Source of the DNA: Streptomyces alboniger | GTDB taxonomy: Bacteria; Actinomycetota; Actinomycetes; Streptomycetales; Streptomycetaceae | Assembly: GCF_008704395.1 (NCBI RefSeq) | Contig: NZ_CP023695.1 | Location: 5,952,001 to 6,016,000 of the forward strand | Reading direction: 5' to 3' | Length of the DNA: 64,000 nucleotides | Part shown: positions 1-64,000 of the stretch, one piece after another | How the letters are laid out: every line of letters starts with the position of its first letter | How positions within the stretch are numbered: position 1 is the stretch's first letter | The notes under the pieces: model-generated | Database searches by the model: none | Seen by the model: only the letters and a program-made list of their open reading frames with translations | What the model was told of the DNA's origin: nothing | Program-made: the position numbers and the translations under genes

Positions 1-827
1 GCCTGGTCCGTGGTGACCAGGAGGTTCGCCACGGCCAGGGTGGGCACGGCGGAGCCCTGCTGGGCGTCGGGATAGGCGTCGGCCGGCATCGTCGCGGCCC
101 GGTAGTAGCGCGAGGCGCCGCCCTGCTTGTGCAGCCGGTCGACGAGGTAGCCGAGCTTGACGAGACGGATGTCCATCTTCTTCGAGAGTTCGCGCACGGA
201 GGTGGTGGGCAGTCCGCCCGACCAGAAGAAGGCGTCGATGGAACCGTCCTTCAAAAGGCCCGGCATGGTGTCGATGCCCGCGGACACCGGCTCGATGTCC
301 GCGACCGGGTCGAGGCCCGCGGCGTCCAGCACCCTGTCCGCTATCAGTCGCACGCCCGAGCGGGCCTGCCCCACCGCGACGCGCTTGCCCCGCAGGTCCT
401 CCACGGAGTGGATGTCGGACCCCCGGTCCACCACGAGCTGGACGTAGTCGTCGTAGAGGCGCGCACAGCCCCGCAGGCGGTCCGCCCCCGGGGCCCCGTC
501 GAGGCGGTAGTTCTCCACGGCGTCGGCGGCCGCGATGGTGAAATCGGCCTTCCCTGTGGCGACCCGCTCGATGTTCTGCTGCGACCCCTCGCTGTTGCGC
601 AGGTCCACCTGCACCTTCGGCATGTCCTTGGAGATCGCCGTGCGCAGGAGCTTGCCGTACCGCTCGTAGACGCCGTTCCGCACGCCCGTGCTGAACGCCA
701 TGCGGCCGCTCGGCGAGCTCTCGTCCAGGGGGAGCAGCCACCACATCAGCAGCCCGAACACCACGAGCGCCGCGGCCGAGCCCTGGAGAGCGCGGCGCCT
801 GCTGAGGTGGGTGAGTGCCTTGAGCAT
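1..827 (-). CDS. TAXI-family TRAP transporter substrate-binding protein (3' end cut off)
   Basis: This is an extracytoplasmic solute-binding protein of the TAXI (TRAP-associated extracytoplasmic immunogenic) family, which delivers small organic acids to a TRAP-type membrane permease. The ATG at 827 is followed by a basic stretch (LSRRRALQG) and a hydrophobic segment ending in WWLLP, so a signal anchor or signal peptide is visible. Family features follow: TGVRNGVYERYGKLL, a binding-cleft region NSEGSQQNIERVATGKADF, and later DAFFWSGGLPTTSV. About 275 residues are present and the C-terminus lies outside the window. It is divergent from miaB. No permease gene is visible, so the partner and substrate are unknown. 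Confidence 0.85.
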   Translation of the reverse strand, partial: MLKALTHLSRRRALQGSAAALVVFGLLMWWLLPLDESSPSGRMAFSTGVRNGVYERYGKLLRTAISKDMPKVQVDLRNSEGSQQNIERVATGKADFTIAAADAVENYRLDGAPGADRLRGCARLYDDYVQLVVDRGSDIHSVEDLRGKRVAVGQARSGVRLIADRVLDAAGLDPVADIEPVSAGIDTMPGLLKDGSIDAFFWSGGLPTTSVRELSKKMDIRLVKLGYLVDRLHKQGGASRYYRAATMPADAYPDAQQGSAVPTLAVANLLVTTDQ

Positions 828-966
828 GCGCGCGATCCTGCCAGCCCGCTGACGTGGATGACCAGGGGCGAGGTCACACCGCGCTGCCGCGGGCGGCGTC
901 CCCGGGGCGCTCCGGTCGGAATCGGCGGCCACGCGCGCGTGGCGACCCCGTACCCTGGGGGGCGAG

Positions 967-2457
967 ATGAGCGCGAAGACTTACGAGGTGCGCACCTACG
1001 GGTGCCAGATGAACGTCCATGACTCCGAGCGGCTTTCCGGGCTGCTGGAGGACGCCGGCTACGAACGTGCGCCCGAAGGAGCCGACGGCGACGCCGACGT
1101 CGTCGTCTTCAACACGTGTGCCGTGCGCGAGAACGCCGACAACCGTCTGTACGGCAATCTCGGCCGCCTGGCGCCGATGAAGACCAAGCGTCCAGGGATG
1201 CAGATCGCCGTCGGCGGCTGCCTCGCCCAGAAGGACCGCGACACCATCGTCAAGAGGGCGCCCTGGGTCGACGTCGTCTTCGGCACGCACAACATCGGCA
1301 AGCTGCCGGTCCTCCTGGAGCGCGCCCGCGTCCAGGAAGAGGCGCAGGTCGAGATCGCGGAGTCCCTGGAGGCGTTCCCCTCCACGCTGCCCACGCGCCG
1401 CGAGAGCGCGTACGCCGCATGGGTCTCCATCTCGGTCGGCTGCAACAACACCTGCACCTTCTGCATCGTCCCCGCCCTGCGCGGCAAGGAGAAGGACCGC
1501 AGGACCGGCGACATCCTCGCGGAGATAGAGGCGCTCGTCGGCGAGGGCGTCTCCGAGATCACCCTCCTCGGGCAGAACGTGAACGCGTACGGCTCGGACA
1601 TCGGTGACCGGGAGGCGTTCAGCAAGCTCCTGCGGGCCTGCGGGAAGATCGAGGGCCTTGAGCGCGTGCGCTTCACGTCCCCGCACCCACGCGACTTCAC
1701 CGACGACGTGATCGCCGCCATGGCCGAGACGCCGAACGTGATGCCGCAGCTCCACATGCCGCTCCAGTCCGGCTCCGACCCGGTCCTCAAGGCGATGCGC
1801 CGCTCCTACCGGCAGGATCGTTTCCTGGGGATCATCGAGAAGGTCCGCGCCGCCATGCCGGACGCGGCGATCTCCACCGACATCATCGTGGGCTTCCCCG
1901 GCGAGACCGAGGAGGACTTCGAGCAGACGATGCACGTGGTCCGCGAGGCCCGCTTCGCCAGCGCCTTCACCTTCCAGTACTCCAAGCGCCCCGGCACCCC
2001 GGCCGCGACCATGGAGGGGCAGATCCCCAAGGAGGTCGTCCAGTCGCGCTACGAGCGTCTGGTGGCCCTCCAGGAGGAGATCTCCTGGGAGGAGAACAAG
2101 AAGCAGGTCGGCCGCACCCTGGAGCTGATGGTCGCCGAGGGCGAGGGCCGCAAGGACGGCGCCACGCACCGCCTGTCCGGTCGCGCCCCCGACAGCCGCC
2201 TCGTGCACTTCACCAAGCCGGACACCGCGGTGCGCCCCGGCGACGTCGTGACCGTCGAGATCACCTACGCCGCCCCTCATCACCTGCTCGCCGAGGGGCC
2301 CGTGCTCAACGTGCGCCCCACGCGCGCGGGCGACGCCTGGGAGAAGCGCAACACGGAGGCGGTCGCCAAGCCCGCGGGCGTCATGCTCGGCCTGCCGAAG
2401 ATCGGCGCACCCGAGCCGCTGCCCGTGGCGACGGGGAGCGGCTGCGGCTGCGACTGA
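967..2457 (+). CDS. miaB: tRNA-2-methylthio-N6-dimethylallyladenosine synthase MiaB
   Basis: MiaB is a radical-SAM methylthiotransferase that adds the 2-methylthio group to i6A at position 37 of tRNAs reading UNN codons. The 496-residue protein has all expected parts. An N-terminal UPF0004 domain carries three cluster cysteines (in [16 protein letters not shown] and GGCLAQKD). The radical-SAM motif CNNTCTFC (CxxxCxxC) sits near residue 160, followed by a C-terminal TRAM domain. The tail ends in GSGCGCD, a cysteine-rich extension. The ATG has a G-rich ribosome-binding site (GGGGGGCGAG). MiaA, which makes the i6A substrate, is encoded 1.8 kb downstream, so the two-step pathway is clustered but not in one operon because minus-strand genes intervene. 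Confidence 0.97.
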
Positions 2458-2467
2458 CCTGATGTGA

Positions 2468-2505
2468 GGGCGACCGGACCGGACGGAGCGCGGGGCCGGT
2501 CGCCC
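2468..2505. terminator. Hairpin after miaB
   Basis: GGGCGACCGG at 2468-2477 pairs perfectly with CCGGTCGCCC at 2496-2505 (10 bp stem, 18 nt loop), starting 11 nt after the miaB stop. There is no U-tract. It may attenuate read-through into the next gene, whose start lies 25 bp further on. Confidence 0.4.
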
Positions 2506-2529
2506 AGCAGGCGCGTTACTCTGCGGATC

Positions 2530-3249
2530 ATGCTTGTCGCCGCAGCCGTGTGCCCCTGCCCGCCTCTGCTCGTCCCCGACGTCGCCGCCGGAGCGGCACC
2601 CGAACTGGAGGCCGCGCGCGCGGCGTGCACGGACGCCATCGGGGTCCTCGCCGCCGCCAGGCCCGACCGGCTCGTCGTGGTGGGCCCCGCCGAGCTGAGC
2701 GGGCGCGGACCGCACCCGCAGGGTGCTCGTGGATCCTTCCGGGACTTCGGTGTGGACCTCGACGTACGGCTCGGATCCGCCCAGGGCGACGGCGAAGCGG
2801 CCGAACGCGAGCTTCCGCCGTCGCTCGCCGTGGCCGCGTGGCTGCTCGGACGTACGCGGTGGTCAGCCGCCCCGCTGGAAGGCCTCGGTGTGGGGGAACC
2901 ACTCGCCGCCGAGCGGTGCGTCCAGGTCGGAGGGGAGATCGGTGCCCGGGCGGACCGGGTGGCACTCCTGGTGATGGGCGACGCCAGCGCGTGCCGCACC
3001 TTGAAGGCGCCGGGATATCTCGACGAGCGGGCGGCCGGCTTCGACGCGGAGGTCGGCCGTGCCCTCGGTGCGGCCGACGTGGCGGCGCTGAGGGCGCTGG
3101 ATGCGGAGCTGGCGTACGAACTGAAGGCGGCGGGCCGGGCACCGTGGCAGGTGCTGGCGGGGGCGGCGGACGGCGCGGCGCTGAGCGGCGAGTTGCTCTA
3201 CGAGGACGCGCCGTACGGCGTCGGCTACTTCGTGGCCACCTGGTCCTAG
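2530..3249 (+). CDS. Class III extradiol dioxygenase subunit B-like protein
   Basis: This 239-residue protein resembles the LigB-like domain family (class III extradiol dioxygenase B subunit fold), which also includes MEMO-type proteins of unknown reaction. The N-terminus (MLVAAAVCPCPPLLVPD) and the stretch RLVVVGPAELSG fit that family. I chose ATG 2530 because the upstream in-frame GTG at 2464 would add a poor 22-residue extension read through the miaB hairpin. The gene follows miaB closely and the pair is conserved in Streptomyces as far as I recall. I see no convincing full set of metal ligands, so catalytic activity is uncertain. Confidence 0.8.
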   Translation: MLVAAAVCPCPPLLVPDVAAGAAPELEAARAACTDAIGVLAAARPDRLVVVGPAELSGRGPHPQGARGSFRDFGVDLDVRLGSAQGDGEAAERELPPSLAVAAWLLGRTRWSAAPLEGLGVGEPLAAERCVQVGGEIGARADRVALLVMGDASACRTLKAPGYLDERAAGFDAEVGRALGAADVAALRALDAELAYELKAAGRAPWQVLAGAADGAALSGELLYEDAPYGVGYFVATWS

Positions 3250-3352
3250 TAGCGCAGCCGAAGCACCTCAGCCGCTCAGGCCGGTAACCGCAGCGGCAGC
3301 AGCCAGGGCGCTCGCTCGTGGCCGCCCACGGACACGCGACGAGGGTCGCCGG

Positions 3353-3403
3353 ACATGCGACGACGGCCGCGGAGCAGGGTGCTTCACGGCCGTCGTCGCA
3401 TGT
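3353..3403. terminator. Bidirectional terminator between convergent genes
   Basis: A perfect 17 bp stem (3353-3369 with 3387-3403; arm begins ACATGCGACGACGG) encloses a 17 nt loop that can itself pair (AGCA with TGCT). It lies between the LigB-like gene ending at 3249 and the convergent antitoxin-like gene ending at 3443, as expected of a shared terminator. Confidence 0.75.
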
Positions 3404-3446
3404 CGTGCACGTCGTGCAAGTCGTGCAAGTCGTGCAGGTCGTTCAG
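3402..3446. repeat. Tandem 9-bp repeat, five units
   Basis: The unit GTCGTGCAA occurs five times head to tail at 3402, 3411, 3420, 3429 and 3438. The last base varies (C, A, A, G, G) and the fifth copy has one further change (GTCGTTCAG). The array runs into the last codon of the minus-strand antitoxin-like gene, so slippage here could change its C-terminus. Confidence 0.85.
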
Positions 3447-3748
3447 GGAGCCGGAGGGGGTGACGGGGGCGGGGTGGGCGGAGTGGCACTGCCACCACTG
3501 TCCTTGCCGCCCTCGCCCGTGCCCCTGCCCTTGCTCTGGTCGTGCTCCGCGAGGCGGTCGAGGGCGTCCTTGGCCTTGCCCGTTCCCGCCTGGATCACGC
3601 CGCTGTACTTGCCCTTGGTCCGTTTGTCGACCACCTTCGCGGCCTTGTCCAGGCCGTGGTCGATCTTGTCCCCGTGCTGCTGCGCGAGGTCCGAGACCTT
3701 GTCCTTGGCAGGGGCGAGCTTGGCTTTCAGCTGGTCCAGGAAGCCCAT
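3443..3748 (-). CDS. MT0933/Rv0909-family antitoxin-like protein
   Basis: This is a small 101-residue protein of the MT0933 (Rv0909) antitoxin family. The start MGFLDQLKAKLAPAKDKVSD, the repeated Lys/Asp-rich amphipathic helices and the segment KVVDKRTKGKYS are typical. The C-terminal 40 residues are Gly/Ser then Pro-rich (TPPTPPPSPPPAP). The ATG follows a good ribosome-binding site (GGAAGG on the minus strand). No toxin gene of the usual SRPBCC type lies next to it. The neighbour is an Ala/Glu-rich protein 24 bp upstream in the same direction, so an actual toxin-antitoxin role is not supported here. Confidence 0.8.
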   Translation of the reverse strand: MGFLDQLKAKLAPAKDKVSDLAQQHGDKIDHGLDKAAKVVDKRTKGKYSGVIQAGTGKAKDALDRLAEHDQSKGRGTGEGGKDSGGSATPPTPPPSPPPAP

Positions 3749-3772
3749 GGGGTCACCTTCCCTCGCGGGGAG

Positions 3773-4066
3773 CTACTTGCGGGCGCCCTCACCGGCACCG
3801 CTGTCGGCCGCTTCCTCGGCCGACTGCTGCTTCGGGATGTCCACGCTCTCCGCGGCGGCCGTCTCGGAGGCCTCCGCCGGCTTGTCCGCGGTAGCGCTCT
3901 CGGCGTCCGCAGCGGCCTCGGCAGCGGGCGTCTCCGCGTCCGTGGAGGCCTCGGGAGACCCCTCGGCCTTCTCCGGGTCAGCCGTCGTCGTGGCGGCGGC
4001 CGCATCAGTCGTCGCAGCCTCTTCGCTGTCCTTGGACTTCCGGCGGAACATGGCAAAAACGCCCAT
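3773..4066 (-). CDS. Small Ala/Glu-rich hypothetical protein
   Basis: About 97 residues. A short basic start (MGVFAMFRRKSKDSEE) is followed by a low-complexity acidic stretch of Ala, Glu, Thr, Asp and Pro, ending GAGEGARK. No domain is recognisable. Homologous small proteins in Streptomyces are sometimes labelled gliding motility protein, but nothing in the sequence supports that name. The start could also be the internal ATG at 4051 (MFRRKSK). It is probably co-transcribed with the antitoxin-like gene 24 bp downstream. The composition suggests an intrinsically disordered protein. Confidence 0.7.
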   Translation of the reverse strand: MGVFAMFRRKSKDSEEAATTDAAAATTTADPEKAEGSPEASTDAETPAAEAAADAESATADKPAEASETAAAESVDIPKQQSAEEAADSGAGEGARK

Positions 4067-4248
4067 ATCTACTCCATACGTTACTCGTGTGGGCGAAATC
4101 CCGCCCCGCCCGGTGCGTCCCATTGCGTCGCCCGGGGCATCGGTCCTCGAAACCGGCGGCCGGAACCTCGCAACAGGCAACGACCTGGGGGCCGTACCGT
4201 CACGTAGCTCGTTCGGGAAGTACGCGCGAGATTTGCGAGACTGGGGCG

Positions 4249-5187
4249 GTGAGTAGAGCAGCTCCCGCCCCGCGGGTCATCGCAGTCGTCGGTCCGACCG
4301 CCGCAGGAAAGTCCGATCTGGGCGTTTTCCTCGCCCAGCGCCTTGGCGGCGAAGTCGTCAACGCCGACTCCATGCAGCTCTACCGAGGGATGGATATCGG
4401 CACCGCCAAGCTGACGCCCGAGGAGCGCGGCGGGGTCCCCCACCATCTGCTCGACATCTGGGACGTCACGGAGGCGGCCAGCGTCGCCGAGTACCAGAAA
4501 CTGGCCCGCAAGGAGATCGACCGCCTCCTCGCCGAGGGGCGCTGGCCGATCCTCGTCGGCGGCTCCGGGCTGTACGTCAGAGGCGCCGTGGACCACCTCG
4601 AATTCCCCGGCACCGACCCCGCCGTACGGGCCCGCCTGGAGGAGGAGCTGGAACTGCGCGGCTCCGGAGCGCTGCACGCCCGCCTCGCCGCGGCGGACCC
4701 CGGGGCCGCCCAGGCGATCCTGCCCAGCAACGGCCGACGGATCGTGCGCGCCCTTGAGGTCATCGAGATCACCGGCAAGCCCTTCACCGCCAACCTCCCC
4801 GGCCACGAGTCCGTGTACGACACGGTGCAGATCGGCGTCGACGTGGCCCGCCCCGAACTCGACGAACGCATCGCCACGCGCGTGGACCGCATGTGGGAGG
4901 CGGGCCTGGTCGACGAGGTACGCGCGCTGGAGGCGCGGGGGCTGCGCGAAGGGCGTACGGCGTCGCGGGCGCTCGGCTACCAGCAGGTGCTCGCGGCGCT
5001 CGCGGGGGAGTGCACCGAGGAACAGGCGCGTGCCGAGACCGTACGCGCCACCAAACGCTTCGCGCGCCGCCAGGATTCGTGGTTCCGGCGCGATCCGCGG
5101 GTGCACTGGCTCAGTGGGGCCGTGGCCGATCGCGGGGAACTCCCGGCACGCGCAATGGCGTTGGTCGAACGACCGGTCACAGCCTGA
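4249..5187 (+). CDS. miaA: tRNA dimethylallyltransferase MiaA
   Basis: MiaA transfers a dimethylallyl group to N6 of A37 in tRNA, making the substrate for MiaB. The P-loop VVGPTAAGKSDLG lies near the N-terminus. The substrate motif NADSMQLYRGMDIGTAK and VGGSGLYVRG follow, as does the C-terminal RATKRFARRQDSWFRRD. I chose GTG 4249 (VSRAAPAPRV), giving 312 residues, the family's normal length. Reading from 4087 would add 54 unconvincing residues. Its ribosome-binding site is weak. It leads a group running toward dapF. Confidence 0.95.
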   Translation: MSRAAPAPRVIAVVGPTAAGKSDLGVFLAQRLGGEVVNADSMQLYRGMDIGTAKLTPEERGGVPHHLLDIWDVTEAASVAEYQKLARKEIDRLLAEGRWPILVGGSGLYVRGAVDHLEFPGTDPAVRARLEEELELRGSGALHARLAAADPGAAQAILPSNGRRIVRALEVIEITGKPFTANLPGHESVYDTVQIGVDVARPELDERIATRVDRMWEAGLVDEVRALEARGLREGRTASRALGYQQVLAALAGECTEEQARAETVRATKRFARRQDSWFRRDPRVHWLSGAVADRGELPARAMALVERPVTA

Positions 5188-5276
5188 TCACGTGATGGCA
5201 TCGGGACGCTCCGGCGGTCATCGGGGCACCTGACGCCGTGCCATCATCGACCATCGATCGACAGGTGGAGTCCGAA

Positions 5277-5753
5277 GTGGGAGGGCGCGTGGCGATGGAG
5301 GCCGGCCCTCGTGACACCGCGCATGACGGCGGAGAGCAGCTGAGTCCGGACGGTCCCGACGAGACGCTGGGCGGCGTGACGGACGACGGCCCCGGCGCGG
5401 ACGACATGTCCGCGGACGAGGTCGAGGTCGAGCTGCGCCCGCAGCGACGGCTGCGCATCTGGCAGCTCGCGCCCATCGTGATCCTCGCCGCGGTCGGCTC
5501 CCTGATGTTCGCCTTCCCGCTGGCCTTCGAGTTCGGCGACGGAGGCGCGGTGGTTGCCATGCTCGGGCTGCTGCTCAGCTGCTGCGCCGCCGGCTGGGGA
5601 ATGATGGCCGCCCGCCGGGTGGGGCACACCTGGCCGGGGCTGCCCGAGCGCGGCTCGGGACACCGCCCGGACTGGCGGGTCGTCTCCGCGTACGCTCTGC
5701 TGTTCCTCGGCGCGGCGGTCCTCGCGGTGTGGCGGGTCGCCCGGCTCCGCTGA
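5277..5753 (+). CDS. Small membrane protein, function unknown
   Basis: A 158-residue protein with an acidic N-terminal half (many Asp, Glu and Gly) and a C-terminal half holding about three hydrophobic membrane segments: IWQLAPIVILAAVGSLMF, VVAMLGLLLSCCAAGWGM and a final ALLFLGAAVLAVWRV. The GTG at 5277 is preceded by a strong ribosome-binding site (AGGTGGAG, 6 nt spacing). An earlier GTG at 5238 is in frame but lacks one. It sits between miaA and dapF on the same strand, with 71 bp to dapF. I do not recognise a family beyond conserved actinobacterial membrane protein. Confidence 0.75.
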   Translation: MGGRVAMEAGPRDTAHDGGEQLSPDGPDETLGGVTDDGPGADDMSADEVEVELRPQRRLRIWQLAPIVILAAVGSLMFAFPLAFEFGDGGAVVAMLGLLLSCCAAGWGMMAARRVGHTWPGLPERGSGHRPDWRVVSAYALLFLGAAVLAVWRVARLR

Positions 5754-5823
5754 GACGGCCCCGCCGCAAGCCTCCGCGGCACCGCCCGGACCGAGTGTCG
5801 TACCCACCCCGTACGATCGAGGA

Positions 5824-6702
5824 ATGAGCACGCGGACCGCCTTCCTCAAGGGGCACGGGACCGAGAACGACTTCGTGATCATCCCGGACCCCGACAACGC
5901 CATCGAGCTGCCCCCGGCCGCCGTGGCCGCCCTGTGCGACCGCCGCGCGGGCATCGGCGGCGACGGCGTCCTGCACGTCGTGCGCTCCGCCGCCCACCCC
6001 GACGCCCGCCACCTCGCGGACCGGGCGGAGTGGTTCATGGACTACCGCAACGGCGACGGGTCGATCGCCGAGATGTGCGGCAACGGCGTGCGCGTCTTCG
6101 CCCGGTACCTCCAGCACGCGGGGCACGTCGGTGAGGGCGACCTGGCGGTGGCCACCCGTGGCGGCGTGAAGACCGTGCACATCGCGAAGGCGGAGGCCGG
6201 CGGCGAGATCACCGTGGGGATGGGCAAGGCGCTGCTCCCCGAGGGGGACGTCACCGTGTCGGTCGCGGACCACCAGTGGCCCGCGCTCAACGTGAACATG
6301 GGCAACCCCCACGCGGTCGCCTTCGTGGACGACCTCTCCGAAGCGGGCACGCTCTACGAACCTCCGCTCTTCCGCCCCGCCTCCGCCTACCCGCACGGGG
6401 TGAACGTCGAATTCGTCGTCGACCGCGGCCCGCGCCACGTGGCGATGCGCGTGCACGAGCGCGGCGCGGGGGAGACCCGCTCGTGCGGCACGGGCACGTG
6501 CGCCGTCGCGGTCGCCGCGGCCCGCAGGGACGGCGTGGACCCGGCCGTCACGGGCGCGCCGGTGACGTACACGGTCGACGTGCCCGGAGGACGCCTGGTG
6601 ATCACTGAGCGGCCCGACAGCGAAATCGAGATGACCGGCCCCGCCGTGATCGTCGCCGAGGGTGAGTTCGTGTCCGAATGGCTCGAAACGGCAATCCCAT
6701 GA
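5824..6702 (+). CDS. dapF: Diaminopimelate epimerase DapF
   Basis: DapF converts LL- to meso-diaminopimelate in lysine biosynthesis. Streptomyces walls themselves use LL-DAP, so the meso form here mainly feeds lysine. The 292-residue protein shows the start GHGTENDFVII, the first catalytic cysteine Cys85 in MCGNGVRVFARYL, and the second, Cys221, in ETRSCGTGTCAVAVA. Both halves of the pseudo-symmetric fold are present and the length is only slightly above the usual 270-290. The ATG at 5824 starts a few bases after an ACGATCGAGGA stretch. There is 142 bp to the Rsh gene. Confidence 0.97.
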   Translation: MSTRTAFLKGHGTENDFVIIPDPDNAIELPPAAVAALCDRRAGIGGDGVLHVVRSAAHPDARHLADRAEWFMDYRNGDGSIAEMCGNGVRVFARYLQHAGHVGEGDLAVATRGGVKTVHIAKAEAGGEITVGMGKALLPEGDVTVSVADHQWPALNVNMGNPHAVAFVDDLSEAGTLYEPPLFRPASAYPHGVNVEFVVDRGPRHVAMRVHERGAGETRSCGTGTCAVAVAAARRDGVDPAVTGAPVTYTVDVPGGRLVITERPDSEIEMTGPAVIVAEGEFVSEWLETAIP

Positions 6703-6844
6703 ACTGTCGCTCGAATGGGTGATCCGTTTCACGCTCGGCGAGAGGCGGTCAGTGCCGCGTGATGGGCTCGGTAGCATCAAGCACCGGCCCGGACGGAGTA
6801 CGCCACCGTCCGCACACCGCCGGTCGAAGCAGCCGGAGGTGCCC

Positions 6845-8992
6845 ATGAGTGCGGAGGCCACGAACCCAGCCACGCCCGGCCCCGTGACGCCCGGGGTCCA
6901 GCGAAGGCGCGGCCGCGCCCGTCTCGACCTGCGCAGACTGGGCAGGGCGGCCCTCCTGGGCCCCGCCGCCCGGGACCGGCTTCCCGACGCGATCGGCCAT
7001 GTGGTGGAGGCCCACCGGGCCCATTACCCGGACGCGGACCTGGAGCCCCTGCGCCGTGCGTACGTCCTCGCGGAGTCCTCGCACCGCGGCCAGACGCGCA
7101 AGAGCGGCGAACCGTACATCACGCACCCCCTGGCCGTGACCCTGATCCTCGCCCAGCTCGGCGCGGAGATCACCACCCTGACCGCCTCCCTGCTCCACGA
7201 CACGGTCGAGGACACGGACGTGACGCTCGACCAGGTGCGGGCCGAGTTCGGCGAGGACGTCTGCTACCTGGTCGACGGCGTCACGAAGCTGGAGAAGGTC
7301 GACTACGGGGCGGCGGCCGAGCCGGAGACCTTCCGCAAGATGCTCGTCGCCACCGGCAACGACGTACGCGTCATGTCGATCAAGCTCGCCGACCGGCTGC
7401 ACAACATGCGCACCCTCGGCGTCATGCGTCCCGAGAAACAGGCCCGCATCGCCAAGGTGACCCGGGACGTGCTCATCCCGCTCGCCGAGCGCCTCGGTGT
7501 CCAGGCGCTCAAGACCGAGCTGGAGGACCTCGTCTTCGCGATCCTCCACCCGCAGGAGTACGCCGAGGTCCAAGCCCTCATCGCGGCCAACGCCGAGAGT
7601 GAGGGCGACCCGCTCGGGGACATCGCGGGCGAGGTGCGCGGTGTGCTGCGCGAGGCGGGCATCGCCGCCGAAGTCCTCATCAGGCCGCGGCACTTCGTCT
7701 CCGTCCACCGGGTCCACCGCAAACGCGGCGAGCTGCGCGCCTCGGACTACGGCCGCCTCCTGGTGCTCGTCAACGAAGACGCGGACTGCTACGGAGTCCT
7801 CGGCGAACTGCACACCTGCTTCACCCCGGTCGTCTCGGAGTTCAAGGACTTCATCGCCGTACCGAAGTTCAACCTCTACCAATCGCTGCACACCGCGGTG
7901 GCCCGCCCCGACGGGGAGGTCGCCGAAGTCCTCATCCGCACGCACCAGATGCACCAGGTCGCCGAGGCGGGCGTCGTCGCGCTGCGCAATCCCTACGCTC
8001 CCCCTTCCGAGGACCCCTCCGACAGCGCCGACGACGAGCGCGTGGATCCGACCAGGCCCGGCTGGCTCTCCCGGCTCCTCGACTGGCAGCAGGCCGCGCC
8101 CGACCCGGACACGTTCTGGTCGACGCTGCGCGAAGACCTCGCCCAGGACCGTGAGATCGCCGTCTTCCGCCCCGACGGCGGCACCCTCGGCCTGCCCGCG
8201 GGTGCCAGCTGCGTGGATGCCGCCTACGCCCAGTACGGGGAGGACGCGCACGCCTGCATCGGCGCTCGGGTCAACGGCCGACTCGCCACGCTCAGCACGG
8301 TCCTGAGCGACGGCGACACGGTGCAGCTCCTCATGGGCCAGGACGCCGCCTCCGGGCCCTCGAGCGAGTGGCTGGACCACGCCCGCACGCCCGGCGCGCG
8401 GATCGCGATCCGGCGCTGGCTCACCACGCATCCGACGCCCGCGCCCGCCCCGGCGCCGTCCGCCCAGCGGCCGCCCCAGCAGGCGCCGATGGCCACGCCC
8501 CGCCCGGAGGGCCCGGACACCGGCTCGCGCTCCGCCGCCGCGAGCGCCGTGGTGGACCGCGAGGGCGCGAGCGTGCGCCTCGCGGGGTGCTGTACGCCGG
8601 TGCCGCCCGACGCCATCACCGCCTTCGCCGTGCGCGGTGGCGCCGTCACCGTCCACCGGGCCGGCTGCCCCGCGGTGGCGCGCATGAAGGAAGTAGGGCG
8701 CGCGGAGGTCGGCGTGCGCTGGGGGGACACCGCCGAGTGCCGGGTGACCCTGACCGCCGAATCGTTCGGCCGTGCGCATCTGCTCGCCGACCTCACCGAG
8801 GCGATCGCCCTCGAAGGCGTCGCCATCATCTCCGCGACCGTGGAACCACCCACCCAGCAGCGCGTCCGCCATACGTACACGCTCCAACTCCCGGACGCGG
8901 CGCACCTTCCGGGGCTGATGCGGGCGATGCGGGCCGTGCCGGGCGTGTACGACGTGAGCCGCGCCCAGCATCCGGCGGCCGCGGCCCACTGA
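6845..8992 (+). CDS. rshA: RelA/SpoT homologue RshA-type, (p)ppGpp hydrolase with divergent synthetase
   Basis: This long Rsh protein (715 residues from ATG 6845, ribosome-binding site GGAGGT) controls (p)ppGpp. The HD hydrolase is intact: SHRGQTRKSGEPYITHP, LLHDTVEDT and KLADRLHNMRTL. The synthetase region (DYGRLLVLVNEDADCYGVLG to EVLIRTHQMH) keeps its Asp, the FKDFIA stretch and a Glu. It has EFKD where bifunctional enzymes have RxKD and RelA has ExDD, and Leu in place of the usual Arg after the GV of GVRI. A TGS domain (residues about 440-500), a Cys-rich segment (AGCCTPVPPD, HRAGCPAV) and a C-terminal ACT-like domain follow. It is distinct from the main RelA, which lies elsewhere in Streptomyces. 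Confidence 0.9.
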   Translation: MSAEATNPATPGPVTPGVQRRRGRARLDLRRLGRAALLGPAARDRLPDAIGHVVEAHRAHYPDADLEPLRRAYVLAESSHRGQTRKSGEPYITHPLAVTLILAQLGAEITTLTASLLHDTVEDTDVTLDQVRAEFGEDVCYLVDGVTKLEKVDYGAAAEPETFRKMLVATGNDVRVMSIKLADRLHNMRTLGVMRPEKQARIAKVTRDVLIPLAERLGVQALKTELEDLVFAILHPQEYAEVQALIAANAESEGDPLGDIAGEVRGVLREAGIAAEVLIRPRHFVSVHRVHRKRGELRASDYGRLLVLVNEDADCYGVLGELHTCFTPVVSEFKDFIAVPKFNLYQSLHTAVARPDGEVAEVLIRTHQMHQVAEAGVVALRNPYAPPSEDPSDSADDERVDPTRPGWLSRLLDWQQAAPDPDTFWSTLREDLAQDREIAVFRPDGGTLGLPAGASCVDAAYAQYGEDAHACIGARVNGRLATLSTVLSDGDTVQLLMGQDAASGPSSEWLDHARTPGARIAIRRWLTTHPTPAPAPAPSAQRPPQQAPMATPRPEGPDTGSRSAAASAVVDREGASVRLAGCCTPVPPDAITAFAVRGGAVTVHRAGCPAVARMKEVGRAEVGVRWGDTAECRVTLTAESFGRAHLLADLTEAIALEGVAIISATVEPPTQQRVRHTYTLQLPDAAHLPGLMRAMRAVPGVYDVSRAQHPAAAAH

Positions 8993-9128
8993 GGCGGGCC
9001 GGTCTCCGAGCGGGATCTCGACCCCCTGAAGCGGTTCGGCTCATCGGGTGGACCCCTGCGCGACTCGTTCGAGTGGCCCGGCGCGCGCCGACGTACCGGG
9101 GAAGGCGCGCGCTGGTAGCCGTAAGTTC

Positions 9129-10628
9129 ATGCTGCTCACCCCTCGGACCACGGCCGCGCGGCCGAAGGCCCTGCGCACCCCCCGCCTCGCCGCGGCGCTG
9201 ATCGCGGCGACCACGTCCGCCGCCCTCGTCGCGGCGAGCGCACCGTCGCCGGCCGCCCCGCTCGGCATCGGCGACCCGCTCTTCCCCCACCTGGGCAACC
9301 CCGGGTACGACGTGGCGTCGTACGACATCGACTTCACCTATCACGGTGACAACCGCAAGCCCCTGGACGCCGTCACCAAGATCGACGCCCTGGTCACGGC
9401 TCCCATGGAGCGCGTGAATCTCGACTTCGCGCACGGCAAGGTCCGGTCCGTCGAGGTCAATGACGAGGCCACCCGTTTCGAGAGCACCGGTGAGGACCTG
9501 GTCCTGACGCCGTCCGCGCCGGTCGGCCCCGGCGAGCGGCTGCGGATCACCGTCCGGCACACCAGTGACCCCGTGTCCGCCAAGGACGCGCAGGGCGGCT
9601 GGGTGCGTACCGGTGACGGGCTCGCCATGGCCAATCAGGCGGACGCCGCCCACTTGGTCTTCCCGTGCAACGACCACCCCTCGGACAAGGCGGAGTTCAC
9701 GTTCCGCGTGACGGCCCCCGAGGGGCTCACCGCCGTCGCCAACGGCCTGCCGATCGGCAGGACCCGCCACGTCGGCGGGGCCACGACCTGGGCGTACCGC
9801 ACCCACCACCCCATGGCGACCGAGCTGGCACAGGTGTCGATCGGCCGCTCCACCGTGCTGCACCGCAAGGGACCGGACGGCCTTCCCGTACGCGATGTGG
9901 TGCCGACCAAGGACCGCAAGGTCCTGGAGCGCTGGCTGAAGAAGACGCCCGGCCAGATCGAATGGATGGAGCAGAAGGTCGGCCGCTACCCCTTCGAGAC
10001 CTACGGCGTCCTGGTGGCCGAGGCGCGGACCGGCTTCGAACTGGAGACACAGACGCTGTCTCTCTTCGAGAGAGACCTCTTCACCCGCCCCGAGTACCCG
10101 GAGTGGTACGTGGACTCGATCATGGTGCACGAGTTGGCGCACCAGTGGTTCGGCGACAGCGTCAGCCCGCGCTCCTGGTCGGACCTGTGGCTCAACGAAG
10201 GGCATGCCACCTGGTACGAGGCGCTCTTCGCCGAGGAGAAGGCGAAGCGGCCCCTGAAGGACCGGATGCGGCAGGCCTACCGCCAGTCGGACACCTGGCG
10301 CGCCGCGGGCGGTCCGCCCGCCAAGCCCAAGGGGCCCGCCCCCGGGAAGAAGATCAGCATTTTCCGCCCTGTCGTCTACGACGGGAGCGCCCTGGTGCTC
10401 TACGCCCTGCGTCAGGAGATCGGGCACCGCGCCTTCGACCGCCTCGAGCGGCAGTGGGTCGACCTCTACCGCGACGGCAACGCCACGACCGCCGACTTCG
10501 TGCGGCTCGCCTCGCAGAACGCCGCCCGTGACCTGGGCGGATTCTTCGACGCCTGGCTGTACGGGACGAAGACGCCGCCCATGCCGGGCCACCCGGACTG
10601 GCGTACGGCGGCTCCGGAAGGGAAATAA
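9129..10628 (+). CDS. Secreted M1-family zinc aminopeptidase
   Basis: This is a 499-residue metallopeptidase of family M1 with a cleavable signal peptide (basic MLLTPRTTAARPKALRTPR, then an Ala-rich hydrophobic core ending APSPAAPLG). The zinc site is complete: H334-E335-x-x-H338 in MVHELAHQWFGD, then 18 residues to Glu357 in LWLNEGHATW. The family's GxMEN substrate motif appears as ELETQT, which is usual in secreted bacterial members. The size is well below the roughly 850 residues of full aminopeptidase N, because the C-terminal helical domain is missing, so it is a short M1 form. The start codon has only a weak ribosome-binding site. A role in processing extracellular peptides is likely. 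Confidence 0.92.
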   Translation: MLLTPRTTAARPKALRTPRLAAALIAATTSAALVAASAPSPAAPLGIGDPLFPHLGNPGYDVASYDIDFTYHGDNRKPLDAVTKIDALVTAPMERVNLDFAHGKVRSVEVNDEATRFESTGEDLVLTPSAPVGPGERLRITVRHTSDPVSAKDAQGGWVRTGDGLAMANQADAAHLVFPCNDHPSDKAEFTFRVTAPEGLTAVANGLPIGRTRHVGGATTWAYRTHHPMATELAQVSIGRSTVLHRKGPDGLPVRDVVPTKDRKVLERWLKKTPGQIEWMEQKVGRYPFETYGVLVAEARTGFELETQTLSLFERDLFTRPEYPEWYVDSIMVHELAHQWFGDSVSPRSWSDLWLNEGHATWYEALFAEEKAKRPLKDRMRQAYRQSDTWRAAGGPPAKPKGPAPGKKISIFRPVVYDGSALVLYALRQEIGHRAFDRLERQWVDLYRDGNATTADFVRLASQNAARDLGGFFDAWLYGTKTPPMPGHPDWRTAAPEGK

Positions 10629-10822
10629 CATCCCTGGTCGCGGAAAACACGGATGACGAGACGGGCCGTGTCGTGCAAATATCGTCAGGTCGACGGCGCG
10701 GCCGGTCCTGACCCGGGAATCTCCGGGCCGCCTCGGGCGTTGTCGACTGTGACGGATCACTCCGTCCGCGGCGGATCAGGCATCCGTCCGCATTTCCATC
10801 GACGTATCGACGTAAGGACCCA

Positions 10823-12313
10823 ATGACCTCCTCTTCTTCCCCTTCCCAGGACGCACAGAGCTTCGCGCAGAACTACCCCGAAGGTCTTCGGGCCGATGCC
10901 CTGATGGAAGAGGACGTCGCCTGGAGCCACGAGATCGACGGAGACCGGGACGGCGATCAGCTCGACCGCTCCGAGCGCGCGGCTCTGCGCCGCGTCGCCG
11001 GACTCTCCACCGAGCTCGAGGACGTCACCGAGGTCGAGTACCGACAGCTCCGTCTGGAGCGTGTGGTGCTCGTCGGCGTGTGGACCTCCGGGACGGTTGA
11101 CGATGCGGAGAACTCCCTCGCCGAGCTGGCCGCCCTCGCGGAGACCGCGGGCGCGCTCGTGCTCGACGGCGTCATCCAGCGCCGCGACAAGCCGGACCCG
11201 GCGACGTACATCGGCTCCGGAAAGGCTCTCGAGCTGCGCGACATCGTGCTCGAGACGGGAGCCGACACCGTCGTCTGCGACGGTGAGCTGAGCCCCGGCC
11301 AGCTGATCCACCTCGAAGACGTCGTCAAGGTGAAGGTGGTCGACAGGACCGCCCTGATCCTCGACATCTTCGCCCAGCACGCCAAGTCCCGAGAGGGCAA
11401 GGCGCAGGTCGCCCTCGCGCAGATGCAGTACATGCTGCCGAGGCTCCGCGGCTGGGGTCAGTCGCTCTCCCGTCAGATGGGTGGCGGCGGCGGTGGCGGC
11501 ATGGCCACCCGTGGCCCCGGTGAGACGAAGATCGAGACGGACCGGCGACGGATCCGCGAGAAGATGGCGAAGATGCGCCGGGAGATCGCGGAGATGAAGA
11601 CGGGCCGCGACATCAAGCGGCAGGAGCGCCGGCGCAACAAGGTGCCTTCGGTCGCGATCGCCGGTTACACGAACGCGGGCAAGTCCTCCCTGCTCAACCG
11701 CCTCACGGGCGCGGGCGTCCTGGTGGAGAACGCCCTGTTCGCCACCCTCGACCCGACCGTGCGCCGGGCCGAGACGCCGAGCGGCCGGGTCTACACCCTG
11801 GCCGACACGGTCGGGTTCGTACGGCATCTGCCGCACCACCTCGTCGAGGCGTTCCGCTCCACGATGGAGGAGGTCGGCGACTCCGACCTGATCCTGCACG
11901 TGGTGGACGGTTCGCACCCGGTGCCGGAGGAGCAGCTGGCCGCCGTGCGTGAGGTGATCCGCGATGTGGGCGCCACCGACGTGCCCGAGGTCGTGGTGAT
12001 CAACAAGGCGGATGCCGCGGACCCGCTGGTCCTCCAGCGTCTGATGCGCAACGAGAAGCACGCGATCGCGGTCTCCGCGCGTACCGGCGCCGGTATCGAG
12101 GAGCTTCTCAGGCTCATCGACACCGAACTGCCGCGGCCCGAGGTCGAGATCGAGGCCCTCGTTCCGTATACGCATGGCCAGCTCATCTCGCGCGCGCACG
12201 CCGAGGGCGAGGTGCTCTCGGAGGAGCACACCGCCGACGGCACCCTGCTCAAGGCGCGGGTGCACGAGGAGCTTGCCGCGGAGCTCGGTCCGTACGTGCC
12301 GGCCACCCGCTGA
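10823..12313 (+). CDS. hflX: Ribosome-associated GTPase HflX
   Basis: HflX is a translational GTPase that binds the 50S subunit, splits stalled ribosomes and helps stress recovery. The 496-residue protein has the HflX N-terminal domain (VLDGVIQRRDKPDPATYIGSGKALEL is split across residues 115-140), a Gly-rich linker (MGGGGGGGM) around residue 218 preceding RGPGETKIETDRRRI, and the G domain. The G domain motifs are G1 GYTNAGKSS near residue 282, LFATLDPT, G3 DTVGFVRHLP and G4 NKAD. A ribosome-binding site AAGGA precedes ATG 10823. The N-terminal extension of about 60 residues is longer than in E. coli. A perfect terminator follows. Confidence 0.97.
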   Translation: MTSSSSPSQDAQSFAQNYPEGLRADALMEEDVAWSHEIDGDRDGDQLDRSERAALRRVAGLSTELEDVTEVEYRQLRLERVVLVGVWTSGTVDDAENSLAELAALAETAGALVLDGVIQRRDKPDPATYIGSGKALELRDIVLETGADTVVCDGELSPGQLIHLEDVVKVKVVDRTALILDIFAQHAKSREGKAQVALAQMQYMLPRLRGWGQSLSRQMGGGGGGGMATRGPGETKIETDRRRIREKMAKMRREIAEMKTGRDIKRQERRRNKVPSVAIAGYTNAGKSSLLNRLTGAGVLVENALFATLDPTVRRAETPSGRVYTLADTVGFVRHLPHHLVEAFRSTMEEVGDSDLILHVVDGSHPVPEEQLAAVREVIRDVGATDVPEVVVINKADAADPLVLQRLMRNEKHAIAVSARTGAGIEELLRLIDTELPRPEVEIEALVPYTHGQLISRAHAEGEVLSEEHTADGTLLKARVHEELAAELGPYVPATR

Positions 12314-12320
12314 CCGTCAC

Positions 12321-12365
12321 ATGGCGAAGGCCCGCCCCCTCTCGCAGGGGGCGGGCCTTCGCCAT
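12321..12365. terminator. Perfect 20-bp bidirectional terminator
   Basis: ATGGCGAAGGCCCGCCCCCT at 12321-12340 pairs perfectly with 12346-12365 around a 5 nt loop (CTCGC). It starts 7 bp after the hflX stop and ends 21 bp before the stop of the convergent protease gene, so it should terminate both. Confidence 0.92.
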
Positions 12366-12385
12366 GTCGGACGCGCGGTGCGCGG

Positions 12386-13606
12386 TTACTGCGAGCCGTA
12401 CTTCTTGCTCATCATGTCGTAGACCTGCTCGGCGCCCGCGCCCAGCTGCGGCCCCGCCAGCCAGGTGTTCTCGGCCGGGCCGATGGACGTGTTCGACACG
12501 AGCCGGGTCTTGCCGCCCACCATCCGGAACCAGCCGCCGCCGGACGAGCCGCCGGTCATGGTGCAGCCGATGCGGTACATCGTCGGCAGGGAAGGCGACA
12601 GCGAGAGACGGCCCGGCTTGTCCACGCACTTGTGCATGATCAGGCCGTTGTACGGGGGAGCGGCCGGGTAACCCCAGGCGCCCATCGAGCTCACGCTCGG
12701 CGCGGACGGAGTCGAGAAATCGACATCGAGAGCGTTGCCGACGGTCTCCTCCAGGGACTTGCCGCCCTGCTCCGGCTTCACGTGCATCACGGCGTAGTCG
12801 TGCGTCGCGCCGGCGCCGCCCGTCGGACCGCCGCCGTTGATCCACTCGTTGGAGGTCGAGACCCAGTCCGCCCAGTACTGGCCGTAGGGGGCGATCTCCT
12901 GCGGGGAGGCGTTGCCCAGCTCGGCCTCGGACTTGCCGAGGTCGTTGTAGGAGGGCACGAAGGCGATGTTGCGGTACCAGCCGCCCTCCTTGCCGGCGTG
13001 CACACAGTGACCCGCGGTCCACACGAGGTTGGACTTGCCGGGGTTGCGCGGGTCCTTCACGACGGTGCCGGAGCAGACCATCGAACCCTCGGGCGAGTCG
13101 AAGAAGATCTTGCCGACGGGGGCGGCGTTGTCGTGGTACGGCGTCTTCTCGGGCTTGGCCCGGACCGGCGTCGGGTCGGGGTCGGTCGCGCCCTGGTCGG
13201 CGGCCGCGTCCTTCGTGGCGATCGTCTTCTTCGGGTCCTTGGCCTTCCGCATCCGCTCGGGCTTCCAGAGCCCGGCGATGACCGGGTTGACGAAGTCCTT
13301 GGACTCGCGCAGCCAGTCGTCCTTGTCCCAGTTCTTCCAGGCGCCGTTCTTCCACTTGTCCGGGTCGATGCCGTGCTCCTTGAGCTTGTCGGCGAGGTCG
13401 CCGGGCAGCTTGGAGTCGGCGCCCTCGGAACCGGCGTTCGAACCGTCGGTCCCCCGGGAGGCGGCGCTGTCCGACTGGCCGGACGCCTTGTCGTCGCTGG
13501 GACCGCAGGCCGTGGCGGTGAGCGCCAGGGCGGCGGCGAGCCCGGTGGCGGCGAGTGTGACGCGCCGCCCACGGCTGCGCGCGAACGGCGCACGAGTGGA
13601 ACGCAT
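12386..13606 (-). CDS. Trypsin-like serine protease lipoprotein, paralogue 1
   Basis: An exported trypsin-fold protease of 406 residues. The N-terminus has twin arginines and a lipobox-like end (GRRVTLAATG then LALTATACG), so it is probably a lipoprotein. A Ser/Gly/Asp-rich linker leads to a distinctive region of about 60 residues (LKEHGIDPDKWKNGAWKNW onward). The protease domain has His in WTAGHCVHAG, Asp in HDYAVMHV and Ser in TGGSSGGGW. It is a tandem paralogue of the next gene and shares a 58-nt identical stretch with it at 13304-13361. The start ATG follows GGGGGT. Its substrate is unknown. The long leader contains an 8-bp tandem repeat and the shared upstream element at 13775-13799. Confidence 0.88.
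   Translation of the reverse strand: MRSTRAPFARSRGRRVTLAATGLAAALALTATACGPSDDKASGQSDSAASRGTDGSNAGSEGADSKLPGDLADKLKEHGIDPDKWKNGAWKNWDKDDWLRESKDFVNPVIAGLWKPERMRKAKDPKKTIATKDAAADQGATDPDPTPVRAKPEKTPYHDNAAPVGKIFFDSPEGSMVCSGTVVKDPRNPGKSNLVWTAGHCVHAGKEGGWYRNIAFVPSYNDLGKSEAELGNASPQEIAPYGQYWADWVSTSNEWINGGGPTGGAGATHDYAVMHVKPEQGGKSLEETVGNALDVDFSTPSAPSVSSMGAWGYPAAPPYNGLIMHKCVDKPGRLSLSPSLPTMYRIGCTMTGGSSGGGWFRMVGGKTRLVSNTSIGPAENTWLAGPQLGAGAEQVYDMMSKKYGSQ
13304..13361. repeat. 58-bp segment identical to 14777-14834
   Basis: This stretch within the N-terminal region of the first protease gene is identical base for base to 14777-14834 in its paralogue, although flanking sequence differs. It encodes KWKNGAWKNWDKDDWLRE in both. 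Identity at silent positions points to recent duplication or gene conversion. Confidence 0.85.
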
Positions 13607-13678
13607 GGTGCTGTTACCCCCGATAGAACGTGTATGTGCGAAAACGTGCAGATGCGAAGTCGCGGACTGGCCGATCAG

Positions 13679-13710
13679 CCGTCTGGCCGTCTGGCCGTCT
13701 GGCCGTCTGG
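13679..13710. repeat. Four perfect copies of CCGTCTGG
   Basis: The 8-bp unit CCGTCTGG is repeated exactly four times head to tail in the leader of the first protease gene, about 73 bp upstream of its start. Such arrays change copy number by slippage and could alter leader length or structure. Confidence 0.9.
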
Positions 13711-13774
13711 GCTTGCCATGTACTTGTCATGCGCGGATCCGGGGAGTCCGGAATCCGCGCTGACGCGACCACCC

Positions 13775-13799
13775 CACTATGCCCGTGGGATTGGGGACG
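13775..13799 (-). promoter_or_regulatory. Shared upstream element of the protease paralogues, copy 1
   Basis: Read on the plus strand this is CACTATGCC, seven variable bases, TTGGGGACG. The same 18 fixed bases with the same spacing occur at 15225-15249 upstream of the paralogue. On the coding strand it contains GGCATAGTG, which could hold a -10 sequence (CATAGT). It lies 169 bp upstream of the first protease start. Confidence 0.6.
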
Positions 13800-13846
13800 A
13801 ACGGCGGCGGGGTCGTGAAGGTTTCCGGCGACCCCGCCGCGTAGGA

Positions 13847-15091
13847 CTACTGGTCGGCGAACTTCTTGCTGACCGCGCCGTAGATGCCCTTGGCCTCCTT
13901 GCCCAGGCGCGGACCGGCAAGCCAGCCCGCCGTCACCGGGCCGATGGAGGTGTTCGACACCAGAGCGGGCTTGCCGTCCTGGCCCTGGGCGACCCAGCCG
14001 CCGCCGGACGAACCGCCGGTCATGGTGCAGCCGACGCGGTACATCGTCGGGTCGGGCTTGTTGAGCGAGAGCCGTCCCGGCTTGTCGGCGCACTGGAACA
14101 GCTTCTGGCCGTCGAAGGGCGGCGCCGCCGGGTAGCCGGTGGCCGTCATGGTCTTGATCTCGGGCACCGCCGGGGCGTTGAAGTCCACCGGGAGCGCCGA
14201 ACCGACGGTCTCCTCCAGCGACTTGCCCTCGCTGCCCTTCTCGGGCTTCACGTGCATGACGGCGAAGTCGTACGGCGCGCCCTTGCCGCCCGTCGGGCCG
14301 CCCTGCTCGATCCACTGGTCGGAGGTCTGCGCCCAGTCGCCCCACCAGACGCCGTACGGAGCCACCTCTTCCTTGGGGGCGTTCCGCAGTTCCTCGGCCG
14401 ACTTGCCGCTGTTGTTGTACGAGGGGACGAAGACCATGTTGCGGTACCAGCCGCCCTTGGCGCCCGCGTGCACGCAGTGGCCCGCGGTCCACACCATGTT
14501 CGACTTGCCGGGGTGGGCCGGGTCCTTGACGACGGTCGCGGAGCAGACCATCGAGCCCTCGGGGCCGTCGAAGAAGAGCTTTCCGGACTCGGCGGCCCGG
14601 CCGTGGTAGGGCGCCTGCACGGCGGCCGCCTCCACGGGCTTGGGCGTCGGGTCGGTGACACCCTGGTCACCGGAGATGTCGTTGTCGTCGACGCTCCGGT
14701 CCGGATTCTTGTCGGCGTCCCGCATCCGGTCCGGGTCCCACAGGTCCTCGATGATCGGGTTGACGAAGTCCCCGGCCTCGCGCAGCCAGTCGTCCTTGTC
14801 CCAGTTCTTCCAGGCGCCGTTCTTCCACTTGTCCAGGTCGATCCCGTGCTCCTTGAGCCGGTCCTGGAGGTCCGCCGGGATCTGGATCTTGTCGTCGCCG
14901 GAGCCGCCGCCCTCGCTGTCACCGGGCTGCGCCGACGACGAGTCGCCGCCGGCGTTGTCCTCGCTGGGACCGCAGGCCGTGGCGGTCAGTACGAGCGCCG
15001 CGCCGAGCGCCACCGCGGCCGCCACGGGGGAGGTTCTGGTGCGCGCGCTCCTCCCACTGCGGGCGGTGAAGAGCGGACGTATGGGTCGCAT
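13847..15091 (-). CDS. Trypsin-like serine protease lipoprotein, paralogue 2
   Basis: A 414-residue paralogue of the preceding protease. The start ATG at 15091 (MRPIRPLFTARSGR) has a strong ribosome-binding site AGGGGGAA; the longer reading from 15220 runs through the promoter region. A hydrophobic segment ends in the lipobox-like LTATACG. The conserved lysine/tryptophan-rich region (KWKNGAWKNWDKDDW) precedes the catalytic domain with His in WTAGHCVHAG, Asp in YDFAVMHV and Ser in MTGGSSGGGW. Gene order and shared sequence indicate tandem duplication. It is divergent from the siderophore operon. Confidence 0.88.
   Translation of the reverse strand: MRPIRPLFTARSGRSARTRTSPVAAAVALGAALVLTATACGPSEDNAGGDSSSAQPGDSEGGGSGDDKIQIPADLQDRLKEHGIDLDKWKNGAWKNWDKDDWLREAGDFVNPIIEDLWDPDRMRDADKNPDRSVDDNDISGDQGVTDPTPKPVEAAAVQAPYHGRAAESGKLFFDGPEGSMVCSATVVKDPAHPGKSNMVWTAGHCVHAGAKGGWYRNMVFVPSYNNSGKSAEELRNAPKEEVAPYGVWWGDWAQTSDQWIEQGGPTGGKGAPYDFAVMHVKPEKGSEGKSLEETVGSALPVDFNAPAVPEIKTMTATGYPAAPPFDGQKLFQCADKPGRLSLNKPDPTMYRVGCTMTGGSSGGGWVAQGQDGKPALVSNTSIGPVTAGWLAGPRLGKEAKGIYGAVSKKFADQ
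14777..14834. repeat. 58-bp segment identical to 13304-13361
   Basis: Second copy of the identical segment shared by the tandem protease genes, in the same orientation, 1473 bp from the first. Confidence 0.85.
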
Positions 15092-15475
15092 CGTGAGATT
15101 CCCCCTGGGCCTCGAAAAACGTTCAATGTGCTGGACATCCGGGCGCTGCGCACCCGTCGTACACCGGCACGGAACCCCCACGACCGGGGGAGCGGCGTAC
15201 CTGTCGCTGGTGAACGGCACCCCACACTATGCCGGTGCCGTTGGGGACGGCCGACGGAAGGGCAACGGTTCCGTCACGGCAAGGATCTTCCGACAACCCG
15301 TGATCCTCCGGGGGTGGCGTCGTTGGTACGTACGGGGGAGTCGCGGCCTGCGTTCATCTCCCCTGCCAACTCGTCGGCGCGGGTGGCCACATGAGGCTCC
15401 TAGGGGTCCTCCTCGGAGGCAGACGGAGCCGCACGGGACCGGACGCGCCCGTCCACAGCGGGAGGACCAACAGTC
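15092..15475. promoter_or_regulatory. Divergent promoter region, protease 2 / siderophore operon
   Basis: A 384-bp region without a convincing gene. It contains the second copy of the shared protease element at 15225-15249 (CACTATGCC, 7 bases, TTGGGGACG), 134 bp upstream of the protease start, and GGGAGGACC as ribosome-binding site for the aminotransferase. I looked for the 19-bp actinobacterial iron box (TTAGGTTAGGCTAACCTAA) that siderophore operons usually carry and did not see one. Confidence 0.6.
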
Positions 15476-17227
15476 GTGGCTGTGACCGAGCCTGCGCCCG
15501 CGGCGGTGTCCGCAGAGTGTTCTCCACCGCATACCGGGCACTCCAGGCGGACCGAGCAGACCGGGCAATCCGGGCACCCTGTGCACCCTGGGCAGTCCGG
15601 GCAGACCCCTGTCGACGGGCCCCCGGCCGGGAGCTCCGCACACTCCTCGGCACAAGAGGGGATTCTGAGGCGCCAGTCGGCACGCGAGTCGGCGGCGCGC
15701 ACCTACGCGCGAGCACTGCCGATCGTGCCCGTGCGGGCGCGTGGCATGACCATCGAGGGCGCCGACGGGCGCCGCTACCTCGACTGCCTCTCGGGCGCGG
15801 GGACCCTGGCCCTCGGCCACAACCACCCCGTGGTGCTCGAAGCGATCAGGAAGGTCCTCGACTCGGGGGCACCCCTGCACGTCCTCGACCTGGCCACGCC
15901 CGTCAAGGACGACTTCACCACCGAGCTGTTCGGCACGTTGCCGCGCGGCCTCGCCGAGCGTGCGCGGATCCAGTTCTGCGGCCCCGCCGGGACGGACGCC
16001 GTGGAGGCCGCGCTGAAACTGGTCCGCGCTGCCACCGGCCGCGAGGGGCTGCTGGCCTTCACCGGCGCCTACCACGGCATGACGGCCGGGGCGCTCGAAG
16101 CATCCGGCGGCGCACAGGACGTTCGCGTCGCGCGCCTCCCTTATCCACAGGACTACCGCTGCCCGTTCGGTCTCGGCGGCGCGAACGGCGCCGAACTCTC
16201 CGCCCGCTGGACCGAGAGCCTCCTCGACGACACCAAGTCGGGCGTACCGGCCCCGGCGGGCATGATCCTCGAACCGGTCCAGGGCGAGGGCGGTGTCCTC
16301 CCGGCGCCCGACGCCTGGCTGCGCCGGATGCGTGAGATCACCGCCGCGCGCGGAATCCCGCTCATCGCGGACGAGGTACAGACGGGTGTCGGACGTACCG
16401 GCACTTTCTGGGCCGTCGAACACAGCGGCGTCGTGCCGGACGTGATGGTGCTCTCCAAAGCGATCGGCGGCAGCCTTCCGCTAGCCGTCGTGATCTACCG
16501 CGACGACCTCGACGTCTGGCCTCCCGGCGCCCACGCGGGCACCTTCCGCGGCAACCAGCTCGCCATGGCGGCGGGCGCGGCGACCCTTGCCTACGTCCGT
16601 GAGAACGGCCTCGCCGAACGCGCCGCCGTCCTCGGCGCCCGCATGCTCGCCCAGCTCCGCTCCCTGGCCGCGGACCACCCGTGCGTGGGCGAGGTGCGAG
16701 GCCGGGGCCTCATGCTGGGCGTCGAACTGGTCGAGGCCGCAGAGCCGGTCGGCCCCGCCGAGCCTGTAGACCCCGCCGGCTTCAGCGGCCCCGTCGGCCC
16801 CATCGGTCCCACCGGCTTCAGCGGCCACGTCGATGCCGTCGAGCCGGGGCCCGAGGGCACCTCGGGCACCAGCCGAGAGGCATCCGACCGCGGCAGCGCC
16901 CACGGGAGCCCCGCCGGCCCAGGGGCCGCCGACCAGGCCTCGGCCGGCCGCGAGGACGCGGACAGGGCGGCCACCCCGTACGATCCCCTCGCCGGTGGCG
17001 CGGGGATCCTGCCGAGCACCACCCGCCCCCGCCCACCCGCACCCCAACTGGCCGCCGCCGTGCAGCGCGAGTGCCTGCGTCGCGGGCTCATCGTCGAACT
17101 CGGCGGCCGCCACTCCAGCGTCGTACGTCTCCTCCCTCCCCTGACCATCACCGACGAACAGGCGGCCGCGGTCCTCGACCGCCTCGCCGACGCGCTGGCC
17201 ACGGCGGCGCGTGCCCACCACGGATAG
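15476..17227 (+). CDS. Class III aminotransferase, diaminobutyrate-2-oxoglutarate type, siderophore operon
   Basis: A PLP-dependent class III aminotransferase resembling those that make 2,4-diaminobutyrate for siderophores (RhbA-like). Key features are the start of the fold at RALPIVPVRARGMTIEGADG, FTGAYHGMTAGALEASGG, ADEVQTGVGRTG and the PLP lysine Lys328 in MVLSKAIGGSLP. At 583 residues it is some 130-150 longer than usual. There is a His/Gly/Gln-rich N-terminal extension of about 60 residues, and an insertion at about 420-520 with collagen-like GPVGPIGPTG and Ala/Gly/Asp-rich sequence. GTG start with ribosome-binding site GGGAGG. First gene of four that run together. Confidence 0.9.
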   Translation: MAVTEPAPAAVSAECSPPHTGHSRRTEQTGQSGHPVHPGQSGQTPVDGPPAGSSAHSSAQEGILRRQSARESAARTYARALPIVPVRARGMTIEGADGRRYLDCLSGAGTLALGHNHPVVLEAIRKVLDSGAPLHVLDLATPVKDDFTTELFGTLPRGLAERARIQFCGPAGTDAVEAALKLVRAATGREGLLAFTGAYHGMTAGALEASGGAQDVRVARLPYPQDYRCPFGLGGANGAELSARWTESLLDDTKSGVPAPAGMILEPVQGEGGVLPAPDAWLRRMREITAARGIPLIADEVQTGVGRTGTFWAVEHSGVVPDVMVLSKAIGGSLPLAVVIYRDDLDVWPPGAHAGTFRGNQLAMAAGAATLAYVRENGLAERAAVLGARMLAQLRSLAADHPCVGEVRGRGLMLGVELVEAAEPVGPAEPVDPAGFSGPVGPIGPTGFSGHVDAVEPGPEGTSGTSREASDRGSAHGSPAGPGAADQASAGREDADRAATPYDPLAGGAGILPSTTRPRPPAPQLAAAVQRECLRRGLIVELGGRHSSVVRLLPPLTITDEQAAAVLDRLADALATAARAHHG

Positions 17228-17324
17228 CCAAGACGGACCCGGACGGCGCCCAAGGCCATGAGACGCCGGGCGTGCCCGGCCCCGTCGCCACACGGAGCCC
17301 GAACAACCTCACAAGGAACCCCTC

Positions 17325-19343
17325 TTGAACGCCACCCCCGCATCCGAAGGCCGCCCCGACCCCCACGCCCCAGGCGCGTGCGGCACGCAATCCTCACCGG
17401 TGGCGGAGTCCGGTACGGTCCCCCGGCAGAAGGGTGGCGGCCAAGAGGCCGAGCACCTGCGCGGCGCGTCCACGGACCTCCTGGAGCACCCCGACCCGCA
17501 CATCGCCGCGCAGGCGGCGGCCGTAGAGAACCTCCTGCGCTGCTGGGCCAGGGAGAACGACCTCCCGGCACCGGACCACGGCCCCCTGCGCATCCCCCTC
17601 GACGCGAGCGGCACGGCCCTGCTCGTCCCCGTCCACTACTGGTCGGCCACCGGCTGGCACCGCTTCGGCCTGCCCTACCTGGAGGACGGCCCGACGAGCG
17701 CCCCACCCGTCGACGCGGTCACCGTCGCCGCGCTCCTCCGCCGCGAAACGGCCCGGCGCGACGCGGAGCCGAGGGCCGACGACTCGGAAGCGGGGGTCGG
17801 GCCGGGAGCCGGACCCGAGCCGGAAGCGGGGGCCGAGCCATGGGAGGCGACCGCCCCGGAGGGGGCGACGCCCTCGGCCGGGTCCGTGGACGGCGCGGAC
17901 CTGCTCGGCCGGGTCGCCGACTCGGTCCGCCGGACCGCCACGTTCATCGCCGACCGGCGCGAGCGCCCCGACGACGAGCCCGACCTCTTCCTCGCCGCCG
18001 AACAGTCCCTGCTTCTCGGGCACCCCCTGCATCCGACCCCCAAGAGCCGCGAGGGCCTGTCCGACGCCGAGGCCCGCCTCTACTCACCGGAGTTGCGCGG
18101 CAGCCTCGCGCTGCACTGGCTGGCCGTCGACCGCTCCGTGCTCGCCTTTGACTCGGCGTGGACCGAGCGAGGTCGCGCTGTCCCGGCGGACCAGCTCACC
18201 GCCCGCTTGGCGGGAGCGGAACTGCCGCTGCCGGACGGGCGCGTCGCCCTCCCGGCCCACCCGTGGCAGATCCGCGAGCTGCGGCACCGCCCCGAGGCGG
18301 CCGAACTCCTCGACGCGGGACTCCTCCAGGACCTCGGCCCGCACGGCACCCCCTGGCACCCCACCTCCTCCGTACGCACCCTCTACCGCACCGGCGCGGC
18401 CGCCATGCTCAAGCTCTCCCTCGGCCTGCGCATCACCAACTCCCGCCGGGAGAACCTCCGTAAGGAACTCCACCGTGGCGTCGAGGTGCACCGCCTGCTG
18501 CGCAGCGGCCTCGCCGAGCGGTGGCAGTCGGCCCACCCCTGCTTCGACGTGGTCCGCGACCCCGCCTGGCTCGCCGTCAACGACCGTGACGGCGCCCCCG
18601 TGGCCGGGCTCGACGTCATGATCCGGCACAACCCCTTCGGCCCCGGCGACGACGCCACCTGTGTCGCCGGACTCGTCTCGCCCAGGCCGTCGGCGCTTCC
18701 CGGCTGCCAGGAGTGGCGTCTGATGCGCTCCCGGCTCGCTGAAACCGTCACCAGGCTGGCCGGGCGGACGGGGCGCCCCCGAGGGGCCGTCGCCACCGAG
18801 TGGTTCCTGCGCTACCTGGAAACCGTCGTCCGCCCAGTGCTGTGGCTCGATAGCGAGGCGGGCGTCGCCCTGGAGGCACACCAGCAGAACACGATCCTCC
18901 TGCTCGACCCCGACGGCTGGCCCGTGGGCGGCCGCTACCGCGACAACCAGGGCTACTACTTCCGGGAGTCCCGGCGCGCCGAGCTGGACCGACAGCTCCC
19001 CGGCATCGGCCGGCACAGCGACACCTTCGTCTCCGACGAGGTGACCGACGAGCGGTTCGCCTACTACCTCGGCATCAACAACGTCCTGGGCCTGATCGGA
19101 GCCTTCGGCGCCCAACGCCTCGCCGACGAGCGGCTGCTGCTCGCGGCCTTCCGGCGCTTCCTCGGCGACGTCGCCTCCGGACCCGACAGGCTGCGCACCT
19201 CGCTGCCCGCGACGCTGCTCGACTCACCCGTACTGCGGTGCAAGGCCAACCTGCTGACCAGACTGCACGGGCTCGACGAACTGGTCGGCCCGGTCGACAC
19301 CCAATCCGTCTACGTCACCATCGCCAACCCCCTTCATCCCTGA
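17325..19343 (+). CDS. IucA/IucC-family NIS siderophore synthetase 1
   Basis: An NRPS-independent siderophore (NIS) synthetase that joins a carboxylate, typically citrate or a derivative, to an amine or hydroxylamine using ATP. The 672-residue protein shows the family motif GHPLHPTPKSREGL near residue 228 and PAHPWQIREL, and later EAHQQNTILLLDPDGWPVGGRYRD is recognisable in two parts (EAHQQN and RYRDNQGYY). The C-terminus (IANPLHP) is FhuF-like. An acidic Gly/Pro/Glu-rich insertion spans about residues 144-192. It starts with TTG after AAGGAA, 97 bp after the aminotransferase. Likely the first condensing enzyme. Confidence 0.93.
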   Translation: MNATPASEGRPDPHAPGACGTQSSPVAESGTVPRQKGGGQEAEHLRGASTDLLEHPDPHIAAQAAAVENLLRCWARENDLPAPDHGPLRIPLDASGTALLVPVHYWSATGWHRFGLPYLEDGPTSAPPVDAVTVAALLRRETARRDAEPRADDSEAGVGPGAGPEPEAGAEPWEATAPEGATPSAGSVDGADLLGRVADSVRRTATFIADRRERPDDEPDLFLAAEQSLLLGHPLHPTPKSREGLSDAEARLYSPELRGSLALHWLAVDRSVLAFDSAWTERGRAVPADQLTARLAGAELPLPDGRVALPAHPWQIRELRHRPEAAELLDAGLLQDLGPHGTPWHPTSSVRTLYRTGAAAMLKLSLGLRITNSRRENLRKELHRGVEVHRLLRSGLAERWQSAHPCFDVVRDPAWLAVNDRDGAPVAGLDVMIRHNPFGPGDDATCVAGLVSPRPSALPGCQEWRLMRSRLAETVTRLAGRTGRPRGAVATEWFLRYLETVVRPVLWLDSEAGVALEAHQQNTILLLDPDGWPVGGRYRDNQGYYFRESRRAELDRQLPGIGRHSDTFVSDEVTDERFAYYLGINNVLGLIGAFGAQRLADERLLLAAFRRFLGDVASGPDRLRTSLPATLLDSPVLRCKANLLTRLHGLDELVGPVDTQSVYVTIANPLHP

Positions 19344-19380
19344 GGAACATGCCCCACCTCTTCTGAACAGGAGCGACCCC

Positions 19381-20151
19381 GTGCCTCCCACCGATGCGAG
19401 CACCGACGCCGGGAGCGAACCCGCGGCCTCCGGAGCCGACGGCGCAGACACCCTCGATCTGCGCCTGCCCGACGAGCTGTTCGCCCTGCTCGCCGAGCGC
19501 GAAGAGCGCGTGCCGTCGGCAGCTCACATCGGCCACGGGGAGCGCCCACCGGACCAGGCCACGAGCGCCGTCACGGCGGACGACCTCCTCGGCGGCGTCG
19601 GAGAGTGGGGGCCGACCACCACCGCCGCCGGGGTCTTCCAGCTCGTACCCGTCCGCCTCGAACGCGACCTCCCGCTGATCAGCCGATGGATGAACGACCC
19701 CGCCGTGGCCGCCTTCTGGGAACTCGCGGGACCCGAAGCCGTCACGGAGGCCCACCTGCGTCCCCAGCTCGACGGAGACGGACGCAGCGTGCCCTGCCTG
19801 GGCGTGCTGGAGGGCATGCCGATGAGCTACTGGGAGATCTACCGGGCCGACCTCGACCCACTGGCCCGTCACTACCCCTCGCGCCCGCACGACACCGGAA
19901 TCCACCTCCTCATCGGCGGTGTCGTCAACCGCGGCAGGGGCCTCGGCACCTCGCTGCTCCGGGCCGTCGCCGATCTCGTACTCGACCACCGCCCCGCGTG
20001 CGCACGCGTCCTCGCAGAACCCGACCTGCGCAACACCCCCTCCGTCTCCGCATTCCTGAGCGCCGGCTTCCGCTTCTCCGCCGAAGTGGACCTGCCCGGC
20101 AAAAGGGCGGCGCTCATGGTCCGTGACCGGGCCCTGCGCGCAGTGCTCTGA
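19381..20151 (+). CDS. IucB/RhbD-like GNAT acyltransferase of the siderophore operon
   Basis: A 256-residue GNAT-fold acyltransferase of the siderophore AlcB/IucB/RhbD type, which acylates a hydroxylamine to give the hydroxamate. The core runs from residue about 80 (FQLVPVRLERDLPLISRWMN) through YWEIYRADLDPLARHY, a family hallmark, and GIHLLIGGVVNRGRGLGTSL to SAGFRFSAEVDLPGKRAAL. The first 75 residues are acidic and poorly conserved. GTG start with ribosome-binding site AGGAG, 38 bp after the first synthetase. Because no N-monooxygenase lies in the operon, its true acceptor is open: it could use an amine, or a hydroxylamine made elsewhere. Confidence 0.9.
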   Translation: MPPTDASTDAGSEPAASGADGADTLDLRLPDELFALLAEREERVPSAAHIGHGERPPDQATSAVTADDLLGGVGEWGPTTTAAGVFQLVPVRLERDLPLISRWMNDPAVAAFWELAGPEAVTEAHLRPQLDGDGRSVPCLGVLEGMPMSYWEIYRADLDPLARHYPSRPHDTGIHLLIGGVVNRGRGLGTSLLRAVADLVLDHRPACARVLAEPDLRNTPSVSAFLSAGFRFSAEVDLPGKRAALMVRDRALRAVL

Positions 20152-20219
20152 CCCGATCACTCTCCGTCACTCATGGAACGTCGCTCGCCCCGATCCGGTT
20201 CCCTCCCTGAGGAGTCCCC

Positions 20220-22127
20220 GTGCCGAATCCATCCGCAAGCCCGAGCTGCCACCCCTCCACCGCGCTCTACGACCCGCCCGAACTGACTCAGGACCGATGG
20301 CGCGAGGCCGGACGCCGTCTGCTCGCCAAGATGGTCGGCGAATTCGCGTACGAGGAGATCATCCTGCCCGTACCGGTCATAGGGGGCGAGACCGGCTCGT
20401 ACCGGCTCACCCTCGAATCGCCCGAGACCGACGGGACCACCGCATCGGCCGAGCGGCCCGCATCGGCGGCGCCCTCCGCACGCGCCGGTGACGAAAGCGG
20501 CCCCTGTCTCACCTTTCGCGCCCACCGCGGCTCGTACGGAGGCTGGCACGTGGACCCCGCCAGCCTCGCCCTGGCCCAGGGCGGCTCGACCGCCCTCCCC
20601 TTCAGCGACCCGATCCGATTCCTCGCGCTCGCCCGCCGGACCCTGGGGCTCGACGGCGCCACCCTCGGCCACCTGATCCGCGAACTCACCGTCACGCTCT
20701 GCGCCGATACCCGGATCGACCACAGCGCGCTCGCCGCGACGCAGCTCGCCGACCTCGGTTACGCGGAACTGGAGGGGCACCAGATCGGTCACCCCTGGCT
20801 CGTCCTCAACAAGGGGCGCATCGGTTTCTCCGCGAGCGACACCGACCGCTGGGCGCCCGAGGCCCGCCGTTCCACCACGCTCCCGTGGATCGCCGTCCAC
20901 ACCGACCTCGCGGTCTACCGAGGTATCACCGGACTGCACACCGCCCAGCGGCTCTACGCCCGCGAGCTGACCACCGCCACCCAGGAGTCCTTCGCGGGCT
21001 TACTCCGCGCGCGCGGGCTCGACCCCCAGGAGTACCTCTACCTCCCGGTCCACCCCTGGCAGTGGGACGAGATCGTGCTGCCGCTCTTCGCTCCGTCCGT
21101 CGCAGCGAACGCCATCGTCCCGCTCGGCAGCGACGGCGACCTGCGCCTTCCCCAGCAGTCCATCCGTACGTTCCTCAATGTGTCCCGCCCCGACCGGCAC
21201 ACCGTGAAGCTGCCGCTGTCGGTCCTCAACACACTGGTGTGGCGGGGCCTCCCGACAGAGCGCACGGTCGCGGCGCCGGCCGTTACGGCCTGGATGCACG
21301 CGCTGCGCGACTCCGACCCCTTCCTGCGCGACGAGTGCGGGGTCATCCTGCTCGGCGAGGTGGCATCGGTGGCCGTCGAACACCCGGTCTACGACGGGCT
21401 GCCCGAAGTCCCGTACCAGTACAGGGAACTGCTCGGCGCCATCTGGCGCGAGCCGATCACCCGCCACCTGGCTCCCGACGAACGTGCACGCACCCTGGCC
21501 GCACTGCTGCACGTCGACCCGGACGGCAAGGCCTTCGTCGCGGAACTCGTCGAACGCTCGGGACTGACCCCCTCCGTCTGGCTGCGCAGGCTCTTCGCCG
21601 CCCTGCTGCCCCCGCTGCTGCACTTCCTCTACCGCTACGGAACGGTGTTCTCCCCCCACGGGGAGAACGCCATCGTCGTCTTCGACGACAAGGACGTGCC
21701 GGTCCGGCTCGCGGTGAAGGACTTCGTGGACGACGTGAACGTCAGTGCCACGCCGCTTCCCGAGCACGACTCCATGCCGGACGACGTGCGCGACGTCCTG
21801 CTCACCGAGCCTCCCGGATTCCTCACCCAGTTCATCCACTCCGGGCTCTTCGTAGGGGTCTTCCGCTATCTGGCGCCGCTGTGCGAGGAGCAACTGGGCG
21901 TTCCGGAGGCCGATTTCTGGTCCGCCGTACGCGCCGAGATCCTCCGACACCAGGCACGCGCTCCGGAGCTGAAGGAGCGGTACGAGATGTTCGACCTGCT
22001 CACACCACGTATCGAGCGGCTGTGCCTCAACCGCAATCGCCTCCTCCTCGATGGGTACCGCGACCGCCCCCAGCGCCCCCACGCCGCTGTGCACGGGACC
22101 GTGCCCAACCCTCTCCATCAGCCTTGA
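20220..22127 (+). CDS. IucA/IucC-family NIS siderophore synthetase 2
   Basis: A second NIS synthetase of 635 residues, different from the first and probably performing the second amide bond. Visible motifs include LEGHQIGHPWLVLNKGRIGF (the nucleotide-loop region), LPVHPWQWDEIVLPLF, LPQQSIRTFLNVSRPDRHTVKLPLS in two stretches, SPHGENAIVVFDD and a conserved C-terminal NRNRLLLDGYRDRPQ. The N-terminus has a short Ala/Ser/Thr-rich insert around residues 70-95. GTG start after GAGGAG, 68 bp from the acyltransferase. With two synthetases and one acyltransferase the product should be a bis-amide of a citrate-like core. Confidence 0.93.
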   Translation: MPNPSASPSCHPSTALYDPPELTQDRWREAGRRLLAKMVGEFAYEEIILPVPVIGGETGSYRLTLESPETDGTTASAERPASAAPSARAGDESGPCLTFRAHRGSYGGWHVDPASLALAQGGSTALPFSDPIRFLALARRTLGLDGATLGHLIRELTVTLCADTRIDHSALAATQLADLGYAELEGHQIGHPWLVLNKGRIGFSASDTDRWAPEARRSTTLPWIAVHTDLAVYRGITGLHTAQRLYARELTTATQESFAGLLRARGLDPQEYLYLPVHPWQWDEIVLPLFAPSVAANAIVPLGSDGDLRLPQQSIRTFLNVSRPDRHTVKLPLSVLNTLVWRGLPTERTVAAPAVTAWMHALRDSDPFLRDECGVILLGEVASVAVEHPVYDGLPEVPYQYRELLGAIWREPITRHLAPDERARTLAALLHVDPDGKAFVAELVERSGLTPSVWLRRLFAALLPPLLHFLYRYGTVFSPHGENAIVVFDDKDVPVRLAVKDFVDDVNVSATPLPEHDSMPDDVRDVLLTEPPGFLTQFIHSGLFVGVFRYLAPLCEEQLGVPEADFWSAVRAEILRHQARAPELKERYEMFDLLTPRIERLCLNRNRLLLDGYRDRPQRPHAAVHGTVPNPLHQP

Positions 22128-22167
22128 TCGGGGGAATGTCAGTGGGGCACCGTAGGGTGGTCGCGCT

Positions 22168-24138
22168 ATGACGAAGCCCTCCCTCCCCGAGCTCCTGCAC
22201 GCCGCCGTCACCGCTGTCGGCGGCACGGAGCGCCCTGGCCAGGTGTCCATGGCCGAGACCGTCGCCGAGGCGATCGACGACGGCTCCCACCTGCTCGTCC
22301 AGGCCGGCACCGGCACGGGCAAATCCCTCGGCTACCTCGTGCCGGCCCTGGCGCACGGGGAGCGCGTGGTGGTCGCCACCGCCACGCTCGCCCTCCAGCG
22401 CCAGCTCGTGGAGCGGGACCTGCCGCGCACCGTGGAGGCCCTCCATCCGCTGATGCGCCGCCGCCCCCAGTTCGCGATGCTCAAGGGCCGTTCGAACTAC
22501 CTGTGCCTGCATCGGCTCCATGAAGGCGTGCCCCAGGAAGAGGAGGAGGGCCTCTTCGATCAGTTCGAGGCGGCCGCGCCCACCAGCAAGCTGGGGCAGG
22601 ACCTCCTGAGGATGCGGGACTGGGCGGACGAGACCGAGACGGGCGACCGCGACGATCTCACCCCCGGGGTCTCCGACCGTGCCTGGTCCCAGGTCTCCGT
22701 CTCCTCCAGGGAGTGCCTCGGCGCCTCGAAGTGCGCCTATGGGGCGGAGTGCTTCGCCGAGGCGGCCCGCGAGCGCGCCAAGCTCGCCGACGTCGTCGTC
22801 ACGAACCACGCGCTGCTGGCCATCGACGCCATCGAGGGCGCCCCCGTCCTTCCCCAGCACGAGGTGCTGATCGTGGACGAAGCCCATGAGCTGGTGTCCC
22901 GCGTCACGGGCGTGGCCACGGGAGAGCTGACCCCCGGGCAGGTCAACCGCGCGGTGCGCCGCGCGGCCAAGCTTGTGAACGAAAAGGCGGCGGACCAGCT
23001 CCAGACCGCTTCCGAGGGCTTCGAGCGGTTGATGGAGCTGGCCCTGCCGGGCCGCCTGGAGGAGATCCCCGAAGACCTCGGGTACGCGCTGATGGCCCTG
23101 CGTGACGCCGCGCGCTCGGTCATCACCGCGCTCGGCTCCACCCGGGACAAGTCGGTCCAGGACGAGGACGCGGTCCGCAAGCAGGCGCTCGCCTCCGTGG
23201 AGTCGATCCACGACGTGGCGGAGCGCATCACCAACGGCTCCGAATGGGACGTCGTCTGGTACGAGCGGCACGACCGCTTCGGGGCCTCCCTGCGCGTGGC
23301 GCCGATGTCCGTGTCGGGCCTCCTCCGGGAGAAGCTCTTCGCCGACCGCTCGGTCATCCTCACCTCCGCCACGCTCAAGCTCGGCGGCGACTTCAACGGC
23401 GTCGGGGCATCGCTCGGCCTGGCCCCCGAGGGCACCGAGTCCGAGGACGCACCGCAGTGGAAGGGCCTCGATGTCGGCTCCCCGTTCGACTACGGAAAAC
23501 AGGGCATCCTGTACGTCGCCAAGCACCTGGCCCGGCCCGGGCGCGAGGGCACGCGCAGCGACATGCTCGATGAGCTGGCCGAGCTGATCGAGGCGGCAGG
23601 CGGGCGCACCCTCGGCCTGTTCTCCTCCATGCGTGCCGCTCAGAGCGCCGCCGAGGAGCTGCGGGGCCGCCTGGACATGCCGATCCTCCTTCAGGGCGAG
23701 GAGACCCTGGGCGAGCTGATCAAGGGCTTCGCGGCCGACGCGCGGACCTGCCTCTTCGGGACGCTCTCGCTCTGGCAGGGCGTGGATGTGCCCGGCCCCA
23801 GCTGCCAGCTGGTGATCATAGACAAGATCCCGTTCCCGCGTCCTGACGACCCGCTGATGAGCGCCCGCCAGAAGGCGGTCGACGAGGCCGGCGGCAATGG
23901 GTTCATGGCGGTCGCGGCCACGCATGCGGCTCTTCTGATGGCGCAGGGCGCGGGTCGTCTCGTACGAGCGTCCGGGGACCGCGGCGTCGTGGCGGTCCTG
24001 GACCCCAGGCTGGCCACCGCGCGCTATGGAAGCTATCTGCGGGCTTCGCTGCCCGACTTCTGGTACACGACGGACCGTAATCAGGTGCGCCGCTCCCTGT
24101 CCGCGATCGACGCGGCGGCGAAGACGGCCGAGGCGTAG
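22168..24138 (+). CDS. dinG: DinG/XPD-like ATP-dependent DNA helicase with Fe-S cluster
   Basis: A superfamily 2 helicase of the DinG/YoaA/XPD type that unwinds DNA 5' to 3' and is linked to DNA repair. The 656-residue protein has Walker A QAGTGTGKSLGYL, a DEAH box (VDEAHEL), and the C-terminal motifs TLSLWQGVDVPG and MAQGAGRLVRASGDRGVV. Four cysteines that could hold a 4Fe-4S cluster occur in NYLCLHR, SRECLGASKC and GAECF. The ATG is 40 bp after the siderophore operon. It is convergent with lexA, separated by a perfect hairpin. A role in damage response fits the neighbour but no LexA box was seen at its start. Confidence 0.93.
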   Translation: MTKPSLPELLHAAVTAVGGTERPGQVSMAETVAEAIDDGSHLLVQAGTGTGKSLGYLVPALAHGERVVVATATLALQRQLVERDLPRTVEALHPLMRRRPQFAMLKGRSNYLCLHRLHEGVPQEEEEGLFDQFEAAAPTSKLGQDLLRMRDWADETETGDRDDLTPGVSDRAWSQVSVSSRECLGASKCAYGAECFAEAARERAKLADVVVTNHALLAIDAIEGAPVLPQHEVLIVDEAHELVSRVTGVATGELTPGQVNRAVRRAAKLVNEKAADQLQTASEGFERLMELALPGRLEEIPEDLGYALMALRDAARSVITALGSTRDKSVQDEDAVRKQALASVESIHDVAERITNGSEWDVVWYERHDRFGASLRVAPMSVSGLLREKLFADRSVILTSATLKLGGDFNGVGASLGLAPEGTESEDAPQWKGLDVGSPFDYGKQGILYVAKHLARPGREGTRSDMLDELAELIEAAGGRTLGLFSSMRAAQSAAEELRGRLDMPILLQGEETLGELIKGFAADARTCLFGTLSLWQGVDVPGPSCQLVIIDKIPFPRPDDPLMSARQKAVDEAGGNGFMAVAATHAALLMAQGAGRLVRASGDRGVVAVLDPRLATARYGSYLRASLPDFWYTTDRNQVRRSLSAIDAAAKTAEA

Positions 24139-24190
24139 GAGCCCCGGTGCCGAGGCGGGCTCGGGGCCGGCCCTCGGGGCGGACGCAGCA

Positions 24191-24225
24191 GGGCCCCGGA
24201 ACCGGCGCAGTTGGTTCCGGGGCCC
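24191..24225. terminator. Bidirectional terminator between dinG and lexA
   Basis: GGGCCCCGGAACC at 24191-24203 pairs perfectly with GGTTCCGGGGCCC at 24213-24225 around a 9 nt loop. It lies 52 bp past the helicase stop and 16 bp before the lexA stop. Confidence 0.82.
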
Positions 24226-24241
24226 GGTCAGGGGCGGAGTC

Positions 24242-25027
24242 TCATACCCGCCGCAGCACCGCCACGACCTTGCCGAGGATCGTCGCCTCGTCGCCGGGGA
24301 TCGGCTGGTACGCGGAGTTGTGCGGGAGCAGCCAGACGTGCCCGTCCTCGCGCTTGAAACGCTTGACCGTGGCTTCGCCGTCCAGCATGGCGGCCACGAT
24401 GTCGCCGTTCTCGGCGACGGGCTGGCGGCGCACCGTGACCCAGTCGCCGTCACAGATCGCGGCTTCGATCATGGAGTCACCGACGACCTTCAGTACGAAG
24501 AGCTCGCCGTCGCCCACCAGCTGCCGGGGGAGAGGGAAGACGTCCTCCACCGACTCCTCGGCGAGGATCGGGCCACCGGCCGCGATGCGGCCGACGAGCG
24601 GGACGTACGAAGCGGCCGGCTTGCCGGTGGTGTCGGTGGGCTGGCTGCTCGGCTGGTCCGAGCCGCGCACCTCGTAGGCCCGCGGGCGGTGCGGGTCGCG
24701 GCGGAGGAAGCCCTTGCGCTCCAGAGCCATCAGCTGATGGGCGACCGAGGAGGTGCTGGAGAGGCCCACCGCCTGACCGATCTCCCGCATGGACGGTGGG
24801 TAGCCGCGCCGCTGCACGGAGTCCCGGATGACCTCGATCACCCGGCGTTGCCGGTCGGTGAGTCCTGAGCTGTCGGCGCGGATGCCTGGAGGTCGCCCTG
24901 GCAGGGAGCGCGTGGGCTTGGGCCCCTCCTGGTTCGTGGCTGCGTCATTCATGGCATGCACCGGCTCGAGTCGGCTCTGGGAGCGGTCCTGGGCAGTGAT
25001 GGTGGCGCTGTCTGCGGTGGTGGTCAC
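24242..25027 (-). CDS. lexA: LexA repressor of the SOS response
   Basis: LexA represses DNA-repair genes and cleaves itself when RecA filaments form. From GTG 25027 the protein has 261 residues. The winged-helix DNA-binding domain covers [19 protein letters not shown] to [11 protein letters not shown] (about 57-110). The self-cleavage site is Ala150-Gly151 in GRIAAGGPI, the nucleophile is Ser185 in VVGDSM and the general base is Lys222 in EATVKRF. The disordered N-terminal extension of about 50 residues is usual in actinomycetes. A LexA box lies 69 bp upstream, consistent with autoregulation. It is divergent from nrdR. Confidence 0.97.
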
Positions 25028-25095
25028 GTCGGTCGGCCCCTCTCGAGATGTTCTCTCCCTAGCTAGCCAACGGTAGTTGCTTTCGAAAGGTTGCG

Positions 25096-25111
25096 CCAAA
25101 CACACGTTCGA
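25096..25111. promoter_or_regulatory. LexA box (SOS box) upstream of lexA
   Basis: CCAAACACACGTTCGA matches the actinobacterial SOS consensus TCGAACnnnnGTTCGA at 10 of 12 fixed positions, with the right half perfect. It is 69 bp upstream of the lexA start, so LexA autoregulation is expected. Confidence 0.65.
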
Positions 25112-25364
25112 GTGAAAAATCGAAGATTACCTGACGTGATCAGGGATCCAGGTGTATGGCTGACGCCCGTGCCGAACGGCAATTCGGTTCATTACGGTAC
25201 GCTTCACCGCCGGGGTCGTGAGCCCTTCGGTGGAGCTCCAATACTGCCACCCGGCGCCCCGTCAACCCGGCACCGGCCCCCGCCCCGAGCGGCGTGAGGG
25301 GCGGCTTCGTAGACCTGAGGCGTTCCGGGGCCGTGCGACACGCGTGGGGCGGAAAAGCGACCAA

Positions 25365-25380
25365 ACCCCAGATCTAGTGG
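25365..25380. promoter_or_regulatory. NrdR box 1
   Basis: ACCCCAGATCTAGTGG matches the known NrdR consensus (acaCwAtATaTwGtgt) at its most conserved positions. It pairs with a second copy 31 bp downstream, about three helical turns, the usual arrangement for cooperative NrdR binding. Confidence 0.75.
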
Positions 25381-25395
25381 TTGGATTGCGGCAGC

Positions 25396-25411
25396 AGCCC
25401 AGAAGTTGTGG
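25396..25411. promoter_or_regulatory. NrdR box 2
   Basis: AGCCCAGAAGTTGTGG is identical to box 1 at 12 of 16 positions and lies exactly 31 bp from it. It is 112 bp upstream of the nrdR start. Confidence 0.7.
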
Positions 25412-25522
25412 TCCCTGGTCTTTCAGGGGCTTGGGCATCGCCTATGCTTGGGGCTGCTTCGAGGGCCCCACGGGCCCCGTTGAGGCTTATGAGTCGTGCC
25501 ATGAAGGAGGGTTGGGAGTTCC

Positions 25523-26068
25523 ATGCACTGCCCCTTCTGCAGGCACCCCGACAGCCGCGTAGTCGACAGCCGCACCACTGACGACGGCACGTCGATCCGA
25601 AGGCGCCGCCAGTGCCCTGACTGCTCCCGTCGTTTCACGACCGTGGAGACGTGCTCACTGATGGTGATCAAACGCAGCGGCGTGACCGAGCCCTTCAGTC
25701 GTACGAAGGTCATCAATGGCGTCCGCAAGGCGTGCCAGGGACGGCCGGTCACCGAGGACGCTCTTGCTCTGCTCGGCCAGCGGGTCGAGGAGGCGGTGCG
25801 CGCCACCGGAAGCGCCGAGCTGACCACCCATGACGTCGGGCTGGCCATACTCGGTCCGCTGCAGGAGCTCGACCTCGTCGCCTACCTGCGCTTCGCGTCC
25901 GTGTACCGGGCATTCGACTCGCTCGAGGACTTCGAGGCTGCCATCGGGGAGCTGAGGGAACAGCGGCTCGACGCGGAGCCGCGCGGCGCGGGCGGAGAGC
26001 GCGTCGTGAATGACAGCGGGCCTGGAGGGACTGTCGGAGTCCCGGTGCCCGCCACCGCCGCCGACTGA
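25523..26068 (+). CDS. nrdR: Transcriptional repressor NrdR of ribonucleotide reductase genes
   Basis: NrdR senses ATP/dATP and represses ribonucleotide reductase genes. The 181-residue protein has an N-terminal zinc ribbon (MHCPFC near residue 3 and CPDCSRRF near 31), then an ATP-cone domain ([20 protein letters not shown] through [20 protein letters not shown]). The C-terminal tail after residue 150 is Gly/Pro-rich and variable. A strong ribosome-binding site (AAGGAGGG) lies 11 nt before the ATG. It is followed after 139 bp by nrdJ. The two NrdR boxes upstream mean the operon is autoregulated. Confidence 0.97.
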
Positions 26069-26207
26069 TCGGCCGATCGGCCGGCCGGCGGCAAACCAGA
26101 CCTGTTGCGGGTCTCCTTCTGTGATGCCCCGCAACGCCAGAAACACATCCGTGTCACGGGAAGATCGTGGCACTTCAGGGCGTTTTAGCCTGAAACAGGG
26201 AGGCGGC

Positions 26208-29111
26208 ATGACCGAGACGACGAGCGGCCCGGCACGAGGTTCCCGCGCCAAGGGATCCAAGGCCAGCAAGGGTCTGCGCATCGAGCGCATCCACACGACC
26301 CCCGGCGTGCATCCGTACGACGAGGTGGTCTGGGAGCGCCGTGACGTCGTCATGACCAACTGGCGCGACGGCTCGGTCAACTTCGAGCAGCGTGGCGTCG
26401 AGTTCCCCGACTTCTGGTCGGTGAACGCGGTCAACATCGTCACCAGCAAGTACTTCCGCGGGGCCGTTGGTACCCCGCAGCGAGAGACCGGCCTCAAGCA
26501 GCTGATCGACCGCATCGTGAAGACCTACCGCAAGGCCGGCGAGGACTACAGCTACTTCGCCTCGCCCGCCGACGCCGAGATCTTCGAGCACGAACTGGCG
26601 TACGCCCTCCTGCACCAGATCTTCAGCTTCAACTCTCCGGTCTGGTTCAACGTCGGTACGCCCCAGCCGCAGCAGGTCTCCGCCTGCTTCATCCTGGCCG
26701 TCGACGACTCCATGGAGTCGATCCTCGACTGGTACAAGGAAGAGGGCATGATCTTCAAGGGCGGTTCCGGCGCCGGCCTGAACCTCTCCCGGATCCGTTC
26801 CTCCAAGGAACTGCTCTCCTCCGGAGGCAACGCCTCGGGTCCCGTCTCCTTCATGCGCGGTGCCGACGCCTCCGCCGGAACGATCAAGTCCGGTGGCGCC
26901 ACGCGCCGCGCGGCCAAGATGGTCATCCTCGACGTCGACCACCCCGACATCGAGGGCTTCATCGAGACCAAGGTCAAGGAAGAGGAGAAGATCCGCGCCC
27001 TGCGCGACGCGGGCTTCGACATGGACCTGGGCGGCGACGACATCACGTCCGTCCAGTACCAGAACGCCAACAACTCGGTCCGCGTGAACGACGAGTTCAT
27101 GAAGGCCGTGGAGTCCGGCTCCAAGTTCGGCCTGCGCGCCCGGATGACCGGCGACGTCATCGAGGAGGTCGACGCCAAGTCGCTCTTCCGCAAGATGGCC
27201 GAGGCCGCCTGGGCCTGCGCCGACCCCGGCATCCAGTACGACGACACCATCAACGCCTGGCACACCTGCCCGGAGTCCGGCCGGATCAACGGCTCGAACC
27301 CGTGCAGCGAGTACATGCACCTGGACAACACGTCCTGCAACCTCGCCTCGCTGAACCTGATGAAGTTCCTGAAGGACGACGGCAAGGGCACCCAGTCCTT
27401 CGACGCCGAGCGCTTCTCGAAGGTCGTCGAGCTGGTCATCACCGCGATGGACATCTCGATCTGCTTCGCGGACTTCCCGACCCAGAAGATCGGCGAGAAC
27501 ACCCGCGCCTACCGCCAGCTGGGCATCGGCTACGCCAACCTCGGCGCCCTGCTCATGGCCACCGGTCACGCGTACGACTCCGACGGCGGCCGTGCCCTCG
27601 CCGGGGCCATCACGTCGCTGATGACGGGCACCTCGTACAAGCGTTCCGCCGAGCTGGCCGCGGTCGTCGGTCCCTATGACGGCTACGCCCGCAACGCCAC
27701 GCCGCACAAGCGCGTCATGAAGCAGCACGCCGACGCCAACGCCTCGGCGATCCGCGTCGACGACCTGGACACGCCGATCTGGGCCGCCGCCACGGAGGCC
27801 TGGCAGGACGTGATCCGCCTCGGTGAGAAGAACGGTTTCCGTAACTCCCAGGCGTCCGTCATCGCCCCGACCGGCACCATCGGTCTCGCGATGTCCTGCG
27901 ACACCACGGGCCTGGAGCCCGACCTCGCCCTGGTGAAGTTCAAGAAGCTCGTCGGCGGCGGCTCGATGCAGATCGTCAACGGCACCGTGCCGCAGGCCCT
28001 GCGCCGCCTGGGCTACCAGGAGGAGCAGATCGAGGCGATCGTCGCCCACATCGCCGAGAACGGCAATGTGATCGACGCCCCGGGCCTGAAGACCGAGCAC
28101 TACGAGGTCTTCGACTGCGCCATGGGTGAGCGCTCCATCTCCGCGATGGGCCACGTCCGCATGATGGCCGCGATCCAGCCGTGGATCTCGGGCGCCCTCT
28201 CCAAGACGGTCAACCTCCCGGAGACCGCCACCGTCGAGGACGTCGAAGAGGTCTACTTCGAGGCCTGGAAGATGGGCGTCAAGGCGCTCGCCATCTACCG
28301 CGACAACTGCAAGGTCGGCCAGCCGCTCTCCGCCAAGAAGAAGGAGGCGGAGAAGACCGAGATCACCGAGAAGGCCGAGGACACGATCCGCGCCGCGGTC
28401 GAGAAGGTCGTCGAGTACCGCCCGGTCCGCAAGCGCCTCCCCAAGGGCCGTCCCGGCATCACCACCTCCTTCACGGTGGGCGGCGCCGAGGGGTACATGA
28501 CCGCCAACTCCTACCCCGACGACGGTCTGGGCGAGGTCTTCCTGAAGATGTCCAAGCAGGGCTCCACCCTCGCGGGCATGATGGACGCCTTCTCGATCGC
28601 CGTCTCGGTCGGTCTGCAGTACGGCGTGCCCCTGGAGACGTACGTTTCCAAGTTCACGAACATGCGCTTCGAGCCGGCCGGTATGACGGACGACCCGGAC
28701 GTGCGGATGGCGCAGTCGATCGTCGACTACATCTTCCGCCGCCTGGCGCTGGACTTCCTGCCCTTCGAGACGCGCTCCGCGCTCGGCATCCACTCCGCCG
28801 AGGAGCGTCAGCGTCACCTGGAGACGGGTTCGTACGAGCCGTCGCTCGACGACTCCGAGGTCGACGTCGAGGGGCTGGCCCAGTCGGCTCCGCGGCAGAC
28901 CGAGTCGCTGAAGGCGGTCGCCACGCCGAAGGCTGAGGCCGAGGCGGCCAAGCCCGCCCCGCAGCAGGCGCACACCAGCGCCGAGCTGGTCGAGATGCAG
29001 CTGGGCATCCAGGCCGACGCGCCGCTGTGCTTCTCCTGCGGTACGAAGATGCAGCGGGCAGGCTCCTGCTACATCTGCGAGGGCTGCGGCTCCACCAGCG
29101 GTTGCAGCTGA
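26208..29111 (+). CDS. nrdJ: Vitamin B12-dependent (class II) ribonucleotide reductase NrdJ
   Basis: NrdJ reduces ribonucleotides to deoxyribonucleotides using adenosylcobalamin, with no need for oxygen. The 967-residue protein starts at ATG 26208 (ribosome-binding site GGGAGG). It has FNSPVWFNVGTPQPQQVSAC with an active-site cysteine, KGGSGAGLNLSRIRS, NPCSEYMHLDNTSCNLASLN with further catalytic residues, and APTGTIGLAMSCDTTG. The C-terminal redox and zinc tail is CFSCGTKMQ and SCYICEGCGS. An Ala/Glu/Lys-rich linker precedes that tail. Length matches Streptomyces class II enzymes. Codon use is strongly biased to C-ending codons, as in highly expressed genes. Tandem terminators follow. Confidence 0.98.
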   Translation: MTETTSGPARGSRAKGSKASKGLRIERIHTTPGVHPYDEVVWERRDVVMTNWRDGSVNFEQRGVEFPDFWSVNAVNIVTSKYFRGAVGTPQRETGLKQLIDRIVKTYRKAGEDYSYFASPADAEIFEHELAYALLHQIFSFNSPVWFNVGTPQPQQVSACFILAVDDSMESILDWYKEEGMIFKGGSGAGLNLSRIRSSKELLSSGGNASGPVSFMRGADASAGTIKSGGATRRAAKMVILDVDHPDIEGFIETKVKEEEKIRALRDAGFDMDLGGDDITSVQYQNANNSVRVNDEFMKAVESGSKFGLRARMTGDVIEEVDAKSLFRKMAEAAWACADPGIQYDDTINAWHTCPESGRINGSNPCSEYMHLDNTSCNLASLNLMKFLKDDGKGTQSFDAERFSKVVELVITAMDISICFADFPTQKIGENTRAYRQLGIGYANLGALLMATGHAYDSDGGRALAGAITSLMTGTSYKRSAELAAVVGPYDGYARNATPHKRVMKQHADANASAIRVDDLDTPIWAAATEAWQDVIRLGEKNGFRNSQASVIAPTGTIGLAMSCDTTGLEPDLALVKFKKLVGGGSMQIVNGTVPQALRRLGYQEEQIEAIVAHIAENGNVIDAPGLKTEHYEVFDCAMGERSISAMGHVRMMAAIQPWISGALSKTVNLPETATVEDVEEVYFEAWKMGVKALAIYRDNCKVGQPLSAKKKEAEKTEITEKAEDTIRAAVEKVVEYRPVRKRLPKGRPGITTSFTVGGAEGYMTANSYPDDGLGEVFLKMSKQGSTLAGMMDAFSIAVSVGLQYGVPLETYVSKFTNMRFEPAGMTDDPDVRMAQSIVDYIFRRLALDFLPFETRSALGIHSAEERQRHLETGSYEPSLDDSEVDVEGLAQSAPRQTESLKAVATPKAEAEAAKPAPQQAHTSAELVEMQLGIQADAPLCFSCGTKMQRAGSCYICEGCGSTSGCS

Positions 29112-29118
29112 TCCGGGG

Positions 29119-29160
29119 GGTCAGCCTCCTGAAGCCGGCTGACGGCTCAGGAGGCTGACC
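29119..29160. terminator. Terminator hairpin 1 after nrdJ
   Basis: GGTCAGCCTCCTGA at 29119-29132 pairs perfectly with 29147-29160. The 14 nt loop contains AGCCGGCT, which can form a small inner stem. It begins 7 bp after the nrdJ stop. Confidence 0.85.
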
Positions 29161-29165
29161 GCTCA

Positions 29166-29198
29166 CGAAGGGGACCGGCGCCGTGCCGGTCCCCTTCG
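29166..29198. terminator. Terminator hairpin 2 after nrdJ
   Basis: CGAAGGGGACCGGC at 29166-29179 pairs perfectly with 29185-29198 around a 5 nt loop. It is 5 bp after the first hairpin and 57 bp from the convergent terD-like stop, so the two hairpins form a back-to-back terminator. Confidence 0.85.
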
Positions 29199-29254
29199 GC
29201 GTGCCTGGCACCAGGTTTCGGCGTGTCCCGCGTCAGGTGTCGGCGTGCCCGGTG

Positions 29255-29782
29255 TCAGATTTTGGCGCCCATGAGGGAGGCGAATTCCGTCGGACCGGCG
29301 TCGAAGCCGCGGATGACCTCGCGGAACGACCACGCCCCGGACTCGTCCCTGGTGAACTCGGCGACGGTGGAGGCCGTGTGCGCGGCGACGTCGGCCAGAT
29401 CGCTCTGTGCCAGCTCCGTGTAGCCCTCGCGGATCCTCACCGTGGTGTTCGGGATGTCGCCGAACACCCTCTGTCCTTCCTGCTGTTGGATCGCGACGCC
29501 CACCACCACGCGCGTGTACGTGGGCGCGAGCCGGTCCAGCTCCAGGACCATGACCTCGTCGAAGCCGAAGCCCTGGCCCGTCCTGCTGTCGCGGTTGAGG
29601 GTGATCGTGCCGTCGGGGGAGCGACTGTCGAAGTGCACGAGGTAGACGGGGTTTCCGTACGGAGCGTCCGACGCGTACGTGGCGGCGATGATGTCGAGGT
29701 CGTTGGGAGAGGAACCGGCAGGGCTCGGGTCCCACTTGAGACCGACTTCGACCTTCTCGATTCCCTTGCTGACACTGCTCAC
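29255..29782 (-). CDS. TerD-family protein
   Basis: A 175-residue member of the TerD family (tellurite resistance/stress proteins that bind calcium). GTG 29782 starts VSSVSKGIEKVEVGLKWDP and has ribosome-binding site GGAGGGGGAAG. Motifs are NDLDIIAATY, the HFDSRSPDGTI stretch and the Asp-rich loop region around TGQGFGFDEVMVLELDRL, then EFTRDESGAWSFREVIRGFD. It stands alone, without the other ter genes, so tellurite resistance itself is unlikely. Streptomyces has several such paralogues linked to development and stress. It is convergent with nrdJ and divergent from the acetyltransferase gene. Confidence 0.92.
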   Translation of the reverse strand: MSSVSKGIEKVEVGLKWDPSPAGSSPNDLDIIAATYASDAPYGNPVYLVHFDSRSPDGTITLNRDSRTGQGFGFDEVMVLELDRLAPTYTRVVVGVAIQQQEGQRVFGDIPNTTVRIREGYTELAQSDLADVAAHTASTVAEFTRDESGAWSFREVIRGFDAGPTEFASLMGAKI

Positions 29783-29949
29783 TGGGCTTCCCCCTCCTCG
29801 TGACCTGGCACTGCCGTTCCGCCAGGATGTCCCACCCACACGCTACGGCGCATGACTGACAACGGTGTAGCGTCCCTGGCCAGGAGCGCGCAACAGCACG
29901 GCGGCCCACGCAGATTGGCGCTCGCCGCGGCTACGGAGATCATTGCCCC

Positions 29950-30774
29950 ATGACATGGAACGGGGAAGAACTGGATTTCGACGCCTATCTGGCGAGACTC
30001 GGGCACACGGGGGAGACGAAGCCGGATCTGCACACTCTGCGCGCGCTCCACAGGGCGCATGTGGCGGCGATCCCCTTCGAGAACCTCGAAATGATGCTCG
30101 GGCGACCGGTCCCGCTGGATCTCGCGGCGTTGCAGGACAAGATGGTGCGCAGGCGGCGGGGCGGCTACTGCTACGAACAGAACCTGCTCTTCGCGGCGGC
30201 CCTCGAACGTATCGGCTTCGACGTCATCGGACTTGGGGCACGCGTGCGGGCCGGAGCCTCCACCACGCGCGCGGTTACGCACATGCTCCTCAAGGTCGAG
30301 GCGGACGGGGAGGAGTGGCACTGCGATGTCGGCTTCGGCGCCGACGGGCTGCTCGAGCCGATCCGGCTGCGCGACGGGGTGGAAGCGCGGCAAGGAGATT
30401 GGCGTTACCGGATCGACCGCGAGGGCGACGAGGGCCCGCTGGTCCTGCGGACGTGGCGTTCCGACGGGTGGTTCGATCTGTACGCCTACACCCTTGAGCG
30501 GCGTCTACCCGTCGACTACGTAGTGATGAACCACTACACGTCGACCCACCCCAGGTCGTCCTTCATACGACAACCGGTGGTGCAGAAGGCCGCTCCGGAG
30601 GCGCGTCGCAGGCTTGTGGGCGATCAGCTGAGCGTGACGCACCCGGACGGCTCGGTGGTTCAACAGAGCGTTCCTGTGGGCGAATTGGCGGGATTTCTCG
30701 CTCGCAAGTTCGGTATTGAGCTGGATGCCGACGATTCGGCCGAGCTGATCAGGGTGCACTACGCCGGAGCATGA
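29950..30774 (+). CDS. Arylamine N-acetyltransferase
   Basis: An NAT-family enzyme that transfers acetyl from acetyl-CoA to arylamines or hydrazines, or that acts on aromatic amine intermediates. The 274-residue protein has the catalytic triad: Cys in RRRGGYCYEQN (near residue 76), His in AVTHMLLKV, and Asp in WHCDVGFGAD. The N-terminal segment LRALHRAHVAAIPFENLEMM is diagnostic. The length is normal. It is 33 bp upstream of the next gene and likely co-transcribed with it. No polyketide or natural-product genes adjoin, so a metabolic or detoxification role is more likely than AHBA-type amide synthesis. Confidence 0.95.
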   Translation: MTWNGEELDFDAYLARLGHTGETKPDLHTLRALHRAHVAAIPFENLEMMLGRPVPLDLAALQDKMVRRRRGGYCYEQNLLFAAALERIGFDVIGLGARVRAGASTTRAVTHMLLKVEADGEEWHCDVGFGADGLLEPIRLRDGVEARQGDWRYRIDREGDEGPLVLRTWRSDGWFDLYAYTLERRLPVDYVVMNHYTSTHPRSSFIRQPVVQKAAPEARRRLVGDQLSVTHPDGSVVQQSVPVGELAGFLARKFGIELDADDSAELIRVHYAGA

Positions 30775-30807
30775 CCCGGGCCGCGCGCCGCGCCGTACGA
30801 TGGCGCG

Positions 30808-31413
30808 GTGCTGGTCAAGTGGATTCGCTGCACCGTGGTGGACCGTCGGGGGTTCGAGCGAGGGCAGCGAAAGTGGGCGGGGCTTTTGGGTGAGCCGGGG
30901 TTCCGGGGGCAGGGCGGGGGGTGGAGTCGAGAGCGGGCGGGTGTCGCCCATGTCTTCGCCTTCTGGGAGAGCCGCGCCTTCTACGACTCCTTCATGGCCC
31001 GCTCGCACGACCGTCTGGCGGCCGCGCAGGGGGGCACGTACAAAGATCTTCAGGCCAAGCTCTTCGATCACCGTTTCGACGTGAAGACGGGGTTCGAGCC
31101 GCGCTTCACGGACGCCGACGTGGTGCGCGTCGCGCACTGCCGGGTCCGTGAGGAGCGTGTGGATCACTTCGCCCTGATGCAGGAGAAGGTCTGGAATCCG
31201 GCGATGGCGGGATCGCCCGGAATGGTGCGCGGGCTCTTCGGCGAGGCGCCCGGACATGAATTCCTCGTGCTCTCCATGTGGCAGTCCGCCGCCGAGCACG
31301 GCAAGTACCGCGTCGAACGGGTGGAGCGTCTCTCGTTGCGCGCGCAGACGGACGCCGATGTCTCCGCTCTCGCCGGGGACATCGTGCAGTTGGAGCCGTC
31401 GTGGACGGTGTGA
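30808..31413 (+). CDS. YdbC-family (DUF4937) protein
   Basis: A 201-residue protein of the YdbC/DUF4937 type, probably built of two ferredoxin-like (dimeric alpha-beta barrel) halves. Each half carries a similar pattern: MLVKWIRCTVVDRRGFERGQ with HVFAFWESRAFYDSFM, then VVRVAHCRVREERVDHFALM with FLVLSMWQSAAEHGKY. No enzymatic function is established for the family. GTG start without a strong ribosome-binding site. It follows the acetyltransferase by 33 bp. A 25-bp tandem duplication covers its last codons and stop. Confidence 0.78.
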   Translation: MLVKWIRCTVVDRRGFERGQRKWAGLLGEPGFRGQGGGWSRERAGVAHVFAFWESRAFYDSFMARSHDRLAAAQGGTYKDLQAKLFDHRFDVKTGFEPRFTDADVVRVAHCRVREERVDHFALMQEKVWNPAMAGSPGMVRGLFGEAPGHEFLVLSMWQSAAEHGKYRVERVERLSLRAQTDADVSALAGDIVQLEPSWTV

Positions 31414-31441
31414 GTCGGAGCCGTCGTGGACGGTGTCAGTC
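31392..31441. repeat. 25-bp tandem duplication over a stop codon
   Basis: The segment starting GGAGCCGTCGTGGACGGTGT occurs at 31392-31416 and again at 31417-31441 with one mismatch. The first copy contains the TGA stop of the YdbC-family gene; in the second the same position reads TCA. Confidence 0.9.
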
Positions 31442-31501
31442 CGTGGCGCGGGCCAGGTGGTCCTGGGGTCGCAGCGGGTCACGTGCGGGCCGGGGCCGCC
31501 G

Positions 31502-32227
31502 TCACCGTCTGGTGAACGCCCCCGCGCGTGCGGCGGCGACGGCAGCCGCCGCCGACTGGTCGGCGAGAGCCGTGTCGATCGGTTCGCGGGTGATGAATAC
31601 GCGGAGCAGCAGAGGTGCCGTCACGGCACGCACGAGCGCCGCGGGGTCGATGTCCGGGGCTGCCTCACCGCGCTCCACCGCGCGGGCGACGACTGCCTCG
31701 CAGCGGCTGAACCGTTCGGCATAGAAGGCGTGGAGGGCTTTGGCGGCCCGTTCCGACTGGAAGGCCGCGGCGATGAACGCGGTGGGTGCCGCGGCCGCCA
31801 CCTCGTCGGTGAAGGAGTCGACCACCTCCCGGGCCAGTTCGCGCAGATCCCCCTCCAGACTGCCGGTGTCCGGCGCGGTCCATGTGTCCTCGCCCGCCAT
31901 GTCCAGGGCGTCGGCGACCATCCCTTCGAGGCCGCCCCAGCGGCGGTACAGCGTGGTCTTGTGGACGCCCGAGTGATCGGCGACGTACTCGACGGTGAGA
32001 CCGGGGTAGCCGTGGTCGGCGAGACCGCTCAGCACGGCGTCGCGGACGGCGGCACGGGTGCGGGCCGTGCGGCCGCCGGGGCGACGGGTGCCGGGGGCGG
32101 CCGTCGCCCCCGCCGACTCGTCCCCGTCTCCGCCTGACCGGCTCAGCCGTTCCTTCCCCTCGGGTGCGCGCTGCTCGGTGCCGCGTACTCGACCGCTCTG
32201 ACCAGCGGCAACACGTTTGTCGGTCAT
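31502..32227 (-). CDS. TetR/AcrR-family regulator, divergent to the ABC-F gene
   Basis: A 241-residue TetR-type repressor. A disordered charged N-terminal extension of about 60 residues precedes the helix-turn-helix (AVRDAVLSGLADHGYPGLTVEYVADHSG split, with recognition helix HKTTLYRRWGG). The ligand-binding domain follows (FTDEVAAAAPTAFIAAAFQS, then FSRCEAVVARAVERGE). The ATG at 32227 has ribosome-binding site AGAGGGG. It is transcribed away from the ABC-F gene, and the space between holds two copies of a palindromic operator, so it likely represses both itself and the ABC-F gene until a ligand binds. Confidence 0.93.
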   Translation of the reverse strand: MTDKRVAAGQSGRVRGTEQRAPEGKERLSRSGGDGDESAGATAAPGTRRPGGRTARTRAAVRDAVLSGLADHGYPGLTVEYVADHSGVHKTTLYRRWGGLEGMVADALDMAGEDTWTAPDTGSLEGDLRELAREVVDSFTDEVAAAAPTAFIAAAFQSERAAKALHAFYAERFSRCEAVVARAVERGEAAPDIDPAALVRAVTAPLLLRVFITREPIDTALADQSAAAAVAAARAGAFTRR

Positions 32228-32288
32228 GACTCGCCCCTCTCTGACGTCCCGTGCCGGGACGTCTGTCCGCCCCACTCCCGGGGGGATT

Positions 32289-32310
32289 TATCGCAACCGC
32301 TGTTGCGTTA
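32289..32310. promoter_or_regulatory. TetR operator copy 1
   Basis: TATCGCAAC, spacer CGCT, GTTGCGTTA: an inverted repeat with 9-bp arms and one mismatch. The same design recurs 48 bp away at 32337-32358. Confidence 0.7.
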
Positions 32311-32336
32311 GCCCGCGCAGTCTGTCACGCTCACTT

Positions 32337-32358
32337 TAACGCGACGATGGTTGCGTTT
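32337..32358. promoter_or_regulatory. TetR operator copy 2
   Basis: TAACGCGAC, spacer GATG, GTTGCGTTT: 7 of 9 arm positions pair, and its arms match copy 1 (consensus TAACGCAAC). It ends 31 bp before the proposed ABC-F start, so bound repressor would block that promoter. Confidence 0.65.
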
Positions 32359-32389
32359 GATGGATGTGGTTTCGAAACCGGGGGTGCCC

Positions 32390-34000
32390 TTGCCTACTCA
32401 GATCTCTCTGCACGGCGTGACCAAGGCCCGTGGCGAGCGGCTGCTGTTCGACGGCGTGTCCCTCGCGGTCAGGCCGGGCGAGCGCATAGGCGTCGTGGGT
32501 GAGAACGGCGCGGGCAAGTCCACGTTGCTGCACCTGATGTCCGGCGACGAACAACCCGACGAGGGTGAGGTAGTGACCGTCGCCGAGCAGGGGGCGGGTT
32601 TGCTCGCGCAGACTCCCCAGCTGCCCGCGGACCGCCGGGTCGGGGACGCGATCGACGCTGCACTCGCCGAGCTGCGGTCCATGGAGCGGCGGCTGCGCGA
32701 TCTCGAAGCCGGGCTCGGCTCCGCCACCGGACAGGCGCTGGGGGAGTACGGCGATCTGCTCACCGCTTTCGAACTGCGCGGCGGCTATGAGGCGGACGCG
32801 CGCGTGGACAAGGCGATGCACGGCCTCGGGCTCGGACGCATCGGCAAGGACAGGACCCTTGGCAGCCTGTCCGGCGGCGAACAGGCACGGCTGGGCCTGG
32901 CCTGCCTGATCGCGGCCGCGCCGGAAGTCATGCTTCTGGACGAGCCGACCAACCATCTGGACGAGGGGGCGCTGGACTGGCTGGAGGGCGCCTTGACGGC
33001 ACATCGCGGGACGGTCGTCGCGGTCTCCCATGACCGCACATTCCTGGAGCGGGTCGCCACCGCGATCCTCGAAGTGGACGCCGACCGCAGGACAGTGGCG
33101 CGCCATGGCGGCGGCTATCAGGGACTCCTCGCCGAACGGGCAGCCGCCCGCACGCGCTGGGAGCAGGAGTACGCGCGATGGTGCGAGGAGACGAGCCGTC
33201 TCCAGGAGTTCATGGCCACCACCGCCCACGCCGTCGCGGGTGGCCGCGCGATGAAGGACAACAACAAGATGGCGTACGACCGGGCAGGAGGCCGGGTCCA
33301 GGCCTCGGTCGCGAGCCGCGTACGCAACGCGCAGGAGCGGCTGCGCAAACTTCGTGAGCAGCCGGTCCCCAGGCCCCCCGAGCCGTTGAGGTTCGCGGCG
33401 CGGCCCGCGACGGGAGCCGCCGAAGGGGCGCTGGTGACGCTGCGGGACGTGCGCGTGGGCGAGCGGCTCGCCGTGGACGAGCTGACCGTGTCGGCAGGCG
33501 AGCGGTTGCTGATCCACGGAGGTAACGGCGCCGGGAAGTCCACCCTGCTGCGCACCATGGCGGGCGCCCTGGAGCCTGATGAAGGAACTGTCGTCCGCAG
33601 AGGGAGGATCGGCTATCTCGCCCAGGAGATACCGGTAGGGCGACCCGCTGAACGCGTCCTCGAAGTGTTCGGCAAGGGCCTCGGGCTGACCGAGGAGGAA
33701 CAGACGGAAGTGCTGCTGTCATACGGCCTCTTCCGGGACCGCGACCTGCATGTCCCGGTGGGGGCGCTCTCCGCCGGGCAGCGCCGCAGGCTGGCCCTCG
33801 CACGCCTGCTCGCCAGACCCGCGGACCTGCTCCTGCTCGACGAGCCCGCCAATCACCTGGCGCTCGGCCTGGTCGAGGAACTGGAGGCGGCGCTCGATAA
33901 ATGGACAGGCGCGCTGGTCGTCGTCTCGCACGACCGGTTGCTGCGCCGGCGTTTCTCGGGCCGAATACGCCGGATGGAGTCCGGACGGCTACCCGGCTGA
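32390..34000 (+). CDS. ABC-F family ATPase (possible ribosome-protection factor)
   Basis: A soluble protein of 536 residues with two ABC ATPase domains and no membrane segments, the ABC-F arrangement. Domain 1 has GENGAGKST, signature LSGGEQARLGLA and Walker B LLDEPTNHLD. Domain 2 has GGNGAGKST, signature LSAGQRRRLALA and LLLDEPANHL. ABC-F proteins act on the ribosome, and some give resistance to macrolides, lincosamides, streptogramins or pleuromutilins. I chose TTG 32390 (MPTQISLHGVTKARGERLLF) because it has a GGGGG ribosome-binding site and clears the operator that an upstream start would overlap. TetR control suggests inducible resistance. Confidence 0.92.
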   Translation: MPTQISLHGVTKARGERLLFDGVSLAVRPGERIGVVGENGAGKSTLLHLMSGDEQPDEGEVVTVAEQGAGLLAQTPQLPADRRVGDAIDAALAELRSMERRLRDLEAGLGSATGQALGEYGDLLTAFELRGGYEADARVDKAMHGLGLGRIGKDRTLGSLSGGEQARLGLACLIAAAPEVMLLDEPTNHLDEGALDWLEGALTAHRGTVVAVSHDRTFLERVATAILEVDADRRTVARHGGGYQGLLAERAAARTRWEQEYARWCEETSRLQEFMATTAHAVAGGRAMKDNNKMAYDRAGGRVQASVASRVRNAQERLRKLREQPVPRPPEPLRFAARPATGAAEGALVTLRDVRVGERLAVDELTVSAGERLLIHGGNGAGKSTLLRTMAGALEPDEGTVVRRGRIGYLAQEIPVGRPAERVLEVFGKGLGLTEEEQTEVLLSYGLFRDRDLHVPVGALSAGQRRRLALARLLARPADLLLLDEPANHLALGLVEELEAALDKWTGALVVVSHDRLLRRRFSGRIRRMESGRLPG

Positions 34001-34034
34001 CCCGCTCGACTCCGCGCCGATCTAGGGTTTCCGC

Positions 34035-34694
34035 ATGGCACGCCCGCGGCGCATCATCCTGGTCCGGCACGGCGAGTCGGCGGGCAACGCCGACGACACC
34101 GTGTACGAGCGCGAACCCGATCACGCGCTAGCACTCACCGAGACGGGCTGGGCCCAAGCGACGGACGTGGGAGAACGGCTCCGCGAGGTGCTCGGCCAGG
34201 AGCGGGTGAGCGTCTACGTCTCGCCGTACCGCCGCACACACGAGACGCTCCAGGCATTCCGGCTCGACCCCGAGCTGGTGAGGGTGCGAGAGGAGCCGCG
34301 GCTGCGGGAGCAGGACTGGGGCAACTGGCAGGACAGGGACGACGTGCGCCTACAGAAGGCGTACCGGGACGCGTACGGGCACTTCTTCTACCGTTTCGCG
34401 CAGGGCGAGTCGGGAGCCGATGTCTACGACAGGGTGGGGGCCTTCCTGGAGAGCCTCTACCGGAGCTTCGAGGCCCCGGACCATCCGCCCAACGTCCTGC
34501 TCGTCACGCACGGGCTCACCATGCGGTTGTTCTGCATGCGCTGGTTCCACTGGTCGGTGGCCGAGTTCGAATCGCTCTCCAACCCGGGGAACGGGGAAAT
34601 GAGGATGCTGGTGCTGGGCGAGGACGGCAAGTACGCGCTGGACCGGCCGTTTGAACGCTGGCGCGAGCCGGAGCCGTACGGCGTCACCGGATAG
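34035..34694 (+). CDS. Histidine phosphatase family protein (phosphoglycerate mutase-like)
   Basis: A 219-residue histidine phosphatase superfamily enzyme. The RHG motif with the phosphorylated histidine is in IILVRHGESAGNAD, the second histidine is in LLVTHGLTMRLF, and YVSPYRRTHETLQAF holds the phosphate-pocket arginines. The family covers phosphoglycerate mutases and phosphatases acting on sugars, nucleotides and proteins; the sequence does not tell which. It starts 34 bp after the ABC-F gene and 12 bp before the ADP-ribosylglycohydrolase gene, so the last two are probably translated from one message. Confidence 0.93.
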   Translation: MARPRRIILVRHGESAGNADDTVYEREPDHALALTETGWAQATDVGERLREVLGQERVSVYVSPYRRTHETLQAFRLDPELVRVREEPRLREQDWGNWQDRDDVRLQKAYRDAYGHFFYRFAQGESGADVYDRVGAFLESLYRSFEAPDHPPNVLLVTHGLTMRLFCMRWFHWSVAEFESLSNPGNGEMRMLVLGEDGKYALDRPFERWREPEPYGVTG

Positions 34695-34706
34695 AGTGGC
34701 AGGGCG

Positions 34707-35615
34707 ATGACCGCTGACTTCTCTCCCGACCGGCGCCTGGAGCGCGCTCTGGCCAGCCTGCGCGGACTGGCGGTGGGGGACGCGCTGGGCTCCCAGTTCT
34801 TCGTGCCCGCGCACTACCCGCTGCTCAAGCACCGACAGCTGCCGGACGCCCCGTGGCAGTGGACCGACGACACCGAGATGGCCTGCTCCGTGCTGGCCGT
34901 CCTCACCAAGCACCACCGGATCGACCAGGACGCGCTCGCCCAGTCCTTCGCAGAGCACCACGACTTCGACCGCGGGTACGGCCCTGCCGTGAACCGGCTG
35001 CTGAGGCAGGTTCGTGAGGGCGGGGACTGGCGTGAGCTGGCCTCGGCGCTCTTCAAGGGGCAGGGGTCCTGGGGCAACGGCGCGGCCATGCGGATCGCCC
35101 CGCTCGGCGCCTGGTACGCGGACGACCCGGAGCAGGCGACGCACCAGGCGGAGATCTCGGCCTACCCCACGCACCAGCACCGGGAGGCCGTGGTCGGCGC
35201 CATGGCGGTGGCCGCTGCGGCGGCGCTGACGGCCGATCCCGCGGGTCCGCCCACGCCGAAGGCGCTCCTCGACGGCGTCATCGCGCTGGTACCGCGCAGT
35301 GCTGTGGGAGCGGGGCTGCGCAGGGCGCGGGACATGCTCGACTACGGGGACGCGGCGACGGTCGCCGCGGTCCTGGGATGCGGGCGCCGCACGACGGCCC
35401 ATGACACCGTGCCCTTCGCGCTGTGGTCGGCCGCGCGTGGCCTCGGGGCGTACGAGCGGGCCATCTGGGAGACCGCCCAGGTGGGTGGCGACATGGACAC
35501 CACCTGCGCCATCGTGGGAGGCGTCATCGCGTCCGGGGACGGTGGGGCGCCGCCCGTGGAGTGGCTGGAGCGGACCGAGGCGCTGCCGGGCTGGGTGCCC
35601 GTCGGGAAGGCCTGA
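34707..35615 (+). CDS. ADP-ribosylglycohydrolase family protein
   Basis: A 302-residue enzyme of the ADP-ribosylglycohydrolase (DraG/ARH) family, which removes ADP-ribose from proteins or related substrates using two Mg ions. Both metal sites are visible: WTDDTEMACSVL near residue 52 and VGGDMDTTCAIVGGVIAS near 260. The start GLAVGDALGSQF and GSWGNGAAMRIAPLGAW are also family hallmarks. Only 12 bp separate it from the histidine phosphatase gene. No ADP-ribosyltransferase gene is nearby, so the substrate is unknown. Confidence 0.94.
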   Translation: MTADFSPDRRLERALASLRGLAVGDALGSQFFVPAHYPLLKHRQLPDAPWQWTDDTEMACSVLAVLTKHHRIDQDALAQSFAEHHDFDRGYGPAVNRLLRQVREGGDWRELASALFKGQGSWGNGAAMRIAPLGAWYADDPEQATHQAEISAYPTHQHREAVVGAMAVAAAAALTADPAGPPTPKALLDGVIALVPRSAVGAGLRRARDMLDYGDAATVAAVLGCGRRTTAHDTVPFALWSAARGLGAYERAIWETAQVGGDMDTTCAIVGGVIASGDGGAPPVEWLERTEALPGWVPVGKA

Positions 35616-35830
35616 TTCCGGACGTTGCCGACAGGCCGGGCGATCCGAGGTCACGGTCGTGCCACAGCGGAGTTCACGGCGGGAGCTGGGGGCGGCCGCG
35701 TGGATAGGCTGATGCCGCCCGCTAGTTGATCTTGACGTGCGTGCGTTGAACGAGATGCCGGTCCCGGCAGCCCTGCGGCCACCTGTCCACGCCGCGTGCC
35801 GCGCGGATGAACCGGCCGGGAGGGGGTCCC

Positions 35831-37686
35831 GTGTCCGACACACCAGCCGACGGCGACACATCAGCCGAAGGCGCCAGACCACCGGGAGGCGATGCGGCGC
35901 AGGCGCCAGAGCCGTCTGCGCCCGAAGCCTCTGGGGCTGAGCCGTCTGAGCCCGAGCCGCCGGGTGGCGACCCGCGAGGGCGTCGAGGCCGCTGCGGACA
36001 GCGCAACCAGCCGCTCCGAAGACCGGGCCGGTCCTCAGTCTGGGGTGCAACCGCAACCGCAACCGCAACCGCAACCGCAGGCACAGGCCCAGTCACAGGC
36101 GCAGCCCCAGGTGCCGGTGCAGGCCCCTGGGCCGACGCGGCACCCGGCGGGTGGAAGAGGAGGAGCGCCGCAGCAGCCCTACGGCGCCTGGGGTTACCCG
36201 ATACCCGAGCAGGCCCCGCTCCTCGCCGATCTGCGGGCGGAGCCTCCCGGGCCCGTGCGGGCGGCCACGCTCTGGGCGGTGCTCGCCACCGGCGTACTGA
36301 GCATGCTGCTCCTCGGCGACGGTCTGGCGATCAATCTGTTGATCGTCGCCGTCCCGGCCACGCTCGCCGCCTATTTCGCCTCCAGGACGGCCGGTCGTCG
36401 GCCGCGCCCCTGGTCGCTGACGTGGGCGGTCGGCGGACTCGCGCTGCTGGTCGTGCCCGCCCTGCGTGACGCGGGATGGCCGTCGTTCCTCGCGATCGTC
36501 TCCTCGGTAGCGCTCGGGTCGCTCGCGCTGCACGGTTGCCGGACCTGGCTCGGGATACTCTTGAGTCCACTCGGCCTCTTCGACGCGCTCTGGAAGGGGA
36601 TCGTCTGGGGCTGGCGCGGAGTGCGGGAGCGTGCGGGCAGCGCGCGCGGCGCCGGACCCGCGATGCGCGCGGCGGCGGTGTCCGCCGGGCTGCTCCTGGT
36701 CTTCGGCGCGCTGTTCGCCAGTGCGGACGCCGCCTTCGCCGACCTGCTCGGCGATCTGATACCGGACACCTCCCTGGTCGGCGTCCCCTGGCGCGTCCTG
36801 CTCCTGATCGTCGGTGCGGTCGGCGCGCTGGCCGCCGCGCACACGGCCGCCTCCCCCCTGCGGTGGGACCGGCTCGTGGTGAACCCCGGCCGAGCCCGCG
36901 GCCGTATGGAGTGGGGCACTGCCGTTGATCGTGCTCAACGTACTGTTCGCGGCGTTCAACGGAGTTCAGCTCGCGGTTCTCTTCGGCGGCTATGACGCTG
37001 TCCTCGACAAGACCGGCCTCTCCTACTCCGCTTACGCCCGGCAGGGATTCTGGCAGTTGCTCCTGGCCACCCTCCTCACGCTGCTCGTCATCGTGTTCGC
37101 ACTGCGGTGGGCCCCGCGTGATGGTGCCAAGGACCGCACGTTGGTACGCGCGGTGCTCGGCTCGCTCTGCGCGCTGACACTCGTCGTGGTGGCTTCCGCG
37201 GTGCGCCGTATGGACATGTATGTAGAGGCGTACGGGCTGACCAGGCTCAGGATCTCGGTCGTCGCCGTGGAGTTGTGGCTCGGCGTGATCATCCTGTTGA
37301 TCATGGCTGCCGGAGTCTGGGGCGCACGATGGTTGCCGCGCGCCGTCGCCGCGAGCGCCGCGGCGGGTGTGCTCGCCTTCGGCCTGCTGTCACCCGACGC
37401 GATGATCGCCGAGCGCAATGTGCAGCGGTACGAGGACACCGGCAAGCTCGACCTCGACTACGCGCGCCAGCTGTCCGCGGACGCGGTACCGGCACTCGAC
37501 AAGCTGCCGGAACCACGGCGGTCCTGCGCGATCAAGCCCATCGCCGAGGATCTCGGCTCGGAGCGTGGCCCGTGGTACGCGATGAGCCTCGGGGAGTCCA
37601 GGGCCCGGCGGATCATCGAGGCACGGCCTCCCTCGGTGGACTGGGGAGTCTGTGATGAGGGACGTACGGGCGTCTCCTACCGCTGA
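35831..37686 (+). pseudogene. DUF4173-family membrane protein gene with two apparent frameshifts
   Basis: A polytopic membrane protein of the DUF4173 family whose reading frame changes twice. GTG 35831 has an excellent ribosome-binding site (GGGAGGGGG) and starts VSDTPADGDTSAEG, an acidic Pro-rich tail. Near 35962-35964 (GGG) the sensible frame shifts by +1 to continue as VATREGVEAAADS, then a PQPQ repeat and several membrane segments (AATLWAVLATGVLSMLLLG and others). At the GGGG of 36913-36916 it shifts +1 again: reading GTGGGCACTGCCG would give WALPLIVLNVLFAAFN and lead into the C-terminal DUF4173 half up to the stop at 37686. Both shifts look like one extra G in a G run, so either sequencing error or a decaying gene. 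Confidence 0.75.
36047..36076. repeat. Five copies of GCAACC
   Basis: Five perfect tandem hexamers encode PQPQPQPQ within the N-terminal linker of the DUF4173 protein. Changes in copy number would keep the frame. Confidence 0.9.
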
Positions 37687-37713
37687 TACCGGCCGTCGGG
37701 CGGCAGCAGCTCG

Positions 37714-37744
37714 TCGAAGGCCCCACGCCGGACGGGACCTTCGA
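37714..37744. terminator. Hairpin between convergent DUF4173 and MFS genes
   Basis: TCGAAGGCCCC at 37714-37724 pairs with GGGACCTTCGA at 37734-37744 with a single mismatch and a 9 nt loop. It lies in the 76-bp gap between the two convergent stops. Confidence 0.55.
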
Positions 37745-37762
37745 ACGCGCGCTCGGCGGTGG

Positions 37763-39319
37763 TCAGATGGCCGAGGAGCCCGCCTTGCCGCTCAGCGCTT
37801 CCAGATCGCTCTTGCGGACCTGGATGACGAAGAGGGAGACGAGCGCCGCCGCGACCGCCAGTGAGGCCGCGGCGATGAAGGCGTTGCCGATGCCGTGGGT
37901 GAGGACGGCGTCGCTCCACGGCGCGGGGAGTTCGTGGGTCTTGGCGAACAGGGCCTTCTGCTCAGGTGTGCCTTCGGCAAGGAACTTCTGGACCTGAGTC
38001 TTCCCCTCGTCCTTGCCTGCCGTGCTGAACACGGTGGTGAGGATGGACAGGCCGAGCGCGCCGCCGACCTGCTGGGTCGTGTTGAGCATGCCGGACGCGG
38101 CACCGGATTCGCTGTCGGAGACGCCGGACACGGCGGTGAGGGTGAGGGTGACGAAGTTGAGGCCCATGCCGATGCCGAAGAGAAGCATGGGGCCCAGCAG
38201 GCCGCCCAGATAGGAGCTGTCGGGGTCGATGAAGGTGAGCCAGGCCATCCCGGTGGCCGTGAGGAGGCACCCCGACACCATGAAGGGCTTGGGACCGAGG
38301 CGGGGTAGCAGGCTGCTGGAGAGCCCCGCGCCGATGGCGATCGCGACGGCCACGGGCAGGAACGCGAGGCCCGCCTCGATGGGGCTGTAGCGCAGCACGT
38401 TCTGCACGAAGAGCACGATGAAGAAGAACATGCCGAACATCGCGGCAGCGAGGCTGAGCATGATCGCGTAGGTGCCGGAGCGGTTGCGGTCCGCGAACAG
38501 CTTCAGCGGGGTGATCGGTTGCGAGGTGCGTCGCTCGACGAAGACGAAGGCGGCGAGCAGCACCAACGCGGCAACGAAGGAGATGAGGGTGAGGTCGTCG
38601 CGCCACCCCTCCTCTGACGCGCGGATGAATCCGTAGACGAGAGAGGCCATGCCGAGGGTCGAGGTGAGCGCACCGGTCAGATCGAACCGTCCGGGATGGC
38701 GTTCGGACTCCCTGATGTAGCGCGGCGCGAGGACGGCGATGAGCACGCCGATCGGTACGTTGACGAACAGCACCCACCGCCAGTCGAGCCACTCGGTGAG
38801 GACGCCGCCCGCCAGGAGGCCCACGGCGCCACCGCCCGCGGAGACGCCGGCGAAGACACCGAAGGCGCGGTTGCGTTCGGGACCTTCGGGGAAAGTGGTG
38901 GCGATCAGCGCGAGGGAGGTCGGTGAGGCGATGGCGCCGCCGACTCCCTGTAGGGCACGAGCCGCGAGCAGCTGCCAGGGCTCCTGCGCGAAGCCGCCGA
39001 GGAGCGAGGCGAGCGTGAAGACGGCGATGCCGGTGATGAACATGCGGCGGCGGCCGAGCAGGTCACCGGCGCGCCCGCCGAGCAGCAGCAGCCCGCCGAA
39101 GGTGAGTGCGTAGGCGTTGATCACCCAGGTCAGGTCGCTGGTGGAGAACTCCAGCGCGGTCTGCATCTGGGGCAGGGCGATATTGACGATCGTGGCGTCG
39201 AGCACCACCATCAGCTGGCACGCGGCGATCACGGTGAGGGCGATGCCGGGGTGCGAGGGGCGTGCGCCGCGATGGGGCTCGGGCGCGGGTGATTGCGTAT
39301 TTACCTGATCATGGGTCAC
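37763..39319 (-). CDS. MFS transporter, DHA2 (14-TM drug:proton antiporter) family
   Basis: A 518-residue membrane exporter of the major facilitator superfamily. Fourteen hydrophobic segments can be traced, with the DHA2 signatures LDATIVNIALPQM in the first helix, GGRAGDLLGRRRMF after helix 2 (motif A), and ALQGVGGAIASPTSLALIAT near helix 5 (motif C-like). The GTG at 39319 follows GGGGGAA. It is divergent from a TetR gene with a perfect palindrome just upstream of its start, so it is probably a repressor-controlled efflux pump for an antibiotic or other toxic compound. The substrate cannot be inferred. Confidence 0.95.
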   Translation of the reverse strand: MTHDQVNTQSPAPEPHRGARPSHPGIALTVIAACQLMVVLDATIVNIALPQMQTALEFSTSDLTWVINAYALTFGGLLLLGGRAGDLLGRRRMFITGIAVFTLASLLGGFAQEPWQLLAARALQGVGGAIASPTSLALIATTFPEGPERNRAFGVFAGVSAGGGAVGLLAGGVLTEWLDWRWVLFVNVPIGVLIAVLAPRYIRESERHPGRFDLTGALTSTLGMASLVYGFIRASEEGWRDDLTLISFVAALVLLAAFVFVERRTSQPITPLKLFADRNRSGTYAIMLSLAAAMFGMFFFIVLFVQNVLRYSPIEAGLAFLPVAVAIAIGAGLSSSLLPRLGPKPFMVSGCLLTATGMAWLTFIDPDSSYLGGLLGPMLLFGIGMGLNFVTLTLTAVSGVSDSESGAASGMLNTTQQVGGALGLSILTTVFSTAGKDEGKTQVQKFLAEGTPEQKALFAKTHELPAPWSDAVLTHGIGNAFIAAASLAVAAALVSLFVIQVRKSDLEALSGKAGSSAI

Positions 39320-39705
39320 GAGCGTTCCCCCGGAAGTGAATTAGTGAACGCATCCGTTCACTATGGGGGACGGTATCGACTCCCTGAGCGTGAACACAAG
39401 CGTTTTCGATGCGAGTTGGCCGCTCTGTGGGTGCCGTCACGCGTCGGTTGTGTCAGGAGCGGCGGCGGTTCCCGGCAGTGCGGTGGGTCACCCTCGCGCC
39501 CCCGGGTGACCGGACCGGCGGATATCGGACACGGTGCGGAGGGATCAGGCCGACATCGTCGGCCCGATCGCCGCTCGCGCCGGAGGCCGGGCACTTGGCT
39601 GTCGAAGGGAACCCGCCTGCCTGGCATGCTGGTCGAGGGTGAGGTGTCGCCGAACCCGCTTTTCGGGGATGGTGCGACGACTGCTCGCTCAACGGAGAGA
39701 AAACG
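39320..39705. promoter_or_regulatory. MFS / tetR divergent intergenic region
   Basis: A 386-bp region. The only clear element is the operator at 39342-39363. The remaining stretch toward the tetR gene shows no convincing gene or repeat. GGAGAG at 39694-39699 is the tetR ribosome-binding site. Confidence 0.5.
39342..39363. promoter_or_regulatory. Perfect palindromic TetR operator
   Basis: TAGTGAACG, spacer CATC, CGTTCACTA: a perfect 9-bp inverted repeat, typical in size and layout of TetR operators. It ends 23 bp upstream of the MFS start codon and would cover its promoter. Confidence 0.82.
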
Positions 39706-40320
39706 ATGATTACTTCGCGCTGGACGGCCACGCCCGCCCGGACGGCTGTCCCGCGGCGCCGGGGCGCCGTCCTCGAACAGGCGATCCTCGACGCCGCCCT
39801 TGAGCAGCTCAGCACAGTCGGCTGGAGCGGGCTGACGATGGAGGGCGTGGCTGCGGGCGCACAGACGGGGAAGGCGGCCGTGTACCGCCGCTGGCCGTCG
39901 AAGGAGGACCTCGTGGTGGATGCGCTGCGGGCAGGACTGCCGGCGTTCGACAGCGCGCCCGATCTCGGAAGCGTCCGGGACGATCTTCTGGAGCTGTGCG
40001 GAAAAATGCGCGAGGCGATGTTCTCGCGCCCCGGAGTCGCCCTCCGTGCCGTGCTTCACGAATGCGACACGGTGACGGCCGAGCGCTTCCATGACGTGAT
40101 CTTCGAGGGGGTCATCGAGCCGGGCGTAAGGCTGATCAAGGAGGTCGTACGCCGTGGAATCGCGCGCGGAGAGGTGCGTTCCGGGGGGACGGACGACTTT
40201 GTCTGCGACGTCATTCCGGCCATGCTGATGTATCGCTCCAAGGTGTGCGGGAGCGAATGGCGGGACGAGGAATTCGAGGCCTTGATCGATCAGGTGATGG
40301 TGCCGCTGCTGCGTCGCTGA
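39706..40320 (+). CDS. TetR/AcrR-family regulator, divergent to the MFS exporter
   Basis: A 204-residue TetR-family repressor. The helix-turn-helix spans ILDAALEQLSTVGWSGLTM through GKAAVYRRWPSKEDLVVDAL, with the C-terminal ligand domain (TetR_C_16-like pattern) including FHDVIFEGVIEPGVRLIKE. The ATG has ribosome-binding site GGAGAG. It is transcribed away from the MFS gene, and the perfect palindrome between them is its likely operator. By family analogy the ligand should be an MFS substrate. Confidence 0.94.
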   Translation: MITSRWTATPARTAVPRRRGAVLEQAILDAALEQLSTVGWSGLTMEGVAAGAQTGKAAVYRRWPSKEDLVVDALRAGLPAFDSAPDLGSVRDDLLELCGKMREAMFSRPGVALRAVLHECDTVTAERFHDVIFEGVIEPGVRLIKEVVRRGIARGEVRSGGTDDFVCDVIPAMLMYRSKVCGSEWRDEEFEALIDQVMVPLLRR

Positions 40321-40422
40321 CGGGCGGGCACGACGGCCGACCGGGCGGATCGGCGGAGGCTCCGAAATCACCGGGGACCTGGGTGTCGAGGAGGACCTCG
40401 GGCGGCGTAGGCTATTGGCGCC

Positions 40423-41124
40423 ATGCCGTACGAAGCACCCACTCACACCGTCGAGCGCTCCTTGCGCGCCACCACCGGAGCGAAGATCGTCGCCGGTGTC
40501 GACGAGGTCGGCCGCGGTGCGTGGGCGGGCCCCGTCACCGTCTGTGCGGCGATCACGGGACTGCGCCGACCGCCCGCGGGGCTCACCGACTCCAAGCTGA
40601 TCAGCCCCAAGCGGCGCACCGCGCTCGCGACGGAGCTGGAGAGCTGGGTCACGGCGCACGCCCTCGGGCACGCCTCGCACGAGGAGATCGACGAACTGGG
40701 GATGACGGCCGCGCTGCGGCTCGCCGCGGTGCGCGCCCTGGAAGGGCTGCCGGTCCGCCCGGACGCGGTCATCCTCGACGGCAAGCACAACTACCTCGGC
40801 ACCCCCTGGCAGGTTCGTACGGTGATCAAGGGGGACCAGTCCTGCGTGGCCGTCGCCGCGGCTTCGGTCATCGCCAAAGTCCGGCGCGACAAAATGATGG
40901 CCGAACTGGGTATCGAACATGCAGACTTCGGTTTTGCGGCCAACGCCGGCTATCCGTCGCCGGTGCACAAGGCCGCGCTGGCGGAGCGGGGGCCCACCCC
41001 GTACCACCGGCTTTCGTGGGCGTATCTTGATGCGCTGCCCCAGTGGCGGCATCTCAAGAAGGCCCGCAGCTGGGCGGACGGAAACGTTCCGGAAATTGAG
41101 GGTCAGCTCGGCTTCGAGTTCTGA
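40423..41124 (+). CDS. rnhB: Ribonuclease HII
   Basis: RNase HII cuts RNA in RNA-DNA hybrids and starts removal of misincorporated ribonucleotides. The 233-residue protein has the first catalytic pair in [16 protein letters not shown], the third acid in [12 protein letters not shown], and the C-terminal region [27 protein letters not shown] is also typical. The start ATG at 40423 fits the family N-terminus. It stands alone on the plus strand, 102 bp after the tetR gene and 80 bp before a hypothetical gene. Confidence 0.96.
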
Positions 41125-41204
41125 CGCCTTTTCCGGCGCTTCCGATCGCACTCATGTGCCACCCGCCGACGCGAGTCGCATCGGCGTTTGATAGACAACA
41201 CTTC

Positions 41205-41912
41205 ATGCCTCTCATTCCCGAGGAGCCTCAGATTCACGAGAGTGCCCAGGGTCCCCGCGCCACGCCGGCCAGCGGCCGCACCGCGCCGACCCCCCGCCCC
41301 GTACCCGGTCCGCGTCCCGCGGCTCCGCCGCGCCCCGGCCGTCCGGGTCCCGCCCGGCCGATGCCGCCCGCGCAGCGCACGCCGCGTGATACGGCCGTCA
41401 AGCCCGGGCCTTCCGCCCCGGCTACTTCCGGTCCCTCCGTCACCGGCCCCTCCACTACTGGAGTGGCTACTTCCGGAGCGACTACTTCCGTAGCGCCCAC
41501 CGAGAAAGCCCCCGCTGCCTCGGTTCCGCAGATCCAGCTGGTCCCGGCCTCGGCCGAGGGCGCGCTGGACGCGGCCGAGGAAGCCGTCGACCTGCTGCTG
41601 GACTCCGGGCGCGCGCCCGGGGAGGTCCTGGTGATCACCACCGGCGACCCGCACCCGTGGACCACGCACGAGCTGTCCTTCGGCGAGGCCGCCTACTGGG
41701 CCCAGCACGACGCGGGCGACGACGTCTTCTACGCCGACGCCTCGGCGCTGACCCGTGCGGCGTCCCGGCCTGTGGTCGTCGTCGCCGTCAACGGCGGCAG
41801 CGAGGAGACCGCGGTCGCCGCGCTCCCGACGGCCCTCACCCGGGCAGGCACCCTGCTGATCGTGTGCGGTGACCCGCAGCGGATCAACTCGATGCTGGGC
41901 GCGGGCGTCTGA
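41205..41912 (+). CDS. Hypothetical protein with Pro-rich N-terminus and conserved C-terminal domain
   Basis: A 235-residue protein I do not recognise by name. The N-terminal 110 residues are Pro/Ala/Arg-rich then Thr/Ser/Gly/Val-rich, with an ACTTCCGG-containing nucleotide repeat at 41420, 41465 and 41480. The C-terminal 120 residues are ordered: EEAVDLLLDSGRAPGEVLV, TTGDPHPWTTHELSF, RPVVVVAVNGGSEETAV and LIVCGDPQRINSMLG. That last part looks like the terminal strand-and-motif region of superfamily 1 helicases, where GDP and an Asn-rich end recur, but the ATPase core is absent. ATG 41205 fits better than the upstream one. Confidence 0.75.
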   Translation: MPLIPEEPQIHESAQGPRATPASGRTAPTPRPVPGPRPAAPPRPGRPGPARPMPPAQRTPRDTAVKPGPSAPATSGPSVTGPSTTGVATSGATTSVAPTEKAPAASVPQIQLVPASAEGALDAAEEAVDLLLDSGRAPGEVLVITTGDPHPWTTHELSFGEAAYWAQHDAGDDVFYADASALTRAASRPVVVVAVNGGSEETAVAALPTALTRAGTLLIVCGDPQRINSMLGAGV

Positions 41913-42258
41913 CGCCTCCGTCCGGCGTCTACGCCTGACGTCCGCGCCCGGCACCCGGCGTCCCCGACGCCTGTGCCCGGCACCGGACGTCCGGTGTGGG
42001 CCGGGCGCCGGCGTGACCGTCGGCAACGCCGGGGACTGCGCCGGGGTTGTGCCCGGCCTGCGGGTGACTGCGACAGCGCCGTGAGTGGGCTGGGCTTGCT
42101 TCCGGATGGTGCCGAGGCTGGTTCCGGGCCTGTGTCGGGGTGATGGCGGTGGCGCAACGGGCGACGGCTGTGCTTGCGTCCGTCGGAGCGGCGGAGAGAT
42201 CCGAGCCGCCGTGCCGCGCGGGCTCCGGACCGCGGTCTGTGCGGCGGCGGGTGCCGTG
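41913..42258. other. 346-bp convergent gap without a gene
   Basis: No gene is visible between the two convergent stops. Several short GACGCC/GGCGTC repeats occur at the start, including GGCGTCTGACGCC at 41904-41916 and GACGCC with GGCGTC at 41911-41929, which could form weak terminator hairpins. Nothing stronger was found. Confidence 0.5.
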
Positions 42259-42897
42259 TCAGCGCGCTGCCGCTCGACGGAGTACGTCCGAGGCCGCGCC
42301 TCCGGTACGAGGCGCCGGCGGATCGATCCCGGTGAACGCCTCGGGCTGCGAACCCGTGCTCGGTCTGCGGCCGCCGCGCCCCTCACCGAGCACCTGCCAT
42401 CCGTCACGCGTCAGCGTGATGTACGCCCCGCAGCGCAGCCCGTGCAAGGTACAGGCATCCCGCAGTCCCCACATCCAGGCCCCGTCCTCCTGCGTCCAAC
42501 GCGCGTCGCCGTCACGGCAGTAGAGCAGCACGGCGGTGCGCACCGGAGTACGGCGCCGCAGGTCGTGCGGGATGACCCGGCGCAACTGCGCGAGCAGCGC
42601 ATTACGGAAGATCCAGCCGTCCGTCGCGGTCGCACGGCGGCTGAACGAGGCGCTGGCCCGGAGCCGTTCGTCCGGATCCAGCACCGCCACGACGGCCGTC
42701 GCGGGCGTCGGCTGATGCCTGAAGTGCAGGCCGCTGACGATCTCACGCGGATTGCGCAGCAACGGGATTCCCGCGGCTGACCACTCCGAGGGTTCGAGCA
42801 TCCGGGCCAGACGGTGGGCGGAATCGGCGGACATCTCGGCCGGCGTCGAGGACTCCGGCAGCGACGCCGCATCGGACGGAGCGAATCCGAAGGTCAC
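42259..42897 (-). CDS. Conserved hypothetical protein
   Basis: A 212-residue protein starting at GTG 42897 (VTFGFAPSDAASLPE) with ribosome-binding site GGGAGG. The centre is well ordered: IFRNALLAQLRRVIPHDLRR, TAVLLYCRDGDARWTQEDG and MWGLRDACTLHGLRCGAYIT. The C-terminal 40 residues are low complexity. No catalytic motif or named domain is recognisable. It sits between recQ and the preceding hypothetical gene on the minus strand, 220 bp downstream of recQ, and could share its transcript. Confidence 0.75.
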   Translation of the reverse strand: MTFGFAPSDAASLPESSTPAEMSADSAHRLARMLEPSEWSAAGIPLLRNPREIVSGLHFRHQPTPATAVVAVLDPDERLRASASFSRRATATDGWIFRNALLAQLRRVIPHDLRRRTPVRTAVLLYCRDGDARWTQEDGAWMWGLRDACTLHGLRCGAYITLTRDGWQVLGEGRGGRRPSTGSQPEAFTGIDPPAPRTGGAASDVLRRAAAR

Positions 42898-43116
42898 GGT
42901 CCTCCCTTCGGCTACGCGCCCCCTACTGAGGGGCGGGGTCGGACTGGGGGAGCGCACCGCGGCACAGCCCTACCGGGCCACGGGAACCGCGCGGGGAGCA
43001 ATTCCAATTCTTCCCGTCGTCATGGCTTGCGGCAACGAGCAATTGGAGCCGCAAGCCAGTATCGGATGATGCGTCGTTTATATCCCTGCCCAACTCGTGG
43101 CCTCTCGACGCTCACC

Positions 43117-45306
43117 TCATCCCTGCACCGCCAGGACCAGCGGCAACACCCCCTTGGCCCCGGACCGGCGGAGCACGCGCGCGGCCATCGCGAGAGTCCA
43201 GCCGCTGTCGCTCAGGTCGTCCACCAGGAACACGGGGCCGTCGGCCTCCTGAAGCGCGGAGGCAAGCGCGGGAGGCACCGTCAGCGCCCCGTCCAGGGCA
43301 CGCAGACGCTGTGCGCTGTTACTCCTGGGGGCCCGGCCGGTGTCGGCCCCCGGCGCGTACTCGATGGAACCGAGCAGCGGGAGCCTGCCGACCTCGGCGA
43401 TCCGGGCTCCGAGCGACTGGATCAACTGGGGTCGGGTGTGCGAGGCCATGCTCACCACGCCGACCGGCCGGGTCTGTGCGTCGCCCCCACCCGAGGCCCA
43501 GCCACCGGGCCCCTTCGCCCAGTCCGCCAGCACTTCCACCACGGCCTTGGCCACGTCGTCGGGCACCGGCCCGTCCGGAGCCTGCGGGGCGAGCATGGGG
43601 CGCAGACGATTGCCCCAGCCAATGTCGGAGAGCCGCCCCAAGGCGCGCCCGCGGGCGGCCTGTTCGCCTGCCGGAATACGCCCCTTGAGCTCTACTCCGA
43701 CCGCGGCCAGTCCGGTGGGCCACATCTTCCGCGGCTCTACGTCGACGCCCGGGCGCCCAAGCTCACCCTGCGCCGAGTCCAGCGCCGCGGGGGAAACCTC
43801 GTCGCCGAATCGCACCCCCGCGCAGTTGTCGCAGCGCCCGCAGGGGGCCGCGCCCTCGTCGTCCAATTGGCGCCGCAGGAACTCCATGCGGCAACCGGTC
43901 GCCGACGCGTACTCACGCATCGCCTGCTGCTCGGCCTGCCGCTGCTTGGCGACCCAGGCATAGCGCTCCGTGTCGTAGGCCCACGGCTGCCCGGTCGAGA
44001 TCCACCCGCCCTTGACGCGCCGGACAGCTCCGTCCACGTCGAGGACCTTGAGCATCGTCTCGAGCCGTGAGCGGCGGAGCTCGACCAGGGGCTCCAGGGC
44101 CGGCAGCGACAGCGGCCTGCCCGCTTGGGCCAGGACGTCGAGTGTGCGGCGCACCTGCTCCTCGGGCGGGAAGGCCAGCGAGGCGAAGTAGTTCCAGATC
44201 GCCTCGTCCTCCTTGCCCGGCAGGAGCAGCACCTCGGCGTGGTCGACACCGCGGCCGGCGCGTCCCACCTGCTGGTAGTAGGCGATCGGCGAGGAGGGGG
44301 AACCCAGGTGGACCACGAACCCCAGGTCGGGCTTGTCGAAGCCCATGCCGAGGGCGGAGGTGGCGACCAGGGCCTTCACCCGGTTCCCGAGGAGGTCCTC
44401 CTCGGCCTGCTGGCGGTCGGCATTCTCGGTCTTGCCCGTGTACGAGGCCACGGTGTGCCCGCACTGCCGCAGATAGGCGGTCACTTCCTCGGCCGCGGCG
44501 ACCGTGAGGGTGTAGATGATCCCGGAGCCCGGCAGATCATTGAGGTGGTCCGCCAGCCAGGCCAGGCGATGCGCGGCATTCGGCAGCTGGAGGACGCTCA
44601 GGCTCAGGCTCTCCCGGTCCAGAGGGCCACGCAGGACGAGGGCGTCCGAGCCGCCCCCGGTGCCGAGCTGCTCGGCGACATCGGCCGTCACGCGCGCGTT
44701 GGCGGTCGCCGTGGTGGCCAGGACCGGCACATCGGGCGGGAGGTCGGCCAGCATGGTGCGCAGCCTGCGGTAGTCGGGGCGGAAGTCGTGGCCCCAGTCA
44801 GAGATGCAATGCGCCTCGTCTACCACGAGCAGGCCGGTGGCAGCGGCGAGTTTGGGCAGCACCTGGTCGCGGAAGTCCGGGTTGTTGAGCCGCTCCGGAC
44901 TCACCAGCAGCACGTCGACGTCGCCCGCGGCGACCTCGGCCTGGACGGTCTCCCACTCCTCTGTGTTGGAGGAGTTGATCGTGCGCGCGCGGATGCCGGC
45001 TCGCGCGGCCGACTCGACCTGATTGCGCATGAGGGCGAGCAAGGGCGAGACGATCACGGTGGGTCCGCTGCCGCGCTCGCGCAGCAGGGCCGTCGCGACG
45101 AAATACACCGCGGACTTGCCCCATCCCGTGCGCTGCACGACCAACGCCCGGCGCTTCTCGGCGACGAGCGCCTCGATCGCGCGCCACTGATCCTCGCGCA
45201 GCCGGGCACCGCCCGACGAGGGCGCCCCGCCGGATTCGGGGGAGGGGCCGCCGACGAGGCGGGCGAGGACGGCGTCGGCCGCCGTGCGCAGATCTTCGTT
45301 GCTCAT
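43117..45306 (-). CDS. recQ: RecQ-family ATP-dependent DNA helicase with C-terminal phosphoribosyltransferase-like module
   Basis: A 729-residue RecQ helicase, which unwinds 3' to 5' and acts in recombination and repair. The motor has [11 protein letters not shown] (Walker A), [18 protein letters not shown] (DEAH), and [13 protein letters not shown] with [11 protein letters not shown]. The zinc site is CRMEFLRRQ and CGRCDNC. The usual HRDC domain is missing. Instead, the last 170 residues end in a phosphoribosyltransferase-like fold with the PRPP-binding loop [14 protein letters not shown] start at ATG 45306 ([11 protein letters not shown]); 45318 is also possible. Two DnaA boxes lie upstream. 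Confidence 0.9.
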
Positions 45307-45356
45307 GCCCCCATGCAACCCGATGGGTCGGACATTAGGCGAACGAGTCCGCGAGA

Positions 45357-45400
45357 CTGTGGATAAGTCTTGGCGTGCCCCTGATCGAGGTTATCCACAG
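45357..45400. promoter_or_regulatory. Inverted pair of DnaA boxes
   Basis: CTGTGGATAA at 45357-45366 and TTATCCACAG at 45391-45400 are exact reverse complements separated by 24 bp. Each contains a perfect TTATCCACA DnaA box. They lie between the divergent recQ and DUF4192 genes. Confidence 0.72.
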
Positions 45401-45439
45401 GGTAAACCGGAATCTTGCGATCCGCGGGACAGTCGGCGC

Positions 45440-47050
45440 ATGACGAATCACAGCGAAGCAATCGGACCGATCGACCCGAGCGACGCGGCCGGCCCCGCGG
45501 ACCCGAGCGATCCGACTGGCCCTGCGGACCCGAGCGACCCCATCAAGTCCACCGACCCCATTGGCGCGGCTGACGCCGGCGTCCCCGACGACGCCGCCAG
45601 CCCTGGTGGCGCCATTGATGCAGGTGGCGATACACCCAGCGGCGACCCGTTCGAGGACCCGTTGGTCACCCTGCGCACCCCGGCTGAACTGGCGGACGCC
45701 CTGCCGTACTTGCTCGGGTTCAAGCCCGAGGAAAGCATCGTGCTCATCGCTCTGCACGGCGAGCGCGGGCGTTTCGGCGGCCGTGTGCGCCTGGGGATTC
45801 CCGAGCGCTCGGAGGACTGGCCGTCCGTCGCGCAGCAACTGGCCAGGTGCCTGGTGGGCGGTTGTGAGCGCAGGGGAGACCGCCCCGACGGCATCGTCGC
45901 CTTCCTCTGCCGGGAGCCCGGCGAATCGGAGTCCGGGCAGCAGGTCGTGCAGCGTCTTCGACCGCTGGCGCAGGTCTTGCGCACTGCGTGCGGAGCCCTC
46001 GACGTCCCGGTCTTCGAAGTGGTGTGCATCTCGGGCGGCCGCTTCTGGACCTACTGCTGTCCTGACACCCGGTGCTGCCCACTGGAGGGGACCCCTCTGC
46101 TCAGGCCCGGCACCTCGGTCCTCGCGGCCGCCGCGACCTACATGGGAGTCCAGGCGGTCGCTACGCAGGGAGAGATCAGGGCGCGGCTCACTCCTTGGGA
46201 GACCGCGGCGGTGACCGATCAGGAGCGAGCGCTGGATGCCGCCGGCCTCACGCTACTCCCCAGGATTCTGAACGAGGAGGACGCGACCGCCGCCGAGACA
46301 CTCGACCTGGCGCGTCTAATCATGGCGCGACTGGCTGCCGCACCACCCGTTTCCGGCACGCTCGAGGCGGACAACAGGGACGACGAACTGATCGCGCACG
46401 ATGAAGCGGCCGCACTGATCCTCGGCCTCCAGGTCCGGACGACACGTGATCGAGCGGCGGAGTGGATGGAGGGCGACGAGGCACCTTCTGCCCTGCGTCT
46501 CTGGAGGGCTCTGTCCCGACGCTGCGTCGGCGCGTACGAGGAGCATGCGGCGGCGCCACTGTCCCTCGCGGGGTGGGTGGCCTGGTCCCTCGGTGACGTG
46601 GCGGAAGGCCAGGAGGCCCTGGACATGGCGTTGCGTGCCGACTGCGAGTACACGTTCGCCCTGCTCCTGCACCACGCGTGCAACGAAGGCATGGATCCGG
46701 AGTCGATTCGCCGCTGTCTCCGCGGGAAGCGAGAAGGCCGCGACGATTCGGACGCGGAGGAGGCCTTCGGGGTACTGGACGGCTCGTCCGAACCTCCCGG
46801 GGCGGAGCAGGTGCTGGAGACGGGCGCCTCGACGGCGCAAGAAGGCGCCCCGCGGCGGCGACGTCGCCGGCTCCCGCGCGCACCGGGAAGCGGCGGCTCC
46901 CGAAGCTCCGACGCCCCCCGCGCCTCAGGCGGCCCGGGCGGCGCCCGTGGCTCGGGCGGACCCGCCGGTACCCACGCCTCAGGAGGCCCCGGCACCGGTC
47001 CGCGGAATCGGCGGCGCACCATCAGGCGCGGTGCGAGGAACGGTCGATGA
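45440..47050 (+). CDS. DUF4192 domain-containing protein
   Basis: A 536-residue protein of the actinobacterial DUF4192 family, whose function is unknown. The domain starts around residue 75 (VTLRTPAELADALPYLLGF, then ESIVLIALHGERGRFGG) and runs to about 400 (LSLAGWVAWSLGDVAEGQEA). The N-terminus is an array of DPSD-type repeats (GPADPSDPTGPADPSDP). The C-terminus is Arg/Gly-rich (RRRRRRLPR to RRGARNGR), as in nucleic-acid-binding tails. ATG 45440 is chosen over earlier in-frame starts because it follows the DnaA boxes and begins the repeat. It is divergent from recQ. Confidence 0.85.
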   Translation: MTNHSEAIGPIDPSDAAGPADPSDPTGPADPSDPIKSTDPIGAADAGVPDDAASPGGAIDAGGDTPSGDPFEDPLVTLRTPAELADALPYLLGFKPEESIVLIALHGERGRFGGRVRLGIPERSEDWPSVAQQLARCLVGGCERRGDRPDGIVAFLCREPGESESGQQVVQRLRPLAQVLRTACGALDVPVFEVVCISGGRFWTYCCPDTRCCPLEGTPLLRPGTSVLAAAATYMGVQAVATQGEIRARLTPWETAAVTDQERALDAAGLTLLPRILNEEDATAAETLDLARLIMARLAAAPPVSGTLEADNRDDELIAHDEAAALILGLQVRTTRDRAAEWMEGDEAPSALRLWRALSRRCVGAYEEHAAAPLSLAGWVAWSLGDVAEGQEALDMALRADCEYTFALLLHHACNEGMDPESIRRCLRGKREGRDDSDAEEAFGVLDGSSEPPGAEQVLETGASTAQEGAPRRRRRRLPRAPGSGGSRSSDAPRASGGPGGARGSGGPAGTHASGGPGTGPRNRRRTIRRGARNGR

Positions 47051-47266
47051 GCGCGCCCGTCCGTGGGTGGGCCAGGTGGGCGGCGCGGCTGCGTCGGGGA
47101 GTGGCGTCCATAGGAAGTTGGCTCCATGTGGTCGGCTTCCTGCCGCGGGGGCGTGACTTGGGGGAGGGCGGGTCCGTTCACCTGAGTGGCGGTATCTGTG
47201 GCCGGGTCGCGTTGCTGTACCGCCTCCGACCTTTCGTAGCGCAGACAACGCCGAAGAAGCCGCCCC

Positions 47267-49339
47267 ATGTCCGTTTCCGCTCCGTCTTCCGCGTCCGACA
47301 GAGAGGGGCCCCGGCGGCCCGTGCGGGCCCCCGCGTCCAGGCCTGGCGCACCGCGCCCGTCCGGCACGCCAGCTCAGGCGCCCCACCGCCCCGTGGAGCT
47401 CCCGCCCGCGCATACGGCCTTGATCTGCGTAGCCCTGCCCGCCTTCGCCATCTCCACGGAACAAGGGCAGCTGACCGGTCACGGACTGGAGGGGTTCTAC
47501 CGCGCGGGGCGCCGGATCCTCGCCCGGTGCCAGCTGCGCGTGGCCGGCCGCGAGCCGGTCGCCGTACAGGCCCGCATGCTCTCGGCGGACAGCGCCCGCT
47601 TCATGGCGACCCTGCGTCTTCCGACCGACGGCGGTCCCGACCCGGAGATCGTCATCGAGCGGATCCGCTCCGCGGACGGTACGGAGCGGATCACTCTGCA
47701 CAGCGCGGCCGTGCGCCCCCTGCGGTTGCCCGTCGAGGTCTCCCTCGGCACGGATCTCGCCGAGGTGGGGGCCGTCGCGTCCGGCAGAGCCGGACCTGAA
47801 CTGCCCGCCAGCGTGCACGACTCCGGTATGCGGTGGTCCACCGCCACGGCCCACTGCGTGGTCACGGCCGACCCGGCACCTGTCGACGCCCTGGCCTCCG
47901 CGGGGTTGTTGCGCTGGGAGGTGGACCTGCCGCCGGGCGCCTCCCGCAGCGTGGAACTGCGGGTGAGGCCCGATGGCGCCGGGCCGATCCGCGCGGCAGG
48001 GCAGGGCGCGCTGCGCTCCGTCGTCGCCGCACGAGCCGTCGGGGACGACCCCAGGGTCCGGCCGCTGCTCGACCGGGCCGTCGAGGACCTCCAGGCGTTG
48101 CTGCTGCGTGACCCCGAACACCCCACCGACATGTATCCGGCAGCGGGCGCGCCGTGGCGCTGCGGGCTCGCGCCTGCCGAGGCCTTGGCCGCCGCCCGCA
48201 TGGCGCTGCCGTTGGGTACACGGCTCGCCGCCGGGACGTTGCGGACCCTCGCTCGAAGTCAACTCATGGGCTCGGGACCGCGGTCAGGCATGATTCCGGG
48301 ACCGCTGAGGGACGCGGGGCCGCACCTGCCGCCCGGCTGCACGGGCACCGAGGCGACCTTGCTGTTCCCGGCTCTCCTCGCCGAGGCGCGGCGCTGGGGG
48401 CTCCCGGGGCAGGAGGTGGAGAAGCTGCTGCCCGCGGCGCAGAAGTGCCTGGGGTGGCTGCGCGCGGCGGTCGGTGACGGCGACTTTCTGCCGGACGCGC
48501 ATCCGAGCGGGCTCGCGCGATGTGAGTCCCAGGCGCACGCTCATCGGGCCGCGCTGCTCGGCGCGGACCTGCTCGACGCGTACGGCCTTGAGGGAGCGGT
48601 CGGATTGCGGCAGTGGGCCCAGCGGCTGCGGACCACGTTCAGGGAGGAGTTCTGGGTGCAGGACCGGGCCGGTGGCAGACCTGCCCTGGCCCGGCTGCGT
48701 GACGGCCGCCTCGTACCGCACCTCACCGGGGGAGCGGCGCACCTTCTGGACACCGGCCTGCTCGGGGCGGGGGCGCTCGCACCCGGGCTACTCGACAAGG
48801 TCCAGACGGAACAACTCGCCCGGCTGTTCGGCGGCCCCGCCATGGACTCCGGCTGGGGACTGCGGAGCCTGGGGGCCAAGGAGGCCGCGTACAACCCGTT
48901 CGGGCACCGCGGTGGGGCGGTCCGGGTACAGGAGACGGCGATTGCCATCACGGGGCTCGCGGAGGCGGGGTACGAGAAGGAGGCGAGTTCGCTGTTGCGG
49001 GGCGTGCTGTCGGCGGCCGAGAGCTTCGGCCATCGGCTGCCCGAGATGTACGCGGGGGAGCAGCGGATGGAAGGCAGTGCCCCGTTGCCGCACCCGGCGG
49101 CCTGCCGTCCGGCGGCGACCGCCGCGGCCGCCGGGGTGCATGTCCTTACGGCGCTGGCAGGGATCCGCCCCGACGCGCCGGCGGGGACGGTGACGCTGAG
49201 GCCGCTTCGCGGCGCCCCGCTGGGCGAGCTGGGACTGACGGCACTGAGCGTCGCGGGTGAACCGTTCTCGGTACGGGTGAGCAGGCTCGGCCTCGCCATG
49301 GTCGAGGAAGCGGCCGACGGACTGCAGTTGGGGGTGTGA
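47267..49339 (+). CDS. Glycogen-debranching-enzyme-like protein (alpha,alpha-toroid glycosidase fold)
   Basis: A 690-residue protein with the layout of amylo-1,6-glucosidase-type debranching enzymes. After a Pro/Ala-rich start, the N-terminal beta domain begins HTALICVALPAFAISTEQGQLTGH in two stretches and is followed by a helical toroid (from about residue 240). GWGLRSLGAKEAAYNPFGHR corresponds to the family's conserved end-of-barrel region, but the usual GSVWPHD continuation is GGAVRVQE, so catalytic residues may be lost. Normal debranching is done elsewhere in Streptomyces. It may be a scaffold or a divergent glycosidase. Confidence 0.8.
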   Translation: MSVSAPSSASDREGPRRPVRAPASRPGAPRPSGTPAQAPHRPVELPPAHTALICVALPAFAISTEQGQLTGHGLEGFYRAGRRILARCQLRVAGREPVAVQARMLSADSARFMATLRLPTDGGPDPEIVIERIRSADGTERITLHSAAVRPLRLPVEVSLGTDLAEVGAVASGRAGPELPASVHDSGMRWSTATAHCVVTADPAPVDALASAGLLRWEVDLPPGASRSVELRVRPDGAGPIRAAGQGALRSVVAARAVGDDPRVRPLLDRAVEDLQALLLRDPEHPTDMYPAAGAPWRCGLAPAEALAAARMALPLGTRLAAGTLRTLARSQLMGSGPRSGMIPGPLRDAGPHLPPGCTGTEATLLFPALLAEARRWGLPGQEVEKLLPAAQKCLGWLRAAVGDGDFLPDAHPSGLARCESQAHAHRAALLGADLLDAYGLEGAVGLRQWAQRLRTTFREEFWVQDRAGGRPALARLRDGRLVPHLTGGAAHLLDTGLLGAGALAPGLLDKVQTEQLARLFGGPAMDSGWGLRSLGAKEAAYNPFGHRGGAVRVQETAIAITGLAEAGYEKEASSLLRGVLSAAESFGHRLPEMYAGEQRMEGSAPLPHPAACRPAATAAAAGVHVLTALAGIRPDAPAGTVTLRPLRGAPLGELGLTALSVAGEPFSVRVSRLGLAMVEEAADGLQLGV

Positions 49340-49415
49340 GTCAGGCCGGGAGTCAGCCGAAGGTCATGGGTGCGGGAGAAGAGCCGGACCGGCAGCTATT
49401 CGGCGAAGGAGGTGT

Positions 49416-49440
49416 TTATCGTCAGGCAGACGACTATGAT
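49416..49440. promoter_or_regulatory. Candidate autoregulatory operator and promoter of the Nudix regulator
   Basis: TTATCGTC, spacer AGGCA, GACGACTA (49416-49436) is an inverted repeat with six of eight arm positions paired. It overlaps a TATGAT -10 sequence (49435-49440) that lies 6 bp before the ATG at 49447. Confidence 0.5.
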
Positions 49441-49446
49441 CGCGGC

Positions 49447-50208
49447 ATGTCCCCCTACGACCCGTCGGCTTTCCCGCCCTTCGCCGTCACTGTCGACCTG
49501 GTCGTGCTGACCGTGCGCCGTCACGCGCTCTGCGCGCTGGCCGTGCGGCGTGGCGAGCAGCCGTTCCAGGGGCGTTGGGCGCTCCCCGGAGGATTCGTCC
49601 GTCCGGATGAGGATCTCTCGTCCGCGGCGGCGCGTGAACTCGTCGAGGAGACGGGCCTGTGCGCACACGACCCCGACGCCCCGGCGCAGGCCAACGGCGC
49701 GCATCTCGAACAGCTCGCCACATACGGCGACCCCAAGCGGGATCCGCGGATGCGGGTGGTCAGCGTCGCCCACCTCGCGCTCGCCCCCGACCTGCCGGCG
49801 CCTCGCGCGGGCGGCGACGCGCACAGTGCGCGCTGGGCACCGGTCGGCACCTTGCTCAACCAAGCGGGCTTCGGCCGTGAGGGCGAGCCCGCCGCGCCGC
49901 TCGCCTTCGATCACGCGCAGATCCTGGCGGACGGCGTGGAGCGCGCCCGTTCCAAGATCGAGTACTCGTCGTTGGCCACGGCCTTCTGCCCGCCGGAGTT
50001 CACCGTGGGCGAGCTGCGACGTGTGTACGAGGCGGTGTGGGGTGTCGTCCTGGACCCGCGCAACTTCCACCGGAAGGTGACCGGCACCCCGGGCTTCCTC
50101 GTGCCCACGGGTGGCACGACGACCCGGCAGGGCGGTCGGCCCGCGCAGCTCTTCCGGGCGGGAGGCGCGACGCTGCTCAACCCGCCGATGCTGCGCCCCG
50201 AGGTCTGA
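49447..50208 (+). CDS. NrtR-type Nudix hydrolase/regulator
   Basis: A 253-residue protein combining a Nudix domain with a C-terminal winged-helix domain, the NrtR layout. NrtR proteins bind ADP-ribose-type ligands and repress NAD-metabolism genes. The Nudix box is intact: GFVRPDEDLSSAAARELVEE then TGL fits Gx5Ex7REUxEExGU. The DNA-binding part covers EFTVGELRRVYEAVW through FHRKVTGTPGFLVPTGG. ATG 49447 follows a TATGAT -10 by only 6 bp and has no ribosome-binding site, so the message is probably leaderless. No NAD genes lie nearby. Confidence 0.88.
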   Translation: MSPYDPSAFPPFAVTVDLVVLTVRRHALCALAVRRGEQPFQGRWALPGGFVRPDEDLSSAAARELVEETGLCAHDPDAPAQANGAHLEQLATYGDPKRDPRMRVVSVAHLALAPDLPAPRAGGDAHSARWAPVGTLLNQAGFGREGEPAAPLAFDHAQILADGVERARSKIEYSSLATAFCPPEFTVGELRRVYEAVWGVVLDPRNFHRKVTGTPGFLVPTGGTTTRQGGRPAQLFRAGGATLLNPPMLRPEV

Positions 50209-50415
50209 GCACCCACGCACCTCCCCGTCTGCCTCGCCCTCGCCCGCGCCTTTTCCGGACGTCCTCGTCTCTCGGCGGACACCAGTGACCCACCTCCTGC
50301 CCGAAAAGCCGGAAATATCGCGTTATCTTGCTGCGGTACCCACGGGGTTCGTCCGTCCCCGATCCGGCGGACGGGCCCCGGCCGCCGAGCGGTCGCACAT
50401 CCTGCGAGAGAAGCG

Positions 50416-52299
50416 ATGATCCAGGCCATCGGACTGACCAGCAATCCCCGTCAGGAGCTCCCGCCCGCCGTCGACGACGTGTCCTTCGAGGCGCGCGCCG
50501 GTCGTGTAACGGCGCTGCTCGGCGCCGAGGCCGCCGGTAAGACCACGGCGCTGCGGCTCATGCTCGAACTCCAACAGGGCCGCGGCATCACGTACTTCAG
50601 AGGCCGCCCCATGCACCACATCGCCCACCCGTCGCGCGAGGTGGGCGTCCTCCTGGGCGATGTTCCGGGGCACCCGGCCCGCTCGGTCCGTGGACACCTG
50701 CGCATGCTGTGCGCGGCCGCCGGAGTGTCCGTGCTGCGCGCCGACGACGTCCTTGAGGCCGTTGGCCTCGTCAGCCTCCGTGATCAGCGCCTCGGCACCC
50801 TCTCGCGCGGCATGGACCGTCGCCTCGGGCTGGCCTGCGCGTTGCTCGCCGACCCGCACACACTCGTCCTGGACGGGCCGGCCGACGGGCTCTCCGCCCG
50901 GGAAGGCGCCTGGCTGCACGGAATCCTGCGCGCCCACGCGACCCAGGGCGGAACGGTCCTGTTCACCACGGCCGACCCCAGAGAGGCGGCGCGGACCGCC
51001 GATCGTGTCGTCACACTGGAGGCAGGACGGCTCGTCGCCGACCAGGAGGCCGCCGACTTCGCGCGGACCCGCCTCCGCCCCCGCGTCGCCGTCCTGAGCC
51101 CTCATGCGGCCCGCCTCGCGGCCATTCTCGCCAAGGAGGCCCGCGCGGGGCGGCGGTCGATCGAGGTGGTCCAGGAGGACGGCAACCGACTCTCCGTGTA
51201 CGGCAGTAACTGCGCCGACGTGGGGGAGACCGCGTACCGCCACGGCATCCTCGTCCACCAGCTCGCCGACGAGATCGGAGACGCGGGGCCTTCAGGCGCT
51301 GACGCGAGACCTTTGAATGTCTCGGGGGCGTTGGGGCAGCCGGTGGCATCCGCCTCGACCGAGGATGACGGGCGTCAGGCCTCCGTCGAAACGTCCGTAG
51401 AAACCCCTGCCGAGCCCCCGGACAAGGACTCCGCCGAAGACGAAACGGAACTCCTCCCCGCGGCCCCTCCCCCTCGCACCACCCAGGACTCCCCCTCCCC
51501 CTTGCCGCCGCCCATCACCGTCCGTCCCGGCCGCAGTCCCCTGCGCCCGCTGCGGTACGAGCTGCGGCGTCTGACGGGTGTCGGGACCGGCTATCTCACC
51601 GCCGCCGCCGTCCTCGCCACCTCCGCCCTGATCTGCGTCCTCCTGGCGCGGTCCGGGCACACACCCCAGCCACGCCTCCTCGCCGCCTGGCCCCATGAAC
51701 TTCCCTTGCCGCCCGCGGCCCTTGGCGCGGGACTGCTCGGGGCCCTCGCCTTCGGGGACGAATTCCGGCACCCCGCCCTCGCCGCGGACCGGGGGACCGT
51801 CCCGCGTCGCCTCGGGCTCCTCGTCGCCAAATTGCTGGTCGCCGCCGCCACGGCGCTGCTGCTGGGCCTGCTCACGGTGGGCGCTGACGCCACGCTGCTT
51901 CACCTTGTATACGGAGACGAGCTCATCAGAGTTCCCGGGGACTGGCTTTCACTGAGCGCGAGTTGGGCAGCCCTGGTGACCGGGTGCGCCTGGGCGGGAG
52001 TACTGGCCGCCGGCGTCTTCCGGTCCACGACCGCCGGCCTGGCCGCGGTCGTGGCGGTGCCGATCATCGTCGTACCGCTCGTACAAAAGGCCGTTGAGGG
52101 ACCTGCTGTGCGATCGGCGGCCGGGCTTCCGGGGCGGCTGCGGGATCTCGCGCTGATGCAATGGCCCTTCGGAGCCGAGCGGTACGTGGCGGGGGGAGTG
52201 CGCATGATCGCTCAACCCGTGGGCGGTGCACTGATGTTGTCGCTGACCGCCCTGCTCTGCGCATATGTGCTCACGACGGTGCGCGGCAGAGTCCGTTGA
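50416..52299 (+). CDS. ABC transporter fusion: ATPase domain joined to membrane domain, degenerate Walker B
   Basis: A 627-residue single-chain ABC protein. Residues about 20-240 form the ATPase domain: Walker A LLGAEAAGKTTALRL, signature LSRGMDRRLGLA and Walker B LVLDGPADGLS, where the catalytic Glu after Asp is Gly. A disordered acidic/Pro-rich linker (about 290-375) leads to a membrane domain with about six hydrophobic segments (YLTAAAVLATSALICVLL, ALGAGLLGALAFGD and others). ATPase turnover may be impaired. The ATG at 50416 follows GAGAGAAGCG. It lies just upstream of whiH in the same direction. Confidence 0.87.
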   Translation: MIQAIGLTSNPRQELPPAVDDVSFEARAGRVTALLGAEAAGKTTALRLMLELQQGRGITYFRGRPMHHIAHPSREVGVLLGDVPGHPARSVRGHLRMLCAAAGVSVLRADDVLEAVGLVSLRDQRLGTLSRGMDRRLGLACALLADPHTLVLDGPADGLSAREGAWLHGILRAHATQGGTVLFTTADPREAARTADRVVTLEAGRLVADQEAADFARTRLRPRVAVLSPHAARLAAILAKEARAGRRSIEVVQEDGNRLSVYGSNCADVGETAYRHGILVHQLADEIGDAGPSGADARPLNVSGALGQPVASASTEDDGRQASVETSVETPAEPPDKDSAEDETELLPAAPPPRTTQDSPSPLPPPITVRPGRSPLRPLRYELRRLTGVGTGYLTAAAVLATSALICVLLARSGHTPQPRLLAAWPHELPLPPAALGAGLLGALAFGDEFRHPALAADRGTVPRRLGLLVAKLLVAAATALLLGLLTVGADATLLHLVYGDELIRVPGDWLSLSASWAALVTGCAWAGVLAAGVFRSTTAGLAAVVAVPIIVVPLVQKAVEGPAVRSAAGLPGRLRDLALMQWPFGAERYVAGGVRMIAQPVGGALMLSLTALLCAYVLTTVRGRVR

Positions 52300-52361
52300 C
52301 GACCGTCCGCCGCCTTCGGTTCCGGGGGTGTGCACAACTCCCCGGACGGCGCTCATTTCTT

Positions 52362-52369
52362 TCCGATAA
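52362..52369 (+). promoter_or_regulatory. WhiG-type -10 sequence upstream of whiH
   Basis: TCCGATAA differs from the sigma-WhiG -10 consensus GCCGATAA only in the first base. It lies 92 bp upstream of the whiH start. whiH is known to depend on WhiG in S. coelicolor. I could not find a clean TAAA -35 at 15-16 bp spacing. Confidence 0.5.
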
Positions 52370-52461
52370 GGCGTCAATTGCGGCGGGGTAAGCGATCACC
52401 CTTTCGTGTGCTTTTCACCAAAGACCTCAAGGGAGTTGGGGGCCACGCCGACAACTGATCC

Positions 52462-53352
52462 GTGAGTACCCTTGCGCACACCATGATGACCACCGCCCGC
52501 TCCGCCGACTCCGGTCTCGCCGGCCCGGGCGACCTCGACCGATACCCCTTCGCCGAGCCCTCGGGCGCCGGCGACCGGGTCGTCGCCCCCACATGGGACG
52601 GCGCCGAACACGACCTGGGGCGTGTGAGCCGGCGCGCCTCCGGAAGCCGCGGCCGTGGACTGCACGGCCAGCTCGTCCAGCAGCTCGGTCAGATGATCGT
52701 TTCCGGCGATCTCGGAGCCGACCGCCCGCTCGTCCCCGAGGAGATCGGCCAGCGCTTCGAGGTGTCCCGCACCGTCGTCCGTGAGTCGCTGCGCGTGCTC
52801 GAGGCCAAGGGTCTGGTCAGCGCCAGGCCCAACGTCGGCACGCGCGTGCGTCCCGTCAGCGACTGGAACCTGCTCGACCCGGACATCATCGAGTGGCGGG
52901 CCTTCGGGCCACAACGCGACCACCAGCGACGCGAGCTCGGTGAGCTGCGCTGGATGATCGAGCCGCTCGCCGCTCGCCTCGCCGCCGGGCACGGCAGGGA
53001 AGAAGTGCAGCAGCGCCTCGCCAACATGGTCGAGATCATGGGGCACGCGCTGACCCAGGGCGACTCGATCACCTTCTCGCGCGCCGACGCCGAGTTCCAC
53101 TCGATGCTCATCCAGGTCGCGGGCAACCGCATGCTGGAGCACCTTTCCGGCATCGTCTCGGCCGCCTTGCAGGTCTCCGGAGGGCCGGTCACCGGTTGTG
53201 ACCGCCCCAGCGAGACGTCACTCGTGCATCACTCGCGTGTGGTCGACGCCCTTGCGACGGGCGACGGGGCCGGCGCCGAGGCCGCCATGCGGCAGCTGCT
53301 CACCGTCCACCCGGAGGTGGAGCGCGTCGTGCCCGCCCCTCGCGAGCACTGA
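52462..53352 (+). CDS. whiH: Sporulation regulator WhiH, GntR family
   Basis: A 296-residue FadR-subfamily GntR regulator that I take to be WhiH, needed for sporulation septation in aerial hyphae. The evidence is its position immediately upstream of hrdB, where whiH lies in S. coelicolor, and its content. An unusual N-terminal extension of about 60 residues (starting MSTLAHTMMTTARSADSG) precedes the winged helix (LHGQLVQQLGQMIVSGDLGA, EIGQRFEVSRTVVRESLRVL, NVGTRVRP) and an all-helical FadR-type ligand domain (LRWMIEPLAARLAAGHGRE, AEFHSMLIQVAGNRMLEHLS). WhiH in S. coelicolor autoregulates. GTG 52462 has no clear ribosome-binding site; ATG 52483 is an alternative. Confidence 0.9.
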   Translation: MSTLAHTMMTTARSADSGLAGPGDLDRYPFAEPSGAGDRVVAPTWDGAEHDLGRVSRRASGSRGRGLHGQLVQQLGQMIVSGDLGADRPLVPEEIGQRFEVSRTVVRESLRVLEAKGLVSARPNVGTRVRPVSDWNLLDPDIIEWRAFGPQRDHQRRELGELRWMIEPLAARLAAGHGREEVQQRLANMVEIMGHALTQGDSITFSRADAEFHSMLIQVAGNRMLEHLSGIVSAALQVSGGPVTGCDRPSETSLVHHSRVVDALATGDGAGAEAAMRQLLTVHPEVERVVPAPREH

Positions 53353-53809
53353 CCGCGCGTCCAGCCGTCCGCTGTGCGCGCGCCCCACGCCAGGCGTCGC
53401 GTCGTCCCCGCGCCGACGACGGCTCCGCCGCCGCACCACGCGTCGCCGGATCTCCGCGGGCTCCTCAGGAGCCCGGTGGGGTCCGGCGACGCGATCGTGA
53501 GGGTTGCATCGCGGGCCATCGGGGGATCATTCGTGCATGCGTATAGGTCGCTTCTGGCCGTATCTGGATGCTTTTGAGCACTTACGGGGTGTGACTCGGG
53601 CCACGTAGATTGGGCGTAACGCTCCAAGGAACAGCGCGATGACCTAAGAGGTGATAGCCGAGGAGGGAATACAGCCGTCGTTCGCGACGCTGTGTAGCTC
53701 CCCGGCCCCCGCCCGCGCCGTCGGCCCGAATCCCTAGCCGCCGGTCGTCGGCTCCGGTCCACAATGGACGGGGCCGGAAGCCGTTTTCCAACGTTCCGAG
53801 AGGTTGTTC
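53353..53809 (+). promoter_or_regulatory. hrdB upstream region and leader
   Basis: A 457-bp region with no convincing gene. TAGATT at 53606-53611 is a possible -10, with TGTGAC at 53590-53595 upstream at unusual spacing. The leader would then be about 190 nt. GAGAGG at 53798-53803 is the likely ribosome-binding site. In Streptomyces the hrdB promoter is served by the ECF sigma factor ShbA, so a standard promoter need not be present. Confidence 0.4.
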
Positions 53810-55345
53810 GTGTCGGCCAGCACATCCCGTACGCTCCCGCCGGAGATCGCCGAATCCGTCTCTGTCATGGCGCTCATCGAGCGGGGAAAGGCTGATGGGC
53901 AGATCGCCGGCGATGACGTGCGTCGTGCCTTCGAAGCTGACCAGATTCCGGCCACTCAGTGGAAGAACGTTCTGCGCAGCCTCAACCAGATCCTCGAGGA
54001 AGAGGGTGTGACGCTGATGGTCAGTGCCGCGGAGCCCAAGCGCCCCCGCAAGAGCGTCGCAGCGAAGAGCCCGGCCAAGCGCACCGCGACCAGGACGGTC
54101 GCGGCCAAGGCCGCCACGGCGAAGCCCACCGCCACCGCCGCCACTGAGGCGCCGACCGCGGATGGCGCCGAGGACGCGCCCGCGAAGAAGGTCGCTGCCA
54201 AGAAGACGACGGCAAAGAAGGCCGTCGCCAAGAAGACCGTCGCCAAGAAGGCGACGGCCAAGAAGTCCGCCTCCAAGAAGGACGCCGACGAGCTCCTGGA
54301 CGAAGAGGCCACCGAGGAGACGCCCGCCGCCGGCAAGCCCGGAGAGGGCGAGCCCGCCGAGGAGGGCGCCCAGGGCTTCGTGCTGTCCGACGAGGACGAG
54401 GACGACGCGCCGGCCCAGCAGGTCGCCGCGGCCGGCGCCACCGCCGACCCCGTCAAGGACTACCTGAAGCAGATCGGCAAGGTCCCGCTCCTCAACGCCG
54501 AGCAGGAGGTCGAGCTCGCCAAGCGCATCGAGGCCGGCCTGTTCGCCGAGGACAAGCTCGCCAACGCCGACAAGCTCGCCCCCAAGCTCAAGCGCGAGCT
54601 GGAGATCATCGCCGAGGACGGCCGCCGCGCCAAGAACCACCTCCTGGAGGCCAACCTCCGCCTGGTGGTCTCCCTGGCCAAGCGCTACACCGGCCGCGGC
54701 ATGCTCTTCCTGGACCTCATCCAGGAGGGCAACCTCGGTCTGATCCGCGCGGTCGAGAAGTTCGACTACACCAAGGGCTACAAGTTCTCCACGTACGCCA
54801 CCTGGTGGATCCGTCAGGCGATCACCCGTGCCATGGCCGACCAGGCACGCACCATCCGTATCCCGGTGCACATGGTCGAGGTCATCAACAAGCTGGCCCG
54901 TGTCCAGCGCCAGATGCTCCAGGACCTGGGCCGCGAGCCCACCCCGGAGGAGCTGGCCAAGGAACTCGACATGACCCCGGAGAAGGTCATCGAGGTCCAG
55001 AAGTACGGCCGCGAGCCGATCTCCCTCCACACCCCCCTGGGTGAGGACGGCGACAGCGAGTTCGGTGACCTCATCGAGGACTCCGAAGCGGTCGTGCCGG
55101 CTGACGCGGTCAGCTTCACGCTCCTCCAGGAGCAGCTGCACTCGGTCCTGGACACCCTGTCCGAGCGTGAGGCGGGCGTGGTCTCCATGCGCTTCGGCCT
55201 CACGGACGGCCAGCCCAAGACCCTCGACGAGATCGGCAAGGTCTACGGAGTGACGCGTGAGCGCATCCGTCAGATCGAGTCGAAGACGATGTCGAAGCTG
55301 CGTCACCCGTCGCGCTCGCAGGTCCTGCGCGACTACCTCGACTAG
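53810..55345 (+). CDS. hrdB: Principal sigma factor HrdB
   Basis: HrdB is the essential housekeeping sigma-70 of Streptomyces. GTG 53810 gives 511 residues, the same length as in S. coelicolor. The N-terminal region 1.1 ([19 protein letters not shown]) is followed by a long Lys/Ala repeat linker ([14 protein letters not shown] and similar, about 100-170) and an acidic segment. Core regions then follow: 1.2 ([16 protein letters not shown]), 2.4 ([20 protein letters not shown]), 3 ([14 protein letters not shown]) and 4 ([20 protein letters not shown]). The C-terminal half is near-identical to other HrdB proteins. A strong terminator follows. Confidence 0.99.
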
Positions 55346-55370
55346 GTCTCGACAGTCGTCAGAGCGTTCC

Positions 55371-55413
55371 CGAAAGGCCCGAAGTCCTCAGCGTGAGGTC
55401 TTCGGGCCTTTCG
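55371..55413. terminator. hrdB terminator
   Basis: CGAAAGGCCCGAAG at 55371-55384 pairs perfectly with 55400-55413, and an inner CCTCA/TGAGG stem extends the hairpin after a T/T mismatch. It starts 26 bp after the hrdB stop. Confidence 0.88.
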
Positions 55414-55484
55414 CGCGCGGGTGCGTGGTATGCGGCGCTGACTGACTCTGGGTAAGCCATCGCAGCTCAGAGTGAGGAGATCGC

Positions 55485-56315
55485 ATGCGTCGTCCTTTCG
55501 CCCGATCGTGGACGGGAGTACTGGCCACGGCGGCCGCTGCCGCCGCCCTGCCGCTGGCTTCCCCGGTGCCCGCGTCGGCCGACAGTGTGATCGTCGGGGG
55601 CAGCCCGGTAAAGGTGTCCGAGAGCCCGTGGGTGGTGGCGCTCTCGAGTCGTGACCGGTTCGGGGGTACCCGGTCGGGTCAGTTCTGCGGGGGCGTGGTG
55701 ACCGGGTCTACAACGGTCCTGACGGCCGCTCACTGTATGAGCGAGGACGTACTCGGCGCGCCGCTGGACCGGGTCACGGACCTGAAGGTCATCGCAGGAC
55801 GCGGAGATCTGGGCACCTCGGAAGGCAAGGAGATTCTGGTCAGTCATGTCAAGATCAACCCGGAGTACGACGCCCACTCCAACTCCGGGGATGTCGCGGC
55901 CCTCACCCTGGCCGAGCCCCTTCCCGAGGGGTACGTGCTCCCCATGGCGGGAGAGGGCGACCCCGCGTACAAGCCGGGCACGCAGGCGGATGTCTACGGC
56001 TGGGGGGACACCACAGGGGCCGGCGACTACGCCCGGACGCTCCATGCGGCACAGGTGCGGGTGCTGTCCGACGCAGTGTGCGAAAAGGCGTACCCGGGCA
56101 GTACCGACGGCACGTACAAGGCCAAGACCATGCTGTGCGCCGGCGAGATGCTCGGGGGGCGGGACGCCTGTCAGGGGGACAGCGGGGGGCCGCTGGTCGC
56201 GCAGGGCCGGCTCATCGGCCTGGTGTCCTGGGGAAGCGGCTGCGGGCGTCCTGGGAGCCCGGGTGTCTATACGCGGATCTCGGACGTGCCCAGGGTGCTG
56301 AGGGCCCGCGCCTGA
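55485..56315 (+). CDS. Secreted trypsin-like serine protease
   Basis: A 276-residue S1-family protease with a signal peptide (MRRPFARSWTGVLATAAAAA then an AxA site at ASADS). The mature part starts near VIVGGSPVKVSESPWVVAL, where the normal activation pattern IVGG is VIVGG. The catalytic triad is His in VLTAAHCMSE, Asp in NSGDVAALTLAE and Ser in CQGDSGGPLVAQG. The Asp six residues before that Ser (GRDACQGDSGGP) predicts trypsin specificity for Lys/Arg. Three disulphide pairs are possible. ATG with ribosome-binding site GAGGAG. It is a single gene after hrdB. Confidence 0.95.
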   Translation: MRRPFARSWTGVLATAAAAAALPLASPVPASADSVIVGGSPVKVSESPWVVALSSRDRFGGTRSGQFCGGVVTGSTTVLTAAHCMSEDVLGAPLDRVTDLKVIAGRGDLGTSEGKEILVSHVKINPEYDAHSNSGDVAALTLAEPLPEGYVLPMAGEGDPAYKPGTQADVYGWGDTTGAGDYARTLHAAQVRVLSDAVCEKAYPGSTDGTYKAKTMLCAGEMLGGRDACQGDSGGPLVAQGRLIGLVSWGSGCGRPGSPGVYTRISDVPRVLRARA

Positions 56316-56386
56316 GGCGGGCTCACCCGGGGGCGACGATGTGGCCCCCGGAAGGCTCAGACGGGGCGTGGAGGCCTCTGTGACGA

Positions 56387-56432
56387 GATCGGGCGGTGGT
56401 CCCTGCCGGTTGGCAGGGACCACCGCCCGATC
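56387..56432. terminator. Perfect 21-bp bidirectional terminator
   Basis: The arm at 56387-56407 (begins GATCGGGCGGTGGTCCC) pairs perfectly with 56412-56432 around a 4 nt loop (GGTT). It lies between the trypsin gene and the convergent small zinc-ribbon gene. Confidence 0.93.
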
Positions 56433-56476
56433 ACCGGCCTGGTGTGCCGGAGCTGGCTCGTCGTGGATGCGAGGTG

Positions 56477-56707
56477 TCAGCGGTCCTCTTCAGTGGCGCT
56501 CTCCGGAACAGCGGTGAGACGCTCCGTCTCGTCCTGTATCTCAGCGGCGATCTTCTTGAGTTCCGGCTCGAACTTGCGGCCATGGTGGGCGCAGAAGAGC
56601 AGTTCGCCGCCGCTCAGCAGGACGACGCGCAGGTAAGCCTGGGCGCCGCAGCGGTCGCAGCGATCAGCGGCCGTCAGGGGGCTCGCGGGGGTCAGAACAG
56701 TAGTCAC
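56477..56707 (-). CDS. Small zinc-ribbon protein (DUF7455 type)
   Basis: A 76-residue protein conserved in actinobacteria upstream of parE. It holds a zinc-binding pattern with CDRCGAQAY near residue 17 and CAHHGRKF near 39, so CxxC and CxxH ligands. The C-terminal half is helical and acidic (ELKKIAAEIQDETERL). Function is unknown; size and ribbon suggest protein or nucleic-acid binding. It is divergent from parE and convergent with the protease gene. Confidence 0.88.
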   Translation of the reverse strand: MTTVLTPASPLTAADRCDRCGAQAYLRVVLLSGGELLFCAHHGRKFEPELKKIAAEIQDETERLTAVPESATEEDR

Positions 56708-57149
56708 GTCGCCTCTTCTCTAGCTCGACGAGCTGTCGTACCAGGGTCAACATCCAACCAGGCCGAAAACGTTCCCGCTCGTGGCTTTTCCTCGAAATTT
56801 CTTTTTGAGGAGGTTGTACGTTGCCGGTTGGCGGCGAATGTGCCGTATTGCGTCTCTTACGTGTCTTACGGTTTCGCGCTGTCTGTCAGGGTCGGTGTCC
56901 TCCCGGCTGGCTTGCCGGTTGTTCATGAGGACGTGCCCGGAGCCTAAATGGTTCATGCCTCGAAGGGAACGTGACGTGCGCTTCACTCCATCGAGGGATC
57001 GAACACGTATGCGAGCCTGGGCTAGTCTGCGTTTGGACGAGGGTGGCGTTACAACGGCTCTACCAGGCCTCGGTACCCTCTGACGGGCAACCGAAGCCGC
57101 GTCCTTACCCCAAAGGACTCCCCTTGAAATTCAGCGAGGAGCGAACCGC
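56708..57149. promoter_or_regulatory. Region upstream of parE, locally AT-rich
   Basis: A 442-bp region between divergent genes. The stretch 56755-56900 is much richer in A and T than the rest of the window (for example GAAATTTCTTTTTGAGGAGG). TCGAACACGTATGCGA at 56999-57014 resembles a LexA box (10 of 12 fixed positions) and overlaps TAGTCT at 57023-57028, a possible -10 for parE. A short frame starting TTG 56821 after GAGGAGG could encode 35 residues but has no other support. Confidence 0.45.
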
Positions 57150-59273
57150 GTGACCGCCGAGACGTCCGTGCCGTCCACAGCGTTGCTGACCGGAGCAGAC
57201 CGGGACGGTTCCAACTACACCGCGCGGCACCTGCTCGTCCTGGAGGGGCTCGAGGCCGTCCGTAAGCGCCCGGGCATGTACATCGGGTCGACGGACAGCC
57301 GCGGCCTGATGCACTGCCTCTGGGAGATCATCGACAACTCCGTCGACGAGGCCCTGGGCGGGTACTGCGACCACATCGAGGTCATCCTCCACGACGACGC
57401 CTCCGTGGAGGTCCGGGACAACGGCCGCGGCATCCCCGTGGACGTCGAGCCCAAAACCGGCCTCTCCGGAGTCGAGGTCGTCATGACCAAGCTCCACGCG
57501 GGCGGCAAGTTCGGCGGCGGCTCCTACGCGGCCTCCGGCGGCCTGCACGGCGTGGGCGCCTCCGTGGTGAACGCGCTCTCCGCGCGCCTCGACGTCGAGG
57601 TGGACCGCGCCGGGCACACCCACGCGATCAGCTTCCGGCGCGGCGTTCCCGGCGCCTTCTCCAAGCTCGGACCCGAGGCGCCCTTCGACCCGTCGGCGAA
57701 GCTCAGCAAGGCCAAGAAGATCCCCAAGAACCGCACCGGCACGCGCGTGCGCTACTGGGCGGACCGGCAGATCTTCCTCAAGGACGCCAAGCTGTCGCTG
57801 GAGAACCTCCACCAGCGCGCCCGCCAGACCGCGTTCCTGGTGCCGGGCCTGACCATCGTCGTACGCGATGAGTTCGGCCTCGGCGAGGGCGGCGCGAAGG
57901 GTGAGGAATCCTTCCGCTTCGACGGCGGCATCAGCGAGTTCTGCGAGTACCTGGCCCAGGACAAGGCGGTCTGCGACGTCCTGCGCTTCTCCGGGCAGGG
58001 TTCCTTCAAGGAGACGGTGCCGGTCCTCGACGACCACGGTCAGATGACGCCCACCGAGGTCACCCGTGAGCTGGGCGTGGATGTGGCGCTGCGCTGGGGC
58101 ACCGGGTACGACACGACCGTACGGTCCTTCGTCAACATCATCGCCACCCCCAAGGGCGGCACTCACGTGTCCGGCTTCGAGCGCTCGCTGACGAAGACGA
58201 TGAACGAGGCGCTGCGCAGCCAGAAGGTACTGCGTGTCGCCGAGGACGACATCGTCAAGGACGACGCCCTGGAAGGCCTCACCGCGGTCGTCACGGTCCG
58301 TCTCGCGGAGCCGCAGTTCGAGGGTCAGACCAAGGAGGTGCTCGGCACCTCCGCGGCCAACCGCATCGTCGCCAACGTCATCGCCAAGGAGCTGAAGGCG
58401 TTCCTGACGTCCACGAAGCGGGACGCCAAGGCGCAGGCGCGTGCCGTCATGGAGAAGGCTGTCGCGGCGGCCCGTACGCGCATCGCGGCCCGCCAGCACA
58501 AGGACGCCCAGCGCCGGAAGACGGCCCTGGAGTCCTCCTCGCTGCCCGCGAAGCTCGCGGACTGCCGCAGCGACGACGTGGAGCGCAGCGAGCTGTTCAT
58601 CGTCGAGGGCGACTCCGCGCTCGGCACCGCCAAGCTCGCCCGGAACTCCGAGTTCCAGGCCCTCCTTCCGATCCGCGGCAAGATTCTCAACGTTCAGAAG
58701 GCGTCCGTGACGGACATGCTGAAGAACGCCGAGTGCGGCGCGATCATCCAGGTCATAGGAGCCGGGTCCGGCCGGACCTTCGACATCGACGCGGCGCGCT
58801 ACGGGAAGATCATCCTGCTCGTCGACGCCGACGTCGACGGCGCGCATATCCGGATCCTGCTGCTGACGCTGTTCCAGCGCTACATGCGGCCGATGGTCGA
58901 GGCGGGCCGCGTGTTCGCCGCGGTGCCGCCGCTGCACCGCATCGAGCTCAGCCAGCCGAAGAAGGGCCAGGACAAGTACGTCTACACGTACTCGGACCGT
59001 GAGCTGCGGGAGACGCTGCTCGAATTGCAGCGCAAGAACGTGCGCTACAAGGACTCGATCCAGCGCTACAAGGGCTTGGGCGAGATGGACGCCGATCAGC
59101 TGGCCGAGACCACCATGGACCCGCGCTACCGGACCCTGCGCCGGATCAACATCTCCGACCTGGACTCGGCCGAGCAGGTTTTCGATCTGCTCATGGGTAA
59201 CGACGTCGCGCCGCGCAAGGAGTTCATCACCAGCTCCGCGGCGACGCTGGACCGCTCGCGCATCGACGCGTAG
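57150..59273 (+). CDS. parE: DNA topoisomerase IV subunit B ParE (type IIA ATPase subunit)
   Basis: ParE is the ATPase subunit of topoisomerase IV, which decatenates daughter chromosomes; it belongs to the GyrB/ParE family. The 707-residue protein has GHKL ATPase motifs WEIIDNSVDEALGGY, DNGRGIPVDV and SGGLHGVGASVVNALS. The Toprim domain shows LFIVEGDSALGTAK (catalytic Glu) and LVDADVDGAHIRILLL (DxD). PIRGKILNVQKA and RYKGLGEMDADQLAETTMD follow. I call it ParE rather than GyrB because it lies beside hrdB, away from dnaA-gyrB-gyrA. GTG start, ribosome-binding site GAGGAG. ParC should lie outside the window. Confidence 0.93.
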   Translation: MTAETSVPSTALLTGADRDGSNYTARHLLVLEGLEAVRKRPGMYIGSTDSRGLMHCLWEIIDNSVDEALGGYCDHIEVILHDDASVEVRDNGRGIPVDVEPKTGLSGVEVVMTKLHAGGKFGGGSYAASGGLHGVGASVVNALSARLDVEVDRAGHTHAISFRRGVPGAFSKLGPEAPFDPSAKLSKAKKIPKNRTGTRVRYWADRQIFLKDAKLSLENLHQRARQTAFLVPGLTIVVRDEFGLGEGGAKGEESFRFDGGISEFCEYLAQDKAVCDVLRFSGQGSFKETVPVLDDHGQMTPTEVTRELGVDVALRWGTGYDTTVRSFVNIIATPKGGTHVSGFERSLTKTMNEALRSQKVLRVAEDDIVKDDALEGLTAVVTVRLAEPQFEGQTKEVLGTSAANRIVANVIAKELKAFLTSTKRDAKAQARAVMEKAVAAARTRIAARQHKDAQRRKTALESSSLPAKLADCRSDDVERSELFIVEGDSALGTAKLARNSEFQALLPIRGKILNVQKASVTDMLKNAECGAIIQVIGAGSGRTFDIDAARYGKIILLVDADVDGAHIRILLLTLFQRYMRPMVEAGRVFAAVPPLHRIELSQPKKGQDKYVYTYSDRELRETLLELQRKNVRYKDSIQRYKGLGEMDADQLAETTMDPRYRTLRRINISDLDSAEQVFDLLMGNDVAPRKEFITSSAATLDRSRIDA

Positions 59274-59292
59274 GGGTGCGTATCTGACGCGG

Positions 59293-59312
59293 CTTCACCT
59301 GATGGGGTGAAG
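59293..59312. terminator. Short hairpin after parE
   Basis: CTTCACC at 59293-59299 pairs with GGTGAAG at 59306-59312 around a 6 nt loop, 20 bp after the parE stop. A weak terminator or attenuator. Confidence 0.35.
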
Positions 59313-59397
59313 AGCACCGAGAGAAGTGTCAGGGATCTTCCCGATCTGCCCATCCTTGGGCACGCGGCCGAACAGGGCTGCGGACAAGGAGAGTTCG

Positions 59398-59961
59398 GTG
59401 GAGATGCACGACGCGCCCCATGCCGGGGTGGGCCGGGCCGACCCGGGCCCGGGTCGCCCCGGCGATCTGAGGGATCCCTGGTACGACGCGCTCGCCTCCG
59501 GCTGGGGGGAGCCGGACGGCGCGGGCGCGCCGGCCTCCGTGGTGCCGCCTCGGGGCGCCGCACAGCGGCGGAGCGCGAGTGCGGCCGACATCTACCTGGA
59601 AGTGCAGAGCAGCGAGGCCTTCCAGGAGGTGCGCCGCCGGTATCGGAGGTTCGCCTTCCCGGTGGTCGCCGTCTTCTTCACTTGGTACGTGGCGTACGTC
59701 GTGACCGCGACGGCGGCGCCGGGCCTGATGGCGCGTCCCGTCACGGGCGCGGTGAACGTGGCGATGCTGGCGGGCCTCGGCCAGTTCCTCACGACGTTCC
59801 TGCTGACCTGGGCTTACGCCCGGCACGCGCGTCTGCGACGGGACCGTGCGGCCCTTGATCTGCGGTGGACCGTGGTCGAACAGAAGCGGGTGCGGGAGCA
59901 GGTCGCGGAGCGGGAGCGGGAGCGGGAGCAGGTCGACGGGCAAGGGCGGGGAGCCGAGTGA
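59398..59961 (+). CDS. DUF485 membrane protein, partner of the symporter
   Basis: A 187-residue protein with a DUF485 domain in its middle third: two hydrophobic segments, FAFPVVAVFFTWYVAYVVTA and LGQFLTTFLLTWAYARHA. DUF485 (YjcH-like) proteins are encoded next to acetate/pyruvate symporters such as ActP. GTG 59398 has ribosome-binding site AAGGAG with 6 nt spacing. The N-terminus is Gly/Pro-rich and the C-terminus a charged helix ending EREREREQVDG. Its stop overlaps the symporter start by one base (TGATG), so the two are translationally coupled. Confidence 0.9.
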   Translation: MEMHDAPHAGVGRADPGPGRPGDLRDPWYDALASGWGEPDGAGAPASVVPPRGAAQRRSASAADIYLEVQSSEAFQEVRRRYRRFAFPVVAVFFTWYVAYVVTATAAPGLMARPVTGAVNVAMLAGLGQFLTTFLLTWAYARHARLRRDRAALDLRWTVVEQKRVREQVAEREREREQVDGQGRGAE

Positions 59962-61553
59962 TGACCGGTGATCACCAGACCCTCGCTCTCCTGTTGTTCG
60001 CCGGCTTCGTAGCCATCACACTCGCGATCACGACGTGGGTGAGCCGCAACCGGCATGGTTCGGCCGAGGAGTTCTACGCGGGCGGGCGGCTCTTCTCCCC
60101 GATGGAGAACGGTTTCGCCATCGCGGGTGACTATCTGTCGGCCGCCTCCTTCCTCGGCATCTCCGGACTGATCGCGCTCTTCGGGTACGACGGGCTGCTC
60201 TACTCGGTCGGCTTCCTCGTCGCCTGGCTCATCGTGCTGTTCCTGGTGGCCGAACTGGTGCGCAATTGCGGGCGTTTCACGCTCGCCGACGTCGTCGCCT
60301 CGCGGATGCGGGAGCGGCCGGTGCGGATCGCGGCGGGAACTTCCTCGGTCACCGTGTCCGTTCTCTACCTGGTGGCGCAGATGGTGGGGGCGGGCTCACT
60401 GGTCGCGCTGCTGCTCGGTGGGACGAGCGGGGTGGCGCAGTCCTGGACGGTGGTCGGCGTCGGCGCGCTCATGGTGATCTATGTGTCGTTGGGAGGGATG
60501 CGGGCCACCACCTGGATCCAGATCGTGAAGGCGGTCCTGCTGATGTGCGGGGCGATCGCGTTGACCGTGCTCGTCCTGGTGCGCTTCCACGGGGACTTCG
60601 ACCAGCTGCTGCGGACCGCGGCCGACCGCAGCGGACACGGCGAGCGATTCCTGGCACCCGGCCTGAAGTACGGCGGTGACTGGACCGCGCGGCTCGACTT
60701 CATCAGCCTCGGCCTCGCACTCGTACTCGGTACCGCCGGGCTGCCGCACATCCTGTCCCGCTTCTACACCGTGCCGACCGCGCGGGCCGCGCGGCGCTCG
60801 GTCGTCTGGTCCGTCGGTCTCATCGGCAGCTTCTATCTGATGACGATCGTGCTCGGCTTCGGCGCGGCGGCGATCGTGGGCCCGGAGGCGGTACGCGGGT
60901 CGAACGCCGCGGGGAACACGGCGGTGCCGCTGCTCGCGCTCGACCTGGGCGGCGGCGCGGACTCCACAGGCGGAACGGTTCTGTTCGCCGTCGTCGCCGC
61001 AGTCGCCTTCGCCACGATCCTCGCCGTGGTCGCCGGAATCACGCTTGCCTCCTCGGCGTCGGTGGCCCACGACCTGTACGCCTCCTTGCGTCGGCGGAAT
61101 GCGAAACCGCGCAGCGAGGTGGCGGTGGCGCGCGCCGCGGCGGCCGGGATCGGTGTGGTCGCGATCGGTCTCGGGCTGCTGGCCCGCGACCTGAACGTCG
61201 CGTTCTTGGTGGGCCTCGCCTTCGCGGTCGCCGCGTCCGCCAATCTGCCGGTGCTGCTCTACTCCCTGTTCTGGCGGAACTTCACCACGCGAGGTGCGGT
61301 GTGGTCGGTGTACGGAGGGCTGCTGCCCGCGCTCGCGCTGGTGCTGCTCTCACCGGTGGTCTCCGGAGGGCCCAACTCCCTCTTCCCGGGTGTGGACTTC
61401 CAGTACTTCCCGTTGGAGAACCCGGGTCTCGTCTCCATCCCGCTGGGCTTCCTCGCGGGCTGGCTGGGCACGGTGACCTCGCGTGAACGCGCGGACGAGG
61501 CCAAGCACGCGGAGACGGAAGTGCGGTCGCTGACCGGCGCCGGAGCGGCGTAA
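59961..61553 (+). CDS. Sodium/solute symporter, ActP-like cation acetate symporter family
   Basis: A 530-residue SSS-family transporter with about 13 membrane segments. Signatures include EFYAGGRLFSPMENGFAIAG, GDYLSAASFLGISGLIALFG (helix 2), GGMRATTWIQIVKAVLLMC, and FISLGLALVLGTAGLPHILS. Start ATG 59961 overlaps the DUF485 stop. The DUF485-SSS pair is typical of the acetate permease ActP with YjcH, so uptake of acetate or another short monocarboxylate with Na+ is likely. It is convergent with the response-regulator gene 100 bp away, hence in a different transcription unit from the two-component system. Confidence 0.93.
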   Translation: MTGDHQTLALLLFAGFVAITLAITTWVSRNRHGSAEEFYAGGRLFSPMENGFAIAGDYLSAASFLGISGLIALFGYDGLLYSVGFLVAWLIVLFLVAELVRNCGRFTLADVVASRMRERPVRIAAGTSSVTVSVLYLVAQMVGAGSLVALLLGGTSGVAQSWTVVGVGALMVIYVSLGGMRATTWIQIVKAVLLMCGAIALTVLVLVRFHGDFDQLLRTAADRSGHGERFLAPGLKYGGDWTARLDFISLGLALVLGTAGLPHILSRFYTVPTARAARRSVVWSVGLIGSFYLMTIVLGFGAAAIVGPEAVRGSNAAGNTAVPLLALDLGGGADSTGGTVLFAVVAAVAFATILAVVAGITLASSASVAHDLYASLRRRNAKPRSEVAVARAAAAGIGVVAIGLGLLARDLNVAFLVGLAFAVAASANLPVLLYSLFWRNFTTRGAVWSVYGGLLPALALVLLSPVVSGGPNSLFPGVDFQYFPLENPGLVSIPLGFLAGWLGTVTSRERADEAKHAETEVRSLTGAGAA

Positions 61554-61653
61554 CGATTATCCTCCCGGCCCCTCCGCGGCCTTTTCCCGGTCTTCCCCCG
61601 GCCCCTCCCCGGCTTCTCTCCCGTTGTGGACGGCGGCCGCGCCCAGGGGCCGC

Positions 61654-62331
61654 CTAGACGCTCGCGGCCCACTCGTAGCGGTGCTCCGGGCGGCCCGTGT
61701 CGCCGTACTTGAGGCTGAGCCTGACGCGGCCCGTGCGCTCCAGGAGCTTCAGATAGCGCTGTGCCGTCTGCCGGCTCAGCCGGGTGCGGTCCGCCAGTTC
61801 CTGGGCGGAGAGTGGCCCTTCCGCGGCCATCAGGGCCCTGCGGACCAGCTCCGCGGTGGTGGGGGAGTGCCCTTTGGGCAGTTCGGGCACCGGCGTCGCC
61901 GAGAGCGCGCCGAAGATCCGGTCCACCTCGGCCTGTTCGGCCTCGCCCCCGCCATCCAGCGTGCGGCGCAGCCTCGCATACGCGTCGAGCTTGGCGCGAA
62001 GGCCCGCGTAGGAGAACGGCTTGACCAAGTACTGGAGCGCGCCGTGCCGCATCGCCGCCTGGACCGTGGCGACATCACGGGCCGCGCTCACCATGATCAC
62101 ATCGGTCTGGTGGCCGCGCTCACGCAACGTACGTACGACCGACAGACCCGTCTCGTCCGGCAGGTAATGATCCAGCAGCACCAAGTCCACGGGGAGAGCT
62201 TCGACGAGCCGCAGCGCCTCGGCGGCGTTGTGTGCCTTCGCCGCCACGCGGAAGCCGGGGACCTTCGCCACATAGGCGGCGTTGACGTCTGCGACCCGGG
62301 TGTCATCGTCGACGACAAGGACTTCAATCAT
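61654..62331 (-). CDS. CitB/DpiA-family response regulator
   Basis: A 225-residue response regulator of the CitB/DcuR/DpiA type. The receiver has the acidic pair in VLVVDDDTRVADV, the phosphorylated Asp in DLVLLDHYLPDETG, a conserved Ser (VIMVSAARD) and Lys (YLVKPFSYAGL). The C-terminal DNA-binding part includes SAQELADRTRLSRQTAQRYL, a winged helix-turn-helix. It starts 22 bp downstream of the histidine kinase stop in the same operon. Family members regulate transport and use of citrate and C4-dicarboxylates. Confidence 0.95.
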   Translation of the reverse strand: MIEVLVVDDDTRVADVNAAYVAKVPGFRVAAKAHNAAEALRLVEALPVDLVLLDHYLPDETGLSVVRTLRERGHQTDVIMVSAARDVATVQAAMRHGALQYLVKPFSYAGLRAKLDAYARLRRTLDGGGEAEQAEVDRIFGALSATPVPELPKGHSPTTAELVRRALMAAEGPLSAQELADRTRLSRQTAQRYLKLLERTGRVRLSLKYGDTGRPEHRYEWAASV

Positions 62332-62353
62332 GACGTCCCCTCCAGCCCCTCCA

Positions 62354-64000
62354 TCATGGCGTCGCCTCCGTGCCCTTGATCAAAGTTGATCCCTCCGTGG
62401 GGGAGAACGCAGGCTCCGTAAGGGCTTCGGGCAGGACGACGGTGAACTCGGCGCCCCCTTCGGGCGCCTCCCCCGCGCGTGCGCTGCCGCCTTGGCGCTC
62501 GGCGAGCCTGCGGACCAGGGCGAGGCCGATCCCGCGCTTGCCGTGCGCCGGCGGCTCCTTGGTGGTCCAGCCCTCCGTGAAGATCGTCTCCCGCTGCTCG
62601 GCGGGGACCCCCGGGCCGGTGTCGCGCACCCGGAGGACCACGGCCCGCCCCTCAGTGCGCACGGCGACCTCCACGCGCGCATGGCGGGTGCCCGCGGCGG
62701 CGTCGAGGGCGTTGTCGACGAGGTTGCCGACGATCGTGACGAGACCGCCCGGGTCGACGAGCCGGTCGGGCAGCGCGGTCTCGCGCGGCACGGAGAGCGC
62801 GACGCCACGTTCCGCGGCCACTGTGGCCTTGCCGACCAGCAGCGCCGCGAGCAGCGGGTCGCGGATCTTCTCGGTGATCTGCTCGGCGGTCACCCGGTGG
62901 GCGCCCGCCACCTCGCCGACGAACTCGGCGGCCTCCTCGTACATCTCCAGTTCGAGCAGGCCAAGGAGTGTGTGCATGCGGTTGGCGTGCTCGTGGTCCT
63001 GGGCGCGCAGGGCGTCGATGAGGCCGCGCGTCGAGTCGAGTTCACGGCCGAGCTGCTCCAGCTCCGTGCGGTCGCGCAGGGTCGCGACGGCGCCTCCGTC
63101 GTCGGTGGGCATGCGGTTGGCGATCAGGACGCGCTGCCCGCGGACGGTCAGCAGGTCGGTGCCGGAGACCCGGCCGGCGAGGACGTCGGTCGTACGTCCC
63201 GCGCCGAGCGCTTCGTCGAGCGGCCGACCGACCACCTCCGTGCCGAGGCCGAGGAGGCGCTGCGCCTCGTCGTTGAGCAGCCGGATCCGGCCGCCGCTGT
63301 CCAGCGCGACGACCCCTTCGCGGATGCCGTGCAGCATCGCCTCGCGCTCCGCGAGCAGGGCGGAGATATCGGAGAACGCCAGGTCACGGGTCTGCCTCTG
63401 CACCCTGCGGGAGATCAAGTACGCGGCGATCGCGCCGACGGCGAGCGCCCCGCCCGCGTAGGCGAGCAGCCCGGGGATGGAGTGGATCAGACGGGCCCGC
63501 ACGCTTTCGTACTCGATGCCTACGGAGACGGCGCCCACGATGTGACCACCGGAGTCACGCAGTGGCACCTTTCCGCGGGCCGAGCGGCCCAGCGTGCCGT
63601 CGTCGATCTCCATGACCTCGCGGCCCGCGAGCGCGTCGCTGGGGTCGGTCGAGACGGGCCTGCCGATCTGAGTGCGGTCCGTGTGGGACCAGCGGATGCC
63701 CTCCTTGTTCATGATCACGACGTACTCGGCGCCGCTGGCCCGGCGGATCCGCTCGGCCTCCGCCTGGACGGGGCCGTCCCCCGTGGGGCGCGAGGACGTC
63801 AGGTCCTCGGCGATCTTCGGATGGGCGGCGGTCGTCTGGGCGATGGCCAGCGCGCGGCGCATCGCCTGGTCGTCGAGCTGATCGCTGAGCGGCGCGAGGA
63901 AGAGCCCGGTGGCCAGCACCGCGACCCCGGCGGCGATGGCCAGCTGCATCACCAGCACCTGCGAGAACACGCGCCGCGGCAGGCCGAGGCGGAGGCGTCG
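62354..64000 (-). CDS. CitA/DcuS-family sensor histidine kinase (5' end cut off)
   Basis: A sensor kinase of at least 549 residues whose frame is open to the window edge (RRLRLGLPRRVFSQVLVMQL before the first membrane segment), so the true start lies outside. The layout is a membrane segment, a periplasmic CitA-like sensor domain (ending ESVRARLIHSI), a second membrane segment (LLAYAGGALAVGAIAAYLIS), a PAS domain, a histidine box in AQDHEHANRMHTLLGLLELE, and an HATPase domain (GNLVDNALDAA, RDTGPGVPAE, KRGIGLALVRRLAE). CitA/DcuS kinases sense citrate or C4-dicarboxylates. Operon with the response regulator. Confidence 0.93.
   Translation of the reverse strand, partial: RRLRLGLPRRVFSQVLVMQLAIAAGVAVLATGLFLAPLSDQLDDQAMRRALAIAQTTAAHPKIAEDLTSSRPTGDGPVQAEAERIRRASGAEYVVIMNKEGIRWSHTDRTQIGRPVSTDPSDALAGREVMEIDDGTLGRSARGKVPLRDSGGHIVGAVSVGIEYESVRARLIHSIPGLLAYAGGALAVGAIAAYLISRRVQRQTRDLAFSDISALLAEREAMLHGIREGVVALDSGGRIRLLNDEAQRLLGLGTEVVGRPLDEALGAGRTTDVLAGRVSGTDLLTVRGQRVLIANRMPTDDGGAVATLRDRTELEQLGRELDSTRGLIDALRAQDHEHANRMHTLLGLLELEMYEEAAEFVGEVAGAHRVTAEQITEKIRDPLLAALLVGKATVAAERGVALSVPRETALPDRLVDPGGLVTIVGNLVDNALDAAAGTRHARVEVAVRTEGRAVVLRVRDTGPGVPAEQRETIFTEGWTTKEPPAHGKRGIGLALVRRLAERQGGSARAGEAPEGGAEFTVVLPEALTEPAFSPTEGSTLIKGTEATP

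What the first reader, a model, noticed from the sequence alone, without database searches (positions are those of the whole stretch)
15476..22127. NIS siderophore operon lacking decarboxylase and monooxygenase
The four genes match RhbA (aminotransferase), RhbC/RhbF-type synthetases and RhbD/IucB (acyltransferase). Rhizobactin-type pathways also need a diaminobutyrate decarboxylase and an N-monooxygenase, and neither is here; the next gene is a DNA helicase. Either those steps are supplied from elsewhere, or this operon makes a different product, for example one built on diaminobutyrate itself or with an amide in place of a hydroxamate. I recall a similar orphan operon in S. coelicolor without an assigned product.
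Basis: partly seen in the sequence, partly recalled or inferred. Interest (0 to 1): 0.7.

Follow-up and report, generated by a model that had tools for sequence, protein, structure and literature searches.

The report
Siderophore operon with its genes split
This Streptomyces operon looks incomplete for making an iron-binding molecule, but the two missing enzymes sit as a pair 4 million bases away, and some distant relatives keep all six genes together at this same spot, so one pathway seems to have been split in two.

Summary
15476-22127 encodes a diaminobutyrate (Dab) aminotransferase, an IucA-like type A NIS synthetase, a GNAT acyltransferase and a type C NIS synthetase; no decarboxylase or N-monooxygenase lies here and a DinG-type helicase follows. 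But the pathway is probably not incomplete. The same chromosome holds, 4.0 Mb away, a translationally coupled decarboxylase-monooxygenase pair distinct from desAB. Of 12 genomes examined from other genera of the order, five keep all six genes in one operon (aminotransferase, decarboxylase, NIS-A, acyltransferase, monooxygenase, NIS-C), four of them visibly at this helicase locus; two share the Streptomyces split; one is split differently yet complete. Among 150 Streptomyces, 129 have operon and decarboxylase, 13 operon only, 0 decarboxylase only, 8 neither. Best reading: one schizokinen-type pathway in two places. Schizokinen has been reported from Streptomyces by LC-MS, tentatively. New and open: the split loci lack the iron box that three of the five intact operons carry; the monooxygenase also occurs without the rest; and 60 of 142 operon-bearing Streptomyces show no type C synthetase at the operon.

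The parts
15476..17227 (+). Dab aminotransferase (RhbA/Dat type), gene A; GTG start preceded by GGGAGGA (15460-15466); stretch of about residues 424-512 not aligned with relatives
   Evidence: start context conserved among 67 aligned upstream regions
17325..19343 (+). Type A NIS synthetase (IucA/RhbC type), gene C; exact start codon uncertain
   Evidence: a match at E<=1e-70 in 282 of 293 genomes of the order
19381..20151 (+). GNAT N-acyltransferase (RhbD/IucB/MbtK type), gene D
   Evidence: 80 of 80 named loci
20220..22127 (+). Type C NIS synthetase (RhbF/IucC/DesD/AlcC type), gene F; found beside gene D in 18 of 80 named loci
15245..15340 (.). Conserved non-coding block upstream of the operon (divergent region with a protease gene); probable regulatory region, regulator unknown; no iron box; limits approximate
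   Evidence: alignment of 67 upstream regions; iron-box scans
22168..24138 (+). DinG/YoaA-type helicase, syntenic marker of the locus, not part of the pathway
24242..25105 (-). lexA (start codon uncertain), syntenic marker of the locus; the name is my reading of the protein, not a call
   Evidence: ORF; used as marker

Best explanation
The operon is four sixths of a schizokinen/rhizobactin-1021-type NIS hydroxamate pathway; the other two enzymes are encoded by a coupled gene pair at C1:1969884-1972768 (minus strand), about 4.0 Mb away. Proposed route: aspartate semialdehyde -> L-2,4-diaminobutyrate (gene A, here) -> 1,3-diaminopropane (decarboxylase B, distant) -> N-hydroxy-1,3-diaminopropane (monooxygenase E, distant) -> N-acyl-N-hydroxy-diaminopropane (gene D, here) -> mono-citryl amide (gene C, here) -> bis-amide, i.e. 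schizokinen or an acyl analogue (gene F, here). Shown: the genes, their families, their conservation, and their union in one operon in some outgroups. Inferred: every substrate, the acyl group, and the product.
For: (1) The pair exists in this genome, separate from desABCD; DC stop and MO start overlap as ATGA. DC's best PDB match is 2qma, named a Dab decarboxylase. MO's best are 6xbb ('Monooxigenase'; DesB by recall), 7us3 (putrescine N-hydroxylase) and 5o8p (hydroxylase of desferrioxamine biosynthesis), 303-328 bits; the next, MbtG, has 159. (2) Layout in 12 genomes of other genera: 5 have all six genes in the order A-B-C-D-E-F (helicase next to them in 4, cut off by a contig end in 1), 2 have A-B-C-D-E by the helicase, 2 have the Streptomyces split with the pair elsewhere, 1 keeps C-D-E-F with A-B elsewhere, 1 has another combined cluster, 1 has C alone. 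The same order is printed for the Haloferax schizokinen cluster dat-bdb-iucABDC. (3) 150 Streptomyces: 129 both, 13 operon only, 0 DC only, 8 neither. (4) The seven genomes with DC inside the operon have no second DC above 42% identity. (5) In the DC and MO trees the pair lies with cluster-borne copies on one side of a 100/100 branch from DesA and DesB. (6) Schizokinen reported by LC-MS in three Streptomyces strains.
Against: No co-regulation shown: no iron box at either locus and no shared upstream motif. MO occurs in 3 of 8 operon-negative genomes (G014, G032, G139) and stands without DC beside it in G051, G131, G044, G014, so E may have a second use. 13 of 142 operon-bearing genomes show no DC orthologue of the pair. 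DesA scores higher than the pair's DC on the RhbB model (433.9 vs 289.1 bits, both under the cut-off 900), so the Dab substrate is an inference. The Fisher p of 3.9e-8 ignores phylogeny. The published schizokinen strains were tied to a cluster by their authors, not, in what I read, by mutation, and I could not see which genes.
Confidence: 0.82

Rival explanations
1. The operon works alone and makes a different product from Dab itself, for example a Dab-citrate carboxylate or amide, and the distant pair belongs to something else.
For: No decarboxylase or monooxygenase hit in any of 80 named operon loci; the operon persists in some genomes where no orthologous decarboxylase was found (G010, G051, G131 among the better assemblies).
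Against: Seven outgroup genomes carry both enzymes inside the same operon; none of the 129 DC-positive Streptomyces lacks the operon; Acetyltransf_8 enzymes of siderophore pathways usually act on N-hydroxylated amines (recalled).
Confidence: 0.08
2. The missing steps are supplied by DesA and DesB of the desferrioxamine cluster, and the pair is redundant.
For: desABCD is in the same genome; DesA and the pair's DC are 41% identical, DesB and the pair's MO 43%; in G131, for example, only a DesA-level decarboxylase match was found.
Against: A separate pair is conserved in most of the genus; the trees put it with cluster-borne copies rather than with DesA/DesB.
Confidence: 0.06
3. The split pathway is a decaying relic with no working product in many strains.
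For: 60 of 142 operon-bearing Streptomyces show no type C synthetase orthologue; DC is broken into two pieces about 75 kb apart in G012; G168 keeps gene C alone; no iron box.
Against: Gene C is 64-91% identical, without stops inside, in the listed orthologue rows of the genus; 52 of the 60 genomes without type C keep the decarboxylase; PLP-lysine, FAD- and NADPH-type motifs are present here (motif names recalled); transcripts of SCO5799 and SCO5801 rise during differentiation in S. coelicolor.
Confidence: 0.04

Closest known systems
Schizokinen cluster of Haloferax volcanii (dat-bdb-iucABDC; PMC7407949, passages)
   Same: Same six enzyme types and, in the outgroup operons, the same gene order: aminotransferase, decarboxylase, NIS, acetyltransferase, monooxygenase, NIS
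   Different: There all six genes are one coupled cluster, transcribed more under iron limitation (PMC11349517, passages); here genes B and E are 4 Mb away and no iron box was found
Rhizobactin 1021 operon rhbABCDEF (operon name and order recalled; one search listed no paper with that word; chemistry in PMC6562677, passages)
   Same: Aminotransferase, two NIS synthetases and acyltransferase here; decarboxylase and N-monooxygenase in the distant pair
   Different: Two loci instead of one; no evidence here for the fatty acyl group of rhizobactin 1021
SCO5799-SCO5801 of S. coelicolor, unassigned 'putative siderophore' (passages)
   Same: Printed as aminotransferase and siderophore synthetase type genes; the three-gene layout A-C-D beside the helicase, seen in most of the named relatives, fits it
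   Different: Orthology inferred, not tested; this window has a fourth gene, the type C synthetase
Desferrioxamine cluster desABCD (L014 of this genome)
   Same: Decarboxylase, monooxygenase, acyltransferase and type C synthetase of the same families
   Different: No aminotransferase and no type A synthetase; iron box two mismatches from consensus upstream

Membership tests
Schizokinen/rhizobactin-1021-type NIS pathway | Dab aminotransferase | tested here: met
   (dat subfamily above cut-off); by sequence only
Schizokinen/rhizobactin-1021-type NIS pathway | Dab decarboxylase | tested here: inconclusive
   A decarboxylase of the right family is in the genome at a distant locus and is nearest to a Dab decarboxylase in the PDB; the RhbB model scores it under its cut-off and under DesA; substrate not assayed
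Schizokinen/rhizobactin-1021-type NIS pathway | Diamine N-monooxygenase | tested here: met
   Present in the genome at a distant locus; by sequence only, substrate not assayed
Schizokinen/rhizobactin-1021-type NIS pathway | N-acyltransferase of the IucB/RhbD type | tested here: met
   acyl donor unknown
Schizokinen/rhizobactin-1021-type NIS pathway | One type A and one type C NIS synthetase | tested here: met
   type C orthologue not found in 60 of 142 operon-bearing Streptomyces
Schizokinen/rhizobactin-1021-type NIS pathway | All genes in one operon | tested here: not met
   4+2 split here; 0 of 80 named operon loci show B or E; met in five outgroup genomes
Schizokinen/rhizobactin-1021-type NIS pathway | Iron-dependent control | tested here: inconclusive
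   No iron box within 5 mismatches at either locus; expression not measured
Schizokinen/rhizobactin-1021-type NIS pathway | Product is a citrate bis-hydroxamate | not testable with these tools
   Needs LC-MS and mutants; LC-MS reports in other strains
Desferrioxamine pathway (considered, rejected) | desABCD gene set, without aminotransferase or type A synthetase | tested here: not met
   A separate desABCD is at L014

The most novel reading that the evidence does not exclude
In Streptomyces an ancestral, iron-controlled schizokinen operon was split in two and left the iron regulon: both halves lack the iron box that several intact relatives, the combined clusters and the second decarboxylase-monooxygenase pair carry. 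It is now used in development rather than in ordinary iron starvation, and in the many species without the type C synthetase it makes a new compound, such as a mono-citryl hydroxamate or a hybrid finished by DesD.
Probability: 0.3. Interest if true: 0.75.

Novelty: new variant of a known kind. Interest (0 to 1): 0.6.

Why it matters
An operon found in 142 of 150 sampled Streptomyces, and unassigned in the model species, gets candidates for its two missing genes, a predicted product class and a clear mutant test. It warns that cluster-based genome mining can misread split pathways as incomplete. It is also a case of a biosynthetic operon taken apart in two different ways within one bacterial family, with an apparent loss of iron control.

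Tried and rejected
Shared regulation: iron-box scans and a search for common words upstream of both loci gave no shared motif; mostly GC-rich 8-mers came up, plus an RBS-like one. Rfam at gathering thresholds found only the nrdJ RNA at 26100-26184, nothing in the operon leader.

Relocation versus replacement of genes B and E: AU tests could not decide (DC of the pair held with genus g2 p=0.349; DC of all in-operon copies held together p=0.070; MO of the pair held with g2 p=0.066). The MO tree puts the in-operon copies together, apart from the pair (89/83, not starred), which leans to an older second copy.

I first took the combined clusters L057-L062 as rhb operons. They are another cluster type: no acyltransferase like gene D was found in them, and of four proteins scanned, L061 has an Orn/DAP-type decarboxylase, a GNAT of another family and a glutamine-synthetase-like protein, and L058 an MFS-like protein just under the Pfam cut-off. 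I use them only as relatives.

Exceptions told: operon without a pair-type DC in 13 of 150 (G008, G010, G028, G043, G044, G050, G051, G079, G097, G099, G114, G121, G131). Of these G028 and G097 have a contig end where DC would lie, G043, G044, G114 and G121 have a combined-cluster DC, G079 and G050 are 78% and 82% complete. Neither: G014, G027, G032, G092, G130, G132, G139, G142; of these G032 and G139 also have a contig end at the DC place. G081 was moved to DC-positive after (80% piece at a contig edge); G028 and G050 were counted operon-positive on the type C synthetase alone. The 150 genomes were sorted into sets by me from the printed rows and typed into the scripts; match lists were cut by the tool, and the search scores only the best first-look candidates of each genome. 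G010 and G012 were left out of the MO table (both 132, operon only 8, MO only 3, neither 5).

Papers: seen only as passages (PMC7324645, PMC6414726, PMC3610822, PMC3224560, PMC13136089, PMC11865988, PMC13293324, PMC6562677, PMC11349517, PMC7407949); all others only as search listings. In the listings of searches, all within the open-licence PMC library, and in those passages I saw no link between this operon and the distant pair.
Full report
WHAT IS THERE. The window is C1:5952001-6016000 of a single-contig 7.96-Mb genome; the 80 best named loci encoding its type A synthetase are all Streptomyces. The four genes are as described: Dab aminotransferase, IucA-like type A NIS synthetase, GNAT acyltransferase, type C NIS synthetase. 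Neither a PF00282 decarboxylase nor a PF13434 monooxygenase match lies in the window. Downstream follow a DinG-type helicase and a lexA-like gene (name by my reading).

THE MISSING GENES. The genome has two PF00282 places and seven PF13434 places, four of them strong. One of each is desA and desB (L014). The other decarboxylase and the second-best monooxygenase form a pair on the minus strand at C1:1969884-1972768 (L013 7885-10769), 479 and 482 aa, stop and start overlapping as ATGA. They are 41% and 43% identical to DesA and DesB. Against solved structures the decarboxylase is nearest to 2qma, named a Dab decarboxylase (240 bits), ahead of 5o5c of desferrioxamine biosynthesis (227 bits). The monooxygenase is nearest to 6xbb (DesB by recall), the putrescine hydroxylase 7us3 and 5o8p of desferrioxamine biosynthesis (303-328 bits), far ahead of MbtG and the ornithine hydroxylases (159 bits and less). 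Against this, the RhbB model prefers DesA to the pair's decarboxylase. No other gene of the pathway was seen beside the pair in the 19 kb around it; its neighbours are an NmrA-like gene, an aminopeptidase N and a 5'-nucleotidase-like gene (names by my reading).

THE LAYOUT IN RELATIVES. In the 80 named Streptomyces loci (64 with full flanks) the acyltransferase and type A synthetase are seen in 80, the aminotransferase in 69, the helicase in 78, lexA in 73, the type C synthetase in 18, and decarboxylase or monooxygenase in 0. I searched 15 of those 80 genomes for the decarboxylase: 13 of 15 have an orthologue of 72-89% identity; Streptomyces sp. GQFP and S. viridochromogenes NRRL 3413 show only a DesA-level match. 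In 12 of the 13 the monooxygenase is adjacent; the thirteenth is cut by a contig end.

One search listed 20 genomes of other genera of the order; I examined 12 of them. Five of family f3 (G166, G167, G169, G172, G173) have all six genes as A-B-C-D-E-F; in four the helicase follows within 0.1-1.4 kb, in the fifth (G172) the contig ends there. Two of genus g2 (G313, G410) have A-B-C-D-E before the helicase. None of these seven has a second decarboxylase above 42% identity. G342 and G399 have the Streptomyces arrangement, with the pair beside aminopeptidase N. G366 keeps C-D-E-F at the helicase-lexA locus and has A-B at another place. G165 has another combined cluster with no helicase in the stretch fetched, and G168 only the type A synthetase beside the helicase. 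The simplest reading is that the locus once held the whole pathway and was taken apart in more than one way while the gene set stayed complete. Whether B and E moved or were replaced by an older second copy is undecided.

CO-OCCURRENCE. In 150 Streptomyces genomes: operon and decarboxylase 129, operon only 13, decarboxylase only 0, neither 8 (Fisher p 3.9e-8, not corrected for descent). Leaving out the four genomes whose contig ends where the decarboxylase would lie gives 129, 11, 0, 6. The monooxygenase is looser: of 148 genomes, both 132, operon only 8, monooxygenase only 3, neither 5, and in four genomes it stands at its usual place without the decarboxylase. That suggests E has, or had, another use.

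THE LAST STEP VARIES. A type C synthetase orthologue (66-90% identity, the window's own included in the count) is in 82 of 150 genomes; 5 more have only a combined-cluster copy. Of 142 operon-bearing genomes 60 show no orthologue (those 5 among them), and 52 of the 60 keep the decarboxylase; some are fragmented assemblies. In 60 named loci the gap from acyltransferase to helicase is too short for it (median 258 bp against 2.1 kb where it is present). Since five outgroup operons have it in place (56-58% identity), loss is the simpler reading. Who makes the second amide bond there (the type A enzyme, DesD, nobody) is unknown. In the window's own genome the gene is present.

REGULATION. The iron-box consensus (recalled) is found two mismatches off before desA, within three mismatches before three of five complete operons (L183, L191, L199), in seven of eight Streptomyces combined clusters (the eighth at four) and before both second-copy pairs (L177, L178). 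Shuffles of the window, L183 and L178 give none. It is absent, at four mismatches, from the window, L013, the other split operons and pairs (L186, L188, L194, L195, L196), the two five-gene operons and two of the five complete ones. In 67 operon upstream regions (of 82 tried) and 37 pair upstream regions (of 39 tried; a few genomes occur twice) the best match is seven mismatches off, no better than shuffled sequence. In S. coelicolor microarrays SCO5799 and SCO5801 are up at 48 and 72 h (log2 +1.3 to +1.8) while desA is down (-3.7, -3.2) and the listed coelichelin genes are down. This fits a pathway outside the iron regulon, but it is one data set and rests on inferred orthology; loss of the box in some intact operons too means that the split need not be its cause.

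PRODUCT AND LITERATURE. The enzyme set predicts a citrate bis-hydroxamate of 1,3-diaminopropane, schizokinen if the acyl group is acetyl; the acyltransferase's best PDB match is MbtK, so another acyl group is possible. Schizokinen was reported by LC-MS in Streptomyces anulatus RLA103 (PMC11865988, passages) and tentatively in two sediment isolates (PMC13136089, passages), each attributed by the authors to one cluster; I could not see which genes. The Haloferax volcanii cluster of the same six enzymes in the same order is the closest described case (PMC7407949, passages); its product too was proposed rather than proven in what I read. SCO5799-SCO5801 remains a 'putative siderophore' cluster in the passages read.

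VERDICT. Observation right; the gap is real for the operon but probably not for the genome. The most likely mechanism is a two-locus schizokinen-type pathway. The chemistry is known; the genus-wide split, the variable last synthetase and the missing iron box are the new parts.

Noticed in passing
L177 8016-10863, L178 7923-10839: A second stand-alone decarboxylase-monooxygenase pair (60-64% identical to the first), with an iron box upstream, fetched from two Streptomyces genomes (G005, G066); other matches of this kind; partners unknown.
   Followed up: partly
L057-L062, L154, L155: A different combined NIS cluster in some Streptomyces: Dab aminotransferase, Dab-type decarboxylase, type A synthetase, monooxygenase and type C synthetase together; in the proteins scanned also an Orn/DAP-type decarboxylase, a glutamine-synthetase-like protein, another GNAT (L061) and an MFS-like protein (L058). 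Iron box nearby in all eight (1-4 mismatches).
   Followed up: partly
L192 6531-7259 and L193 6968-7351: In G012 the distant decarboxylase is broken into two pieces about 75 kb apart near the end of the contig.
   Followed up: no
L145, L147, L148, L153: The monooxygenase stands at its usual place without the decarboxylase in G051, G131, G014 and G044; a separate role for it is possible.
   Followed up: partly
window 15245-15340: Conserved non-coding block between the operon and a divergent protease gene; regulator not identified.
   Followed up: partly
window 26100-26184: nrdJ RNA (RF03034, 70.6 bits).
   Followed up: no
window 12386-13606 and 13847-15220 (minus strand): Two similar trypsin-like proteases (my reading) in tandem next to the operon; a relative of the nearer one is seen there in 68 of 80 named loci.
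   Followed up: no
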